Notes under the pieces: generated by a model
What the model saw: the letters and a program-made list of their open reading frames with translations, nothing else
What the model was told of the DNA's origin: nothing
Databases searched by the model: none
Assembly: GCA_003279775.1 (NCBI GenBank)
Contig: QCGW01000003.1
Coordinates: 35,500-99,499 of the forward strand
DNA length: 64,000 nt
Source: Pelagibacteraceae bacterium AG-390-A23
GTDB taxonomy: Bacteria > Pseudomonadota > Alphaproteobacteria > Pelagibacterales > Pelagibacteraceae
Direction of reading: 5' to 3'
In this document: in pieces, positions 1 through 64,000 of the stretch
Layout: every line of letters starts with the position of its first letter
Numbering within the stretch: the first letter of the stretch is position 1
Translations under genes and position numbers: made by a program

Positions 1-285
1 TAAATTTGGTACTGCTCCTGAGTAAGTAACATTTATTTCATTTTTAAAGTCAGTAATTATAAAATTAACTTCATTTGAACTTATGGAAATAGAGTTTTTT
101 TTAACCATTCCTCCAACTCTTATTTTGCTTTTATCTATTTCAGAAAGTGATTTTATTTCAGAAGGAGATTGAAAATATACAACATTTTCTTCTAATGATT
201 TTAAAATCAAAAATGTTGTTAAAATTAAAGTAATTAAGATTATTACTACAAACAAAAATCTTAATTTAACTTTTCGACCATACAT
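1..285 (-). CDS. ccmE: Cytochrome c maturation protein CcmE (partial, runs off the left edge)
   Basis: Reverse-strand reading from ATG at 285 gives [30 protein letters not shown]...VRVGGMV-like OB-fold start; directly upstream in the ccm operon with ccmD and ccmC. Confidence 0.85.
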
Positions 286-295
286 GGTTTAAAAG

Positions 296-523
296 TTAAT
301 TATTTGTTACGTTTGCTAAAATTTCTTTATTTATTCTTTGTGATTTTGCAGAATTAGCTTGCTCAGTAGTAAGTAATCCAAATTTAGCAACAAATTTGTT
401 TTGTTCTTTAACAAATTGCATTTTAGTTACCAAATATAAACCTAGGAAACTTAATAAGGTAAAGCTAAAAGCAGATAACACGTACACTGCATATCCATTC
501 ATAAAAAGTAATTCATTTATCAT
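296..523 (-). CDS. ccmD: Heme exporter protein CcmD
   Basis: 75 aa, single TM, MNGYAVYVLSAFSFTLLSFLGLYL motif typical of CcmD; between ccmC and ccmE. Confidence 0.8.
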   Translation of the reverse strand: MINELLFMNGYAVYVLSAFSFTLLSFLGLYLVTKMQFVKEQNKFVAKFGLLTTEQANSAKSQRINKEILANVTNN

Positions 524-1227
524 AATCTATCTAAGCCTTTATTTTTAATTTTTATCAGTTCTGTATTATATTTCATTAAGAAAATTAACAATGAAAAAAG
601 AGCAAATGCCGCAGTCATTATCAATAATGGGTAAAGCATTGATGAATGGATTGAGCTTTTTGACAAAATATTAATCGATGCAGGTTGATGGAGTGTATTC
701 CACCAATCAACTGAGTACTTTATAATTGGAACATTAATAATTCCTAAAATAGTTATAAAAGTTGAAATCTTATAGACTTTTTCTTCCTTATCATAAATTC
801 TCCATACAATTAAATACATTGCATAGAACAAAGCTAATATTAGCATTGAAGTAATTCTTGCATCCCAAGCCCACCATGTTCCCCAAGTTGGTTTTCCCCA
901 AATTGATCCTGTAACTAAAGCTATAATATTAAAAACAAATCCTGAAGGAGCTAAACTTTTAGAGATTAAAAAAAAGTTTTTGTTTCTAAATACAAAACCA
1001 CAAATAGATAACAAAGTTATAGAAGAAAATATTCCAAGTGAAATCCAAGCGGCAGGAACATGAACATACATAATCCTAACTGCATCACTTTGTTTATAAT
1101 CTTCAGGCGATATAATTAATGCTTCAACTAAACCAACACTTAATACAACAATAAACAAAAATAAAACGTATTTAGGTGCTTTTGACGTGATTTTGAAAAT
1201 CTTGTTAGGTTCAAAAAGTTTAAACAT
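520..1227 (-). CDS. ccmC: Heme exporter permease CcmC
   Basis: VHVPAAWISLGIF and WGTWWAWDARITSMLILALFYAMYL tryptophan-rich motif; HQPASI segment. Confidence 0.95.
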   Translation of the reverse strand: MFKLFEPNKIFKITSKAPKYVLFLFIVVLSVGLVEALIISPEDYKQSDAVRIMYVHVPAAWISLGIFSSITLLSICGFVFRNKNFFLISKSLAPSGFVFNIIALVTGSIWGKPTWGTWWAWDARITSMLILALFYAMYLIVWRIYDKEEKVYKISTFITILGIINVPIIKYSVDWWNTLHQPASINILSKSSIHSSMLYPLLIMTAAFALFSLLIFLMKYNTELIKIKNKGLDRL

Positions 1228-1257
1228 ATTTTAATTTAGAATTTTTTTTGGTGATTT

Positions 1258-1339
1258 CTATTATGAAATAGTTTTCTGATCAAGAATGCAGAGGGGAGAT
1301 AATAAGATTGAAATTAACGTTTAACACTCTTGACCAGAA
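1258..1339 (-). other. Candidate structured RNA/5'UTR: 15-bp stem (1274-1288 / 1325-1339) plus a 5-bp hairpin (1258-1271)
   Basis: On the minus strand TTCTGGTCAAGAGTG pairs with CATTCTTGATCAGAA, 15/15 if two G-U wobbles are allowed; followed by CTATT-TCAT-AATAG. Confidence 0.45.
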
Positions 1340-1406
1340 GATACTAAAAATATAGCTAATTTGTATGGCCTAGATTTGAGCTAAATGTGGTTGAATGATG
1401 GTTGCC

Positions 1407-1727
1407 TTAATTAGAGAGCTTGAAATAACTAGATCCTTTTTTTCCTGAAAAAATCTCTTCAATTAAAGGGTGTTTTATTGGTTCATCAGAGTCATCCATC
1501 AGCAAATTTTGCTCAGAAACATAAGCTTCATAAGTTATCTCATCATTTTCTGCTAATAAGTGATAAAATGGTTGATCTTTTCTTGGTCTAACATTTTTTG
1601 GAATAGACTGATACCATTCTTCAGAATTATTAAACTCAAAATCAACATCATAAATCACACCTCTAAATTCAAAGTGTTTATGTTTTACAATGTCTCCAAT
1701 TGAAAATTTAGCTTTTTGAACTGGCAT
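1407..1727 (-). CDS. hspQ: Heat shock protein HspQ / YccV-like hemimethylated-DNA-binding domain
   Basis: AKFSIGDIVKHKHFEFRGVIYDVDFEF...QPFYHLLAEN...YVSEQNL motif. Confidence 0.9.
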   Translation of the reverse strand: MPVQKAKFSIGDIVKHKHFEFRGVIYDVDFEFNNSEEWYQSIPKNVRPRKDQPFYHLLAENDEITYEAYVSEQNLLMDDSDEPIKHPLIEEIFSGKKGSSYFKLSN

Positions 1728-1814
1728 TGTTCTTAGTATGGGTATTTAGAAATAAAAATCAATGCTAAAAATATAAATGTTTTGTGATGTGGCAAATATG
1801 TTAATATCTTTTAA

Positions 1815-2366
1815 GTGAATAAATCTTTTTTAAAATTTGTTACTGATTTCGGTCCTTTAGCAATATTTTTTTTCTATTATTACAATAGTGATAAAAATTT
1901 ATCTGTAGCAATACCTCCACTAATAGTTGCAACTTTAGTTGCATTAGCAGTAGTTTGGTTTTTTGAAAAAAAAATTCCTCCAATGCCTTTGGTAAGTGGA
2001 ATTTTAATTACTTTTTTTGGTGGATTAACAATCTACTTTAATGATCCTATATTTATTTACGTTAAACCAACTATCATTAACATTATGTTTGCTCTTGCGT
2101 TATTTTTTGGGAAATATTTTACCAATGAACCTATTCTTAAAAAAATTATGGGTAAATCTATTCCTCTAACTGATATTGGTTGGGAAATTCTTAATAAACG
2201 ATGGATGTATTTTTTCTTTGGTCTTGCTTTACTAAATGAAATTATTTGGAGAACTCAGACAGAAGAATTTTGGGTTAATTTTAAAGTATGGGGAATGCTT
2301 CCAATAACAATAATTTTTACAGGGTTTCAGGTACCATTAATTAATAAACATAAGATTGATGCGTAG
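1815..2366 (+). CDS. yciB: Inner-membrane septation protein A family (YciB)
   Basis: Multi-TM protein with FVTDFGPLAIFFFYYY and WMYFFFGLALLNEIIWR motifs; in frame from 1815 (GTG/ATG-type start). Confidence 0.9.
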   Translation: MNKSFLKFVTDFGPLAIFFFYYYNSDKNLSVAIPPLIVATLVALAVVWFFEKKIPPMPLVSGILITFFGGLTIYFNDPIFIYVKPTIINIMFALALFFGKYFTNEPILKKIMGKSIPLTDIGWEILNKRWMYFFFGLALLNEIIWRTQTEEFWVNFKVWGMLPITIIFTGFQVPLINKHKIDA

Positions 2367-2703
2367 TAATTTAAAATTAGTAGTAAATAATCCGCATAAT
2401 AAAATAGAAGAAAAACATTTTTTTGAAAAAGATGAGCTAAAAATTATATTAGACTTATATGCTAAGATGGTTTCTGAAGGTTCTTGGAAAGATTACGGTT
2501 TAAGTATTTCAAGTAAACAAGTGGGGTTTAGTGTTTTTAGAAATGCTACTGAAAATGCCCTTTATAAAATTTGCAAAAATTTTAGGCCTAAAAATAAAAG
2601 TCTTAAATATTTGATTACTGATACAAGTGGTAAAATACTAAAAAATTCTTACGATCTAAGAATTTTATTAAAAAATACCAACTGGAAGAAACTTCAAAAA
2701 TAA
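2356..2703 (+). CDS. DUF2794 domain-containing protein
   Basis: FFEKDELKIILDLYAKMVSEGSWKDYGLSISSKQVGFSVFRNATENALYKICK pattern. Confidence 0.8.
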   Translation: MMRSNLKLVVNNPHNKIEEKHFFEKDELKIILDLYAKMVSEGSWKDYGLSISSKQVGFSVFRNATENALYKICKNFRPKNKSLKYLITDTSGKILKNSYDLRILLKNTNWKKLQK

Positions 2704-2705
2704 AT

Positions 2706-3467
2706 TTATCTTCTTTGCCCAAATAATCTTAACAACATTATAAATAAATTAATAAAATCTAGATATAAAGTTAAAGCACCCATCACAGCTTTCTTGCCCA
2801 TTAACTCACCTGAGTCTGAAGCAACATACATATTTTTGATTTTTTGAGTGTCATAAGCTGTTAAACCAACAAATATTAAAACACCTAAAATTGAAATCAC
2901 AAAATACATCATAGAAGATTTCATAAAGATATTAACAATTGAAGCTATAATTATTCCAATTAGACCCATCATTAAAAAAGATCCAAACTTTGTAAGATCT
3001 CTTTTAGTTGTGTATCCATAAATACTCATCGCTCCAAATGTTGCAGATGTAATAAAGAAAACTCTAGTTACACTCATTCCAGTGTAAACTAATAATATTG
3101 AAGATAAAGATAGACCCATCAAAGCTGCAAAAACCCAAAACGTAGTTTGTGCTTTTGATGCACTCATCTTATTAATTCCAAAACTCATGTAAAAAACGAT
3201 ACCTAGAGGTGCTAACATTACAAGCCATTTAAGACCTGATAAATAAATTGCATTCCCCATCTGCGTTAGACCAACGATTGAACCTGCATCATTAGTAACA
3301 ACAGACATTTTAAATGTTAATAGTGCTACTATTCCAGTTAGCAATATACCTGTTGCCATGTAGTTATAAACTTTTAGCATGTAGGCTCTTAAGCCTTCAT
3401 CCATTACAGCAGCCGATTGTTGTGCTGCTTTTGCTCTATTTAGTATTCCGTTTTTATCAAATTCCAT
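2706..3467 (-). CDS. Bax inhibitor-1/YccA family membrane protein
   Basis: Seven-TM, LTAYDTQKIKNMY and LTLYLDFINLFIMLLRLFG C-terminal signature. Confidence 0.92.
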   Translation of the reverse strand: MEFDKNGILNRAKAAQQSAAVMDEGLRAYMLKVYNYMATGILLTGIVALLTFKMSVVTNDAGSIVGLTQMGNAIYLSGLKWLVMLAPLGIVFYMSFGINKMSASKAQTTFWVFAALMGLSLSSILLVYTGMSVTRVFFITSATFGAMSIYGYTTKRDLTKFGSFLMMGLIGIIIASIVNIFMKSSMMYFVISILGVLIFVGLTAYDTQKIKNMYVASDSGELMGKKAVMGALTLYLDFINLFIMLLRLFGQRR

Positions 3468-3546
3468 AATGAGTAATATATATATTCTTTTACTAATTAT
3501 TCAAGATACCTTAAAAGATTAACAAAAATTTAACTTAATATTTCTA

Positions 3547-4581
3547 ATGAATTACAAAAATTTAGGTAATACCAATATTAAAGTAAGTACAATTTGTCTC
3601 GGTACTATGACTTGGGGAGAGCAAAATACTGAACTTGAAGCATTTGAACAAATGGATTTTTCATTAGATCAAGGAGTAAACTTTTGGGACACTGCTGAAT
3701 TATATGCAGTACCACCAAGAAAGGAAACCTATGGTGATACAGAGGAAATTATTGGAAACTGGTTTGAAAAAACAAAAAAAAGAGACAAAGTCATTCTTGC
3801 AACAAAAGTTGCTGGTCCAGCAAGAGATTATTTAAGAAGTGGAGAAAATAGTTTTACAGGTCCAAACTTAGAAACTGCTTTAAATGACAGTCTTAAAAGA
3901 CTTAAAACTGATTATATAGATTTATATCAACTTCATTGGCCAGAAAGAAATGTAAATAATTTTGGAAGACTTGGTTATGTTCATAAGGAAAATGAATGGA
4001 ATAAATTTGAAGATGTTCTTGCAGAGTTAAATAAATATATTGATCAGGGAAAAATAAGATACGTTGGTTTATCAAATGAGACCCCTTGGGGAGTTTTAAA
4101 TTATCTTCAGTTATCCAAAAATAAAAAGTTGCCAAGAATGATGTCAATCCAAAATCCTTATAGTTTATTAAATAGATCTTACGAAGTTGGACTAGCTGAA
4201 GTTTCTATAAGAGAAAACATTGGCTGCTTAGCTTACTCTCCACTTGCAAGTGGATATTTAAGTGGAAAGTATAGAAATAAAAGTTTTCCTAAAGGATCAA
4301 GAATGGAGAGAGATTTCGATTTCTGGACAAGGTATAGAAAGCCAAATACTGAGGATGCCGTTGAACATTATTATAAAATTAGTGAAAAATTTGGTCTAGA
4401 TATGAGTCAGATGGCGATAAAATTTTGTGAAATCCAAGACTTTATGACTAGTGTAATAATTGGAGCAACTACAATGGAGCAGTTGAAAACAAATATAGAA
4501 AGTGTAAATGTAAACTTATCTGATGATGTCATTAAAGAAATTAACCACGTACAAACAATTTATCCAAATCCATGTCCATAA
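3547..4581 (+). CDS. Aldo/keto reductase (Tas-like)
   Basis: NFWDTAELYAVPPRKETYGDTEEIIGNW, YIDLYQLHWPER, SVIIGATTMEQL. Confidence 0.92.
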   Translation: MNYKNLGNTNIKVSTICLGTMTWGEQNTELEAFEQMDFSLDQGVNFWDTAELYAVPPRKETYGDTEEIIGNWFEKTKKRDKVILATKVAGPARDYLRSGENSFTGPNLETALNDSLKRLKTDYIDLYQLHWPERNVNNFGRLGYVHKENEWNKFEDVLAELNKYIDQGKIRYVGLSNETPWGVLNYLQLSKNKKLPRMMSIQNPYSLLNRSYEVGLAEVSIRENIGCLAYSPLASGYLSGKYRNKSFPKGSRMERDFDFWTRYRKPNTEDAVEHYYKISEKFGLDMSQMAIKFCEIQDFMTSVIIGATTMEQLKTNIESVNVNLSDDVIKEINHVQTIYPNPCP

Positions 4582-5084
4582 TTAAAAAAATTACAATATT
4601 GTTAGGAATATTTTTTATAAGTGGTGTTGCTCAAGTTTCAGCTCAGGAAATTAAAAAAATTGGTAAATATAAAGATTGGGAGGCAATGGTCGTTATGGAT
4701 GCTGACGGTAAAGTATGCTTTGCGCAATCTTTACCTATTTTGCAAGCACCCAAAACTAATAAAAGAGATGCAAAATTATTTGTAGCATTTAGACCAAACG
4801 ACAATATAAAAAATGAAGTAAGTGTTACCCCGGGTTATGAATTCAACAAAAATAATTCTGTAACAGCTGCTTCAGGGAAAAATAAATTTAAATTTGATAT
4901 TAAAGAACAAGGTTTTGCGTGGATTGCGGACAATAAAATCGAATTAAAAATGATCAAACAAATGAGAAAAGGATCTAGAATTATGATCACTGGATACAAT
5001 CAACAAGGTTCTCAAACAATTGATCATTACTCATTGCTAGGATTTACTAAAGCGTATAACGCTTCAAGAAAAGCTTGTAGTTAA
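4572..5084 (+). CDS. Invasion-associated locus B family protein, secreted
   Basis: Signal peptide, then KIGKYKDWEAMVV...GKVCFAQS...FRPNDNIKNEVSVTPGYEF...GFAWIADN. Confidence 0.75.
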   Translation: MSIIKKITILLGIFFISGVAQVSAQEIKKIGKYKDWEAMVVMDADGKVCFAQSLPILQAPKTNKRDAKLFVAFRPNDNIKNEVSVTPGYEFNKNNSVTAASGKNKFKFDIKEQGFAWIADNKIELKMIKQMRKGSRIMITGYNQQGSQTIDHYSLLGFTKAYNASRKACS

Positions 5085-5088
5085 TTCG

Positions 5089-6276
5089 ATGAAATCAAAA
5101 AAGAAAATTGTTCTAGCTTATTCTGGAGGGCTCGATACTTCTATAATTTTAAAATGGCTTCAAGAAAATTATGATGCAGATGTAATTTGTTATACAGCAG
5201 ATGTTGGACAAGAAATTGATAGAAAAAAAATTATTACCAATGCAAAAAAATTTGGTGTTAAAAATATAATTATTAAAGATTTAAAAGATATTTTTGTTAA
5301 GGATTATGTATATCCCATGATCAGAGGACACGCGATCTATGAGGGTGTTTATTTATTAGGGACATCAATAGCAAGACCTCTTATTGCAAAAGATCAAATA
5401 AGAGTAGCTAAAAAATTTAAAGCCTATGCAGTTTCACATGGAGCAACTGGTAAAGGCAATGACCAAGTTAGATTTGAATTAGGCTATCATTATTTTGGTC
5501 CTAAAATTAAAATTATAGCTCCGTGGAGAATTTGGAAACTAAAATCTAGAACAGACTTAATTAATTATGCAAAAAAACATAGCATAGCTATTCCTAAAGA
5601 TAAAAAAGGTGCACCTCCTTTTTCAGTGGATGATAATTTATTTCATACATCAACTGAAGGTAAGGTTTTAGAAAATCCAAAAAATTCTGCTCCAGAATTT
5701 ATTTTTCAACGAACAGTTTCTCCTGAAAAAGCACCTAACAAACCATCTTTTGTTACTATTAATTTTAAAAATGGTGATCCTTTTGGAATTAATGGAAAAA
5801 AATTATCTCCAGCTAAATTATTAATAAAGTTAAATGATCTAGCAGGCAAAAATGGAATTGGAAGAGTTGACTTAGTAGAGAATAGATTTTTAGGTATTAA
5901 ATCTAGAGGAGTGTATGAAACACCTGGTGGAACTCTTTTAATAAATGCTCATAGAGCAATTGAGTCTGTTACCTTAGACAAAGAAACTATGCATAAAAAA
6001 GATCAGATAATGTCTAGATATGCAGAGTTAATTTACAATGGTTATTGGTATTCAAAAGAAAGATTTAAACTTCAAAAAATTGTAGATTTAAAAAGAAGCA
6101 AAGTTAATGGCTCAGTTAAACTTAAATTGTATAAAGGAAATATTACAATTCAATCTAGAGTTACTAATAGCAGCGCTTACTCGATGAAAAAAGTCTCATT
6201 TGAAGAAAATAAGTCATTTAATAAATCTAACGTTGAAAGATTTATCAATTTTCACAAAAAAAAGCTTCGTGCATAG
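5089..6276 (+). CDS. argG: Argininosuccinate synthase
   Basis: VLAYSGGLDTSIILKWLQE ATP-pyrophosphatase motif, HGATGKGNDQVRFE. Confidence 0.98.
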   Translation: MKSKKKIVLAYSGGLDTSIILKWLQENYDADVICYTADVGQEIDRKKIITNAKKFGVKNIIIKDLKDIFVKDYVYPMIRGHAIYEGVYLLGTSIARPLIAKDQIRVAKKFKAYAVSHGATGKGNDQVRFELGYHYFGPKIKIIAPWRIWKLKSRTDLINYAKKHSIAIPKDKKGAPPFSVDDNLFHTSTEGKVLENPKNSAPEFIFQRTVSPEKAPNKPSFVTINFKNGDPFGINGKKLSPAKLLIKLNDLAGKNGIGRVDLVENRFLGIKSRGVYETPGGTLLINAHRAIESVTLDKETMHKKDQIMSRYAELIYNGYWYSKERFKLQKIVDLKRSKVNGSVKLKLYKGNITIQSRVTNSSAYSMKKVSFEENKSFNKSNVERFINFHKKKLRA

Positions 6277-6333
6277 GTAGGTTTAGGACAAATTGACATT
6301 TGTTTAAATTACCAAAAATTATATCTTCATTAT

Positions 6334-6792
6334 ATGGAATCAATAAAGAACTGGATGAAAGATGCTGCAAATATTTTATTTGACGATAGTAAAAATGATC
6401 TGCGTGCACTTCCAAAAACAGTTAGACTACAAATTTTATTAGTTCTAAGTTTTATTTGGACCACAGTTTTTAGTTTATATATATTTTCATACACAACTTT
6501 TGCATTTGGATGGGCTGGACTTTTTTTAGCTCATATTGGTTTAATATTTGCTGTTTACATGACGTTTAAACAATTTCATAAAGCAGAAGCAAAATCAGCT
6601 AGTGTTTTTCAAACAAAAAATTTTGATCCTTTTAAAATTATGGTCATCGTGTTTGTAATAGTATTTATATTTGTATTTTCAAAAGGAATTGAAGTTTTAA
6701 CTAGTCCAAATCCAAACTCTTATTCAATTCCTTATGATGGTCCCTTAAAATCTGCAATTGAAAAATGGCTACCATTTAGTAAAGATAAATAA
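6334..6792 (+). CDS. Hypothetical membrane protein
   Basis: 152 aa ORF with three predicted TM stretches; no family recognised. Confidence 0.6.
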   Translation: MESIKNWMKDAANILFDDSKNDLRALPKTVRLQILLVLSFIWTTVFSLYIFSYTTFAFGWAGLFLAHIGLIFAVYMTFKQFHKAEAKSASVFQTKNFDPFKIMVIVFVIVFIFVFSKGIEVLTSPNPNSYSIPYDGPLKSAIEKWLPFSKDK

Positions 6793-7172
6793 TGGACAAG
6801 ATAGCGAAAAACTTACAATTAGCTTTAATGGTTATTATCTTAATCAGTACGGTTATTGCTGTTGGTATTGAAATTAAAAACATGTTCACTAACCAATCAG
6901 TTACGCTAGCAGATTTGCTTTTAATGTTTCTATATTTAGAAGTTTTAGCAATGGTAAGAGTTTTTTGGAGCCAACAATCTATAAGTATTACCCTTCCACT
7001 TCTTATTGCAATTACCGCCCTTGCACGATTTATTATTTTGCAAGGTAAAGAAATGGACCCTACTGCACTTGTTTATGAAGCAGTTGCAATTTTATTAATC
7101 GCTGGAGCAATTGTTGTTTTAAGATTAAGACATAGTGACAAATTGGGTCTAAAGAAAAAAAAATCAAAATAA
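6792..7172 (+). CDS. PsiE-like (phosphate-starvation-inducible E family) membrane protein
   Basis: 126 aa, 4 TM, LYLEVLAMVRVFW...ARFIILQGKEMDPTALVYEAVAILLIAGAIVVLR. Confidence 0.65.
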   Translation: MDKIAKNLQLALMVIILISTVIAVGIEIKNMFTNQSVTLADLLLMFLYLEVLAMVRVFWSQQSISITLPLLIAITALARFIILQGKEMDPTALVYEAVAILLIAGAIVVLRLRHSDKLGLKKKKSK

Positions 7173-7178
7173 TTTTAA

Positions 7179-8318
7179 ATGATATTTGAAGCTTCAAGGG
7201 CTAAGGCCTTAAATCAATTAAATAATTTTGTTGAGAATAATCTTGGAGAATATTCAAAATTAAGAAATTTTGATTTTGGACCTGAAAAAAGATCTAATAT
7301 ATCTTGCTTATCACCATACATAACTCATGGAATAATTAATGAAAAAGAAGTCATTCAGAAAGCGCTGAGTAAATTTTCTTTTTCAAAAAATGAAAAGTTT
7401 ATTCAAGAAGTTCTATGGCGAACTTATTGGAAAGGTTGGTTAGAACTTAGACCAAATGTTTGGACTGATTATCTTATCCAATTAAATCAAATCAAAAACG
7501 AATTTAAAGATAATAAAGATTATATTGCAGCAATCGAAGGAAAAACAAAAGTAGATTGCTTTAATGAGTGGGTGAAAGAGCTTAAAGAAAACAATTATTT
7601 GCATAATCACACAAGAATGTGGTTTGCTAGTATTTGGATTTTTACTTTAGAATTGCCTTGGCAATTAGGTGCAGAATTTTTTATGCAACATCTTTATGAT
7701 GGGGATGCTGCATCAAACACTCTTGGATGGCGATGGGTTGTGGGTGTTCAAACTCAAGGAAAACATTACCTTGCAAGTGAATGGAATATTAAAAAATTCA
7801 CTAACAATAGATTTCAAAATATAAAATTAAATGAAAATGCTCCTCCAAAAGTATCTGAAAAATCTTATCAAATAATTACACAGGATTTCAATAACCCACA
7901 AAAGATTGAGAATAAGAATCTTTTAATTTTTGAAAATAATCTCTCGTTTGAAATCACTGACTTTAAGGAAAACAATTTCAAGAAAATTTATTTAGTTTCT
8001 AATAAAAATGAAAATAGAGCAATAAAACTAAGTGAAAAGTTAGTGAAATTTAAATCTCATTTAATAGAAGACCAAGTACAGAGATTAAAAAATCAATCTA
8101 TTGATTGTCAAATTATAGATATAAGTGAATTAACAAATATTGAAAATTATTACGGTTTGTATCCAACAGTAGGTGAAAATTTAGATTTTTTAAATTCTAA
8201 TAATTTAAAGATAGATTTTTTATATAGAAATCTTGATCAATTAGCTTGGCAATACTGTAATAAAGGATTTTTTAATTTTAAAAATTATATTCCCAAAATA
8301 GTTTCGACTTTTAACTAA
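7179..8318 (+). CDS. Photolyase/cryptochrome-like FAD-binding domain protein with the FAD domain at the N-terminus
   Basis: SCLSPYITHGIINEKEV, EVLWRTYWKGWLE, LHNHTRMWFASIWIFTLELPWQLGAEFFMQHLYDGDAASNTLGWRWVVGVQTQGKHYLAS; alpha/beta-like C-terminal part. Confidence 0.85.
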   Translation: MIFEASRAKALNQLNNFVENNLGEYSKLRNFDFGPEKRSNISCLSPYITHGIINEKEVIQKALSKFSFSKNEKFIQEVLWRTYWKGWLELRPNVWTDYLIQLNQIKNEFKDNKDYIAAIEGKTKVDCFNEWVKELKENNYLHNHTRMWFASIWIFTLELPWQLGAEFFMQHLYDGDAASNTLGWRWVVGVQTQGKHYLASEWNIKKFTNNRFQNIKLNENAPPKVSEKSYQIITQDFNNPQKIENKNLLIFENNLSFEITDFKENNFKKIYLVSNKNENRAIKLSEKLVKFKSHLIEDQVQRLKNQSIDCQIIDISELTNIENYYGLYPTVGENLDFLNSNNLKIDFLYRNLDQLAWQYCNKGFFNFKNYIPKIVSTFN

Positions 8319-8536
8319 AACCAACGAACCATCCCAATAATTCCAGCTGTTGCATAAAAAAATTGTAATAACAAAATTCCTTTATGACCACCTCTATAAG
8401 CCCAAATTCCAATTAAAATAGCTGATAAAAGCAATAGACAAAAACCAAAAAATTCTATTCCTATATTTAAAGCAACAAACAAAGAATATAATATTGCAGT
8501 TATAACCCCTGCCCATTCAAAGATTTTATTATTCAT
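8315..8536 (-). CDS. Small membrane protein
   Basis: 73 aa, two TM; overlaps the adjacent genes at both ends. Confidence 0.6.
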   Translation of the reverse strand: MNNKIFEWAGVITAILYSLFVALNIGIEFFGFCLLLLSAILIGIWAYRGGHKGILLLQFFYATAGIIGMVRWF

Positions 8537-9252
8537 AAAAGTTTTTTAAAATTATTATAAAGGATTGTAGAATAGTTATTCATATCTTTCATGTTATCTT
8601 TTGCAGATTGATCAAACCTTTCTAATGCACCATTGCCAAGCTGATCTTCCAAAGCTTTTTTGTATTCCGGTACACATCCCCACTCATTGACTGTGGTATC
8701 TTTTATTTCTATATGAAATTGAATTCCATAAGCATGGTTTTGATATTTAAAGATTTGATACTTGGTGATTGGGGAAGAAGCTAATAAAGTTATATCTTTA
8801 TTATTTTCAATACCTTGAACCTCATAAGAGTGCCATTGTAAACTTTTAATCGTATTAGGAAATTTTGAAAATAATTTATCTTCATCTTTTTCATTAGAGA
8901 AATTAATATCCATAATCCCTATTTCTGCTGGTTTGGATTTAACCACTTTTCCACCAACTACTTCTCCTAAAAGCTGACAACCTAAACAAAAACCTAAATA
9001 GGGTTTTTTTAAATTCACAACAAATTCTTTAATTGCTTTTTTTTCCTCTATTAACCAAGGATATTCTTGTTCCATATAGGTATCCATTGGACCTCCCATG
9101 CAAAACATTCCATCAAATTTACTTAAATCGTTTGGTATTTTTTCACCTTCATCTAACTCTATGGTAGTTAAGTTAAACCCATCAGCTAACATTAAATCTT
9201 TAATGTAACCTGGGTCTTCTATTTTAATATGCTGTAGTACTATTATATTCAC
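8533..9252 (-). CDS. Type 1 glutamine amidotransferase domain protein (GMP-synthase-like)
   Basis: YLGFCLGCQLLGEVVGG nucleophile elbow, YGIQFHIEI catalytic His/Glu. Confidence 0.9.
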   Translation of the reverse strand: MNIIVLQHIKIEDPGYIKDLMLADGFNLTTIELDEGEKIPNDLSKFDGMFCMGGPMDTYMEQEYPWLIEEKKAIKEFVVNLKKPYLGFCLGCQLLGEVVGGKVVKSKPAEIGIMDINFSNEKDEDKLFSKFPNTIKSLQWHSYEVQGIENNKDITLLASSPITKYQIFKYQNHAYGIQFHIEIKDTTVNEWGCVPEYKKALEDQLGNGALERFDQSAKDNMKDMNNYSTILYNNFKKLL

Positions 9253-9257
9253 TAATC

Positions 9258-9386
9258 TTAGCTTAGCTTAGAACACTTCTTGGAACAATATTTTACTCTA
9301 TCCCAATTTAACTTCCATTTTTTTCGCCAAGTAAATGGTCTTTTACAAACTGGACAAATTTTTGTTGGTAAATTTTCCTTTTTCAT
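9258..9386 (-). CDS. DUF2256 domain-containing small protein (absent from the supplied ORF track)
   Basis: My translation: [42 protein letters not shown]; CxxC...W..C...C pattern characteristic of DUF2256; next to a photolyase gene. Confidence 0.85.
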
Positions 9387-10876
9387 CAAATTGTATTTAG
9401 TTTAATAAATTTATCAGCTTCAGATAAAATTAATTTTTTTCTATCAGATTTCATTTTATCAAATATTCTTACCATCATCGAAAGACGAGGATTTTTTAAA
9501 AAAAATTTTCTATTTCTGTCAATAAATCTCCAATAAAGACCATCCATAGTGTTACACCACTCACCTTTTTTAAAATCCATCATTTTCATAAAATATGCAG
9601 ATCCACAGATATAAGGTTTGGTCGCAAAAATTCCTCCATCACTAAATAATCCCATCCCATAAACATTAGGAACCATCACCCAATCTGAAGAGTCTACAAA
9701 CATTTCCATGAACCATTTGTAAACAATTGTTGGCTTAATTTCACAAAGGTTCATTATGTTCGACAAGATCATTAACCTTTCAATGTGATGTGACCAACCA
9801 TGATTAACGGCATTTTTAATTGCATAATCCAAAGGTGGAAGACCAGTGGTTCCATCGTACCAAGAATTTTTCATTTTTCTATTTTGTTTGAAAAAATTTC
9901 CAGTTTCCATTTCTTGAGAATAGGACTGATAAATTCCACGCATAAATTCTCGCCAACCAATCACCTGGCGGATGTAGCCCTCTAAAGAATTCATTCTTAT
10001 TTTATTTTTTTTATGAAAATCTAAAATTTTTTGGATTAAAAATTCAGGAGTAATTAAACCTAAATTTATATAAGGACTCAATGCGCTATGGAACAAAATA
10101 TTATCTTTTTGATCAACTGCATCCTCATAATCACCAAAAAGATTAGATTTTTCTTTTATAAAAAAATTTAAAAGTTTAACTACATCTTCGTATTCTGTTG
10201 CAAACCAAAAATTATTTGTACTCCCTGGGTGATTTTTAAATTCCTTTTCAATAATAGGCTTTAATTTTTTTGTATGGCTGGTTTCATTTATTTTTGGAAA
10301 TTTAGGAATTGAAATATTTTTAGGTAATTTATTTCTGTTATCTTCATCAAAGCTCCATTTACCCCCGATTGGATTACCATCTGAACCTATCAATATTCCA
10401 GATTTTTTTCTAACATCTTTGTAGAAATTTGCCATAAAAGGTTTTTTTGATTTTGACAAATAATTTTTAAATTCAATTCTTGAATTTAAGAACATGGGGG
10501 TTTGAACAACATTCCAATGTATTTTTTCTTTTTTTAAAAATTGTGAAATTTTTTTTTCAAAAAATTTATCCTCCACTTCAAAACTTGAAATTTCTTTTAC
10601 TTTTTTTTGTGTAATTATTTTTTTTAATTTTTTTAAATAATCTTCATTAAATTCTTTATCTTCAATTTTATAATAATCTAATTTAAATTTATTTTTTCTT
10701 AATCCATCTGCATAAGAACGCATAGAAGATAAAAATAATAAAATTTTTTGTTTGTGATGCTTTTCATAGGTGCATAAACCCTTATCTTCAGCCATAAAAA
10801 ATAGGTGGTCTTTTTTGAAGCGGTCTAGGTATTTTGTTGGAAATAATTGATTACCGAGTATAAAAAATAACTTCAT
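9386..10876 (-). CDS. Cryptochrome/photolyase-related protein, iron-sulfur bacterial cryptochrome/(6-4) photolyase type
   Basis: [76 protein letters not shown]. Confidence 0.93.
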
Positions 10877-10903
10877 AGTTAAATATAACTAATAAAATTT
10901 TTT

Positions 10904-11614
10904 ATGTCAGAAAAATATGTAATTTTTGGTGCGACAGGTTCTATTGGATCAAGTTTAGCAGAACAATTAAAAAACTCTGTAAACGATATTCATTTAGTTG
11001 GAAGAAATGAAAGTGAACTTAGTTCTATCTCTGAAAAACTTGGATGCTCACATACCGTTGTAGATGTTTTAGAGGATGGGTTTATAGAAAAAGTTAAATC
11101 AGATATTTCTGAAATTAAAGGCCTAGCTTATTGTGTTGGTTCAATTGATTTGAAACCATTAAGAATGGTAAATGAACAAGACTTTAAGAAATGCATGAAA
11201 CTTAATCTTTATTCTGCTGTAGAAGCTATTAAAGGATTTCAAGAAAGTTTAAAAAAAAATAAAGGTTCGATAGTATTATTTTCGACCGTTGCCGCTCAAA
11301 GAGGTTTTACTAACCATGCAATCATAGCCTCAGCAAAAGCTGCTGTTGAAGGATTGACGGTTTCTCTTGCAGCAGAATTTGCTCCAAACATACGAGTAAA
11401 TTGTGTGGCACCAAGTTTAACAAAATCTAAAATAGCAGAACCAATGTTAAAAAATACTGCTATAGCTGAAGGTATTGCAAAAGCACATCCTCTTAAAAGA
11501 TTAGGCGAAGGAAAAGACTCTGCTGCTCTTGCTAAATTCTTACTAACAGAAGATAGTTCTTGGGTTACAGGCCAAATAATTGCTGTAGATGGTGGTAGAT
11601 CTAAACTTTCATAA
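10904..11614 (+). CDS. SDR family oxidoreductase
   Basis: YVIFGATGSIGSSLAEQL, Rossmann; C-terminal SSWVTGQIIAVDGGRS. Confidence 0.93.
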   Translation: MSEKYVIFGATGSIGSSLAEQLKNSVNDIHLVGRNESELSSISEKLGCSHTVVDVLEDGFIEKVKSDISEIKGLAYCVGSIDLKPLRMVNEQDFKKCMKLNLYSAVEAIKGFQESLKKNKGSIVLFSTVAAQRGFTNHAIIASAKAAVEGLTVSLAAEFAPNIRVNCVAPSLTKSKIAEPMLKNTAIAEGIAKAHPLKRLGEGKDSAALAKFLLTEDSSWVTGQIIAVDGGRSKLS

Positions 11615-11615
11615 A

Positions 11616-12683
11616 GTGGTCAAATATTTTATATCGATATTTTTCTTTTTAATATTTTCATCGAAAAGTTTTTCTGAAAATTTTACTTTTAAAAAATTAG
11701 TAGATTTAAACGAGCCATGGGGATCGTCTTTTATAAATAATGAGGAGTTAATTATCACTGAAAAAACTGGAAAAATAAAAATAGTAAATATTATCTCTGA
11801 AGAAGTTTATGAAGTTGAACATAACTTAAATTATTTTGTTCACGGACAAGGAGGTTTATTGGATATTATTTACCAAGATAATTACTTATGGATTTCTTAT
11901 TCAGAAAATAGAGGGGATCGGAAAACTAGTACATCAATTGCAAAAGCTAAATTAAATAAAAATAATTTAAATTTCAAAAATATATTTCAAGCTGAACCAC
12001 CAATAGAATCTGGTTATCATTTCGGTTCAAGACTAGCTATAAAAGACAATTATCTTTTTGCTTCTGCTGGTGAAAGAGGTGGTGGTATGATTGCTCAAGA
12101 TCCGACAAATCATCCTGGAAGTATTATCAGAATTTATTTAGATGGTAGTATTCCAAAAGATAATCCTAAGTTTGAAGGTAAATCAAATTGGTTACCAGAA
12201 ATTTATCAAATTGGTGTTCGTAATCCTCAAGGCTTAACCTATTCCTCTTTTGATGGAAAGATTTATGCAAGCAACCATGGTGCAAAAGGTGGTGATTGGT
12301 TTGGTGAAATAAAAAAAGGAGAAAATTATGGTTGGAAAATTTTAGGTTGGGGTGGAACAAATTATTCAGGCTCAAAGATTGGACCTAAATGGAAACCAGG
12401 CTTTACCAAAGCAATCCAATACTGGGTACCTTCAATAGCAGCAAGTGCTATAACTATTTATAAGGGAAAAGAATTTAGTGAATGGAATGGCGAAGCGTTA
12501 ATTACTTCTTTAAAAGATAAATCAATGAGAAAATTAAACTTTAAAAATTCATCTAAGATTCAAGAAACAATTATTTTCAAAGATAAAATTGGAAGAATAA
12601 GAGATATACAAGTTCACCCAGTTAATGGAAAAATATATTTTCTTGCGGGAAACAGTTTATGGTTAATGGAGAAAAAAAAATAA
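11616..12683 (+). CDS. PQQ-dependent sugar dehydrogenase (soluble aldose dehydrogenase family), secreted
   Basis: LNEPWGSSFINNEELIITEKTGKI, HFGSRLAI, YQIGVRNPQGL, ENYGWKILGWG; the GTG at 11616 starts a signal peptide better than the ATG at 11589 inside the SDR gene. Confidence 0.88.
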   Translation: MVKYFISIFFFLIFSSKSFSENFTFKKLVDLNEPWGSSFINNEELIITEKTGKIKIVNIISEEVYEVEHNLNYFVHGQGGLLDIIYQDNYLWISYSENRGDRKTSTSIAKAKLNKNNLNFKNIFQAEPPIESGYHFGSRLAIKDNYLFASAGERGGGMIAQDPTNHPGSIIRIYLDGSIPKDNPKFEGKSNWLPEIYQIGVRNPQGLTYSSFDGKIYASNHGAKGGDWFGEIKKGENYGWKILGWGGTNYSGSKIGPKWKPGFTKAIQYWVPSIAASAITIYKGKEFSEWNGEALITSLKDKSMRKLNFKNSSKIQETIIFKDKIGRIRDIQVHPVNGKIYFLAGNSLWLMEKKK

Positions 12684-12684
12684 T

Positions 12685-13668
12685 ATGAAAGAAAGACCTT
12701 ATCATCATTTACCTGATGGCAGTTTCAGAAATCCAAAAGGATCTCCAGTAATAATATCCAGATCAGGAAAATTTTCTTATAGAACTTTCAGTAAATTAAG
12801 AAAAAAAGTTGATTTATCTTATCCAAAAGAACATGTGATTGAAAAAGAAAAAGTATTAGCTGATTTAGAAAAATATAAAGATAATGATTATATTGCTTGG
12901 ATAGGTCACGCGACATATCTTATAAAATTAGGTGGAACTACAATTATAACAGATCCTGTATTTTCAAAGAATGCTGGACCACTAATCTTTGGTCCAAAAA
13001 GATTTACTGATCCTGCAATAAAATTAAATGAGATACCTAAAACGGATATATTTTTACTCACTCATAATCATTACGATCATCAGGACATGTCAACAATTAG
13101 AAATTTTCCTTTTAAGAGTGCAAAAGTATTAACACCACTAAATCTTGGTAAATATTTTAAAGGATATAAAGATGTAAATGAAATGGATTGGTATGATAAA
13201 ATAATTATAAATGAGAATTTGAAAATTTCTTTACTTCCTGCAGTTCATTGGTCAAAGAGAAGTTTAACAGACACTAATAAAACTTTGTGGGGTAACTTTC
13301 TTATAGAATATAAAAATAAAAAAATTTTATTTGCATGTGACACTGGATATGGAGAAATCTACAAAGAACTAGGAAAAAAATATGGTCCTATAGATCTAAC
13401 AATGATTAATATTGGGGCTTATAATTTCAAACCAATGTTTAATAAAACTATTTATCATACTACACCAGAAGAAGCCTTGAATGTTGCACAGGATCTAAAA
13501 AGTAAAAAAGTATTGGGAATGCATTGGGGAACATTTGTTTTATCATTAGAGCCAATAATGGAACCTCCAGTGAGATTTAAAGATAGTGCTGAAAAATATG
13601 GATTTGATAAAGAAGATGCAATTATTTTTAAAATTGGAGAAGTTAGCCCTTTAGACAAAATTTTATAA
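12685..13668 (+). CDS. MBL-fold metallo-hydrolase (NAPE-PLD/UlaG-like)
   Basis: WIGHATYLIKLGGTTIITDPVFS, LLTHNHYDHQD, GMHWGTFVLSLEP. Confidence 0.9.
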   Translation: MKERPYHHLPDGSFRNPKGSPVIISRSGKFSYRTFSKLRKKVDLSYPKEHVIEKEKVLADLEKYKDNDYIAWIGHATYLIKLGGTTIITDPVFSKNAGPLIFGPKRFTDPAIKLNEIPKTDIFLLTHNHYDHQDMSTIRNFPFKSAKVLTPLNLGKYFKGYKDVNEMDWYDKIIINENLKISLLPAVHWSKRSLTDTNKTLWGNFLIEYKNKKILFACDTGYGEIYKELGKKYGPIDLTMINIGAYNFKPMFNKTIYHTTPEEALNVAQDLKSKKVLGMHWGTFVLSLEPIMEPPVRFKDSAEKYGFDKEDAIIFKIGEVSPLDKIL

Positions 13669-14589
13669 TGTCAAATATTGAATTGCAAAGAATATTGTAA
13701 CCACAGAAGCTAAAGTAGAAATAAATAAAGCTTTTACAATATTTTCTGGATTTACATTATAAGCTGAGCATAAAACTATAGCTGTATGTCCACATGGTGC
13801 TACACTAACAAAAAAAGCACCTGGGATTTTCTCAGGCATACCCGCATCAAAAAGTACAAACCCAATTAATAACAGTGCAATAGGTGAAATAATTAATTTT
13901 AAGATAGAAATAGTTGCTGTGATCTTATTTAGAACTTTACTGCTATAAAAAGATAAAGTTATTCCAATTGCAAAAAGGCCAACGGGTGAAACACAAGCTG
14001 CTAATACTGAAAGTGTATAATCAATCGGTGTATCAAAAATATCTATATTTAATGAAAAGAGCAAAACCCCAATCAAAATAGACATTATCATTGGATTTAA
14101 AAAAAGATTCCTTAAAAATACTGATACTCGAATATTTTTTTTGGTAGTAAGTTCTAAAAAAAAAGTAATTACTGATAATAAAATTATACCGTCCATTAAT
14201 ATTATACTTGTTACTTGAGTTATAACTTCTGTTCCAAAATAAATTTTTGTAATTGGCAATAATAAAGTCACATGATTTGATAATGCTACCATTAACGACC
14301 AAATAATTGACTCCTGAACAGGTCGTTTAAAAAAATTAGATGTAATCAAAAAAGTTATAAGGCCTAGGCTGCCTTGCATTAAAAAGTAAGAAATTATTTG
14401 TTTTAAATCGATTTGTCCAATTTCACTTTGAGCAACAAACTTAATTATTAGTGCTGGAACAGCAATATAGAACAAAAATAAATTTAAAACTTTTGCATGG
14501 CTTAAATCAAAAATTTTGATCCTACCAAAAATGAAACCCAATACTGTTATAAAAATAAAAGGTGTTAATCCAAAGAAAATTTGAAGCAT
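13663..14589 (-). CDS. AEC family transporter (auxin-efflux-carrier type)
   Basis: 10-TM protein, LNLFLFYIAVPALI and FISTLASVVTIF pattern. Confidence 0.88.
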   Translation of the reverse strand: MLQIFFGLTPFIFITVLGFIFGRIKIFDLSHAKVLNLFLFYIAVPALIIKFVAQSEIGQIDLKQIISYFLMQGSLGLITFLITSNFFKRPVQESIIWSLMVALSNHVTLLLPITKIYFGTEVITQVTSIILMDGIILLSVITFFLELTTKKNIRVSVFLRNLFLNPMIMSILIGVLLFSLNIDIFDTPIDYTLSVLAACVSPVGLFAIGITLSFYSSKVLNKITATISILKLIISPIALLLIGFVLFDAGMPEKIPGAFFVSVAPCGHTAIVLCSAYNVNPENIVKALFISTLASVVTIFFAIQYLTL

Positions 14590-14593
14590 AAGG

Positions 14594-15385
14594 TTATTTA
14601 ATTGTTATTCTATGCATTATTCTATTTCCTTTAAAAGGTGTTGCTTGATGAAGCATAGATCTATTATCCCATATAGCCAATTGATTTTTTTCCCAAGGCA
14701 ATGAAAATTGAAACTTCTTCTTAATTTGATGGTTAAATAAAAATTTTTTTAACTTTTCTTGATTTTTTATCTTTGAGCTAAAACCAACAAAATGTCCTGG
14801 ACTGCAATAAATAGAATAATTTGTGCTGATTTTCCTAATTATTTTATGTGAAGATTTAAGTTCTTTAATATTTTTTCCTTTTTCTTTTACTCTTTCTTTT
14901 GTTGTAACCGAGATTGGACCCTCAGAGGAATATTTACCTATAATATTTTTAAATTTTCTTTTTATTGGACTTGGTAATTCTTTATAAGCAAGATATTGAG
15001 AACAAAATTCTGTATTAGCTTTTCCTTTTTTTGGCACAAGTTTAGAAAGCAACATTGTAAATCTTGGTGGCTTTTGTGTATAAATTGAGTCAGTATGAAA
15101 TTGCTCACCAAAACTTGGTCCTTTATCAGTTGATTTTCTTTGTACTACCGTAATTTGTGGAAATTTCTTATTTAAACCTTTCAATCTTGGATAATTGGCT
15201 AATTTTCCAAAATACTTCGCAAACTTTATATAAAGTTTAGAGGTTAAATTTTGTTTCTTAAAATATAACATTCCATATTTATTCAGTGCTTTTTTAATTT
15301 GAAAAAAATCTTTATTTGTAATTTCTTTTAAATTTACAATTACTTCTGCCCCAATATTTTTTTTATTTGGAATTATTTTTAACAT
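14594..15385 (-). CDS. TauD/TfdA family 2-oxoglutarate-dependent dioxygenase
   Basis: EQFHTDSIYTQKPPRFTMLL (HxD) and LAIWDNRSMLHQATPF. Confidence 0.88.
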   Translation of the reverse strand: MLKIIPNKKNIGAEVIVNLKEITNKDFFQIKKALNKYGMLYFKKQNLTSKLYIKFAKYFGKLANYPRLKGLNKKFPQITVVQRKSTDKGPSFGEQFHTDSIYTQKPPRFTMLLSKLVPKKGKANTEFCSQYLAYKELPSPIKRKFKNIIGKYSSEGPISVTTKERVKEKGKNIKELKSSHKIIRKISTNYSIYCSPGHFVGFSSKIKNQEKLKKFLFNHQIKKKFQFSLPWEKNQLAIWDNRSMLHQATPFKGNRIMHRITIK

Positions 15386-16250
15386 TTTTTAAAAAAAAAT
15401 TTTTTAAGTGATTAATCGTTTGTTTAGGACTTTCCTCTGGAATGAAATGATCTGAATTAATTTCTGCTCCATAAACTTTTTTGTTTGTGTATTTTTGCCA
15501 AATTTTAACTGATTTAAATTGCGTTCCAACAACTCCTCTTTTTCCCCACAAAACTTGTATGGGAATGTTTAATTTTTTTTTCCGATCTTTTTTGTCATGC
15601 ACTAAATCTATAGTCGCTGCAGCTCTGTAATCTTCACAGGTTGCATGAATTCTTTTTTTTTGTTTAAAGGCTCTTAAATACTCATCTTCAACTCTTCCAA
15701 CCGCAAGTTTGGATGACCTATTAAAACGACTTTTTAACCATCTTTTAGGATCTGCCATAATCATTTTCTCTGGGAGAGGTGCTGGCTGTATTAAATAAAA
15801 CCAATGAAAGTATCCTTTTGCAAATTTCATATCTGTATGCTCGTACATATCAAGAGTTGGACAAATATCTAATACACTTAAGGCCATTATTTTATTTCTA
15901 TAATCTCTTGCCATTCTGTGTGCAACTCTTCCGCCCCTATCATGTCCAGCAACAAAAAATTTTTTAAAATTTAATTTATTCATCAACTGAACCATATCTT
16001 TTGCCATCTCTCTTTTAGAATAATTTTTATGATTAGTTCCACCAGGCAAAACTAAACTGTCCCCATATCCTCTGAGATCAGCAACTATTACTGTGAAATA
16101 TTTACTAAGTTCAGGGGCAGTCTTGTGCCACATTACATGTGATTGTGGATATCCGTGAAGTAGCAACAAAGGAGGACCGTTACCTTTAAATCTACAAAAT
16201 ATTTTACCCTTGTTTACCTTAACAAATTTTTTTTTAAATTCCTTGAACAT
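15363..16250 (-). CDS. Alpha/beta hydrolase, haloacetate/fluoroacetate dehalogenase-like
   Basis: LLLHGYPQSHVMWHKTAPELS, VAGHDRGGRVAHRMARDY, FHWFYLIQPAPLPE, NSDHFIPEESP. Confidence 0.88.
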   Translation of the reverse strand: MFKEFKKKFVKVNKGKIFCRFKGNGPPLLLLHGYPQSHVMWHKTAPELSKYFTVIVADLRGYGDSLVLPGGTNHKNYSKREMAKDMVQLMNKLNFKKFFVAGHDRGGRVAHRMARDYRNKIMALSVLDICPTLDMYEHTDMKFAKGYFHWFYLIQPAPLPEKMIMADPKRWLKSRFNRSSKLAVGRVEDEYLRAFKQKKRIHATCEDYRAAATIDLVHDKKDRKKKLNIPIQVLWGKRGVVGTQFKSVKIWQKYTNKKVYGAEINSDHFIPEESPKQTINHLKNFFLKNVKNNSK

Positions 16251-16261
16251 GATTAAACTAT

Positions 16262-16537
16262 TTAATTATTTAATAGTTTGTTTTTAGCTTTTTCAAATTC
16301 CTCTTGAGAAATAATTCCTTTTTCTTTTAAATCATTCAATTTAGTAAGTTCATCACTTAAATTGCTATTTTTTTCATCAGAAGTCTCACTTTTCTCACTA
16401 CTTTCACTTTCAGCTTCCTCTTTCTCGGCTCTATTAGCTTCCTTAGATTTAAAACCATTCATAATTGCCATTCCGCCTAAGTATAAAACATAAGCCATAA
16501 TAGGAATAACCAATCCAAAAAAAATTATTTTTTCCAT
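16262..16537 (-). CDS. SHOCT-domain membrane protein
   Basis: N-terminal TM, acidic linker, C-terminal LTKLNDLKEKGIISQEEFEKAKNKLL. Confidence 0.8.
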   Translation of the reverse strand: MEKIIFFGLVIPIMAYVLYLGGMAIMNGFKSKEANRAEKEEAESESSEKSETSDEKNSNLSDELTKLNDLKEKGIISQEEFEKAKNKLLNN

Positions 16538-16540
16538 AAT

Positions 16541-16744
16541 TTAATCGTCATCTTCTTCTCGCCAGTTTTTTTCATACATTAAATATGCAGCGTATATTAC
16601 TGATACAGTACCTACAATCATACCATAATCAAAACCAGTTTGCTTGTCATGCAAATACCAACCTAGCTGAGTTGCCCCAATAGGTGGAACTGTAAGAAGC
16701 AAAAAAATTATACCAAATCTGTATGGTCGTTTAGGTTTTTTCAT
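16541..16744 (-). CDS. Small hypothetical membrane protein
   Basis: 67 aa with two TM segments, tightly packed between neighbours. Confidence 0.6.
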   Translation of the reverse strand: MKKPKRPYRFGIIFLLLTVPPIGATQLGWYLHDKQTGFDYGMIVGTVSVIYAAYLMYEKNWREEDDD

Positions 16745-16782
16745 CCTAGTTAATTAACAGATTACAGCTTATGGTTTAATTA

Positions 16783-17628
16783 TTAAATTTGCGATCTTTT
16801 GAAACAGTCGATCGTATTTTTAAGCAAACAAGCAATGGTCATTGGACCTACACCGCCAGGAACTGGAGTAAGTGCTTTTGCATTTTTTGAAACTTCATCA
16901 AAATGAACATCACCAACTATACCATTGTCAGTTTTATTTATACCAACATCAATAACAATAGCATCTTTCTTAACCCAATCTCCTCTAACAAGTTCGGGTA
17001 TACCTACAGCTGCAACAATTATATCTGCCTCTAAACATTCAGCTTTTAAATCTTTAGTTTTTGAATGAGTTATAGTTACAGTGCAATTTTCCTTTAAAAG
17101 AAGTTGTGTCATTGGTTTACCATTTAAATTTGATCTACCCACAACCACAGCTTTTTTACCACTTAAATTAGGTTCAATTTTTTTTATCAACAAATAACAT
17201 CCAAGCGGAGTACAAGGTACCGAACTTTCATAACCAGATGAAAGATTGCCTACATTCATTGGATGAAATCCATCTACGTCTTTTGAGGGATCAATAGCTT
17301 CTATAACCTTCTGCTTATCAATGTGCTTAGGTAAAGGAAGTTGAACTAAAATTCCCGAAACAGTTTCATCACTATTTAATTCTTTAATTTTTTCTAAAAC
17401 AGTCTTTTCTTCAACTGAGTCTGGATATTTAATAACTTCAGATTTTAATCCTACCTCATTTGCCGATTTCTCTTTATTTCTTACATAAATCTGACTAGGT
17501 GTTAAATCACCTATAAGTATAACGGTTAAACCTGGTACTTTATTATGTTTTGCTTTTAACTCTGTAACTTCTTGCTTTAGCTCTGCTCTTAATTCTGCAG
17601 CTGCTTTTTTTCCATCAATTAAAATCAT
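16783..17628 (-). CDS. folD: Bifunctional methylene-THF dehydrogenase/cyclohydrolase
   Basis: VDGFHPMNVGNLSSG, VPCTPLGCYLLIKK, VVVGRSNLNGKPMTQLLL, TPVPGGVGPMTIACLL. Confidence 0.98.
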   Translation of the reverse strand: MILIDGKKAAAELRAELKQEVTELKAKHNKVPGLTVILIGDLTPSQIYVRNKEKSANEVGLKSEVIKYPDSVEEKTVLEKIKELNSDETVSGILVQLPLPKHIDKQKVIEAIDPSKDVDGFHPMNVGNLSSGYESSVPCTPLGCYLLIKKIEPNLSGKKAVVVGRSNLNGKPMTQLLLKENCTVTITHSKTKDLKAECLEADIIVAAVGIPELVRGDWVKKDAIVIDVGINKTDNGIVGDVHFDEVSKNAKALTPVPGGVGPMTIACLLKNTIDCFKRSQI

Positions 17629-17697
17629 AATCTAAAATAATTATTAAGTTAAAGGTTACTACACATTTAGAATAAAATTTTCAATGCAATATTAAGA

Positions 17698-17976
17698 TTA
17701 ACCAAAATATTCAAATATTAAATTTCTTATGAAATAAAGCAAAAAAATTAACAATACAGGAGAAATATCTATTGATCCAAAATTTGGCAAATATCTTCTT
17801 ATAATATTTAACGGAGGTGCCGTAATTTTATAGGAAAATTCATATACCATATAAACAAACTTATTTTGAGCATTTAAAATACTAAATCCTATTAACCAAC
17901 TTAGGACTACGTTTATTATGAGTATCCAAATAAAAAAACTAATTAAATTATCAAATAAAATTAACAAAGATTGCAT
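17698..17976 (-). CDS. YggT family protein
   Basis: VLSWLIGF...PLNIIRRYLPNFGSIDISPVLLIFLLYF. Confidence 0.9.
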   Translation of the reverse strand: MQSLLILFDNLISFFIWILIINVVLSWLIGFSILNAQNKFVYMVYEFSYKITAPPLNIIRRYLPNFGSIDISPVLLIFLLYFIRNLIFEYFG

Positions 17977-19061
17977 TATTTTTTCTCAACGTAAATCGAC
18001 TGACTCGGGAACGCAAATGAAGCACCATTTTTTTCTACAATTTCCTTAATCGCAATTGCTAATCTTTCTTTTACATCAAGCCAATTATTCCAACTTCCTG
18101 TTTTTGTAAAACATCTTACATACATGTCTATTGAACTATCAGAAAATTTATCAACTCTTACCGCAACACCAATTGAGGTATTATAATCTTCGCTTGAATT
18201 AATATGACTTTCGATTTCATCTCTAATTTTTTTTAACTGATCTACCGTAGTGTCGTATTGAAGTGTAATAATCCAACTGATTAACCAATTTGAAGTTTCA
18301 CTTACATTTACAACTGCGTTTTCGGCAAATTGAAAATTTGGAATAATAGCAAGAGATTTGTCAAACTTTCTAATTGTTGTTGATCTAAATCCAATCTTTT
18401 CTACCACACCTTCAATAATACCCTCGACAGCTATCCAGTCTCCAATTTTAAATCTCTTTTCAACTAAAACTAAAATTCCTGATATTAAATTTTTGAATAA
18501 ATCTTGTGCCCCTAATGCTACAGCAACACCAAACAATCCTAGACCTGCAATGATTGGACCTATTTTAATTCCCCACAATTCTAAAACTGCTGCTAAACCT
18601 AAAATAAAAATTAAAATTTTTAATGATTTAATTATCCATCCAATAAGTTCTCTTGTTAATAATTTATCTAAACCACTAAGTATATATGAGATTGGCTCTA
18701 TGATTTGGTGAATTATCCAAAAAATTAAAATAGTGATCAGTGTTCTGTTAATTGTATTTACCACTTCTCTTCCCTCTATTGAGAAAGTCATGTAGTAGCT
18801 TGCAATAAAAAATCCTAATACTATTGGTAAAAATCTTGCTGGGCCTTCAAGTGATTTAACAAAAGTATCATCTAATTTATTAGTTGTTCTTTTCGAGATG
18901 ATTTCTAATTTTTTAATAACTAATTTGGTTATTAGACCTCTAAAAATTAAGAATAATAAAAATATTCCAATACCAATTAATATCTGAAAAATATCAACAC
19001 CAAAAATTCCTGTATTCCATACTGATAAAAATATCTCAGAAAAATTATTAATTAATTCCAT
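17976..19061 (-). CDS. Mechanosensitive ion channel family protein (MscS-like)
   Basis: GIKIGPIIAGLGLFGVAVALGAQDLFKNLISGILVLVEKRFKIGDWI. Confidence 0.95.
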   Translation of the reverse strand: MELINNFSEIFLSVWNTGIFGVDIFQILIGIGIFLLFLIFRGLITKLVIKKLEIISKRTTNKLDDTFVKSLEGPARFLPIVLGFFIASYYMTFSIEGREVVNTINRTLITILIFWIIHQIIEPISYILSGLDKLLTRELIGWIIKSLKILIFILGLAAVLELWGIKIGPIIAGLGLFGVAVALGAQDLFKNLISGILVLVEKRFKIGDWIAVEGIIEGVVEKIGFRSTTIRKFDKSLAIIPNFQFAENAVVNVSETSNWLISWIITLQYDTTVDQLKKIRDEIESHINSSEDYNTSIGVAVRVDKFSDSSIDMYVRCFTKTGSWNNWLDVKERLAIAIKEIVEKNGASFAFPSQSIYVEKK

Positions 19062-19063
19062 TT

Positions 19064-19762
19064 TTAAATTTTATATAACAAAAACTCTTCTTCTCCAGGA
19101 TTAAAAAGAAAAATCTTTTTCCATTTGATTTCGTTCAATATTGACGAGGTTTTTTCGCCTATACACATCAAATTTGTATTCATCCATAAATTTTCGGTTT
19201 GGTAAATCTTTATGAAATTTAAGAAACTTGATGCACTATTTTGGGAATAAACATAAACCATATCAGGCATATTTAATTTTAATTCATTAACAAATTTCTC
19301 ATCAAATTTTTGGTTATGATCTACTCTATAATTAATAATTCTTTTTACGTTAAAACCTTCACTTAATAACTGTTGATCTAAATCAACTGATATTGTTTCA
19401 CCACTAACATAAAGTAATTCTTTATTTTTAGAATCATAACTTTGTATTATTAACTCCTTTAAGTTTGCAACATTTCCTTCAGCTGCAAATGTATTTTGAA
19501 AACCAACACTTCTTGCTTTTTTTTCTGTAGCATTACCAACACAAAAGCATTTAATATTTTTATCTAATTTTTCTGTGGTTAAGAATTTTACTGCATTTGC
19601 ACTAGTAAAAACAATTCCACTATATCTAGAAAAGTTAATTTCTTCATGATTAACTTTTTCAATTCTTATTAATGGAAGATGAGAAACCTGATGTCCTAAC
19701 GATTGAAATTTCAATATCATTTCTGAACAATCTTCCAATGGTCTAGTTAATAAAATATGCAT
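19064..19762 (-). CDS. hemD: Uroporphyrinogen-III synthase
   Basis: HILLTRPLEDCSEM..., YSGIVFTSANAVKFL; directly downstream of hemC. Confidence 0.88.
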   Translation of the reverse strand: MHILLTRPLEDCSEMILKFQSLGHQVSHLPLIRIEKVNHEEINFSRYSGIVFTSANAVKFLTTEKLDKNIKCFCVGNATEKKARSVGFQNTFAAEGNVANLKELIIQSYDSKNKELLYVSGETISVDLDQQLLSEGFNVKRIINYRVDHNQKFDEKFVNELKLNMPDMVYVYSQNSASSFLNFIKIYQTENLWMNTNLMCIGEKTSSILNEIKWKKIFLFNPGEEEFLLYKI

Positions 19763-19763
19763 A

Positions 19764-20681
19764 CTATCTTTTATATGAATTGTTTGATTTTGTTTTTAAA
19801 AGTATCCCAACTTCTTCACCAAGTTCTTTAAATTCATTCAAATTACCAACTTTTTTTTCATAAAACCTTTGTTTGCCATCTAAAGAAAAAAGTTCAGCCT
19901 CCACTATAATCTTGTCTCCATCAACCACCGAATGAGCTCCAATTGCTGTTTCACAATCTCCATCTAAAACTTTTAAAATATTTCTCTCAAGGTGAGCTCT
20001 TTTGTGTGTTTCCTCATGATTAATTTTGTTTAAAATAGAAATTGTCTCGTCATCATTCTCCCTGCACTGAAGAGCGATTACACCTTGTCCTGCACTAGGA
20101 ATTATTTCTTCAGCAGGAAAAATTTCAGAGATTTCATTTTCAAACTTTAAAAATTTGATGCCAGCATAAGATAATATAATTGCATCATACATTCCTTCAT
20201 TTAATTTTCTAATTCTAGTGTCCACATTTCCTCTTATTAATTTGCAGTTTAAATCTTGTCTAATTTTTTTTATTTGAAATTCTCTTCTGTATGATGAGGT
20301 TCCAACAATTGACTTTACATCTAAGTCTTTAAGTTTCTTTTTATCCTTTGTAATTAAAATTTCCCTAGGATCATTTCTTTCAAGAAAAGAATCAGTCCTT
20401 AATCCTTCTGTCTCATTAGCGGGCATATCTTTCAGTGCATGAACTGCAATATCAATATTTTTAAACTGAAGTTCTTTTTCAATATTGCTAGAAAACAAAC
20501 CTTTACCACCAACCTCTGATAATCTTATATTCTGCACCTCGTCTCCTTTAGTTGTAATTGATTTAATTAAAATATCATCATTACCAAGATTAGTATTTTC
20601 AATAATCTTATCTTTGGCTTTTTGGGCATAAAGTAAGGCAAGCTTACTACCTCTAGATCCAATTATTATTTTTTTACTCAT
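19764..20681 (-). CDS. hemC: Hydroxymethylbilane synthase
   Basis: IIGSRGSKLALLYAQ, VHALKDMP, IIPSAGQGVIALQCR, LDGDCETAIGAH. Confidence 0.97.
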   Translation of the reverse strand: MSKKIIIGSRGSKLALLYAQKAKDKIIENTNLGNDDILIKSITTKGDEVQNIRLSEVGGKGLFSSNIEKELQFKNIDIAVHALKDMPANETEGLRTDSFLERNDPREILITKDKKKLKDLDVKSIVGTSSYRREFQIKKIRQDLNCKLIRGNVDTRIRKLNEGMYDAIILSYAGIKFLKFENEISEIFPAEEIIPSAGQGVIALQCRENDDETISILNKINHEETHKRAHLERNILKVLDGDCETAIGAHSVVDGDKIIVEAELFSLDGKQRFYEKKVGNLNEFKELGEEVGILLKTKSNNSYKR

Positions 20682-20735
20682 AAAAATTTATTTCTTACTT
20701 GTATTAAGATTGTACAATTATTAAAAACTATTTGA

Positions 20736-21809
20736 ATGAGCAAAAAACCCTTAATTCTTGGAATAGAATCTAGTTGTGATGAAACAGCAGCTTCTTTAAT
20801 AACTGAAAATGAGGAAGGTTTCCCAGTAGTTTTATCGAACATTGTTTCTAGTCAAGTGGAGGTTCACAGGGAGTTTGGTGGTGTAGTTCCTGAACTAGCG
20901 GCTCGTTCACACATTGAAAAAATTGATTGGATTGTCAAAAAAGCTATTGATGAAAGTGGAAGAAAAATTGAAGAAATAGATGCAGTTGCTTCTACTGCCG
21001 GACCTGGATTAATTGTTTGTCTATCGGTTGGATTAAGTTTTGGTAAAGCTTTAGCAATAGCAATGAATAAACCTTTTATTGCTATCAATCATTTAGAGGG
21101 ACATGCCTTAAGTCCAAAACTAAATACAAATTTAAATTATCCATATTTACTTCTTTTAATTTCAGGTGGGCACTCACAATATTTAAGTGTACAGAATCTT
21201 GGTAAATATAAAAGATTGGGAACAACTATTGATGACGCTTTAGGTGAAGCGTTTGATAAAACGGCAAAACTTTTAGGAATAGAATTTCCAGGAGGGCCTC
21301 AAATAGAAATTTTAGCTAAAAAAGGTGATCCAGAAAAATATGATTTACCAAAACCAATTTTAAGCAAAGGAGGATGCAATCTTTCTTTTGCAGGTCTAAA
21401 AACTGCAGTGTTGAAGATAAGCAAGACAATTAAATCAGAACAAGATAAATATGATCTTGCAGCATCTTTTCAAAAAACAATTGAGGAAATTTTATATAAA
21501 AAAACAAAGATTGCCTTTACTGAATTTGAAAAAATAAATGAATTAAATGAAAAAATTTTCGTTGTTGCTGGAGGGGTCGCAGCAAATAAAAAAATTAGGT
21601 CAATGTTAATTAATCTATGTGAAGAAAATAATTATAAAAGTATTTTTCCACCTATAGAGTTTTGTGGAGATAATGCAGCAATGATTGCAATGGTAGGTTT
21701 AGAAAAATTTAAAATAAATCAATTTAATGATTTAGATTATCCAGCAAAACCTAGATGGCCGTTAGATGAGAATGCGGCTTTTCTTAAAGGTGCTGGTGTA
21801 AAAATTTAA
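20736..21809 (+). CDS. tsaD: tRNA N6-threonylcarbamoyladenosine transferase TsaD
   Basis: LGIESSCDETAASL, HLEGHALSPKL, LLISGGHSQYL, GDNAAMIAMVGL. Confidence 0.98.
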   Translation: MSKKPLILGIESSCDETAASLITENEEGFPVVLSNIVSSQVEVHREFGGVVPELAARSHIEKIDWIVKKAIDESGRKIEEIDAVASTAGPGLIVCLSVGLSFGKALAIAMNKPFIAINHLEGHALSPKLNTNLNYPYLLLLISGGHSQYLSVQNLGKYKRLGTTIDDALGEAFDKTAKLLGIEFPGGPQIEILAKKGDPEKYDLPKPILSKGGCNLSFAGLKTAVLKISKTIKSEQDKYDLAASFQKTIEEILYKKTKIAFTEFEKINELNEKIFVVAGGVAANKKIRSMLINLCEENNYKSIFPPIEFCGDNAAMIAMVGLEKFKINQFNDLDYPAKPRWPLDENAAFLKGAGVKI

Positions 21810-21813
21810 TTTT

Positions 21814-22356
21814 CTATCTAAACTTTGGACCTGAAAACCAAATAGCCAATGTGTGCCGCCTACCTGATAGTATTTTATTTACTTTATGATTTATAAATGA
21901 AGGAAATATAATAGCACTACCGGGTGTATTAAATTCATTACAAATTATTTCATTTGCTCTAAATAAAAATAATTCACCACCTTCATATTTTTCTTCTGAC
22001 AAATTTAATAGAGCTGTTAATTTTATATCACTTACAGGATCTCTTGGAACAGCATCTATATGCCAACTATATTCTGTGCCTACTTCATATGAATTGTAAT
22101 TCAATTTCTTGAGAGATGTAAGGGGATGAAGGTCAAAACCAAAATAATTATTATTAGCCATCATACAAAAATCAACAAATGGGTAAATATATTTTTGAAT
22201 TTTGCCTAAATAAACAAACTTAACATCTGCTGTTTTTTTAGAATTGGCAGCAAAATCATCTTTTCCCTCAACAAAATTTGATTTAATTTGATTATTTATT
22301 TCTTTAATTTGGTTTTGATCAAATATATTCATTGATGAATAATTAGCTGCTCTCAT
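21814..22356 (-). CDS. 2OG-Fe(II) oxygenase (prolyl-4-hydroxylase/PiuC-like)
   Basis: YSWHIDAVPRD (HxD), YEGGELFLF, GSAIIFPSFINHKVNKILSGRRHTLAIWFSGP. Confidence 0.88.
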   Translation of the reverse strand: MRAANYSSMNIFDQNQIKEINNQIKSNFVEGKDDFAANSKKTADVKFVYLGKIQKYIYPFVDFCMMANNNYFGFDLHPLTSLKKLNYNSYEVGTEYSWHIDAVPRDPVSDIKLTALLNLSEEKYEGGELFLFRANEIICNEFNTPGSAIIFPSFINHKVNKILSGRRHTLAIWFSGPKFR

Positions 22357-22446
22357 AATAATAACGTATCAATTATTTTCTTTCTTACAATAAGTAATTT
22401 AATAAAAACTTTAAACTTATTTATTAATTAAATATAAGAAAAGAAA

Positions 22447-22860
22447 ATGAAATATTGGTTAATTAAATCTGAACCAGATGTTTGGTCAATTGACCATCAA
22501 AAAAAAGCTGGAATCAAAGGTGCACCTTGGGATGGTGTCAGAAATTACCAAGCTGCAAAGAATTTAAAGAATATGAGGAAAGGAGATCTTTGTTTTTTTT
22601 ATCATTCAAACATAGGAAAAGAGATAGTTGGAATAGTAAAAGTTATTAAAGAATCATATATAGATAAAACAGACAAAACAGGGAAATTTGTTGCCGTTAC
22701 TGTTCAATTTAAGTCTAAATTTTCAAAGCCTATAACGCTCGAAAGTATTAAAAAAAATAAGGAATTAAGCCATTTAGCTCTGATAAAGCAAAGTAGGCTT
22801 TCTGTAATGCCTGTTGATTATAAAAGCTGGAAAATTATAAATAACATGAGTAAAATTTAA
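22447..22860 (+). CDS. EVE domain-containing protein
   Basis: MKYWLIKSEPDVWSIDHQ...GAPWDGVRNYQAAKNLKNMRKGDLCFFYHSN. Confidence 0.95.
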   Translation: MKYWLIKSEPDVWSIDHQKKAGIKGAPWDGVRNYQAAKNLKNMRKGDLCFFYHSNIGKEIVGIVKVIKESYIDKTDKTGKFVAVTVQFKSKFSKPITLESIKKNKELSHLALIKQSRLSVMPVDYKSWKIINNMSKI

Positions 22861-22875
22861 AAAAAAAATTGTCCT

Positions 22876-24972
22876 ATGCCAAAAAAAAAGAAGAAGAAAA
22901 GCAAGGTAAGAAAAAAAAAGTCTAAAGTTAGAAAAAAAACCTCAAAAAAGGTGAAGAGAAGATCTAAAGTTAGAAAAAAGTCTTCTAAAAAACCAAAAAA
23001 AAGAATTAAAGCAAAAAAGGAAAACGGAAATACACCTCCTGAAGTTGTTATTAAAACAAAACCAGAATGGGTTAAAAGTAGCTTAGCAAATAAAAGTAAA
23101 TACCAACAAAAATATTCTCAATCTATAAAAAGCAATGACGAATTTTGGAGGAAAGAGGGAAAAAGAATTACTTGGATAAAACCATATAAAAAAATTAAAG
23201 ACGTAAAATACAGTACAAAAGAAGTAAAAATTAAATGGTTTGAAGATGGCACTTTAAATGCTTCTGCAAATTGCATTGATAGACATTTAAAGGATAAAAA
23301 AGATAAAACTGCTATTATTTGGGTTGGAGATGATCCAAAAGATAGTCAAAAAATTTCTTATAAACAACTTCATCAAAAAGTTTCTAAAGCAGCAAATGGA
23401 CTAAAAAAATTAGGAATTAAAAAAGGTGACCGTGTAACAATTTATTTAACTATGATACCAGAGTTAGCGATTTTAATGCTGGCCTGTGTGAGAATTGGTG
23501 CGGTTCATTCGATTATTTTTGGAGGTTTTTCAGCAGACTCTATCTCTGGAAGAGTGAATGATTGCGAATCTGAATATATAATCACTGCTGATGAAGGAGT
23601 GCGGGGTGGAAAAACTATACCGCTGAAATATACAGTTGATGAAGCTCTAATGAGTTGTCCAAATGTTAAGAAATGTATTGTTGTTAAACGAACAGGTAAT
23701 TATATCAACTGGGATCAAAATAGAGATGTTTGGTATCATGATTTAATTAAAGATGTTCCTAATCATTGTGAACCTGAAGAAATGAATGCTGAGGATCCAT
23801 TGTTTATATTATATACTTCGGGTTCAACAGGCAAACCTAAAGGAGTTCTTCATACTACTGGTGGTTATATGGTCTATGCCTCAATGACACATCAATATAT
23901 TTTTAACTACAAACCAAAAGATGTTTATTGGTGTACTGCTGATATTGGTTGGGTAACTGGACACAGTTATATAATTTATGGACCACTTTCGAATGGTGCA
24001 ACAACTATAATGTTTGAAGGAATTCCAAATTATCCTGATAGTTCAAGATGGTGGCAAATAGTTGATAAATATAAAGTAAATACTTTTTATACAGCACCAA
24101 CTGCAATTAGAGCTTTGATGCGTGAAGGTGATAAACCAGTTAAAAAAACCTCTAGAAAATCACTTAAACTTTTAGGAACGGTGGGAGAACCAATAAATCC
24201 AGAAGCTTGGATGTGGTATTATAAAACCGTAGGTAATTCTAAATGCCCAATTGTCGATACTTGGTGGCAAACAGAAACTGGGGGCATAATGATTGCTCCT
24301 CAAACGGGTGCTATTCCTCTCAAACCTGGATCTGCAACAAAACCTTTCTATGGAATTAAGCCAGTATTAGTTGATAAAAATGGAAAAGAAATTAAAGGAG
24401 CTGGTGAAGGAAGGTTATGTATAGGTCAATCTTGGCCTGGACAAATGAGAACTGTTTATGGTGATCATCAAAGATTTATTGATACATATTTTTCTCAATT
24501 TAATGGAAAATACTTCACAGGCGATGGATGCAGGAGAGATAAAGATGGATATTACTGGATCACTGGTAGAGTTGATGATGTAATTATTGTTTCAGGGCAC
24601 AACCTAGGAACTGCTGAAATTGAAAGTGCATTTGTTGCTCATCCAAAAGTAGCTGAAGCAGCTGTAGTTGGTTACCCTCACGATATAAAAGGCAATGGTT
24701 TATATTGTTATGTAACATTAAATGCGGGAGAAACCGAAACGGGTGAACTTGAAAGAGATCTAAAACTTTGGGTTAGAAAACAAATCGGACCTTTGGCAAC
24801 TCCAGATCTAATTCATTTTACTCCAGGTCTTCCTAAAACAAGATCAGGAAAAATAATGAGAAGAATTCTAAGAAAGATTGCTGCCAATGAACATGGTCAA
24901 TTAGGAGATACAACTACTCTGGCAGATCCAAGTGTAGTTGATAGTTTGGTTGAAAATAGAAAAAATATTTAA
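22876..24972 (+). CDS. acs: Acetyl-CoA synthetase with lysine/arginine-rich N-terminal extension
   Basis: [66 protein letters not shown]. Confidence 0.97.
22921..23004 (+). repeat. Two 42-nt in-frame imperfect tandem repeats encoding [14 protein letters not shown] / [14 protein letters not shown]
   Basis: Both units begin tctaaagttagaaaaaa, at 22921 and 22963. Confidence 0.8.
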
Positions 24973-25613
24973 AACTGAATTAAATCTTTAAACTCTTGTT
25001 TAACAACATCCCATTTTAAAATCATCGAATTTAAAACAATCTTTCGATCTAAAGTTTTTAATTCATCTGCAATCGGAGCCCATTTATATAAAGAGAGTGC
25101 ACTAGGATTAAAAGGTAAGTCCTGATAATAAACATCCCAATTTATTTTATCCAATCTTTCATCAAAACTTTTCCTAGCTTCATCAATAATATTTAATGGC
25201 ATCTTATTAGAAATTTCATCATCCAAAATTTTATTGAAAATTTCGTTAGCTTTATGAATATCCTGATAATTAAAATTAACTTTCAAATAGGAAAAAGTAA
25301 AAAAAGTTAAATCTTGTAATGCAACTGAGTAAATATTCCATTTGGCAAGATTTACTGATGACATAAATTCATCATTATCAAAATGAAGAACGTATCTTGT
25401 TCCCATTCTAGTTTTTAGATAATTATATAAAGTAACTTGAGTGGCCCATGCAGATTTAGTTTGAATAAACTGTTCTAATTCATCTAAAGTTTTTATTTTT
25501 TTCTTTGGAATAAACGCCTTAAACATGGCGAATAAATATGTTTTAAAATCCTCAAGTTTAATGTCTCTCCAAGTTAATTTATATTTTCCCATGTAAATTT
25601 GTAAGTGCGCCAA
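24969..25613 (-). CDS. Conserved-looking hypothetical protein
   Basis: 214 aa intact ORF, tail-to-tail with acs; no family recognised. Confidence 0.65.
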
Positions 25614-25727
25614 TTATATCTTAAAAAAGTAAGTAAATAAGTACCTAATATGATCAATTTTTAGGGTTTTCAAAGCTCTCATAATGGTTATGGTTTTACC
25701 CAGTTATAACTAAAAAGAGAGGTATAA

Positions 25728-25988
25728 ATGTCAAATCAACAAAAACACTGGGAAAAAACCAGGTCATTGTTATTTATAACATTGGCAATTTGGTTTGTTT
25801 TCTCAATTGGCATCTTTCTCTTTGGAGCTGAAATGAACGAGGTCACAGGACCTTTCGGTTATCCATGGACATATTGGTTTACATGTCAGGGATCTCTTGG
25901 TGCTTTCGTAATCCTAATTTTCTGGTTTGCGAACAGACAAGAAAAAATCGATGAAGAGTTCGGCTTTAGCGAAAGAGAGGACGAATAA
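25728..25988 (+). CDS. DUF4212 domain-containing symporter small subunit
   Basis: HWEKTRSLLFITLAIWFVFSIGIFLFG...PFGYPWTYWFTCQGSLGAFVILIFWFANRQEKIDEEFG. Confidence 0.92.
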   Translation: MSNQQKHWEKTRSLLFITLAIWFVFSIGIFLFGAEMNEVTGPFGYPWTYWFTCQGSLGAFVILIFWFANRQEKIDEEFGFSEREDE

Positions 25989-27799
25989 TGAAAGGTAATT
26001 TCATAGATAATTTGCCTAAAGTTTATGGAATCTATACTGGAGGATTTATAGGTTTCATAATCATCATGGCAATTGCTGAACAGATGGGTATGACAGCTAA
26101 AGCAATCGGTATTGCTTTCGTTGCATTTACTGTATTCATCTATGCATTAATCGGTTGGCTATCAAGAACAGCCCAAGCAGATGCATATTACGTAGCTGGT
26201 AGGCAAGTACCAACAGTCTTCAACGGAATGGCGACTGCAGCAGACTGGATGTCTGGTGCTTCATTCGTTGCAATGGCGGGTGGTATTTACTTTAAAGGTT
26301 ACGGCTATATGGCACTACTTGTAGGTTGGACTGGTGGTTACGTGCTTGTTGCATCTTTATTAGCACCATACTTAAGAAAATTTGGCTGTTATACAGTTCC
26401 AGATTTTATAGGTACTAGATACGGTGGTAATTTAGCTAGATTTAGCGCAGTGGTAGTTTTAACTGTTGCTTCATTTACTTATGTGACTGCACAAATTAAC
26501 GCTACAGGTACTATTGCATCTGTTGCACTTGATATCCCATTCCAATACGCAGTTTATGTTGGATTAATAAGTATCTTATTATGTTCAATGTTAGGTGGTA
26601 TGAGAGGGGTGACTTGGACACAGGTTGCACAATACATTGTACTAATTATAGCTTACCTACTTCCAGTATTCTGGATCAGTAACAAAATGGGTGCAGGTTT
26701 CTTCCCTCATTTTATGTTAGCTGACGAGGTAGCTAGAATTGGTGAATTAGAACAACAGTTCGGTTTTGTTAAAAACGCGGCTGCTGATCTAAAATCAGTA
26801 CCTAAAGGCTTAGCAGGAATAACTAAAGCTCACTCTGCAGTGAACGCTACACCTTGGGCATTTATTTCATTAGCATTAGCGATGATGATGGGAACAGCGT
26901 CATTGCCTCACGTGATGATGAGATACTTTACTACTCCAAGTGTAAAAGCAGCTAGAAAATCAGTAGGTTGGTCATTATTCTTTATCTTCCTACTTTATTC
27001 TTCTGCTCCAATGTTAGCTACATTATCTAAGTTATCATTGATCGACCCGAATTTACCAACTGGTATTATCGGTAAGACATTTGCAGAAGTGGAAGCGATA
27101 GATTGGTACCAAAACTGGAACCAAGCAAACCTAATGTTTATCAGCGACTTTAACGGAAATGGAACTCTTGAATTAAATGAGTTCTTCATGGGTGGTAAAG
27201 CCGTTGTGTTAGCAACACCAGAGATAGCTGGATTACCTTACGTAATTTCAGGTCTAGTTGCTGCAGGAGGTATGGCAGCTGCCATGTCTACTGCCGATGG
27301 TTTGATTCTAGCGATTGCAAACGCTATATCACATGATGTTTACTATAAGATCATTGATCCAAAAGCGGAAACTGCAAAACGACTACTTGTTGCAAGGGTA
27401 TTACTTGTAATAATTGGTTTTGCTGGAGCAACTATTGCAGCAATGGAGATTCAAGGAATCTTAGGTTCGGTTATCTGGGCTTTTGATTTTGCGATGTCTG
27501 GATTGTTCTTCCCACTTGTACTTGGTGTATGGTGGAAGAGAGCTAATAGACAAGGTGCGATTGCTGGTATGCTAGGTGGTCTAATCGCCGGTGCATGGTA
27601 CTTAGTTTGGGTACGAACTGGTGGAAGTGGATTCCTAGGAATTACACAGTTAACATTTGGTATCTTCGGATCAGCTGTTAGTTTAGTTTTAATGGTAGTA
27701 GTTAGTTTAATGACTGCAGAACCAGATAAAGCTACTCAAAAAATGGTTGATGATGTACGTGTACCGAGTGGTAAAACAATTCTTGGTAAATCACACTAA
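25988..27799 (+). CDS. Sodium:solute symporter (acetate-permease-like, VC_2705-type)
   Basis: DAYYVAGRQVPTVFNGMATAADWMSGASFVAMAGGIY, GLVAAGGMAAAMSTADGLILAIANAISHDVYYK; paired with DUF4212. Confidence 0.94.
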   Translation: MKGNFIDNLPKVYGIYTGGFIGFIIIMAIAEQMGMTAKAIGIAFVAFTVFIYALIGWLSRTAQADAYYVAGRQVPTVFNGMATAADWMSGASFVAMAGGIYFKGYGYMALLVGWTGGYVLVASLLAPYLRKFGCYTVPDFIGTRYGGNLARFSAVVVLTVASFTYVTAQINATGTIASVALDIPFQYAVYVGLISILLCSMLGGMRGVTWTQVAQYIVLIIAYLLPVFWISNKMGAGFFPHFMLADEVARIGELEQQFGFVKNAAADLKSVPKGLAGITKAHSAVNATPWAFISLALAMMMGTASLPHVMMRYFTTPSVKAARKSVGWSLFFIFLLYSSAPMLATLSKLSLIDPNLPTGIIGKTFAEVEAIDWYQNWNQANLMFISDFNGNGTLELNEFFMGGKAVVLATPEIAGLPYVISGLVAAGGMAAAMSTADGLILAIANAISHDVYYKIIDPKAETAKRLLVARVLLVIIGFAGATIAAMEIQGILGSVIWAFDFAMSGLFFPLVLGVWWKRANRQGAIAGMLGGLIAGAWYLVWVRTGGSGFLGITQLTFGIFGSAVSLVLMVVVSLMTAEPDKATQKMVDDVRVPSGKTILGKSH

Positions 27800-27809
27800 A
27801 TAATCTTTT

Positions 27810-27836
27810 AAAGGGGCGATTAATTTCGCCCCTTTT
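27810..27836 (+). terminator. Rho-independent terminator after the symporter operon
   Basis: aaaggggcga-ttaatt-tcgccccttt then tattt; 10-bp perfect stem rich in G-C. Confidence 0.9.
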
Positions 27837-27867
27837 ATTTCATAACATTTTCCAATATAAATTTTAA

Positions 27868-28218
27868 ATGTCAGCAAACTTCCATCCTTTAATTTATTTT
27901 ATCGATTATTTGCTTGGGATCATTATGTGGACTCTTATTGGAAGAGTAGCGATGAATATTTTTCAAAAAGAAGACTCGCAGTTTTTTTTCATGAGAGTGT
28001 TCGTAAAATATACAAATCCATTAATTAAGTTATTTAAACCAATAACACCCTCATTTATTATTGGGCCATTGGTGCCATTGTATGTTGCTTGGTTTTTCTA
28101 CATGATTAGATTTTATTTAATGCCTTGGATCTTAGGCTATTCAGTCATGGGAATGTTGTCATTTCCGTTGGAGAGTGAAATTTCTAGACAAATTTATCAA
28201 TTTTTTAATTCATTTTAA
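27868..28218 (+). CDS. YggT-like small membrane protein
   Basis: FIDYLLGIIMWTLIGRVAMNIF...NPLIKLFKPITPSFIIGPLVPLYVAWFFYMIRFYLMP. Confidence 0.65.
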   Translation: MSANFHPLIYFIDYLLGIIMWTLIGRVAMNIFQKEDSQFFFMRVFVKYTNPLIKLFKPITPSFIIGPLVPLYVAWFFYMIRFYLMPWILGYSVMGMLSFPLESEISRQIYQFFNSF

Positions 28219-28252
28219 TTTTTAAAATTGATACTAGTTAATCTAGTAATCA

Positions 28253-28912
28253 ATGAAAAATATACAAATCTCACCATCAATACTATCGGCTGATTTTAGT
28301 CAGTTAGGGTCAGAAATAAAAAGACTTGAAGCAGGTGGGGCTGATATGATTCATGTAGATGTAATGGATGGTCATTTTGTTCCTAATTTAACAATAGGAC
28401 CACCAGTAATTAAAGCTCTTAGAAAGCATTGTTCATTAAAATTTGATGTACATTTGATGATATCACCAGTGCATAAATATATAGATGCTTATGCTGATGC
28501 AGGAGCAGATATTATTACTATTCATCCTGAGGCAACCGATAATTTAGAAAATTCAATTAAAAAAATAAAAGAAAAAAATAAAAAAGTTGGAGTTTCGCTT
28601 AATCCTGAATCTAAAATTGATTTAGTATTAGATTTATTAGATCAAATAGATTTAGTCCTAATTATGAGTGTAAATCCTGGATTTGGAGGGCAAAAATTTA
28701 TGCCAGAAGTTTTAGATAAAATTAAAGAATTAAAAAAAATAAGAGAGCAAAAGAAGTTAGATTTTGACATAGAAATTGATGGTGGAATCAATTTTGATAA
28801 CTGCAAAAGTGCAATTGATGCCGGCGCTAACATTCTTGTATCTGGTACTACGGTATTCAAAAGTAATGATGGAGATATAAAAAAAAATATTAATTTATTA
28901 AAATTAAAATAA
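28253..28912 (+). CDS. rpe: Ribulose-phosphate 3-epimerase
   Basis: SPSILSADFSQLGSEIKRLEAGGADMIHVDVMDGHFVPNLTIGPPV, VNPGFGGQKF. Confidence 0.98.
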   Translation: MKNIQISPSILSADFSQLGSEIKRLEAGGADMIHVDVMDGHFVPNLTIGPPVIKALRKHCSLKFDVHLMISPVHKYIDAYADAGADIITIHPEATDNLENSIKKIKEKNKKVGVSLNPESKIDLVLDLLDQIDLVLIMSVNPGFGGQKFMPEVLDKIKELKKIREQKKLDFDIEIDGGINFDNCKSAIDAGANILVSGTTVFKSNDGDIKKNINLLKLK

Positions 28913-28916
28913 GTTA

Positions 28917-30542
28917 ATGATTAACACAAATTCCTTAGGCATTTTAGGTCAATTTTATTTTAATGTAAGAGATAGCTTTAAATCAATTTATCAAAATTCA
29001 AGTTTTTACGAAAAAAAAATATCAAAAACTTTTGAAAATAGTTTTGAATACAAACCTAGTCCTCACTTACTTTCATCTATAATTAAATATCAAAATAAAA
29101 AATATAAAATTGAAGATTTTGCTATTGAGTCAATTTGGCAAAATAATTTAAATCCTAAAGATTACGAAAAATTAAATAATTTTTTTTGGTTTTTCAGCTT
29201 AGATTTAAAATCTTCAAAAAAAACTACACAAACTATCATTAAAAATTGGATTTCAAATAACAATAAATTTCAAAAAAAAAGCTGGGAGTTTGATTTGACA
29301 GCAAAAAGAATTATTTCATGGTTATCAAATCATCAACTTACTTACGAGGACAGCGACCAAGCATACAGATCTACTTTTGATCATATGATTCAAAAACAAA
29401 CTAATCATTTATTAAATGAAATCAAAAACTCAAAAGAAGTAGAAAATAAGTTGATTGGGTGCGCAGCAATAATTTTAACTGGATTAGCTTACAAAAATGA
29501 AAAGCAATATCTTTTAAATGGATTGAATTTATTAAAAAATATTATTAAATCCTCAATTGATAATCAAGGCTTTCCAAAATCAAGAAATATTCGACAACTT
29601 ATATTTTATTTAAAATATTTTATAATTATTAGGGAGTGGTTTAAAGAATCTCAAAGTTTAATTCCTGAATATATTGATGAGACCATTTATTATTTAGGAT
29701 CAAGTTATGCTTTTGTTTGGCAAAATATAAAGCAAGATATTTTTTTTAATGGTAATTTTTCCTCTGAAAATAAAGAATTTGATCAATATTTAAAAAGGTT
29801 TGGTTATACTTTCAAAAACCAAATTAATGAACTTGGTGGATATGCAATTCTTAAAAATAAAAAAATAATTCTCGCTGCTGATATAGGTTCTAGTCCTAAT
29901 AAAACTTTTTCCAACGACTATCAGGCCGGAGCTTTATCATTTGAAATTTTTTCAAATGATAAAAGATTAATTTCAAATGCTGGATATTACTCAGATAGAA
30001 ATAATAAATTTAATAAATTATCAAGAAGCACATCTCTTCATTGTGCTTTAACAATTGAGGATTATTCTTCTTGTAATTTTGTTAAGCATCAACAAAATTT
30101 GATTACTGATAAAGGACTAAAAATATCAAAAAAAAATGTAGTTTTTGAAAATAATTATTGGAAAATATCAGGTACACATGATGGATATTTAAATAAATTT
30201 GGAACCATTTATGAGAGAGAAATTGAGTTCTACCCAGAACAAATGAAATTTATTGGCTATGATAGGTTATTTAGAAAAAATTCAAATAAAGAAATTAAAT
30301 TTGATATTAGATTTCACCTAGAGCCAAACTCAAAAGTGATGAAAACACAAGATAACAAATCTATACTAATTGAATTAGATGATGAAGGTTGGAAATTTAG
30401 TTGTGATAACTTTGAAATTGATATTGATAATGGTTTATATTTCGGTAATAAAAATTCATATAAAGAAAACCAAAATATTTTTATCTCAGGTATAAATAAT
30501 AAAAAAGAACAGATAATAAAGTGGGAGATAAGTAAAATATAA
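28917..30542 (+). CDS. Heparinase II/III family protein
   Basis: WEFDLTAKRIISWLSN, GFPKSRNIRQLIFYLKY, SRSTSLHCALTIEDYSS, heparinase-like C-terminal beta domain. Confidence 0.85.
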   Translation: MINTNSLGILGQFYFNVRDSFKSIYQNSSFYEKKISKTFENSFEYKPSPHLLSSIIKYQNKKYKIEDFAIESIWQNNLNPKDYEKLNNFFWFFSLDLKSSKKTTQTIIKNWISNNNKFQKKSWEFDLTAKRIISWLSNHQLTYEDSDQAYRSTFDHMIQKQTNHLLNEIKNSKEVENKLIGCAAIILTGLAYKNEKQYLLNGLNLLKNIIKSSIDNQGFPKSRNIRQLIFYLKYFIIIREWFKESQSLIPEYIDETIYYLGSSYAFVWQNIKQDIFFNGNFSSENKEFDQYLKRFGYTFKNQINELGGYAILKNKKIILAADIGSSPNKTFSNDYQAGALSFEIFSNDKRLISNAGYYSDRNNKFNKLSRSTSLHCALTIEDYSSCNFVKHQQNLITDKGLKISKKNVVFENNYWKISGTHDGYLNKFGTIYEREIEFYPEQMKFIGYDRLFRKNSNKEIKFDIRFHLEPNSKVMKTQDNKSILIELDDEGWKFSCDNFEIDIDNGLYFGNKNSYKENQNIFISGINNKKEQIIKWEISKI

Positions 30543-32080
30543 TGAAGAAAAAAATCAAAACAGCTCTCATTTCTGTATCTGATAAAAATAACTTAAAACC
30601 GTTATTAAATATTTTAAAAAAAAACAAAATTAAAATAATTAGCTCGGGTGGTACTTATAAAGAAATTAAAAGATTAAAATTTAATTGTTTAGAAGTGTCT
30701 GATTTTACCAATTCACCTGAGATTTTGGAGGGCAGAGTAAAAACTCTTCATCCTAAAATTCATGCTGGTATTCTAAATAAAAGAAAAAAAAAATCTCACT
30801 TAAAAGATCTAAAAAATAATGGTTTTGAGAATATTGATTTAGTCGTTGTTAATTTTTATCCATTTGAGAACACTCTTAAAAAAACAAAAAATCATAAAAA
30901 AATTATAGAAAATATAGATGTGGGTGGTCCTACAATGGTCAGGTCTGCAGCTAAAAACTATAATGATGTGACTGTAATAACTTCTTCAGACCAGTATGAG
31001 GATTTAATTGAAGAATTAAAAAAATTCAAAGGATCTACTTCCTTAAGTTTTAGGGAGAAGTTGTCAAGAATAGCTTTTACTGAAACAGCTTATTATGACT
31101 CTGTAATTTCAAGCTACTTAAATACAAAAACAAATACTATTTTCCCTAAGAAAAAAATCTTTCATGGAAATCTAATAGAACAACTTAGATATGGAGAAAA
31201 TCCTCATCAACAAAGTGCAATTTATTCAAGTAGTTTAAGTACAAATTTAAATCAAATTCATGGAAAACAACTAAGTTATAATAATTATAATGATATATTT
31301 AGTGCTCTAACTATTTCAAGATCTTTACCAAAAGGTAAAGGAACTGTCATAGTTAAACATGCAAATCCATGTGGAGTTTCTACTAACAATGACAATTTAG
31401 AGAGTTATAAATCTGCTCTTTCTTGTGATCCCATAAGTGCTTTTGGTGGAATAGTTTCTTGTAATTTTAAAATTACAAAAAATTTAGCTTTAGAACTAAA
31501 TAAATTATTTTTAGAAGTGATTATCGCAAATGGATTTGAAAGTAGTGCTATCAAAATATTAAAAACTAAAAAAAACTTAAGATTAATTGATGGAACAAAT
31601 TATACATCAGAAGAACTTCTTAAATTTTTATCATTCAACCAAAATATAATGATACAATCAGAAGATTTAAATTTATTTTCAACCAAAAATTTTAAAATCG
31701 TTTCAAAACGAAAACCAACATCAAAACAACTTAAAGATCTTATTTTTGCTTTCAATGTATGCAGATACGTTAAATCAAATGCAATTGTATTGGCATCAAA
31801 TGAAACAACTGTTGGTATTGGTTCTGGTCAACCAAGCAGATTAGATAGTTGTCAAATAGCAATAAATAAAATGAAAAAATTTAATCTTCAGAATGATAAT
31901 TTAGTTGCTGCTTCAGATGCATTCTTTCCTTTTGTAGATGGTATTGAAAAATTAGTCCAATCTGGTGTTAGAGCAGTAGTTCAGCCATCTGGATCAATAA
32001 GGGATAAAGAAATAATTAACTTTGCAAATGAAACTGATACCGTGCTTCTTTTCTCAAAGACAAGACACTTTAGGCATTAG
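30542..32080 (+). CDS. purH: Bifunctional AICAR formyltransferase/IMP cyclohydrolase
   Basis: ISSGGTYKEI, GRVKTLHPKIHAGIL, LRYGENPHQQSA, VKHANPCGVST. Confidence 0.97.
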   Translation: MKKKIKTALISVSDKNNLKPLLNILKKNKIKIISSGGTYKEIKRLKFNCLEVSDFTNSPEILEGRVKTLHPKIHAGILNKRKKKSHLKDLKNNGFENIDLVVVNFYPFENTLKKTKNHKKIIENIDVGGPTMVRSAAKNYNDVTVITSSDQYEDLIEELKKFKGSTSLSFREKLSRIAFTETAYYDSVISSYLNTKTNTIFPKKKIFHGNLIEQLRYGENPHQQSAIYSSSLSTNLNQIHGKQLSYNNYNDIFSALTISRSLPKGKGTVIVKHANPCGVSTNNDNLESYKSALSCDPISAFGGIVSCNFKITKNLALELNKLFLEVIIANGFESSAIKILKTKKNLRLIDGTNYTSEELLKFLSFNQNIMIQSEDLNLFSTKNFKIVSKRKPTSKQLKDLIFAFNVCRYVKSNAIVLASNETTVGIGSGQPSRLDSCQIAINKMKKFNLQNDNLVAASDAFFPFVDGIEKLVQSGVRAVVQPSGSIRDKEIINFANETDTVLLFSKTRHFRH

Positions 32081-32414
32081 ATATTTGATCTATTTTCGCG
32101 GCAAGAATAAAATCACTCTCTGCTAGACCTTTAATTGCATGTGTGAATATTTTAATTCTTGCATAACCCCATCCAAACCATAAATCTGGGTGGTGACCTT
32201 CTGACTCAGCTATTTCTGCAACTTTATTTACAAATTCCTGACTTTTTAAAAAATTATCAAATTTAAAACTTTTTATTAAATGAAAACCATCAATTTTATC
32301 CTCTAAAACTTCCCAACCATCAACTTTTTTTAAATATTTATGAATTTCGTCAGCACTGAAAGGAGGAATATTTCCTTCACATGGTACACACTTTTTATTT
32401 GCTAAATCGCTCAT
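32070..32414 (-). CDS. phhB: 4a-hydroxytetrahydrobiopterin dehydratase (PCD/DCoH)
   Basis: FKFDNFLKSQEFVNKVAEIAESEGHHPDLWFGWGYARIKIFTHAIKGLAESDFILAAKID. Confidence 0.92.
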   Translation of the reverse strand: MSDLANKKCVPCEGNIPPFSADEIHKYLKKVDGWEVLEDKIDGFHLIKSFKFDNFLKSQEFVNKVAEIAESEGHHPDLWFGWGYARIKIFTHAIKGLAESDFILAAKIDQISNA

Positions 32415-32424
32415 ACATTTTTTT

Positions 32425-32499
32425 TGGAGCGGGCAAAGGGGGTCGAACCCTCGACCTTCTCGTTGGCAACGAGACGCTCTACCACTGAGCTATGCCCGC
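32425..32499 (-). tRNA. tRNA-Gly (anticodon GCC), CCA encoded
   Basis: Reverse strand gcgggcatagctcagtggtagagcgtctcgttGCCaacgagaaggtcgagggttcgacccccttt gcccgct CCA; all four stems pair. Confidence 0.95.
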
Positions 32500-32538
32500 T
32501 TGTTAAAAAACTATTATAGTTAGCGGTTTTTATAAATG
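32462..32538. repeat. Direct repeat copy 1 (tRNA-Gly 5' half plus promoter)
   Basis: Near-identical to 33477-33550; includes the 37-nt exact match cccgcttgttaaaaaactattatagttagcggttttt. Confidence 0.92.
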
Positions 32539-32541
32539 CAA
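32511..32541 (-). promoter_or_regulatory. tRNA-Gly promoter: -35 TTGCAT, 17-nt spacer, -10 TATAAT
   Basis: Reverse complement reads TTGCAT-ttataaaaaccgctaac-TATAAT upstream of the tRNA. Confidence 0.7.
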
Positions 32542-32655
32542 GTATTAGTTAAATTAGTAAAATTTCATACCAACTGTGTCGTGAGTGTGTTGAGATTGAC
32601 TCGATATTTACTCGGCTGAGGAAATCTATATTTTTAATTTAAAATTAATTTAATA

Positions 32656-33438
32656 TCATTGGGATATTTTTTTAGGATAACAGAAAATTGCAAAATTATG
32701 ACTTTCTGGGTTTATTTTTGCCCATTCTTTATCAGATATACCCCTATCAATTAAAGATTCTGCCTCGTGATGTTTATTAAATTCTATATTATAACCATAT
32801 TCTTCAAAAGTTTTAAAAAAATCATCTATAACCTTTTTATCTAAAAATTTTTTTAATATCTTCCTTTTGTGAAATTCTATCAAAAATTTTGAATTATTTT
32901 TTAACAATTCACTGGAATTTTTTATTACATTTATCTCTTCACCTTCTATATCAATTTTAACTAGGTCAGGATATAAATTGTTTAATTTACAAAAATTATC
33001 TAATGTAAATTTACTATCAACAAAATTTTCCATTATCTTTATATTACTAATTTTAGAACAATTTCTTTTTAAAAAAAATAATTCTAAATCATCTCCCTCG
33101 AAACAATATACCTTCCCATACAATTTTGATGCCAACCAGGAATAATGCCCATATGCAGCTCCTATGTCAAAAAAAATTTTTTCTTTAGAGGCTTCATCTA
33201 TTATTTTTTTAGAAAAAGAATATTCATAATTCATATCGTTATCTAATCCAGTTACATTTCCAGCATTAGAGTTTTCATAAATTTGATGGTTTCTTTTTGT
33301 CATAATCATTTCATGACTTGTATAATTGTGTATTTTAATTTTTGTTTTTTTAATCTTATAGTTTAAAGAAATAAATATTGAATTTATCAAAGGTAAATTA
33401 ATTAATATTTTTTTAATAAATAATTTTACTTTTTCCAT
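32656..33438 (-). CDS. FkbM-family SAM-dependent methyltransferase
   Basis: KIFFDIGAAYGHYSWLASKLYGKVYCFEGDD..., LYPDLVKIDIEGEEINVIKNSSELLK. Confidence 0.88.
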   Translation of the reverse strand: MEKVKLFIKKILINLPLINSIFISLNYKIKKTKIKIHNYTSHEMIMTKRNHQIYENSNAGNVTGLDNDMNYEYSFSKKIIDEASKEKIFFDIGAAYGHYSWLASKLYGKVYCFEGDDLELFFLKRNCSKISNIKIMENFVDSKFTLDNFCKLNNLYPDLVKIDIEGEEINVIKNSSELLKNNSKFLIEFHKRKILKKFLDKKVIDDFFKTFEEYGYNIEFNKHHEAESLIDRGISDKEWAKINPESHNFAIFCYPKKISQ

Positions 33439-33476
33439 TTAATTACATTAATATATCTTGTAAATATTATACTATT

Positions 33477-33550
33477 GTTGACAACGAGATGCTCTATCAC
33501 TGAGTACCCGCTTGTTAAAAAACTATTATAGTTAGCGGTTTTTGTAAATG
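33477..33550 (-). pseudogene. Truncated tRNA-Gly 5' half with its promoter (direct repeat copy 2)
   Basis: gttgacaacgagatgctctatcactgagtacccgcttgttaaaaaactattatagttagcggtttttgtaaatg; anticodon 3' stem, T-arm and 3' acceptor missing. Confidence 0.88.
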
Positions 33551-33671
33551 AAAAAAATAAGAAAATTAATAAAGAGATGTAACGTGAATATACGATGATC
33601 TATTTAAAATGTTATATTATTAAATTCGATAATATCATTGATATAATCATATATTAAAGAATAAATAATTA

Positions 33672-34982
33672 ATGAATAAATTTCAAAATTCTAAAGAATT
33701 TTTAAGCGCAATAGAATATCTAAATAATAAGAATTTCAATGAAGCATTTAAAATAATTAATTCCGTATCCCACAAATATCCAAATGATCAAATAATTTTA
33801 AAAATGTTTGCTTCTATTTATTTTAATAATTCAGAGTGGGAAAAAGCTATTTCCTACTATAAAAAAATTTTAATCTTTGAAAAAGATAAATTTAAAATTT
33901 TATTAAATATTGGTGTAAGTTTATTTAAGCTTGGTAAAATAAATGATTCTATTAAAGTATTTAAGGATTCTATAAAAAGTAATCCTAATTTTGATCTAGC
34001 TTATGATAATTTAGGTATATCATATCTTGAAATTGCTAAACTTAATGAAGCAATTAAAAATTTTTCTCTTGCGCTAGAAATTAACAAAAATAACTTAAAT
34101 GCTCAAAGAAATTTAATTAACTTATTGAGTTTATTTAAGCCAACAGAAAACTATAATAATTTTTTAATTAAGTTAGACAAAGAAATTTCAAATTTAAAAA
34201 AAGATTTAAATATTAAAAATTTGGTTGAAGAAAAAAATATTAAAATAATTTTAAATAAAGGTATAAACTTAATTAATAAACTTGAAAAAGATATCACTTT
34301 TAATGAAACTCAATTATTTATAAAAAATTCTAAAAATTTAAATTGTCAAAGACATTTTAAAGTTTTTAATAAGTTTAATATTATCCCTAAATTTTGTTTT
34401 AACTGTTACAAAATACAAATAAATTTGATTAATGTTGTTGATTTAATCAAATTATCTTTCCTTTTTAAGAATATTAAACTTAAAAATAATAACACTCGTA
34501 AATGTATAGTTGAAATAAGAAATCAGATTAGTGGGAATTATAAAGGGTATATTTACTGTGATGGAATTGAAGAAGCGAAAAATATTTTGGAAATAATAAG
34601 TAAAGAAATTAAAAAAGTAAATCTTGTTGATGCATCTATAAATATAAAGCATGGGTGTTCTGAATTTTACAAACCATATCCAAAATTTGAAAAAGTTAAT
34701 TTAAACAATAAACAAGAGATGAAATATAATGAAAAGTGGGAAGCTAAAGAAAAATTAATTGATAATGAAGAACCTTCAAGAGACTCAATTGATAAAAAAA
34801 TTTGGGTCGCAACTTTAAAGGAAGTTGGCCTTTCAGATATATTGATAGTTAATAATTGGTTAAATTATGCAGATATCATAGGGGATTATAGCTATAAAAA
34901 ATATTTTATTGAAAAAAAATACTCTCCTTATATGAAAAAAATATTATTAAATCAGATTGAATTTAGAAAAACTAATCAATAA
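33672..34982 (+). CDS. TPR-repeat protein with uncharacterised C-terminal domain
   Basis: Repeated TPR units (WEKAISYYKKILIFEKD, GKINDSIKVFKDSIKSNPNFDLAYDNLGISYLEIAKLNEAIKNFSLALEIN), then a Cys-containing region. Confidence 0.8.
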   Translation: MNKFQNSKEFLSAIEYLNNKNFNEAFKIINSVSHKYPNDQIILKMFASIYFNNSEWEKAISYYKKILIFEKDKFKILLNIGVSLFKLGKINDSIKVFKDSIKSNPNFDLAYDNLGISYLEIAKLNEAIKNFSLALEINKNNLNAQRNLINLLSLFKPTENYNNFLIKLDKEISNLKKDLNIKNLVEEKNIKIILNKGINLINKLEKDITFNETQLFIKNSKNLNCQRHFKVFNKFNIIPKFCFNCYKIQINLINVVDLIKLSFLFKNIKLKNNNTRKCIVEIRNQISGNYKGYIYCDGIEEAKNILEIISKEIKKVNLVDASINIKHGCSEFYKPYPKFEKVNLNNKQEMKYNEKWEAKEKLIDNEEPSRDSIDKKIWVATLKEVGLSDILIVNNWLNYADIIGDYSYKKYFIEKKYSPYMKKILLNQIEFRKTNQ

Positions 34983-34991
34983 ATGTTAAAG

Positions 34992-36353
34992 TTAATGATT
35001 AAGCCAACTAAATTTTTTTTTGTAATCATTTAATAAATAAAAATATTCTTGATACTTATTTTTTTCATACCTTGTAATTTTAGATCTTATTTGAGAAAAA
35101 CTTAAAGTCTTGCTATATAAATTTTCCCTTTCATAAAATTTCAAAATTTCATTACTCCAAGTTAAATTACAAAATTTTATAATTTTTTTACAAATATTTT
35201 CATTATCTAAAGTAAAATCTTCTAAATCTACATCCATAATTAAGTTTGGATATTTTTTTTTATAGTAATTAATTACTTTAAAATAACTATCAGCATAATT
35301 TAGAATATCCTCTAAGCTGTGTGTCCATGATAAATCTGGCAACATAGATTGATATATTGAAATTATAGCATCTACAGGTCTCCTAAATGTATGAAGAAAT
35401 TTCACGTTAGGATAAATTTTATAAATCAACTCAATATTAAAAAAATTTTCTAATGATTTATCCACAAATTTTTTAACGTTTTTTTCCTCAGAATTAAAAT
35501 CTGAATATCTATTTAAAATATTTTTATTAAGATTTTTTAAATCAACCTCAAGTTCAAATTTTTTTTCGTCAAAATTTTCGTTAAATATTTTTGAACTAAT
35601 TTGATCAAGAAGAGACATATTTACAACATGTGATTCTCCATAAGAACTTATTTCCTCTTTTGTTGAGGTTAATATAGATTCTACAAGCGTTGATCCTGAT
35701 CTAGGAAGCCCAATGATAAATATTGGATTTATTTTGTTTTTACTAATATTTTTTATATCTTCTTTTTTTATTTTTATTCTATCAAAATGTTTGCTTATAA
35801 TTTTTTGATAATAAAATTGTGAAGATTTATTATATGAATAATTTAAATTAAAAATACTTTCATGAGATTTTCTCAAAAAAGATATTTCATTATCAAATTT
35901 TTTATTCTTTTTCTCCTTTTTTGATAAAAGAAAATTAATAATTCCTTCCTCATATTTGTTAAGTTTTTTTTTATTTTTTATTTTATTTAAATTTTCGAAT
36001 AAGTTCGTGGTAAGATTTTTTGGATCAAGATTAAAAAGACCATAATAGGGTCTAACATCAAAATTATTCAAATTTAGTAATTTTGTATAAGTTGCTTTTG
36101 CTTCTTCAAACTTGCCCATAGTTTGCATAACAATCGCTAAATTTAATAATCCTGGAAAAGAATTTTTATCGTTTTCTAAATATTTTTTGTAATAATAAAT
36201 ACTTGTTTTAAAATCATTAAGTTCAAAATTTATCAATCCAAGATAAAAATCAATTCTTTTATCTGTTTGTATTTTTTGTAACTCTTGAAATACTTTTAGT
36301 GCCTTTCCAAATTCTTTTTGTTTTATTAACTTTTGACCAATTAAAAAATTCAT
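34992..36353 (-). CDS. TPR-sulfotransferase fusion protein
   Basis: TPR units then NPIFIIGLPRSGSTLVESIL (PAPS 5'-phosphosulfate loop), VKFLHTFRRPVDAIISIYQS. Confidence 0.9.
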   Translation of the reverse strand: MNFLIGQKLIKQKEFGKALKVFQELQKIQTDKRIDFYLGLINFELNDFKTSIYYYKKYLENDKNSFPGLLNLAIVMQTMGKFEEAKATYTKLLNLNNFDVRPYYGLFNLDPKNLTTNLFENLNKIKNKKKLNKYEEGIINFLLSKKEKKNKKFDNEISFLRKSHESIFNLNYSYNKSSQFYYQKIISKHFDRIKIKKEDIKNISKNKINPIFIIGLPRSGSTLVESILTSTKEEISSYGESHVVNMSLLDQISSKIFNENFDEKKFELEVDLKNLNKNILNRYSDFNSEEKNVKKFVDKSLENFFNIELIYKIYPNVKFLHTFRRPVDAIISIYQSMLPDLSWTHSLEDILNYADSYFKVINYYKKKYPNLIMDVDLEDFTLDNENICKKIIKFCNLTWSNEILKFYERENLYSKTLSFSQIRSKITRYEKNKYQEYFYLLNDYKKKFSWLNH

Positions 36354-36402
36354 ATAATTTTAAAGTATTGTTATTTTTAAATTTATTATTATCTTAATAA
36401 AT

Positions 36403-37047
36403 ATGAAAAAAGAAGAATTACCAAAAACTATACCTGTATTTCCGCTTAGTAATTTTATAATTTTTCCAAAAACGACAGTCCCATTAAATATTTTTGAACC
36501 ACGGTACATTGATATGATAAATGACAGCATGAGTTCAAATAAAATGATAGGTATGATACAACCTAAAAATTCAGTTGGCGAAAAAATACCACCAGATCTT
36601 CATGATGTTGGATGTTTAGGAAAGATTACAAGCTTTACCGAAACTGAAGATGGTAGATTTCTAATTGAATTAAAAGGAATTTTAAGATTTAAAAAATCAA
36701 AGGAAGTTAATTTAGAAAAAAAATATAGATCACTAGAAGTTGAATATAGCAATTATTATCACGATTTAGATAATACTAAAGAAGAATTAAAATTTAGCGA
36801 TTTAGAGCTCATATTTAAAGACCTAAAATCATTATTTGAAAGAAAAGGATTTATAATTAACTGGAAAGCTCTTGAAAAACAAAGTTTGGATGAAACAATT
36901 AATGCATTAGCAATGGCATCACCATTTACCCTGGAGGAAAAACAAGTTTTATTAGAAACAATAAATTTAGATAACAGAAAAAATAAAATCTCAGAAATAT
37001 TAAAAACATATACACATGATGTTTTTGAAAATAATACTATTCAATAA
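36403..37047 (+). CDS. LON peptidase substrate-binding (N-terminal) domain protein
   Basis: IPVFPLSNFIIFPKTTVPLNIFEPRYIDMINDSM...GMIQPK...VGCLGKITSF. Confidence 0.93.
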   Translation: MKKEELPKTIPVFPLSNFIIFPKTTVPLNIFEPRYIDMINDSMSSNKMIGMIQPKNSVGEKIPPDLHDVGCLGKITSFTETEDGRFLIELKGILRFKKSKEVNLEKKYRSLEVEYSNYYHDLDNTKEELKFSDLELIFKDLKSLFERKGFIINWKALEKQSLDETINALAMASPFTLEEKQVLLETINLDNRKNKISEILKTYTHDVFENNTIQ

Positions 37048-37065
37048 AATAAATTAATTTTATTC

Positions 37066-38661
37066 TTATTTATATTCAAAATATTTAACCCATTTATCTA
37101 GAATTTCTTTAAAGTCAGAAAACTTATCTTCATAATTTTTCCATCTGTTTATCGAATCTTGATAAATTGGTTGATTGACTTGATTATAACTTGGTGTGTT
37201 AATCAATCTTTTTTTATCAGCTGTCATATAAAATTTTCTTAAATCTTTAGACCATTTTAAATCAAGGAAATTAAGTAAATTTTTTAATGATGTATCAAAA
37301 TTATTCACAACATCTTCATATTTAATAATATGAACATTTAAGTTTATTATTTCTTTATAACTTCTCCATAATTTCATAACAGAGTCATAAAAAATAACTG
37401 TATCTTGTAAGTTTAAAAAATTTGACATAGCGTCATTGGGTATAAACGGCTGCATGAAACAACTTAATACTGCATCATAAGGATTTCTTAAAGCAAATAT
37501 AAATTTTGCTGAAGGAAAGATTTTTATAATTTCAGCAATAAAAATTATGTTTAATGGTAGTTTATCAATAAAAATTTCGTTTTGCTCTAATTTAATAAAC
37601 TTATCTCTTTCATCAAAATAAATTTTTTGTATTTCTGCAATTTTATTCTTATCTAATTTTTCTAAATTTGAAAAATCCTCTTTCAAACTTGCTTCTAGTT
37701 CCAATATAATTTTATCTATTAATGGTTTTTCTTCCAAAACTTTAATAGATTTATGTGATCTCAATATTGTATCCAACAATGTGGTACCAGATCTTGGAAA
37801 ACCTATCAAAAAAACTAAATTATTTTTATCTTCAATTTTTTCTTTTGAAATTTTTAAACAATTATTCGCAAAAAATTGTAATCTTTTATCTATTAAATTT
37901 AAGTATCTATCTTTGTTAACTTGATTTAAATAAGTTTTTTTTAAGATTGAGTTAGTCTCTTCATAAAAATGAAAAGCCTTTTCATAAAGCTTTAGTTGAT
38001 CATAACTTTTTGCTAGAATATTTGCTCTTAAAACACTTTTAGATATTTCATTTTTTTCTAACTCAAGATTTTTAAATATATCAATAGAAGCTTTGAAATT
38101 TTTTTTTCTATACTCATAGATACCCTCAAAAAACTTTGTAAAATTATTTAAACCAAAAACTTTTTTTGCTCTATTTAATATTTCTTTTAATTTTTCTAAA
38201 TTATTTGATCTATCATAAAGCTGAAATAAATTATTATACGGATTAATATTATTTGGATTAATTTCTATAGATAAATTAAAATACTTTTCAGCATTGCTCA
38301 TATCTTCATTTAAAAGATAAAAATTAGCTAAATTATAATTTGCGGTAAAATTTCTTGAATCTATCTTTATGGCTTTTAAATAATTACTTAAGGCTAAATC
38401 CTTATTTCCTATTTGAGCATATATACTTCCTAAGATGCTATATGATGCAGGAAAATTTGAATTAATTTTAATTGATTTTTTAAAGCAAACTATTGCTTCC
38501 TCTAAATTTCCTAAATATTTATTTACTAAGCCTAAATTATATATTAACTCAAAAGAGTTATTATTTATTTTGATTGCTTCAACCAATAATTCTTTAGCTT
38601 TTACAAAATTTTTTTTTTCGATTTCTGTTCTAGCTAATTTTAATAAAAACTCGTAATTCAT
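37066..38661 (-). CDS. TPR-sulfotransferase fusion protein
   Basis: TPR array, then LVFLIGFPRSGTTLLDTILRSH, AKFIFALRNPYDAVLSCFMQ. Confidence 0.92.
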   Translation of the reverse strand: MNYEFLLKLARTEIEKKNFVKAKELLVEAIKINNNSFELIYNLGLVNKYLGNLEEAIVCFKKSIKINSNFPASYSILGSIYAQIGNKDLALSNYLKAIKIDSRNFTANYNLANFYLLNEDMSNAEKYFNLSIEINPNNINPYNNLFQLYDRSNNLEKLKEILNRAKKVFGLNNFTKFFEGIYEYRKKNFKASIDIFKNLELEKNEISKSVLRANILAKSYDQLKLYEKAFHFYEETNSILKKTYLNQVNKDRYLNLIDKRLQFFANNCLKISKEKIEDKNNLVFLIGFPRSGTTLLDTILRSHKSIKVLEEKPLIDKIILELEASLKEDFSNLEKLDKNKIAEIQKIYFDERDKFIKLEQNEIFIDKLPLNIIFIAEIIKIFPSAKFIFALRNPYDAVLSCFMQPFIPNDAMSNFLNLQDTVIFYDSVMKLWRSYKEIINLNVHIIKYEDVVNNFDTSLKNLLNFLDLKWSKDLRKFYMTADKKRLINTPSYNQVNQPIYQDSINRWKNYEDKFSDFKEILDKWVKYFEYK

Positions 38662-38719
38662 AATTAAATTATATCAATTTTTATAACTATATAATTACTT
38701 TAATTTTTTGTAATTGAAA

Positions 38720-39784
38720 TTAAATACCTTCATCTGCAATTTGAGTGAAAAATTTATTTATTAAATGATTTTTTCCAATTGCTCTAACAGATTTTCCAAA
38801 AAAATTGCTATTTGTTTTTCTATTAAGTTTAAAAAATTCATGAATTAAATTTATTCCATTAGAAAAAATAAAGTTTTTATGTTTCATTTTTTTTTCAAAT
38901 TCATCATTTACAGAAATATCGATGGGAAGCCCTAAATCAATTTTTTTTTTAATTATTTTTATTAATTCTCTAACATCTCTGATAGTCATATTAAATCCTT
39001 GACCAGCAAGAGGATGAACACGATGTAATAGGTCACCAAATGCCAAAATATTTTTATAGTAGTATGATCTTAAACTAATGGAATTAAGCTCAAAATGCTC
39101 TGGTTTTTGAATTTTATTTATTTTGTATTTAAAATTGTAAGATTTAATTAATTCATTAATATTCTGTTTATCGTAGTTTTTAGAATTATAAATTGAATAT
39201 ACAATCGACGTTTTATTATCCGATATTGGTAAAAAAGCTAACGGACCTATTTTAGTAAAAATCTGTGTTGCTATATTGTTTATTATTTTTTCATGTTCGA
39301 TAATAGTTGTGAAAGCATAACTGTTATATTTCTTTAAAATTCTTTTGTTAAAATATTTTTTTGTTATCGGGTTAAAAAAATCAGTATTGATAACTATATC
39401 ATAATTTTTTAATAACAACTTGTTGTTTATATTTATTTTTTTAAAATAAATATTTTTTGATAAACTTGTTTGTAATAGTAAAATTAATTTTCTATTTTCT
39501 ACAATAGAAAATAATTGATTTTTATTTTCAAAGTGAAGAATTTTTTCATTTTTTAAATTATCTGAATAAATTTGTATTTTTTTTAATTTCCAAATAATTT
39601 TATTTATATTAATTATATTTTTATTAAAAAATTCAATATTACTTTTGGAAATACCAATTGTTCTTGTTTGGTTTGATTTTTTTGATTTTTTTGAACTTAT
39701 TACATCAACGTAAATTTTTTGATTAACTAAAGCTTTTGCTAATGTTAAACTTGATAAACTATTACCTAAAATACAAACTCTCAT
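38720..39784 (-). CDS. FAD-dependent monooxygenase, UbiH/COQ6 family
   Basis: MRVCILGNSLSSLTLAKAL; NILAFGDLLHRVHPLAGQGFNMTIRD signature; start placed at the Met preceding RVCILG. Confidence 0.88.
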   Translation of the reverse strand: MRVCILGNSLSSLTLAKALVNQKIYVDVISSKKSKKSNQTRTIGISKSNIEFFNKNIININKIIWKLKKIQIYSDNLKNEKILHFENKNQLFSIVENRKLILLLQTSLSKNIYFKKININNKLLLKNYDIVINTDFFNPITKKYFNKRILKKYNSYAFTTIIEHEKIINNIATQIFTKIGPLAFLPISDNKTSIVYSIYNSKNYDKQNINELIKSYNFKYKINKIQKPEHFELNSISLRSYYYKNILAFGDLLHRVHPLAGQGFNMTIRDVRELIKIIKKKIDLGLPIDISVNDEFEKKMKHKNFIFSNGINLIHEFFKLNRKTNSNFFGKSVRAIGKNHLINKFFTQIADEGI

Positions 39785-39846
39785 ATTATTTTTAATTTTA
39801 ACAATAAAAATTAGATGATACAAAGTGGTATAATTGATTCATATAT

Positions 39847-41931
39847 ATGAATATTAAAAAAACTGCTAATTCATTAATTAATTTTACAATTAAGAGACTC
39901 GCTGAAATTTTTGGATTAGTGATTTCTATAACAGGGGCATTATTATTAATTTCATTAGTAACATATTCACCAGAAGATCCAAATTTTATATTTCCTGATA
40001 ACACAGAGATAAGCAATATTTTAGGTTACAATGGAAGCTTTATTTCAGATTTGTTTTTTCAATCCATTGGCTTGGTGTCTTATTTGTTTTCTCTAACATT
40101 AATTATTACAGGTATTAATATGATTAGATTAAAAGAATTTTTTCTAATATTAGAAAATATTTTTTATTCTATACTTTATTCTATTTTTGGAACTCTTTTT
40201 TTAACTTATTTTTACTCAAGTGCTTTTGTATTATATATCAACGGAAACGGTGGGTTTGTAGGTAGTGTTTTGAATAATACAATATTGAATTCTATTATAC
40301 AATTTAATGAAACAGCATCATTTTATTTTTTAATTGTTTTAATATTTTTTTTATTTTTAATAAGTATTAATTTTAGACCAATTATTTTTTATAGTAAAAT
40401 TAGAAAATTTATAAATATATTTAAATCAAGAGGAGAAAAAAATTATACAGATAAAAGTGAAGTAATAAACGAATACATACCCCAGGAAGAGATAAAAAAC
40501 TTAATTCAAGAGGATTTACCATTCATAAAAGCTGATAATAAAACTGATAATAAAATCAAATTTAAATTACCAAACTTAGATTTGTTAAAAATACCCACTA
40601 AAAACGAAAGAGAAAATTCAAATGAAAATGAAAATAATGATCCTAAATTTTTAGAAAAAATCTTACTAGATTTTGGTGTAAATGGTAATATTAAAAAAGT
40701 TAGCCAAGGTCCTGTAGTCACTCTTAATGAGTTTGAACCTGCGGCAGGTGTTAAAGTTTCAAAAATTATTAATTTATCAGATGATATTGCCAGAAATACA
40801 AGTTCAGAATCAGCAAGAATTGCTACTATCCCTGGAAGTAATACTGTTGGTATAGAACTTCCAAATAATTCTAGAGAAAATGTTTATTTAAGCGAGATAT
40901 TAAATAACTCGGATTTTAAAAAGAAAGAAATTAAATTACCAATAGCTCTTGGTAAAAGCATTTCAGGAAAGCCCATTATAGGTGACTTGTCTTCTATGCC
41001 TCATTTATTAATTGCAGGTACTACTGGTTCTGGAAAATCTGTTTGTATAAATACTATAATTTTATCCCTCCTTTATCGACATACACCAGATAAATGTAAA
41101 TTTATTTTAATCGATCCAAAAATGCTTGAGCTTTCAACTTACGAAGGAATTCCACATTTGCTTTGCCCAGTTATAACAGAGGCAAAAAAAGCTGCTTCTG
41201 TACTTGGATGGGTGGTTAAAGAAATGGAAAGTAGATACAGGTTAATGACTAAAGAAGGTGTTAGGAACATTGATAGTTACAATTCCAAGCATAAATTACC
41301 AATGCCGTATATTGTAGTTGTTGTAGATGAGATGTCAGACTTAATGTTAGTTGCTGGCAAAGAGATTGAAAATTATATTCAAAAATTGTCACAAATGGCT
41401 AGAGCAGCTGGAATTCATATTATAATGGCAACACAAAGACCAAGTGTAGATGTTATTACAGGTACAATTAAAGCCAATTTTCCAACAAGAATTTCTTTTC
41501 AAGTAACTTCAAAGATAGATAGTAGAACAATTCTTGGAGAACAAGGGGCAGAACAATTACTTGGTAAAGGAGATATGCTGTACATGTCTTCTGCAAACAG
41601 AATTATTAGAATACACGCTCCATTTGTTTCTGATAATGAAATTGAAAAAATTAATAACTCATTAAGATCACAAGCTGAACCAGACTATGTTGACGAGATT
41701 TTAAATTTTGCGGATGAAAAAGAAATCGGGGATAACCAAAATCAAGGTGAAAAAGATGAACTCTATGACCAAGCTTTAGAAATTATTAAATCTGAAGGGA
41801 AGGCATCAACTTCATTTTTACAAAGAAAACTACAGATTGGGTACAACCGAGCGGCAAGAATTATTGACATGATGGAAACAAATGGGGTTGTCAGTAAAGC
41901 TAACCACGTTGGCAAAAGAGATGTACTTTAA
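39847..41931 (+). CDS. ftsK: DNA translocase FtsK
   Basis: MPHLLIAGTTGSGKSVCINTIILSLLY, ARAAGIHIIMATQRPSVDVITGTIKAN, C-terminal gamma domain. Confidence 0.97.
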   Translation: MNIKKTANSLINFTIKRLAEIFGLVISITGALLLISLVTYSPEDPNFIFPDNTEISNILGYNGSFISDLFFQSIGLVSYLFSLTLIITGINMIRLKEFFLILENIFYSILYSIFGTLFLTYFYSSAFVLYINGNGGFVGSVLNNTILNSIIQFNETASFYFLIVLIFFLFLISINFRPIIFYSKIRKFINIFKSRGEKNYTDKSEVINEYIPQEEIKNLIQEDLPFIKADNKTDNKIKFKLPNLDLLKIPTKNERENSNENENNDPKFLEKILLDFGVNGNIKKVSQGPVVTLNEFEPAAGVKVSKIINLSDDIARNTSSESARIATIPGSNTVGIELPNNSRENVYLSEILNNSDFKKKEIKLPIALGKSISGKPIIGDLSSMPHLLIAGTTGSGKSVCINTIILSLLYRHTPDKCKFILIDPKMLELSTYEGIPHLLCPVITEAKKAASVLGWVVKEMESRYRLMTKEGVRNIDSYNSKHKLPMPYIVVVVDEMSDLMLVAGKEIENYIQKLSQMARAAGIHIIMATQRPSVDVITGTIKANFPTRISFQVTSKIDSRTILGEQGAEQLLGKGDMLYMSSANRIIRIHAPFVSDNEIEKINNSLRSQAEPDYVDEILNFADEKEIGDNQNQGEKDELYDQALEIIKSEGKASTSFLQRKLQIGYNRAARIIDMMETNGVVSKANHVGKRDVL

Positions 41932-42479
41932 TGTTGAGGTTTTTTTCAATTCTTTTTTATTTTATTTTAAGTTCCACCTTAAATGCAGAAATTAAAGACA
42001 AAATAATTAAAAACTTAAAAAATACTGAGAATTTAGATTTTAAATTTGAGCAAAATATAAATGGAAAGATTGAAAATGGAAATTGCACAATTGAATACCC
42101 TAAAAAAATTTTTTGCGAATACGCAAGAAGTAATAATAAAGTTTTAGTATCAAATGGAAAATCTTTAGTTATAAAGACACGGACAAGTTATTATAGATAT
42201 CCACTTGAAAAAACTCCTCTAAATTTAATTTTAGATAAAAATTTTTTAATAAATAAAATTTTGAATATTGAAGAAAGAATAATTGATGAAAATCTAGTTA
42301 ACTTCACAATTTTGGAAAAGGATAATGAGATAAATATATTTTTTGATAAAAAAACCTATGAACTCATTGGTTGGCAAAATAAGGATATTTATCAAAATTT
42401 TAATATTACTTATTTATCATCAATTAGGAAAAATAGGGTTCTTTCAAAGAACTTATTTAAAATTCCTTCACAAAATTAA
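41931..42479 (+). CDS. lolA: Outer-membrane lipoprotein carrier protein LolA family
   Basis: Signal peptide, NLDFKFEQNINGKIENGNCTIEYPKKIFCEY..., LNLILDKNF; downstream of ftsK as in other alphaproteobacteria. Confidence 0.85.
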   Translation: MLRFFSILFYFILSSTLNAEIKDKIIKNLKNTENLDFKFEQNINGKIENGNCTIEYPKKIFCEYARSNNKVLVSNGKSLVIKTRTSYYRYPLEKTPLNLILDKNFLINKILNIEERIIDENLVNFTILEKDNEINIFFDKKTYELIGWQNKDIYQNFNITYLSSIRKNRVLSKNLFKIPSQN

Positions 42480-42979
42480 ATATTTAAAATTTCAGTTTTA
42501 AATATTTTCATTCCTCTTGAGACATAATTATTTAAAGCATTTTTATGATCTAGTGAACATGTATGAACCCAAACACGATTAACATTATTTCCAAAAGATT
42601 TTTTTATAGCTTCAGATAATAAATAAGAGCCTAATCTTTTATTTTGATATTCTTCTAAAATTCCAAAATATGCAATTTCTCTTTCATTATTTTCTGGATG
42701 AAAAATTAATTCAAAAAATCCTACCAAATCCTCATTATGTTTTAAAACATATGTATTAACATTTTTAGAAGAAACATAGTTAATCCATTTTTCTTCTGAC
42801 CAAGTAAGTCTATCTATCCACTTGTGTTTTTTGCCAATATTTTTATAAAAAAATTTATTTAGTTGAAAATTAATCGGTTCAATTAAACTTAAAGAATAAT
42901 CTTCAGATGGTTTGTTTCCTTCGATAAGATCTTCAAGTGAATTAATTTCTAAATAATTTCTTTTAACTTCTTCTGTCAC
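42476..42979 (-). CDS. GNAT family N-acetyltransferase
   Basis: IAYFGILEEYQNKRLGSYLLSEAIKKSF...VNRVWVHTCSLDHKNALNNYVSRGMKIFK. Confidence 0.92.
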   Translation of the reverse strand: MTEEVKRNYLEINSLEDLIEGNKPSEDYSLSLIEPINFQLNKFFYKNIGKKHKWIDRLTWSEEKWINYVSSKNVNTYVLKHNEDLVGFFELIFHPENNEREIAYFGILEEYQNKRLGSYLLSEAIKKSFGNNVNRVWVHTCSLDHKNALNNYVSRGMKIFKTEILNI

Positions 42980-43341
42980 TCAACCATTTTCCCCACTCGT
43001 TCACCTCCAAACAAATGAAAATGTAAATGAGGTACTTCTTGACCACCATGAACACTAATATTTGCTAAAGCTCTGTAGCCCTTCCCTACTTCCGTTGAAA
43101 TACCAAGCTTTTTAGCAACTATATTAATGCCTTTTAATAACCCAACCATTTCCTCCGAGGAGGCATTCAGACTAAAATCATCTAAATCAACATATTTACC
43201 TTTAGGAATAACTAAAGCATGAATTTTTTTTTGTGGATTGATGTCATGAAATGACAAAACAAAATCATCTTCATAAATTTTATTACAAGGTATTTCTCCA
43301 CGTAAAATTTTAGCAAAAATATTATTATCGTCGTAACTCAT
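42976..43341 (-). CDS. HIT domain protein (HinT-like)
   Basis: FAKILRGEIPCNKIYEDDFVLSFHDINPQKKIHALVIPK; GGQEVPHLHFHLFGG. Confidence 0.96.
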   Translation of the reverse strand: MSYDDNNIFAKILRGEIPCNKIYEDDFVLSFHDINPQKKIHALVIPKGKYVDLDDFSLNASSEEMVGLLKGINIVAKKLGISTEVGKGYRALANISVHGGQEVPHLHFHLFGGERVGKMVE

Positions 43342-43610
43342 TTTTTTCTTTTTTCTAACTCTGACATTACTTCTTCAATTTTAATATCATTTGCCTCGAG
43401 ATACATTAGCAAATGATAAAATACATCTGCAGCTTCATGGATTTTATTAGAATTTTTCTCCACAGCCTCAATCAACTCATTAACTTCCTCCAATACTTTT
43501 GCTTTGCTTAATGATTTATCAGTAAGGAGCTTATTAGTGTATGAGCCTTCAACAGGTGCAGATTTTCTGTCCCTTGCAAGTTTAATTAAGTTTTCTAATG
43601 AATTAAGCAT
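43338..43610 (-). CDS. hisE: Phosphoribosyl-ATP diphosphatase
   Basis: SYTNKLLTDKSLSKAKVLEEVNELIEAVE...HEAADVFYHLLMYLEAN; in the his cluster. Confidence 0.93.
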   Translation of the reverse strand: MLNSLENLIKLARDRKSAPVEGSYTNKLLTDKSLSKAKVLEEVNELIEAVEKNSNKIHEAADVFYHLLMYLEANDIKIEEVMSELEKRKK

Positions 43611-43611
43611 A

Positions 43612-44367
43612 TTAAATTCTAACAGGAATCCCTTTTGAATCCAAATACTCCTTAGCTTCTTTTACAGAGTACTTGCCATAGTGGAATATCGATGCTGCTA
43701 GAACCGCGCTAGCATTTCCTAATTTAATTCCATCTACTAAGTGATTTAAATTTCCAACTCCACCAGATGCAATTACTGGAATATTTACTTTTGAGGATAT
43801 TTTAGACATAAGCTCAATATCATAACCGGCTTGAGTACCATCCCTATCCATAGAAGTAACTAAAAGCTCGCCTGCTCCACTAACTTCCATTTTTTTTGCA
43901 AATTCTATTGCATCAATACCTGTATTATTTCTTCCACCATGAGTGAAAATTTCCCATTTATTAGCATTTTTTTTTGCATCAATTGCAACAACAATGCACT
44001 GGGAACCAAATTTTTTTGAGCTTTCTACTACAACTTCTGGATTTTGAACTGCAGCAGTATTGATTGATACTTTATCTGCACCACAATTCAATAGTTTATT
44101 GATATCCTCAACACTTCTAACACCACCTCCAACTGTCAGAGGAACAAAGCATTTCTTTGAGGTTTTCTCTACAACATCATAAATTGTATCTCTATTTTCA
44201 TTTGATGCAGTAATATCTAAAAAACAAATTTCATCTGCTCCACCGTCAGAATAAATTTTTGCCTGTTCAACAGGATCACCAGCGTCTTTTAAATCAACAA
44301 AATTAATACCCTTAACTACACGTCCATTTTTAACATCTAAACAAGGTATTATTCTATTCTTTAGCAT
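43612..44367 (-). CDS. hisF: Imidazole glycerol phosphate synthase subunit HisF
   Basis: [40 protein letters not shown]. Confidence 0.98.
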
Positions 44368-45085
44368 CTAATTCCTTAACCAATTCATCTAATTTGATAT
44401 CACCATCATAGATAGCTTTTCCAACTATAATGCCTTCAATGTTATTATTATTTAATTCTTTGGCCTTTTTAATGTCATCAATTGAAGAAACTCCACCAGA
44501 TATAATTACCGGGCAATTAGAAGTATCTGCAACCTTTGTTGTCTCGTTTAAATTAGGACTTTGCTTCATCCCATCTCTATTTATATCAGTGTAAATTAAT
44601 CTGCTAGCACCATAATCATTTACTTCTTTTAAGTAATCTAGTGTTAGTTGGTTGGAATTTTCCTTCCAACCTGAAACCGACAAATACCCATCTTTAGCAT
44701 CTAACCCTAAAGCAATTTTATTTGGAAATTTTTCACATGCTTCTTTTAAAAAATTTTTATCTTTTATAGCGGCACTTCCTAAAATAACTTTCTCTACACC
44801 AGCATCTGTATATTTCTGAATACTTTCAAAGTTTCTGATACCTCCACCAATTTCAATTTTAAGATCAAATTTTTTTACTATTTCTTGGATAATATCTAAA
44901 TTAACTGTTTCACCAGTTAAAGCTCCATCTAAATCAACTATATGTAAGTTTTTAAAACCGTGATCTTTATATTTGCCAGCTTGTTCCACTGGGGACATTT
45001 CGTACTCAGTTTTGTTATCAAAATCTCCTTTTACTAATCTCACACACTTTTTGTCTTTAATATCTATTGCTGGAAATATTTTCAT
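44354..45085 (-). CDS. hisA: HisA isomerase
   Basis: [39 protein letters not shown]. Confidence 0.97.
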
Positions 45086-45712
45086 TTATAAACTTATAAA
45101 ATTGTTGATTATTTTAAGTCCAATTTTATCACTTTTCTCTGGATGAAACTGTGTTCCAAAAATATTTCCTTTTTCAACAGAGCATACAATATTTGATGAA
45201 TAATCTGTTGTTGCTGAAATTACATTTTTATCTTCTGGTACAAATTCATAACTGTGTACAAAGTACATGTGAGATTTATTTTTAATACCTTTAAAGATTT
45301 TACTGTCTTTAGTTATATTAATTTCATTCCAACCAATGTGGGGTAATTTATATTTTCCATTTTGATTATCTATTTTTGATACTTTTCCAGAAATCCAACT
45401 TAGACCCTTGGTTTCAGTTTCTTCGAAACCAACGTCTGCAAACATTTGTAATCCAACACAAATTCCAAGAAGTGGTTTTTTATTATTAATTGCAAACTCG
45501 TTTAAAGTATCTACCAGACCACTGATGTTATTTAAGGCATCAACACAACTTTTAAACGAACCTTGCCCTGGTAATACCACTTTATCTGACGATTTAATCT
45601 TATTTAAATCTGAAGTTACATCGATATTTACTTTGTCTTTAGCAACTTCCTTAAAGGAGTTTATTACCGAGCTTATATTGCCCGAATTATAATCAACAAT
45701 TGTGACGTTCAT
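45086..45712 (-). CDS. hisH: Imidazole glycerol phosphate synthase subunit HisH
   Basis: IVDYNSGNISSV, VVLPGQGSF, PLLGICVGLQMFAD, FGTQFHPEKS. Confidence 0.97.
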   Translation of the reverse strand: MNVTIVDYNSGNISSVINSFKEVAKDKVNIDVTSDLNKIKSSDKVVLPGQGSFKSCVDALNNISGLVDTLNEFAINNKKPLLGICVGLQMFADVGFEETETKGLSWISGKVSKIDNQNGKYKLPHIGWNEINITKDSKIFKGIKNKSHMYFVHSYEFVPEDKNVISATTDYSSNIVCSVEKGNIFGTQFHPEKSDKIGLKIINNFISL

Positions 45713-45717
45713 TAAAC

Positions 45718-46308
45718 TTATAATGAGCCTTTAGTGGATGGAATGCTCTTTTTGTTTCTTGGGTCCATCTCTAGTGCAGCTCTTAATGATCTTGCCAATG
45801 CTTTATAACAAGACTCGATTATATGGTGACTATTATCACCATAAATATTTTCAACATGCAACGTAATGCCAGCTGATTGAGAAAATGCTTGGAACCATTC
45901 TTTAAATAGCTCCGTATCCATTTCTCCAAGTTTCTCAACTTTCAATTTTACTTTCCATATCAAATAAGGTCTGTTTGAAACATCTATTGCAACTCTAGTT
46001 AATGTTTCATCCATTGGAATAACTGAGTGGGCATATCTTTTTATTCCTACAAATTTTTTAGCAGCTTTTTTTAAAGCTTCTCCAATTGCAATACCTGTAT
46101 CTTCGGTGGTGTGGTGAAGATCAATATGAGTATCTCCTTTTGCTTTTACTTTAAGATCAATTAAAGAATGTTTTGATAACTGCTCAAGCATATGATCTAA
46201 AAATCCGATGCCAGTGTCAATTTGGTACTTACCTTTGCCATCAATATTTACTTCAACATTGATGCTGGTTTCTTTTGTTTTTCGAGATACTTTTCCTTTT
46301 CTAGCCAT
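45718..46308 (-). CDS. hisB: Imidazoleglycerol-phosphate dehydratase
   Basis: [59 protein letters not shown]. Confidence 0.98.
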
Positions 46309-46397
46309 ATATTTTTAATGGTATACATACATAATCACACTATATCAATATCAGTCTGAACACTTGAAGTATCAAAAATAGTTACCATTTATTAGGT

Positions 46398-46913
46398 ATG
46401 ACAACAATTGTACTAGTTAGAAAAAATAACGAAGTAGTAGTTGCTGGTGATGGACAAGTCAGTATGGGGAATACTGTTGTTAAAAGCACAGCTTCAAAAG
46501 TCAGAAAAATTGAAAAAAGAGATGTGGTTGCAGGATTCGCAGGATCAACTGCTGATGCGTTAACTTTATTTGAGAGATTAGAAGGAAAATTAGAAAAGCA
46601 CGCTGGGAACTTATCAAGAGCAGCTGTTGAATTAGCAAAAGATTGGAGAACAGATAAATATTTAAGAAGACTAGAAGCATTGATGGCTGTAGGTGATAAA
46701 TATAATAGTTACATAATTTCTGGAACTGGAGATGTGCTAGAACCTGAAGGAGATGTGATTGGAATTGGTTCTGGAGGAAATTACGCTCTAGCTGCAGGGA
46801 AAGTTTTAATGGAAGGTGATATGTCTGCTGAGGAAGTTGCAAAAAAAGCGATCAAAGTAGCAGCTGATATATGCGTTTTCACAAACGATAATGTAAAAAT
46901 TGAAAAAATATAA
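46398..46913 (+). CDS. hslV: ATP-dependent protease subunit HslV
   Basis: [37 protein letters not shown]. Confidence 0.98.
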
Positions 46914-48286
46914 TGGATAATTCAAACGTAACACAGCTACACCCTAAAGATCAAAATCAAAAAGAGGAAACATCTTTGGTCAGTTCTTTATCTCCAAGAG
47001 AAATAGTTTCTGAACTAGACAGGTTTGTTGTAGGACAAAATAAAGCAAAAAGAGCTGTTGCTGTAGCATTAAGAAATAGATGGAGAAGACAAGCTCTTAA
47101 AGGTGAAATGAAGAATGAAGTATTACCTAAAAATATTTTAATGATTGGACCAACTGGGGTAGGTAAAACTGAAATTTCAAGAAGACTTTCAAAACTTGCA
47201 GAGGCTCCTTTTGTTAAAGTAGAAGCTACTAGATTTACAGAAGTTGGATACGTAGGTAGAGATGTAGAACAAATTGTAAGGGATTTAATTGAGATAGCTA
47301 TCTCAATGGAAAAGGTAAAAAAAAGAAAAGAAGTTTTTACCCAAGCACAAAAAGCAGCAGAAGAAAAAGTTTTAGATGCTTTGGTTGGGAAAAAAGCAAG
47401 TCTAGCAACAAGAGAAAGTTTTAGAAAAAGATTAAGAAATGGTGATCTAGATGATAACGAAATTGAAATTGCCGTAAGTGATACTGGATCTAGTGGAGCT
47501 TCTTTTGAAATACCCGGGATGCCTGGTGCAAATGTGGGAATGATTAACATTGGTGAAATGATAGGTAAATCAATGGGTAATAAAGAAAAGAAAAAGAAAA
47601 TGTCAGTTAAAGAGTCTCATGAAATTTTAATTAATGATGAGTCTGATAAATTAATTGAACAAGACAAAATTATTAAAGCTGCAAAGCTTTCAACTGAGAA
47701 TAATGGAATAGTTTTCTTAGATGAAATAGACAAAATCTCAGCAAGAACTGACAGAGTAGGTGGCGATGTTTCAAGGGAGGGTGTTCAAAGAGATCTATTA
47801 CCTTTAATTGAAGGAACTACAGTTAACACTAAGCATGGTCCAATAAAAACTGATCATATTTTATTTATTGCCTCAGGTGCATTCCAGCTAGCAAAGCCAT
47901 CCGATTTACTTCCCGAACTTCAAGGAAGATTGCCTATAAGAGTAGAATTAGAAGCATTAACAAGTGAAGACTTTAAAAGAATTTTAAGAGAACCAGATTT
48001 CAGCTTAATTAAACAATATGTAGCACTTTTAAAAACAGAAAATGTTGATTTAGAATTCTCAGATGATGGTATTGATGCTATTGCTAATATCGCTTCTGAA
48101 GTAAATGCTACAGTTGAAAATATTGGAGCAAGAAGATTGCATACTATAATTGAGAAAATTTTAGATGAAATAAGCTTTACTGCAACTGATCGTGCAGGTG
48201 AAAAAATTATTATTGATAAAGAATATATCAATAAAAATTTAGATACACTAGTAAAAGATACAGATCTTTCAAAATTTATTTTATAA
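46913..48286 (+). CDS. hslU: ATP-dependent protease ATPase subunit HslU
   Basis: [50 protein letters not shown]. Confidence 0.98.
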
Positions 48287-48698
48287 ATTTTTTTTTTTTT
48301 AAAAAAATATAAAATGCACCTTCGCCTCCATCTTCAATTTTAGCATCTGTTATTTCATATATCTTACTCATTAAATTATTATTATTTAAAATAAATTCAG
48401 GAACAGAGTATTTTAGTATGCCAAGTTCTTTGGATACATAAGGATCTTTTTCGTTTTCAGAATGAAGACCTTTTCCTGTAACGATAATTAATTTGTTTAT
48501 ATTTTCTAAGAAAGCTTTGTTTATAAAATTTTCAATAGTTTTATTTGCTTCGTCTAAAGTATAACCATGCAAATCAATTGACCTGGTTTTAAAATTTTTT
48601 TTCACTTCATATGTAGCATCTTTATTCGGAAGTTTATCGCTACTATTAAGAAATTTATTCCAATCTTTTTTATCTTTATCTGAAATATTATCGTTCAA
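48276..48698 (-). CDS. Smr domain protein
   Basis: [24 protein letters not shown]...[11 protein letters not shown]. Confidence 0.93.
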
Positions 48699-49295
48699 TT
48701 ATGTTAATATATTTACAAGCTGCCAATTGGGATTTGTAGATGTAGTATCTCTTGAAAATACCCATGTATCATATATTTTTTTTATTTTTTCCGGGTCTCC
48801 AGAAACAATTTTTTTATCCTTATCTTTAATGCATGTAATAACTTCTGCAATAAAGTCCACTGTTACATTTAAAATTTTATCTATTTTTTTATGTTCTTTA
48901 ATTTTTGCTGAATTAACTCCAATAAAAGTAATCTCAGCATAATGACCTCTATCACTCCTGTCTTTTAAAGCTTTATTGAACTGATCGTAAATTTCTTTAT
49001 TTAATAATGGTTTACTGTTAGTTATTTTATTATCATTATCACTAAAATCAGTAATAATTGTTTCATATGCAATTTTTGCACCACTAATAAATTCTTTTTG
49101 TGCTTTATCATCAAATATTTGATTATTTTTATTTGGTAAATCTACTTGGACCTTTTTTAAAACTTCCTCAAATTTAGCTGGGGACTTTCCCTCAAAACCA
49201 GTTCTTTTTCCTAGTATCCCTCTTAGTCTAAGAAATATAAAACCAGCAATCATTGCTAAAAGTATTATGTCAATGTATTCAAAACTATAACTCAT
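48699..49295 (-). CDS. Tim44/TimA-domain protein
   Basis: N-terminal TM FEYIDIILLAMIAGFIFLRLRGILGKRTG and Tim44-like FISGAKIAYETIITDF...; start placed at internal Met before SYSFEY. Confidence 0.85.
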   Translation of the reverse strand: MSYSFEYIDIILLAMIAGFIFLRLRGILGKRTGFEGKSPAKFEEVLKKVQVDLPNKNNQIFDDKAQKEFISGAKIAYETIITDFSDNDNKITNSKPLLNKEIYDQFNKALKDRSDRGHYAEITFIGVNSAKIKEHKKIDKILNVTVDFIAEVITCIKDKDKKIVSGDPEKIKKIYDTWVFSRDTTSTNPNWQLVNILT

Positions 49296-49354
49296 AATAT
49301 TTATAGTAATTACTCTGTTGATTAATTTCAACTAGCAATTATGATTATGGACAA

Positions 49355-49774
49355 ATGAACCCAATATTATTAGTAATTATTTTAATTCCAGTTATTGAGA
49401 TTTATTTATTTATAAAAATTGGCTCCCAAATTGGAGCTATTTATACAATTTCATTAATATTTTTAACTGCAATTATTGGGGTTTACTATGCGAAGTATGA
49501 GGGATTAAATACAATTAGGTCTGCATTTAGCCAGATAAGTAGCAATGAGCCACCCACTTACGAAATTATTTCTGGTGCAGCAATAGCATTAGGCGCAGTA
49601 ATGTTAATTATACCTGGTTTTGCAACAGATTTATTTGGTTTTATGATTATTTTTCCTATCACAAGAGGACTTTTATTAAGCAAATTCACAAAAAAATTTA
49701 AAAAAACACATAAAGAAAAAAACAATTTTATTGAAGGTGAATTTGAGGATATAGATGATCGCGATGAACGATAA
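49355..49774 (+). CDS. fxsA: FxsA family membrane protein
   Basis: LLVIILIPVIEIYLFIKIGSQIG, GAAIALGAVMLIIPGFATDLFGFMIIFP. Confidence 0.9.
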   Translation: MNPILLVIILIPVIEIYLFIKIGSQIGAIYTISLIFLTAIIGVYYAKYEGLNTIRSAFSQISSNEPPTYEIISGAAIALGAVMLIIPGFATDLFGFMIIFPITRGLLLSKFTKKFKKTHKEKNNFIEGEFEDIDDRDER

Positions 49775-50186
49775 ATATAAAATTATAGCTAAGTACATTA
49801 AAGATATGTCAAGTGAAACACCGGACATAGACACTTATCTTTTTGTAAAAGATAATCTTTCAAATTATTCATTAGATATCAATATTCAATCTAAGGCGCT
49901 TAAAGAAAAAATTATTCAAGTTGAAACAACTTTAAACTACGCAGATAAAAATGAAAATAATAAAAAATCTTTTTTTCAAATGGTCTATGCAACTGTTATT
50001 AGGTTAAACGAAGAAACTAAAAATAAAAATGATTTAGCAAAAATAGTATTGGTAGATGTTCAAAATGAAATTTATCCTGAATTAGAAAAAGCTTTCTTAA
50101 ATATTATGCATGGTTCTGGATACGAAGATTTAAAGTTTACAAAAAAGATAAATTTTGATGAACTTTATGAAAATAACAAAAATTAA
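49755..50186 (+). CDS. secB: Protein-export chaperone SecB
   Basis: YIKDMSSETPDIDTYLFVKDNLSNYSLDINIQSKAL; conserved fxsA-secB-dnaQ context. Confidence 0.85.
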   Translation: MIAMNDKYKIIAKYIKDMSSETPDIDTYLFVKDNLSNYSLDINIQSKALKEKIIQVETTLNYADKNENNKKSFFQMVYATVIRLNEETKNKNDLAKIVLVDVQNEIYPELEKAFLNIMHGSGYEDLKFTKKINFDELYENNKN

Positions 50187-50845
50187 TAATAATTTTTCTT
50201 TAAATCATTCTTTAAATATTGATTATGCTTTTTCAGTTCATCAGCAGTTGGTTTTATAATTTTTTTGTAATAAGCAACTTTATTGTTTGATTTATCATTG
50301 ATTTTTTCATCTTGATTTTTAAAGTTTAAAGTTGGCTCCTTTTGATCAATTAAATTAATGTAAACTTTTGAAAGCAGGTCACAATCAATCAGTGCTGTAT
50401 GGGTAACCCTCCTAGAATTATCTATCCTAAATCTTTTACATAATGCATCTAAACTTACTTGAGATCCTGGAAATTTATCTCTAGCTAAAACTAAAGTATC
50501 TATGATTTCATTATCAATTTTATCTTTTCCATATAATTTTAATTCATTATTTAGATGTGACAAATCAAACTCTGCATTGTGAATTACAAGTCTTTTGTCT
50601 CTAATGAAATCTAAAAATTCCTCACATACATCACTAAATTTTTTTTGTTTAGATAAAAACTCATCACTATAACCGTGAACTTTAAATGCTTGTTCAGATA
50701 CTTTTCTTTCGGGATTTAAATAGCAATGAAACTTATTTTTTGTAGGGATTAAATCATCAAGCTCTATACAGCCTATTTCGACAATTCTGTGTCCTTCTTT
50801 AAGTGAAATACCTGTAGTTTCTGTATCTAATATAACTTCTTTCAT
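50183..50845 (-). CDS. dnaQ: DNA polymerase III epsilon subunit
   Basis: ILDTETTGISLKEGHRIVEIGCIEL (Exo I), VIHNAEFDLSHLN, HTALIDCDLLSKVY. Confidence 0.96.
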   Translation of the reverse strand: MKEVILDTETTGISLKEGHRIVEIGCIELDDLIPTKNKFHCYLNPERKVSEQAFKVHGYSDEFLSKQKKFSDVCEEFLDFIRDKRLVIHNAEFDLSHLNNELKLYGKDKIDNEIIDTLVLARDKFPGSQVSLDALCKRFRIDNSRRVTHTALIDCDLLSKVYINLIDQKEPTLNFKNQDEKINDKSNNKVAYYKKIIKPTADELKKHNQYLKNDLKKNYY

Positions 50846-51415
50846 TTATAAAATTTCATTTAATATTTTCTTTATACTCTTATTTAAAGATTTTTTCTTA
50901 AAATTATTTTTAATAATAAAGTTTGATTTTCTCTTTTTGTAAGAAGAAGAAAATTGAATTTTTTTGAATTTATTTATAAGTTTACGATTAAAATTTAATC
51001 TTTTTTTTAATCTTTTCTCTATTTCAATTTTTTTTGAATCTACAAAAACTAAAATATCATTTTTATTATTAATTTTATTTTCTAACAGTAGAGGAATATC
51101 AAGAATTATGACCTTTTTATTTTTATTTTTTTTTAAAAATAATTTTAATATTTTTCTAATTTCTAGATGAACAATAGAAATTATTTTTTTTAAATTAACT
51201 TTGTTACTTAATATCGCTTTTGTAATTTCATTCTTATTTATTGGAAATGAAGAGATATATTTGGGTAATTTTTTCTTTAATTTTTTAAATATTTTTTTAT
51301 CTTTTTTATAAAGTTTTGTGACTTCGTAATCTGCATTAAACACTGGGTATCCAAAGTTTTTGGCGACATAAGTTTTTCCTGAACCTATATTTCCTAAAAT
51401 TCCAATTCTAATCAT
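50846..51415 (-). CDS. coaE: Dephospho-CoA kinase
   Basis: IGILGNIGSGKTYVAKNFGYPVFNADYEV P-loop. Confidence 0.92.
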   Translation of the reverse strand: MIRIGILGNIGSGKTYVAKNFGYPVFNADYEVTKLYKKDKKIFKKLKKKLPKYISSFPINKNEITKAILSNKVNLKKIISIVHLEIRKILKLFLKKNKNKKVIILDIPLLLENKINNKNDILVFVDSKKIEIEKRLKKRLNFNRKLINKFKKIQFSSSYKKRKSNFIIKNNFKKKSLNKSIKKILNEIL

Positions 51416-52202
51416 TATTTAAAATTTTTAGTGTATCACTGTTTATCAGTGGTTCTATGCCATGCCATAATTTGAATGCCTCAAATGCCTGATAAACAAA
51501 CATCAATTTACCATTCTCTGTTCTATTACCAAGCTTTTTTCCTTCTTTTAAAAAATTTGTTTCTTCTGGATTATAAATTACATCATAAAACAGTTTGTTA
51601 TTAGCTAACTTTGAAAAATCTAAATTAATAGACTCATTGTTTAATCCCAAACTAGTGGCATTTATAATTACATCAAAATCATTTATATCACCCCAATCCA
51701 ATACCTCTAAATTATAAAATTGTGATTTTAAATCCTCAGCTTTTTCTTTAGTTCTGTTGCTAATAAATATCTTTGAAACGTTCATTTTGTTTAAAGCAAA
51801 AATTATTGAAGGAACAACTCCACCAGCTCCTAAAATTAAAATTTTTTTGCCTTTGATATTAAAATTTAAATCTTTAATTGCCTGAGTAAAACCAAATATA
51901 TCTGTATTGTGTCCTACCAAAATATCATCAGTTAAAATTATAGTATTTACTGATTGTGTTTGTTCTGCCGCTGGGCTTAATTTGTCTAAATAAGGAATTA
52001 CTGATTTTTTAAATGGCACGGTAACGTTGATGCCTTCTGTTTTTTTTTCTTTAACTTCTGAAATTGTGGTTTGTAAATCTTTCTCATCAATTTTTTTTTT
52101 ATCATAAATAGCATCAATGTTGTTTTCTTTAAGCCAATAATTATGGAGCTTAGGTGATAAAGAATGATTAATGGGGTTGCCAATTACAAAATATTTTTTC
52201 AT
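51408..52202 (-). CDS. aroE: Shikimate dehydrogenase
   Basis: FVIGNPINHSLSPKLHNYWL, GINVTVPFKKSVI, ILGAGGVVPSIIFAL. Confidence 0.97.
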   Translation of the reverse strand: MKKYFVIGNPINHSLSPKLHNYWLKENNIDAIYDKKKIDEKDLQTTISEVKEKKTEGINVTVPFKKSVIPYLDKLSPAAEQTQSVNTIILTDDILVGHNTDIFGFTQAIKDLNFNIKGKKILILGAGGVVPSIIFALNKMNVSKIFISNRTKEKAEDLKSQFYNLEVLDWGDINDFDVIINATSLGLNNESINLDFSKLANNKLFYDVIYNPEETNFLKEGKKLGNRTENGKLMFVYQAFEAFKLWHGIEPLINSDTLKILNND

Positions 52203-52236
52203 TTTAATCGTTCAATATTATTAATAAATTTATTCA

Positions 52237-52821
52237 TCACAATGAGTTTATGTATTCCTTAATTTTTTTAACAGGTAGACCCATAATTGTATCTTCGTCA
52301 CCCTCTATGCTTGTAAACAAGTTTCTGCCCATGCCCTCTATTTGGTAAACATTGTATGCATAAAGCGTTTCGTCAGATATTTTTGATAAGTAATTTTTTA
52401 ACTCATCATCAGATAAATTTTTCATTAAAAGTTTAGCTTTGTCGGTGTGATTCCAAATCATTGATCCATTTTTTGATACACAAACAGAACTAATTAAAAA
52501 ATGTGATTTACCATTGAGTTTCTTTAATATTTGCATGGCTTCTTCTCTAGTTTCTGGCTTCGATATTAATTCACCGTTCAAGTCTATCACGCTGTCTGCA
52601 CCCAAAACAATTTCATCAGTTTTTTTCATACTGACCTTGTTTGCTTTTAACTCTGCTAAATTTTTTGAGATGATTTCCGGTGTCGCTTTTTCTTTAATTA
52701 AACTTTCTTTAACTATATCCTCATCCACATTTGATGGTACAACATCACTTTTGATATTATTTTTATCTAAAATTTCTTTTCTGACCTTGCTTTTTGAAGC
52801 AAGAATAATCTTATTTAGCAT
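52237..52821 (-). CDS. maf: Maf-family nucleotide pyrophosphatase
   Basis: IILASKSKVRKEILDKNNI, VLGADSVIDLNGELISKPETREEAMQIL. Confidence 0.95.
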   Translation of the reverse strand: MLNKIILASKSKVRKEILDKNNIKSDVVPSNVDEDIVKESLIKEKATPEIISKNLAELKANKVSMKKTDEIVLGADSVIDLNGELISKPETREEAMQILKKLNGKSHFLISSVCVSKNGSMIWNHTDKAKLLMKNLSDDELKNYLSKISDETLYAYNVYQIEGMGRNLFTSIEGDEDTIMGLPVKKIKEYINSL

Positions 52822-53638
52822 TGTTTAAATATATTTCGTGAATTTTAATTATAGAAGCGGCTGTTTCTTCAACAGATTTTCTGGTTACATCTATAAGCGG
52901 CCATTTATATTTTTGAAATGTTTTTTTTGCTTCTAAAACTTCTTTTTTTATATTTTCTAAATCTGTATATTGAATGTTTTCTGTTTCTTTTAAAGAAGTC
53001 ATTCTATTTTTTCTTAAATCAACCAGCCTCTCTGGCTCGGTGCTTAGTCCAACAACACAAGTCATTTTTGGATTTTTTTTAAGTGCCTCTGGTAATGAAT
53101 TTTCATTTACCAAAGGAATATTGGAAGTTTTAAAACCTTTGTTGGCTAAGTAAATAGATGTAGGCGTTTTACTTGTTCTGCTTACTCCTACAAGAATAAT
53201 GTCTGAGTTTTGTACCTCGTTTATTAAATTTCCATCATCGTGGTTCATTGTAAATTGAATTGCTTCAATTCTATCGTAGTACTCTTCATTCAATATATGT
53301 TGCCCGCTTGGTTCGTGAGTTGCTTTTTGATTAAGGATTTTTGAAAAATTTAATATTAAGTTTCCAAGGACACCAAAGCATGGAATTTTTTTATCTTCAC
53401 TTACATTTGATAAATATTTAGCCAGGTTGTTGTCTACAATAGTATATAAAATTATCGCATTTGAGTTTTTTTCTGCGTCTTCTAAAATTTTTAAAATTTG
53501 GTTTTCTGTTCTCGTAAAAGAGTAAGAGTGAACTTTATATTCTATATTTAAAAATTGGGCCTTCAGAGCTAAAAATATTCTATCTAAGGTCTCGCCCGTT
53601 GAGTCTGAAATTAAATAGATTTGATATGTATTACTCAT
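52811..53638 (-). CDS. ppsR: Pyruvate,phosphate dikinase regulatory protein (kinase/phosphorylase, DUF299)
   Basis: IYLISDSTGETLDRI, DIILVGVSRTSKTPTSIYLANKG. Confidence 0.95.
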   Translation of the reverse strand: MSNTYQIYLISDSTGETLDRIFLALKAQFLNIEYKVHSYSFTRTENQILKILEDAEKNSNAIILYTIVDNNLAKYLSNVSEDKKIPCFGVLGNLILNFSKILNQKATHEPSGQHILNEEYYDRIEAIQFTMNHDDGNLINEVQNSDIILVGVSRTSKTPTSIYLANKGFKTSNIPLVNENSLPEALKKNPKMTCVVGLSTEPERLVDLRKNRMTSLKETENIQYTDLENIKKEVLEAKKTFQKYKWPLIDVTRKSVEETAASIIKIHEIYLNNAK

Positions 53639-53904
53639 GAATAAATTGTTAATAAATTTGTAATATTTTAATTAAATTACACAATTTAAAATTTTTTAAA
53701 TTAACCTTGTAAAAACTGCTATTTATTAACATTAATAATAAATAGGGTAAAACAATCCACAAAAATTAATATGGTAAAAAAGCTTCATTTTAAACAATTT
53801 TACTCAAATATCTTGTTGGTAAATTGTTAATATAATGTTTATAAAAATTAATCACCTTTATTCACAGGATATATTACAACTACAATAATTAATAATACTT
53901 ATTT
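53639..53904. promoter_or_regulatory. Candidate chromosomal replication origin (oriC)
   Basis: 266-bp AT-rich ppsR|hemE divergent gap; exact TTATTCACA at 53858-53866; one-mismatch DnaA-like 9-mers at 53647-53655, 53723-53731, 53836-53844; 10-bp perfect dyad 53719-53745; gene-direction switch. Confidence 0.7.
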
Positions 53905-54909
53905 ATGAAACCTCTAAACAAAATAATAATTAACAAGGACACTTCTTTCAATCCTATATGGATTATGAGACAAGCTGGTAGATATTTACCAGAATTTAGA
54001 AAAATAAGAAAAGAAAATACTGATTTTATTAATTTGTGTTTAAATGATGATTTATCTTCAGAAATAACTCTACAACCATTAAAAAGATTTGATCTGGATG
54101 CAGCAATAATATTTTCAGATATCTTAATGCTTCCTTATGGATTGGGCCAAAAAGTAGAGTTTGAAAAAAACTTCGGACCTAAATTAGGGGAATTAAATTT
54201 AAACAAAATTGCCAAGACAGATGAAATTGACTTTGTAGAGAAAATACATCGTGTGTATAAAGCAATAAAAAAAGTTAGCTCAAACATTAGTTTAAAAAAT
54301 AAAAATACCATTGGCTTTGTCGGCGCTCCATGGACATTATTAGTTTATATGATTAATCAACAGTCCCCTAAAAAAAATTTAAAAAAAGATTTCTTTAAAG
54401 ATGAGTTTTTAATAAACAGAATTTTATTAATTATTGAAAATTTTTTAAAGGTTCATATTAAAAATCAAATTGATAATGGTGCAAATATTATCCAAATCTT
54501 TGATAGTTGGGCAGGTTTATTAGAGGAAAAAGATTTAGCAAATTATGTTTATTCGCCAACTCTAAATTTAGTTAATTATGTAAAATCTTTAAATGTACCA
54601 GTGATATGTTTTCCTAGAGAAATAAAAAATTATAAAGAATTTTGTGATATCGTTAAACCTGATGCGGTCAATATTGATTATAATGTTGATCCAAAAAAGA
54701 TACTTAGAGATATAAATATACCTATACAAGGTGGCCTAGATCCAAAAATTTTGTTAACAGATCAAGAGACATTAAAAAAAGAAGCTTCTAAATATTTGGA
54801 AATTTTTCGAGATCATCCATATATATTTAATCTTGGTCATGGTATTTTGCCAGAAACAAATCCAGAAATGGTTGAAAGTTTAATCAAAGTTGTAAAAGAT
54901 TTTAAATGA
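53905..54909 (+). CDS. hemE: Uroporphyrinogen decarboxylase
   Basis: IWIMRQAGRYLPEFRKIR, GFVGAPWTLLVYM, GGLDPKILL. Confidence 0.98.
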   Translation: MKPLNKIIINKDTSFNPIWIMRQAGRYLPEFRKIRKENTDFINLCLNDDLSSEITLQPLKRFDLDAAIIFSDILMLPYGLGQKVEFEKNFGPKLGELNLNKIAKTDEIDFVEKIHRVYKAIKKVSSNISLKNKNTIGFVGAPWTLLVYMINQQSPKKNLKKDFFKDEFLINRILLIIENFLKVHIKNQIDNGANIIQIFDSWAGLLEEKDLANYVYSPTLNLVNYVKSLNVPVICFPREIKNYKEFCDIVKPDAVNIDYNVDPKKILRDINIPIQGGLDPKILLTDQETLKKEASKYLEIFRDHPYIFNLGHGILPETNPEMVESLIKVVKDFK

Positions 54910-55901
54910 TTGAAAAAAAACACCCACCTATAAAATACGGTAACACAGGTGTACTTATAATTAATTTAGGAACGCCCGATTCTACTAATTGGTTTGATAT
55001 AAGAAAATATTTAAAAGAGTTTCTTTCTGACAGGAGGGTTATCGAAATAAATCCATTAGTTTGGCAAATCATCTTGAATTTGTTCATCTTAAATTTTAGA
55101 CCTTCTAAAACTGCAAAAGCTTATAAAGAAATTTGGATGAAGGATGAAAATATATCGCCACTCCTTTATTATACGAAAAAACAAAGTGAAAAAATTTCAA
55201 ATTCACTATCTAAAAAAAACATTATTACAGATTTTGCTATGAGATATGGGAACCCAAGTATTAAGAGCAAGATTCATAAATTGCATGAAATGGGCTGTGA
55301 AAATTTAGTGATACTTCCTCTTTACCCACAATATGCAGCAGCAACAACAGCAACCGTTTGTGACGAAGTATATAGAACTTTAATGAAAATGAGGTGGCAA
55401 CCTTCTTTAAAAATCATTCCTCATTACGAATCTGATAAATTTTACATAGATGCACTTGTTAATTCGATTAATAAAAAAATAAATGAAATTAGTTGGAAAC
55501 CAGATCTAATTATAGCCTCTTATCATGGGATACCAAAAAAATATTTCGATAAAGGCGATCCTTATCATTGTTATTGTCACAAAACTACAAGACTTATTTC
55601 AGAAAAATTTAGTTCAATTAAAATTAAAACTACATTTCAGTCAAGATTTGGTCCACAAGAATGGCTTCAACCTTATACAGACAAGACTTTAGAAAATTTA
55701 CCCAAAGAGGGTATCAAAAATGTTCTTACAATCTGTCCAGGTTTTGCATCTGATTGTGTAGAGACTTTAGAAGAAATACAAATTCAAGCTAAAGAAAGTT
55801 TTTTAAACTCAGGAGGAGAAAATTTTGACATGGTTCCCTGCTTAAATGATAATGATGATCATATTGTTTTATTAAAGTCCTTAATTGAAAGAAATATTTG
55901 A
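54906..55901 (+). CDS. hemH: Ferrochelatase
   Basis: GVLIINLGTPDSTNWFDIRKYLKEFLSDRRVIE, ASYHGIPKKY, TFQSRFGPQEWLQPYTD. Confidence 0.98.
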   Translation: MIEKKHPPIKYGNTGVLIINLGTPDSTNWFDIRKYLKEFLSDRRVIEINPLVWQIILNLFILNFRPSKTAKAYKEIWMKDENISPLLYYTKKQSEKISNSLSKKNIITDFAMRYGNPSIKSKIHKLHEMGCENLVILPLYPQYAAATTATVCDEVYRTLMKMRWQPSLKIIPHYESDKFYIDALVNSINKKINEISWKPDLIIASYHGIPKKYFDKGDPYHCYCHKTTRLISEKFSSIKIKTTFQSRFGPQEWLQPYTDKTLENLPKEGIKNVLTICPGFASDCVETLEEIQIQAKESFLNSGGENFDMVPCLNDNDDHIVLLKSLIERNI

Positions 55902-55904
55902 TAT

Positions 55905-56339
55905 ATGAATTCGTATTTATTATTCAAATCTTTACATTTAATTGCTGTTGTTTCTTGGATGGCTGGTCTTTTATACCTTCCTAGAATTTTTGTTTACCAT
56001 GTTGAAAATAAAGAGAAAAAAGAAGCAACCGATATATTTGAAGTGATGGAAAAAAGATTATTTTTTTACATTATGCGGCCCGCAATGATTTTTACTTGGG
56101 TTTTTGGATTAGTATTAATTTATCTCAATGGAGTAGATATTTTCTCTCAATTATGGTTTCAAGTAAAGATTGTCTTGGTGATATTGTTATCGGCATACAA
56201 TGACTATTTAGGGAAATGTCTTGTTGCTTTAAAAAATTCCACAGATACAAGATCCGCAAAATTCTTCAGAATTATAAATGAAATACCGACGATTATCCTA
56301 ATTATCGTTGTATTTTTAGCTATTTTTAAGCCAATCTAG
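55905..56339 (+). CDS. hemJ: Protoporphyrinogen oxidase HemJ family
   Basis: LLFKSLHLIAVVSWMAGLLYLPRIFVYHVE; RPAMIFTWVFGL; NEIPTIILIIVVFLAIFKP. Confidence 0.92.
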   Translation: MNSYLLFKSLHLIAVVSWMAGLLYLPRIFVYHVENKEKKEATDIFEVMEKRLFFYIMRPAMIFTWVFGLVLIYLNGVDIFSQLWFQVKIVLVILLSAYNDYLGKCLVALKNSTDTRSAKFFRIINEIPTIILIIVVFLAIFKPI

Positions 56340-56405
56340 GGTTGAAATAATAACTGCAGTATATATATTATAACGATCTGATAAGTCCTTATCAAAAAAA
56401 CAATC

Positions 56406-57674
56406 ATGAATATTCAAGAATTAAAACTAAAATCATCTGAACAGCTAATTACACAAGCCGAAGAACTTGGTATTGAGAATGCTAGCACACTAAGAAAACA
56501 GGAAATACTTTTTGCCATACTTAAGAAAGTTGCTGAAAAAGAGGAAATTACTGGTGTAGGTGTTTTACAATTGTTGCAAGATGGCTTTGGTTTTTTAAGA
56601 GCTATGGAGTCAAATTATCTTCCAGGACCAGATGACATTTATGTAAGTCCAAGTCAGATTAGAAAATTTGGTTTAAGAACTGGAGATACAGTTGAAGGCC
56701 CAGTGAGAGCCCCTAAAGAAGGTGAAAGATATTTTGCTTTATTGCAAGTTAGTAAGATAAATTTTGAAGAACCAGAAAAAGCAAGGCATAAAATTGCTTT
56801 TGATAACTTAACCCCATTATATCCAGACAAACAGTTAGTTATGGAGGTAGAAAAAACAAAAGTAGAAAAAAAAATGGATCTTACACCAAGGTTAATTGAC
56901 CTTGTAAGCCCAATTGGTAAAGGGCAAAGATCAATAATTATTTCCCCACCAAAAGCTGGAAAAACTATGATCTTACAAAGTATAGCTAACTCAATAGCAA
57001 AAAATTATCCAGAATGTTATTTGATTGTTCTTTTAATAGATGAACGTCCAGAGGAAGTAACTGATATGCAAAGAACTGTCAAGGGCGAGGTAATTAGTTC
57101 CACTTTTGATGAGCCAGCACAAAGACATGTTGCTGTTGCTGAAATGGTTATAGAAAAAGCAAAAAGATTAACGGAACATAAAAAAGATGTAGTTATACTT
57201 TTAGACTCGATTACGAGATTAGGAAGAGCATATAATGCAGTAATACCAAGTTCGGGTAAAGTTTTAACAGGCGGTGTTGATGCTAATGCTCTTCAAAGAC
57301 CTAAAAGATTTTTCGGAGCGGCAAGAAACATTGAAGAAGGAGGTTCTCTGACAATAATATCTACTGCTTTAATTGATACAGGGAGTAGAATGGATGAGGT
57401 TATTTTTGAAGAGTTTAAAGGAACAGGTAATAGTGAAACTGTGTTGGATAGAAAAATTGCTGATAAAAGAATTTATCCTGCAATAGATATTACAAAATCT
57501 GGAACAAGAAGAGAGGAATTATTATTTGATAAGAATGATTTGCAAAAAATGAATGTGCTTAGAAGAATAATAGCCCCAATGGGAACTATGGATGCTATTG
57601 AATTTATAAATTCAAAACTAAAAGACACCAAAAATAACGCAGAGTTTTTTAACTCTATGAATAAACCTTCATAA
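56406..57674 (+). CDS. rho: Transcription termination factor Rho
   Basis: [76 protein letters not shown]. Confidence 0.98.
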
Positions 57675-57683
57675 TTTATTTTA

Positions 57684-59381
57684 ATGAATGATCTTAATAA
57701 GGATCTATCAAAAAGATTTTTAAGTTTTTTAGACACTCAACAATATGAAAGAGTTCAATTCGAAGCTGATATGCTTGGCGATATTGAAAAACAACATCCT
57801 TCAATAATTTTTTATTATGCTTCTTCAATATTTTTACAGGAATCTCAGAAAGACAAAGATGGAATTCATGGATTTAAAGGATCAGAGTCACATGAAAAAT
57901 TAATCAAGGCATCTGATTTATTTGAAAGAGTATATAATTCAAACAATCATATACCTTCACTTCACAATATGATAGCCGTGAGCTTTAGGACAAAAGTATT
58001 TAAAAAAGTTAAGAGGCTGGCTCTCGAAGCTTATGAAAAAAATGAAAAAGATGTAAAATTAATTGAAGGAATAGCCAGAATTCATTTTTATTTGGGTAAC
58101 AGAAAAGAGTCTATAAATTTTTTTAAAAAACTTTACAGTCTACTTCCTGATAAAAAGGAAGGACGTTTGCCTTTTATTTCTTCTTTAAATTATGCAAGTG
58201 GGATTTCCCAAAACGAATACATGAATGAATGTAGGAGTTATGCGAAGTTAATTGAAAAAAATCTAAATATCGATGAGGATAAGTTAAAATTTAATACAAA
58301 AACTAACAAAAAAATTAAGTTATCATTTATTTCAGCCGACTTTAAAAGTCACTCAGTGGCACACTTTTTAAAAGATTTATTAATCAAAATAGATAGATCA
58401 ACATTTGAAATACATTTAATTAGCAATGTTAGAATTATTGATCAAGATGGTGTTACTGAAAAGTTTAAAAAATTAGCAGATTTCTGGTATGACATTGAGG
58501 GTTATTCTGTAAATAATTTAACTACTTTCGTTAGATCTTTAAATTTAGACATACTTATAGATTTAAGTGGATATACGCAGGGGAATAGGCATGAAATATT
58601 AGCTAAACGAAGTGCCAGAATTCAAATGTTATGGTTAGGATACAATAATAGTTTAGGACTTAAAAACTTAGATTATTTAATTTCAGATAAAAATTTAATT
58701 AAACCTGATGAAATATCTATTTACAATGAAAAAATACTTTATTTGCCAAAAATATGGAATGCACTCTCACCATCAGAAAATTATCCAGACATTGATGTTG
58801 AAAAAGAAAACAATTCTAATTTTACTTTTTGTTCATTCAATAATCTGCAAAAAATTTCTGATAGAACTATTAAGGTTTGGTCAGAAATTTTAAAGCATGA
58901 TGATTCTGTCATTTTACTTAAAGATCATCTAGGAGGAGGCGAAGATTTAAGAGCTAATATTTTAAATAAATTTAGAATTAATGGTGTTAAAAGTGAAAAA
59001 GTTATTGTCCTAGATCGTGAAAACAAAATTATTGATCATCTTAAACTTTACAATAAGGCCAATGTTGCTTTGGATACTTTTCCCTACCCAGGAGTAACAA
59101 CTTCTTATGAGGCCATTGTTATGGGTTTACCAATTTTAACTATGAAAGGTTTTAATTTTAATTCAAGATGTGGCGAAAGTATAAACAAGAATGTAGGTTT
59201 AGAAAGTTTAATTGCAGATGATGACGAGGATTATATTAAAAAGGCTAATGCACTTAAGTTGGAAAAAAATTTATCTTCAAAATATGGTTTAAGCCTTAGG
59301 GAAAAAGCGTTAAAGTCCCCATTATTTGACACAGATACTTTTGTTAAAGATTTTGAAAATTTGCTTAAAAAGGTTGTTTAA
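57684..59381 (+). CDS. TPR-containing O-linked GlcNAc transferase-like (SPINDLY/GT41) protein
   Basis: LSFISADFKSHSVAHFLKDLL, LDILIDLSGYTQGNRHEILAKRSARIQMLWLGYNNSLGLKNLDYLISDKNLI, ALDTFPYPGVTTSYEAIVMGLPILTMKG. Confidence 0.9.
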   Translation: MNDLNKDLSKRFLSFLDTQQYERVQFEADMLGDIEKQHPSIIFYYASSIFLQESQKDKDGIHGFKGSESHEKLIKASDLFERVYNSNNHIPSLHNMIAVSFRTKVFKKVKRLALEAYEKNEKDVKLIEGIARIHFYLGNRKESINFFKKLYSLLPDKKEGRLPFISSLNYASGISQNEYMNECRSYAKLIEKNLNIDEDKLKFNTKTNKKIKLSFISADFKSHSVAHFLKDLLIKIDRSTFEIHLISNVRIIDQDGVTEKFKKLADFWYDIEGYSVNNLTTFVRSLNLDILIDLSGYTQGNRHEILAKRSARIQMLWLGYNNSLGLKNLDYLISDKNLIKPDEISIYNEKILYLPKIWNALSPSENYPDIDVEKENNSNFTFCSFNNLQKISDRTIKVWSEILKHDDSVILLKDHLGGGEDLRANILNKFRINGVKSEKVIVLDRENKIIDHLKLYNKANVALDTFPYPGVTTSYEAIVMGLPILTMKGFNFNSRCGESINKNVGLESLIADDDEDYIKKANALKLEKNLSSKYGLSLREKALKSPLFDTDTFVKDFENLLKKVV

Positions 59382-59387
59382 TAAATT

Positions 59388-60239
59388 TTATAAATATCCC
59401 AATTCTTTCATTTCCTTATTAAAACTTGTTTCTATTTCTTTTGAGATTTTTTCTTTTAAAATTTTTTCCCAATTATTTTCAGGCCCAAGGTTAAAAAACA
59501 AATTTTTATTTTCTGAGTGAAATTTTCTCCAATCTTTAAAACTACTTTCCGACCCATCAAATGTTTCGCTGACTTCTTTTTTTTTTAGTACATTAAAATT
59601 TGTAGACTCGATAGCTTTTTGTAATTTTGATTTATTTACACCCTCTACTTTATTCATCAAAGTATTTGTAAAAACGATTATATCTCTAAAAGTTTCATAT
59701 TTGTTTGCAATAAGATCTTCATATTTTATAAAAAGTCTTCTGAATTGATTATTTCTAAACCAAGATGAGTAGTTTTCAGCCCAGGAGCTTATATATGTTA
59801 GAGAACCATGTGATCCTTTGTTTGACATCAAGCTTCTTGTTTTGTCAGTAATCATTTTTAAAGCTTTATCATCGTCAAAAGAATAATGATTTTTAAGAGA
59901 AGTTAATACATTTCTTGGATCACGTACTATATAAATTGCACCAAGGGTAGTCTCTGGTGAAGTGAATTGATTACCTTGGTAATTTCCTAAGACACTATGT
60001 GTTTTAAAAAATTTTATTTTCCTATCTTGATTAATTTCTCTTTGTATGGGCACCCATAACTTAGATGCTTCACTAATATTATTAACTTTTTGTTTAAAAA
60101 ATTCTTCATGTGGAAATTGTTTAATCTTTAAAATCTGGGTAAAATCAAACTCCCCATTTTCAGAAAAATAATATGCTGAAAGAAACGCTCTCACATATGT
60201 ATTTCCACTTTTAGGATAAGAAGCCAACCAAATGATCAT
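59388..60239 (-). CDS. Sulfotransferase domain protein
   Basis: IIWLASYPKSGNTYVRAFLSAYYF (PAPS loop), AIYIVRDPRNVLTSLKNHYSF. Confidence 0.93.
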   Translation of the reverse strand: MIIWLASYPKSGNTYVRAFLSAYYFSENGEFDFTQILKIKQFPHEEFFKQKVNNISEASKLWVPIQREINQDRKIKFFKTHSVLGNYQGNQFTSPETTLGAIYIVRDPRNVLTSLKNHYSFDDDKALKMITDKTRSLMSNKGSHGSLTYISSWAENYSSWFRNNQFRRLFIKYEDLIANKYETFRDIIVFTNTLMNKVEGVNKSKLQKAIESTNFNVLKKKEVSETFDGSESSFKDWRKFHSENKNLFFNLGPENNWEKILKEKISKEIETSFNKEMKELGYL

Positions 60240-60282
60240 AAAAATTTATATAATTAAAGATAATATATAGCTATAATAATAA

Positions 60283-61617
60283 TTGATGACAATTTATGCA
60301 CTTTCTTCAGGACCAGGAATTTCTGGTATTGCTGTTATCAGAATATCTGGAGCACAAACTTCAAATGTTATTGAATTATTAACCGGTAAAGATCTTCCAA
60401 AGCCAAGAGTAGCCACTTTAAGAAAAATCAATAAAATCAACACTTCTGAGCTGATTGATGAGGGATTAATTCTTTGGTTTCCTGGACCTGATAGCTACAC
60501 AGGCGAAGATATGGCTGAAATTCAAGTACATGGTAGTAAAGCTGTTGTTGATGCCTTGCACTCCTCTCTTTCAGTTATAGAAAATTGTAGATTAGCTGAG
60601 CCAGGTGAATTTACAAAACTAGCATTTCAAAATGGAAAAATAAATTTACTTAAAGCAGAAAGTATTGCTGATTTGATTTCTTCAGAAACAGAAATTCAAA
60701 GACAACAAGCAATAAAAATTATGAATGGAAAATCATCTGATCAATTTAATTTTCTTAGGGAAAAACTTTTAAAAATTCTATCACATGTTGAAGCTAAAAT
60801 TGATTTTCCCGAGGAAGATCTGCCTAATAATATTTTAGATGAAATCAAAAATAGTTCAGATGAAGTAATAAATAAAATTAAAAAAATATTAAATGATCAA
60901 AAAGTTGGAGAAAGAATTAGAGAAGGTTTTAAAATTGCTATTCTGGGACCAACTAATGCTGGTAAGTCTAGTTTAATAAATCATTTATCAAAACGGGATG
61001 TAGCAATAGTTTCTGAAATTGCTGGTACAACCAGAGACGTAATTGAGACTCATCTAAATATAGATGGTTATCCAGTTATAATCTCTGATACAGCCGGAAT
61101 AAGAGATTCTAAAGATGAGATAGAAAAAAAAGGTATTAAATTATCTCTAAATAGAGCCGAAGAGGCAGATTTAAAACTTGTTATGATTGACGCAAAAAGC
61201 CCTGATTTTACTGATGTTTTGAAGGATTTGTTACATGAAAACGCAATTTTAGTTGTAAATAAGTCTGATCTTTTAGAAAAAGATATTGACCCAGAAATTA
61301 AAAAAACAAATCATGTTTTAATTTCAATAAAAGAAAATAAAAATATTGAAGAATTAATTTTAAAAATAAAAAATAATTTAAAAAATAAATTTATTACAAG
61401 TGATGATATTTTAATCACAAGAGAGAGACACAGACAACATCTGCAACAGTGTTTGGATAATCTAAATAACTTTAATCAAAAAAAGGAAATCGAAGATTTT
61501 GATAAAGCTGCAGAAGATTTACGATTAGCTACTAGACATTTAGGTATGATAGTTGGAAAAGTTGATGTAGAGGAGATATTAGGTAGTATTTTCAACGATT
61601 TTTGTATCGGCAAGTAA
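60283..61617 (+). CDS. mnmE: tRNA uridine-5-carboxymethylaminomethyl(34) synthesis GTPase MnmE
   Basis: MTIYALSSGPGISGIAVIRISG, ILGPTNAGKSSLINHLSKRDVAIVSEIAGTTRD, C-terminal CIGK. Confidence 0.98.
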   Translation: MMTIYALSSGPGISGIAVIRISGAQTSNVIELLTGKDLPKPRVATLRKINKINTSELIDEGLILWFPGPDSYTGEDMAEIQVHGSKAVVDALHSSLSVIENCRLAEPGEFTKLAFQNGKINLLKAESIADLISSETEIQRQQAIKIMNGKSSDQFNFLREKLLKILSHVEAKIDFPEEDLPNNILDEIKNSSDEVINKIKKILNDQKVGERIREGFKIAILGPTNAGKSSLINHLSKRDVAIVSEIAGTTRDVIETHLNIDGYPVIISDTAGIRDSKDEIEKKGIKLSLNRAEEADLKLVMIDAKSPDFTDVLKDLLHENAILVVNKSDLLEKDIDPEIKKTNHVLISIKENKNIEELILKIKNNLKNKFITSDDILITRERHRQHLQQCLDNLNNFNQKKEIEDFDKAAEDLRLATRHLGMIVGKVDVEEILGSIFNDFCIGK

Positions 61618-61734
61618 TACCCTATTTTGCTGGTTTTTTGCACTTTTTTTATCAAAAAACATTGATAAATCTGGCTTATTTACAAAAAATTAAGCCTATC
61701 TTGTAAATTATATAATCACATATAGATTTGGATT

Positions 61735-63606
61735 ATGAAAAATGATTTGTCATTTGATGTAGTTGTAATTGGAGGAGGCCATGCTGGATGTGAAGCTGCT
61801 GCAGCTTCTGCTCGTCTTGGAGTGAACACTGCCCTATTTACTCATAAAATAGAAACTATCGGTGAGATGTCCTGTAACCCGGCAATAGGAGGTTTGGGTA
61901 AAGGCCATTTGGTTAGAGAAATAGATGCCCTTGATGGTGTTATGGGAGATGTAGCAGACAAATCAGGTATACAATTTAGATTGTTAAATAGAAGTAGAGG
62001 GCCAGCAGTCAGAGGACCACGAACTCAATCAGATAGATCGCTTTATCGTAAATATATGCAAGAAATATTGCTAAACTACTGTAATTTAAGCGTTTTTTCC
62101 GATCCAGTTATAAAGTTTATTTTTAATAAAAATTCAATAAGTGGATTTGAAACTAAAGAAGGAAAGAAAGTTCTATCTAATAAGATAATACTTACAACAG
62201 GGACTTTTTTGAATGGTTTGATACATATAGGTGATGAAAGAACTCCAGCTGGTAGATACGACGAAAAACCTTCCACAGGTTTGAGTGAACAATTAGCAAA
62301 ATATAATTTTAAAATTGGAAGATTAAAAACCGGAACACCACCAAGGTTAGATTCAAGAACAATTGATTTTGAAAACTTAGAAGAACAATTCGCAGATGAC
62401 GATCCTTATTTTTTTTCATTCTTAACAAAAAAAAATTTAAATAAACAAGTGTCATGTAGAATGACATATACAAATGAGAAGGTTCATAAAATTATAGAAA
62501 AGAATTTATCTAAGAGTGCTATGTACTCAGGTAGTATAAAAGGAGTAGGTCCAAGATATTGTCCGTCTATAGAAGATAAGATAGTAAAATTTGCAGATAA
62601 AGTTCGTCACCAGATATTTTTAGAGCCAGAAGGTCTGAATGATTACACAATTTACCCAAATGGTATATCGACATCACTTCCAGCTGAGGTACAACAAGAA
62701 ATATGTAATAATATCAATGGTTTAGAGAATGTAACTATATTGAGACCAGGATATGCAATAGAATATGACTATGTAGATCCACGTGAACTATTCTTAACCC
62801 TTGAAACTAAGAAGATAAGTAACCTTTATCTAGCCGGTCAAATTAACGGGACAACAGGATATGAAGAAGCTGCTGCACAAGGCCTTATAGCAGGAATAAA
62901 TGCTGCTTTGTCCGTTAAAAAATTAGAACCATTTATACTTGATAGATCTGACGCCTACATTGGAGTAATGATTGATGATTTGGTGACCAAAGGGGTAGCT
63001 GAGCCATATAGAATGTTTACATCAAGAGCTGAATATAGATTGAGCTTGAGATCAGATAATGCTGATCAAAGATTAACTGCTAAGGGAATAGATATTGGTT
63101 TAATTGGTGATCAGAGAAAAGCTATATATTTAAATAAATTTGAACAAATCAGTAAAATTAATATAAAAATGAGCGAATCCAATATTTCACCATCAAAAGC
63201 CGAAAAATTTGGAATAAAAATAGCAAAAGACGGAATATTGAGATCATCTAGCGAAGTTTTAACTCAAAAAGGGGTAAATATGAGTAAAATTAGGGAAATA
63301 TGGTCAGATATACCTTTTTTTAGCAAAGAAATTGATGAACAGGTGGAAATTAACGCTCATTACAGAGGATATTTAAAGAAACAAAAAGCAGATATTTTAG
63401 CATTTAAGAGGGACGAAAACCTAATTATTCCAGATAAAATCAATTATGACGGGCTATCAGGTTTATCTAATGAGGTAAAAGCAAAATTTAAAGAAATAAA
63501 GCCAAAAACAATGGGTCAAGCTCTAAGAATTGATGGAATAACTCCTGCCGCTGTATATATTTTGTTGTCACATGTCAAAAGAAAGTCTATTAAGCATATA
63601 GCTTAA
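61735..63606 (+). CDS. mnmG: MnmG (GidA) tRNA modification protein
   Basis: [54 protein letters not shown]. Confidence 0.98.
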
Positions 63607-64000
63607 TGGATCAGGAAATTTTAAATTCTTATTCTAGAATCAATCACTTAAATGTTTCACGTGAAACATTTTTGGACTTTGAAAACTACATATCTATGAT
63701 TCTTGAAAAAAATAAAAAAATCAACTTAATTAGCCAAAATACAGCATCAAAAAAGGCTATAATTGACCGTCATATTATAGATTCTGCACAAATTATTGAT
63801 TTTATTGATTTAAATAGCAATACAACCACAGATATAGGTTCAGGAGGGGGTATGCCAGGTATAATCGTGGCAATTATACTAAAAAATATGAAAAATAATA
63901 TGAATGTGCACCTTTATGAAAAAAGTTATCATAAAAGCCATTTTTTAAAAGAAGTATCAAAAAAATTAAATTTAAACACAAAGGTTTTTCAAAAAAATAT
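63606..64000 (+). CDS. rsmG: 16S rRNA (guanine-527-N7)-methyltransferase RsmG (partial, runs off the right edge)
   Basis: My translation: [43 protein letters not shown]...DRHIIDSAQI...TTDIGSGGGMPGI. Confidence 0.95.
   Translation, partial: MDQEILNSYSRINHLNVSRETFLDFENYISMILEKNKKINLISQNTASKKAIIDRHIIDSAQIIDFIDLNSNTTTDIGSGGGMPGIIVAIILKNMKNNMNVHLYEKSYHKSHFLKEVSKKLNLNTKVFQKN
63653..63668. promoter_or_regulatory. parS centromere site (ParB/Spo0J binding)
   Basis: TGTTTCACGTGAAACA, perfect 16-bp palindrome (20 bp including flanking aa/tt) matching the canonical parS consensus. Confidence 0.93.

Follow-up and report, generated by a model that had tools for sequence, protein, structure and literature searches.

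A small integrase-less element, probably inserted at the tRNA-Gly(GCC) gene of a Pelagibacteraceae genome, and its cassette family in SAR11

The SAR11 bacteria are among the most abundant bacteria and exchange genes widely, and few vehicles of this exchange are known. In Pelagibacteraceae bacterium AG-390-A23, the 5' half of a tRNA-Gly(GCC) gene occurs a second time, together with its promoter, about 1 kb from the intact gene, and a single methyltransferase gene lies between the two copies. How did this arrangement arise, and does the enclosed segment belong to something mobile? The locus lies in a stretch of 64,000 nucleotides (contig QCGW01000003.1, positions 35,500 to 99,499), referred to here as the window. 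Comparison with related genomes suggests that the interval 32.46-33.48 kb of the window is probably a small integrated element of a SAR11 tRNA-Gly(GCC) family which has lost its P arm.

The promoter part of the duplication is a direct repeat of 67 nt, 87% identical, with its copies 1012 nt apart (32495-32561 and 33507-33573), and a block of 37 nt within it is exact (32495-32531 and 33507-33543). Promoter and tRNA sequence were joined by gapped BLAST over 80 columns at 88.8% (E=1.7e-24), and the promoters of both copies, upstream of the tRNA, were aligned over 62 nt at 85% (E=8e-18); a chance repeat was ruled out by the repeat search, the gapped BLAST and the promoter alignment. The near-identical copies, the 37-nt block, the substitutions and the loss of 3 nt in the second copy, all reported in a preliminary description of this DNA, are therefore real. 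The second copy differs by a few substitutions, has lost its 3 nt in the D-arm region, and is without the 3' half after position ~38; the duplicated block ends within the anticodon loop (TTGCCAA, 32469-32463) plus one stem base. Thus the extent given earlier holds for the second copy, which stops at the anticodon loop, whereas the intact copy spans the whole tRNA from 32425. The same description was right that the bracketed gene is of the FkbM type (Table 1) and that no integrase is present: the FkbM open reading frame, whose start lies ~40 nt from the displaced half, is the sole gene between the copies, and the window element is without integrase, replication or packaging genes of its own. 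No FkbM homologue was found in the other compared loci, the other cassettes or the viral contigs, and FkbM as a widespread cassette cargo was accordingly rejected.

Table 1. Features of the tRNA-Gly(GCC) locus, in positions of the window
Feature	Position	Strand	Basis
phhB (pterin dehydratase), left flank, comparison anchor	32070..32414	(-)	in 317/399 congeneric genomes
tRNA-Gly(GCC), intact, sole tRNA-Gly(GCC) call	32425..32499	(-)	ARAGORN
Anticodon stem-loop TCTCG-TTGCCAA-CGAGA, putative integrase core site (attB core / crossover region)	32458..32474	(-)	sibling ends
Element right end: tRNA promoter and att arm	32500..32597	(-)	match to right end of 1647-bp cassette
Arm-type repeat ACACACTCACGACACA	32575..32590	(-)	motif search; both ends of sibling cassettes
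FkbM-domain methyltransferase cargo, 260 aa	32656..33438	(-), away from displaced tRNA promoter	PF05050, E=4.6e-6
Expected place of P arm GTAGTCC...	33439..33476	(.)	AATAGTATAATATTTACAAG... compared with sibling P arms
Displaced tRNA-Gly 5' half, positions 1 to ~38	33477..33511	(-)	repeat search and alignment
Displaced tRNA promoter	33512..33573	(-)	62-nt alignment; spacing to TPR start
TPR protein, pre-insertion neighbour, flank outside insert	33672..34982	(+)	56-58% identical syntenic genes in L035, L036, L051

Across 40 relatives, the backbone at this place consists of purH, phhB, the tRNA, LON and a ubiH-like gene. In four loci (L039, L040, L043, L044) LON comes straight after the tRNA, across a short gap (phhB-tRNA-LON), and in three others (L035, L036, L051) the tRNA has as its next neighbours the TPR and TPR-sulfotransferase genes also present in the window (52-58% identity), without FkbM and without a second tRNA copy. 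The distance from the displaced half to the TPR start codon in the window is 160 nt, equal to that from the tRNA to the TPR start in the uninserted L035. Within this 160-nt stretch, the alignment of the window with L035 beats all 300 shuffles and that with L051 reaches p=0.01, and no alignment with L036 goes beyond the shuffles. Because spacing and alignment fit the uninserted relatives, the second copy and what lies to the right of it appear native, which would leave ~1.01 kb for the insert; the uninserted site is shown here by architecture and short homology rather than by a near-identical strain. The alignment across relatives that had been proposed as a check thus revealed both uninserted sites and variable cargo at the same point, and the relatives differ in arrangement instead of uniformly carrying the FkbM gene. 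The second copy as a conserved functional RNA, the other way in which the insertion might have failed, was rejected, because uninserted relatives do not have it and it decays. It was also observed that single sulfotransferase, FkbM-like and TPR genes come and go in the neighbourhood (window 33672-38661, loci L032-L071). The spots of this single-gene flux lie between phhB and the tRNA, between the tRNA and LON, and at other intergenic places, with no tRNA fragments visible.

The right end of the insert resembles elements of other genomes. Its 98 nt match the right end of a 1647-bp cassette at 92.9% identity (E=5e-40), a match that begins exactly at the arm repeat, and ACACACTCACGACACA has a single match in the window even at 2 mismatches, with 0 expected in shuffles. 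By comparison, this promoter and att arm would have been handed to the tRNA by the insertion, the intact tRNA would be a chimera of an element-borne 5' half and a host 3' half, and the displaced promoter is probably the host's original. The alternative of a local duplication scar, in which a tandem or strand-slippage copy of the 5' half and promoter arose and FkbM was acquired independently between the copies through the gene flux at this intergenic place, would agree with the 37 identical nt of the two promoters, with a window element that has no P arm, and with the sulfotransferase, FkbM and TPR genes that come and go here and elsewhere without a tRNA fragment. However, it is the intact copy, not the second one, that extends 36 nt into the att arm, at 93% identity with the cassettes of other species, and a local duplication would not create such an extension; moreover, the break lies at the anticodon stem-loop, which is also its place in 28 other genomes, and the spacing from the second copy to the TPR gene equals the uninserted arrangement. 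A scar is therefore considered unlikely.

The family to which the integrated element is assigned was first sought in 399 genomes of the genus as a tRNA 5' half without its 3' half following, and such an unjoined half was found in 15 of them. The junction pattern CAACGAG|GTA or |GCA was then recovered from 28 GTDB genomes, all of Pelagibacteraceae. The displaced halves end at CGAG in all 28 loci, exactly at CAACGAG on the 3' side of the anticodon stem before GTA or GCA, and in the siblings they run on into a common element arm, GTAGTCC... In the window as well as in the siblings, the cognate fragment is displaced in the same orientation, at the end far from the restored intact tRNA. Most loci (24/28) are integrase-less and hold only cargo, in 0.86-3.9 kb. 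Twenty of the 28 carry a cassette of ~1.65 kb with one secreted choice-of-anchor beta-propeller gene; its length is 1646-1648 bp in 17 loci and 1689 bp in one, the other two running beyond the compared stretch. Further integrase-less cassettes contain a HATPase protein (2273 bp), small open reading frames (1098 bp), a pilin-like protein (861 bp) or, in L127, a phosphonate-type ABC transporter operon (phnDCE) with a ubiE-like methyltransferase (3926 bp), the operon (2959-6204) encoding a phosphonate-binding protein, an ABC ATPase, a permease and the methyltransferase. The L127 and beta-propeller cassettes share 151 bp at 96% on the left and 167 bp at 93% on the right, while their interiors are unrelated; the cargo is therefore interchangeable between standard ends. 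Judged from these sequences, the tRNA-Gly point is a recurrent target with variable cargo, and the comparison shows two family layouts with the same att ends, autonomous satellite-like elements of ~6 kb and integrase-less cassettes that hold one gene or operon in 0.86-3.9 kb. Among the viral contigs no free cassette was found, and in the plasmid search only the tRNA matched.

The autonomous layout is represented by 4/28 GTDB loci, in which a tyrosine integrase lies directly beside the junction in elements of ~6 kb; an integrase is also present in L198, and in G124 the autonomous element reaches ~8.4 kb and the displaced half reads on slightly longer. As expected of satellites, L079, L114, L131, L152 and L153 are small and possess integrase and replication genes without structural genes. 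Their genes include the integrase and a primase/helicase or AAA ATPase, and a terminase small subunit in L079 (PF03592) is at most suggestive of packaging by a helper phage. L079, L152 and L153 are free satellites on contigs of 5.9-6.2 kb with terminal repeats of 55-123 nt, and are therefore probably circular; in them the tRNA 5' half and its arms precede the integrase, and ATPase genes are also present. In the P arm, the autonomous L131 shares its first 80 nt with the cassette L120 at 98.8% and 96 nt with L116 at 95.8%. The cassettes match the satellite P arm up to approximately the integrase start and then switch to cargo, keeping the spacing to a vestigial start-codon region where the satellites have the integrase ATG. 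The attP of L152 and L153, viral contigs of ~6 kb, holds the 5' half of tRNA-Val(TAC), which has the stem arms TCTCG/CGA in common with tRNA-Gly, not the loop. This version was seen in these two viral contigs only; neither such an insertion nor a tRNA-Val cassette with the satellite-type junction occurred in the 399 Pelagibacter genomes, and the host of L152/L153 may lie elsewhere. Relatives of the integrase in isolate phages are only ~32% identical and belong to Pseudomonas phages. More distant members of the integrase clade (L178-L195, 27-52% identical) adjoin tRNA-Met-like sequences and tmRNA in Pelagibacter genomes.

Evidence for movement comes from eleven genomes in which the cassettes are 96.8% identical on average (90.7-99.9), compared with 73.6% for purH, 75.5% for phhB and 71.4% for LON in the backbone. 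Promoter identity is 97% among the intact tRNA genes and 59% among the displaced halves, and it follows that the element brings a promoter and 5' half and that the host's own are displaced. Among the siblings, three different host 3' halves are attached to one and the same element 5' half; together with the promoter identities, this places the crossover within the anticodon stem-loop. Identity drops sharply at either end, which speaks for site-specific insertion and not homologous exchange, and the comparison shows that integrase-less cassettes have moved between distant species.

These data also bear on the possibility that the class consists of satellites reduced by deletion to dead remnants, whose only means of spread would be homologous recombination of their flanks, not site-specific integration. 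Such an origin would account for the 24/28 loci without an integrase and for the vestigial integrase start region of the cassettes, but homologous exchange would drag the flanks along, whereas homology stops at the element ends, with ~97% identity inside, 59% in the outside promoters and ~71-76% in the genes. One element joined to three different 3' halves and a length that stays at 1646-1648 bp across many species likewise speak against remnants, which we judge improbable. For the window locus, the preliminary description had wavered between a mini-island, decayed or passively moved, and a duplication scar; the insertion of a mini-island with displacement of the 5' half and promoter is upheld, and scar and passive movement are unsupported because integrase-less siblings share precise att ends and are spread between species, which makes the class a mobile one.

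Site-specific insertion would be consistent with the anatomy of the ends. The stem TCTCG/CGAGA with its 7-nt loop has the form of a tyrosine-recombinase core. The two ends of an element bear short repeats that match each other; GACACACTCACGACACA is one example, and others occur as GGCCACAC.GACGGCCACA-like copies on each side; as expected, these fit putative integrase arm sites. The arm motif had one match in viral contigs, in an unrelated G+C-rich contig. In the proposed mechanism, the element would insert into tRNA-Gly(GCC) at the anticodon stem-loop, carrying its own tRNA 5' half and promoter; the tRNA would thereby be restored from the front, and the host's original 5' half and promoter would be pushed to the far side. 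The integrase of autonomous relatives may act in trans to excise and insert the cassettes, and the displaced host tRNA promoter could serve cargo lying in the tRNA direction. FkbM in the window, and the beta-propeller, HATPase and phn genes elsewhere, read in this direction. For the genus as a whole, we lean towards a cassette exchange in SAR11 in which interchangeable cargo would be moved by satellite integrases acting in trans, promoters would be traded and phnCDEubiE would find a vehicle.

The window element itself has probably lost part of this equipment. Att sequence is recognisable at both ends in the siblings and at the right end only in the window, where the P arm GTAGTCC..., compared with the sibling P arms, is not recognisable at its expected place, being deleted or decayed. 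Since one arm has decayed, the window copy by itself does not reveal the exact crossover. In G194 (L176), too, a cassette has a displaced side in partial decay. The window element is thus probably an FkbM-cargo cassette whose P arm is lost, immobile and decaying. Against this reading stand its single recognisable att end, the lack of FkbM in other cassettes, the likeness of its two promoters, and a search of the window's genome (82% complete) in which no integrase of the family turned up. The 37-nt exact block is common to its two promoters, and in siblings the displaced and intact promoters are usually unlike; a similar host promoter type, copy-to-copy conversion or an older element end must be assumed for the window. 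It was also considered that the second copy might terminate an older element of this family, with the present one stacked on it; this was rejected, no arm being detected in the window (alignment against shuffles, p 0.12-0.88). Three other displaced ends, those of L125, L137 and L147, do have the decayed arm repeats of an older element, upstream of the half and next to its promoter, and insertions therefore seem to have stacked repeatedly at one tRNA.

SAR11 recombines a lot, promoters at the locus vary strongly between close relatives and the window has a cassette-like right end only, yet the idea that homologous recombination with a cassette donor gave this right end and promoter, with FkbM and the second copy added by a separate event, is very improbable, as it needs two events with breakpoints mimicking one integration, and one-sided decay of a genuine cassette is seen in G194.

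Displacement of a 5' fragment by a tRNA island is already known as a minority arrangement, and Zhao and Williams reportedly described in 2002 an element with reversed target-gene orientation. In the Islander collection, 159 of 3919 tRNA islands have a 5' fragment, and candidates without an integrase or below 2 kb are rejected (PMC4383910). The "inverted arrangement" noted earlier at this locus is hence correct as to the displaced 5' half and belongs to this known minority. The 5'-fragment islands resemble the present elements in the tyrosine-integrase-type insertion into a tRNA, the restored gene, the displaced fragment and the anticodon sublocation, but they carry an integrase and measure at least 2 kb, and most elements here have neither feature. 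The autonomous relatives, ~6 kb, probably circular and with integrase and primase/helicase or ATPase, are similar to PICI-like satellites, PICMI (PMC10803314) and VEIMEs (PMC11389934), whereas the cassettes, in contrast to small phage satellites, have att ends and cargo only. Tycheposons are bordered by a tRNA, measure 4-200 kb and encode a tyrosine recombinase (PMC10872708); they too are marine, tRNA-bordered cargo carriers with nutrient genes as cargo, but the cassettes are 0.86-3.9 kb long, have no recombinase and displace the 5' half rather than the tRNA end. The window element, with 1.0 kb and no recombinase, falls outside the tycheposon definition.

CIMEs and integron cassettes are cargo units that keep only recombination sites. 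Like them, and like CALIN and MITEs (described, with hitchers, in PMC11389934), the cassettes are cargo units that keep recombination sites and would receive their enzyme from elsewhere. Unlike in integron cassettes and MITEs, the junctions consist of tRNA anticodon stem-loop sequence and arm-type repeats in place of attC or transposon ends, and each insertion also swaps the tRNA promoter. By analogy, the cassettes behave like integron cassettes or satellite MITEs, hitchers as PMC11389934 uses the word, and appear to belong to neither family. Mobile integrase-less cassettes of <2 kb appear to be a new form; elements this small and without integrase escape standard island searches. They provide a precisely defined target and ends, a candidate enzyme and a cargo that includes a phosphonate-type transporter.

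The phosphonate-type cargo relates to a 2025 study which gives phnCDEubiE as the sole genes meeting its criteria for recent transfer between Pelagibacterales and HIMB59, an inter-order event, and in which tyrosine recombinases and tRNA genes adjoin phnCDEubiE in Pelagibacterales (PMC12416821). The L127 operon is of the same kind, lies at a tRNA and probably corresponds to that phnCDEubiE operon; the vehicle is not named in the relevant passages of that study, whereas here it would be an integrase-less cassette with defined ends. The promoter swap places an essential tRNA gene under a foreign promoter with every insertion. If the proposed exchange is true, the tRNA is served by the element promoter and the cargo by the host tRNA promoter, and transfers like that of phnCDEubiE would have a vehicle.

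The beta-propeller gene was also encountered outside the usual setting. In G354, G291 and G345 (L171, L172, L173) it lies away from tRNA-Gly, and in G354 and G291 (L162/L163) it adjoins arm repeats and a truncated integrase start, an arrangement that may be an intermediate of capture or may result from insertion at a site other than a tRNA. In viral contigs the gene had one match, in a contig of 21 kb, with no att sequence just downstream of the gene. This viral copy (L202:64-1967) is 87% identical and stands directly before a PstS-like phosphate-binding gene, and this neighbour is a hint that the most frequent cassette cargo has a phosphorus role.
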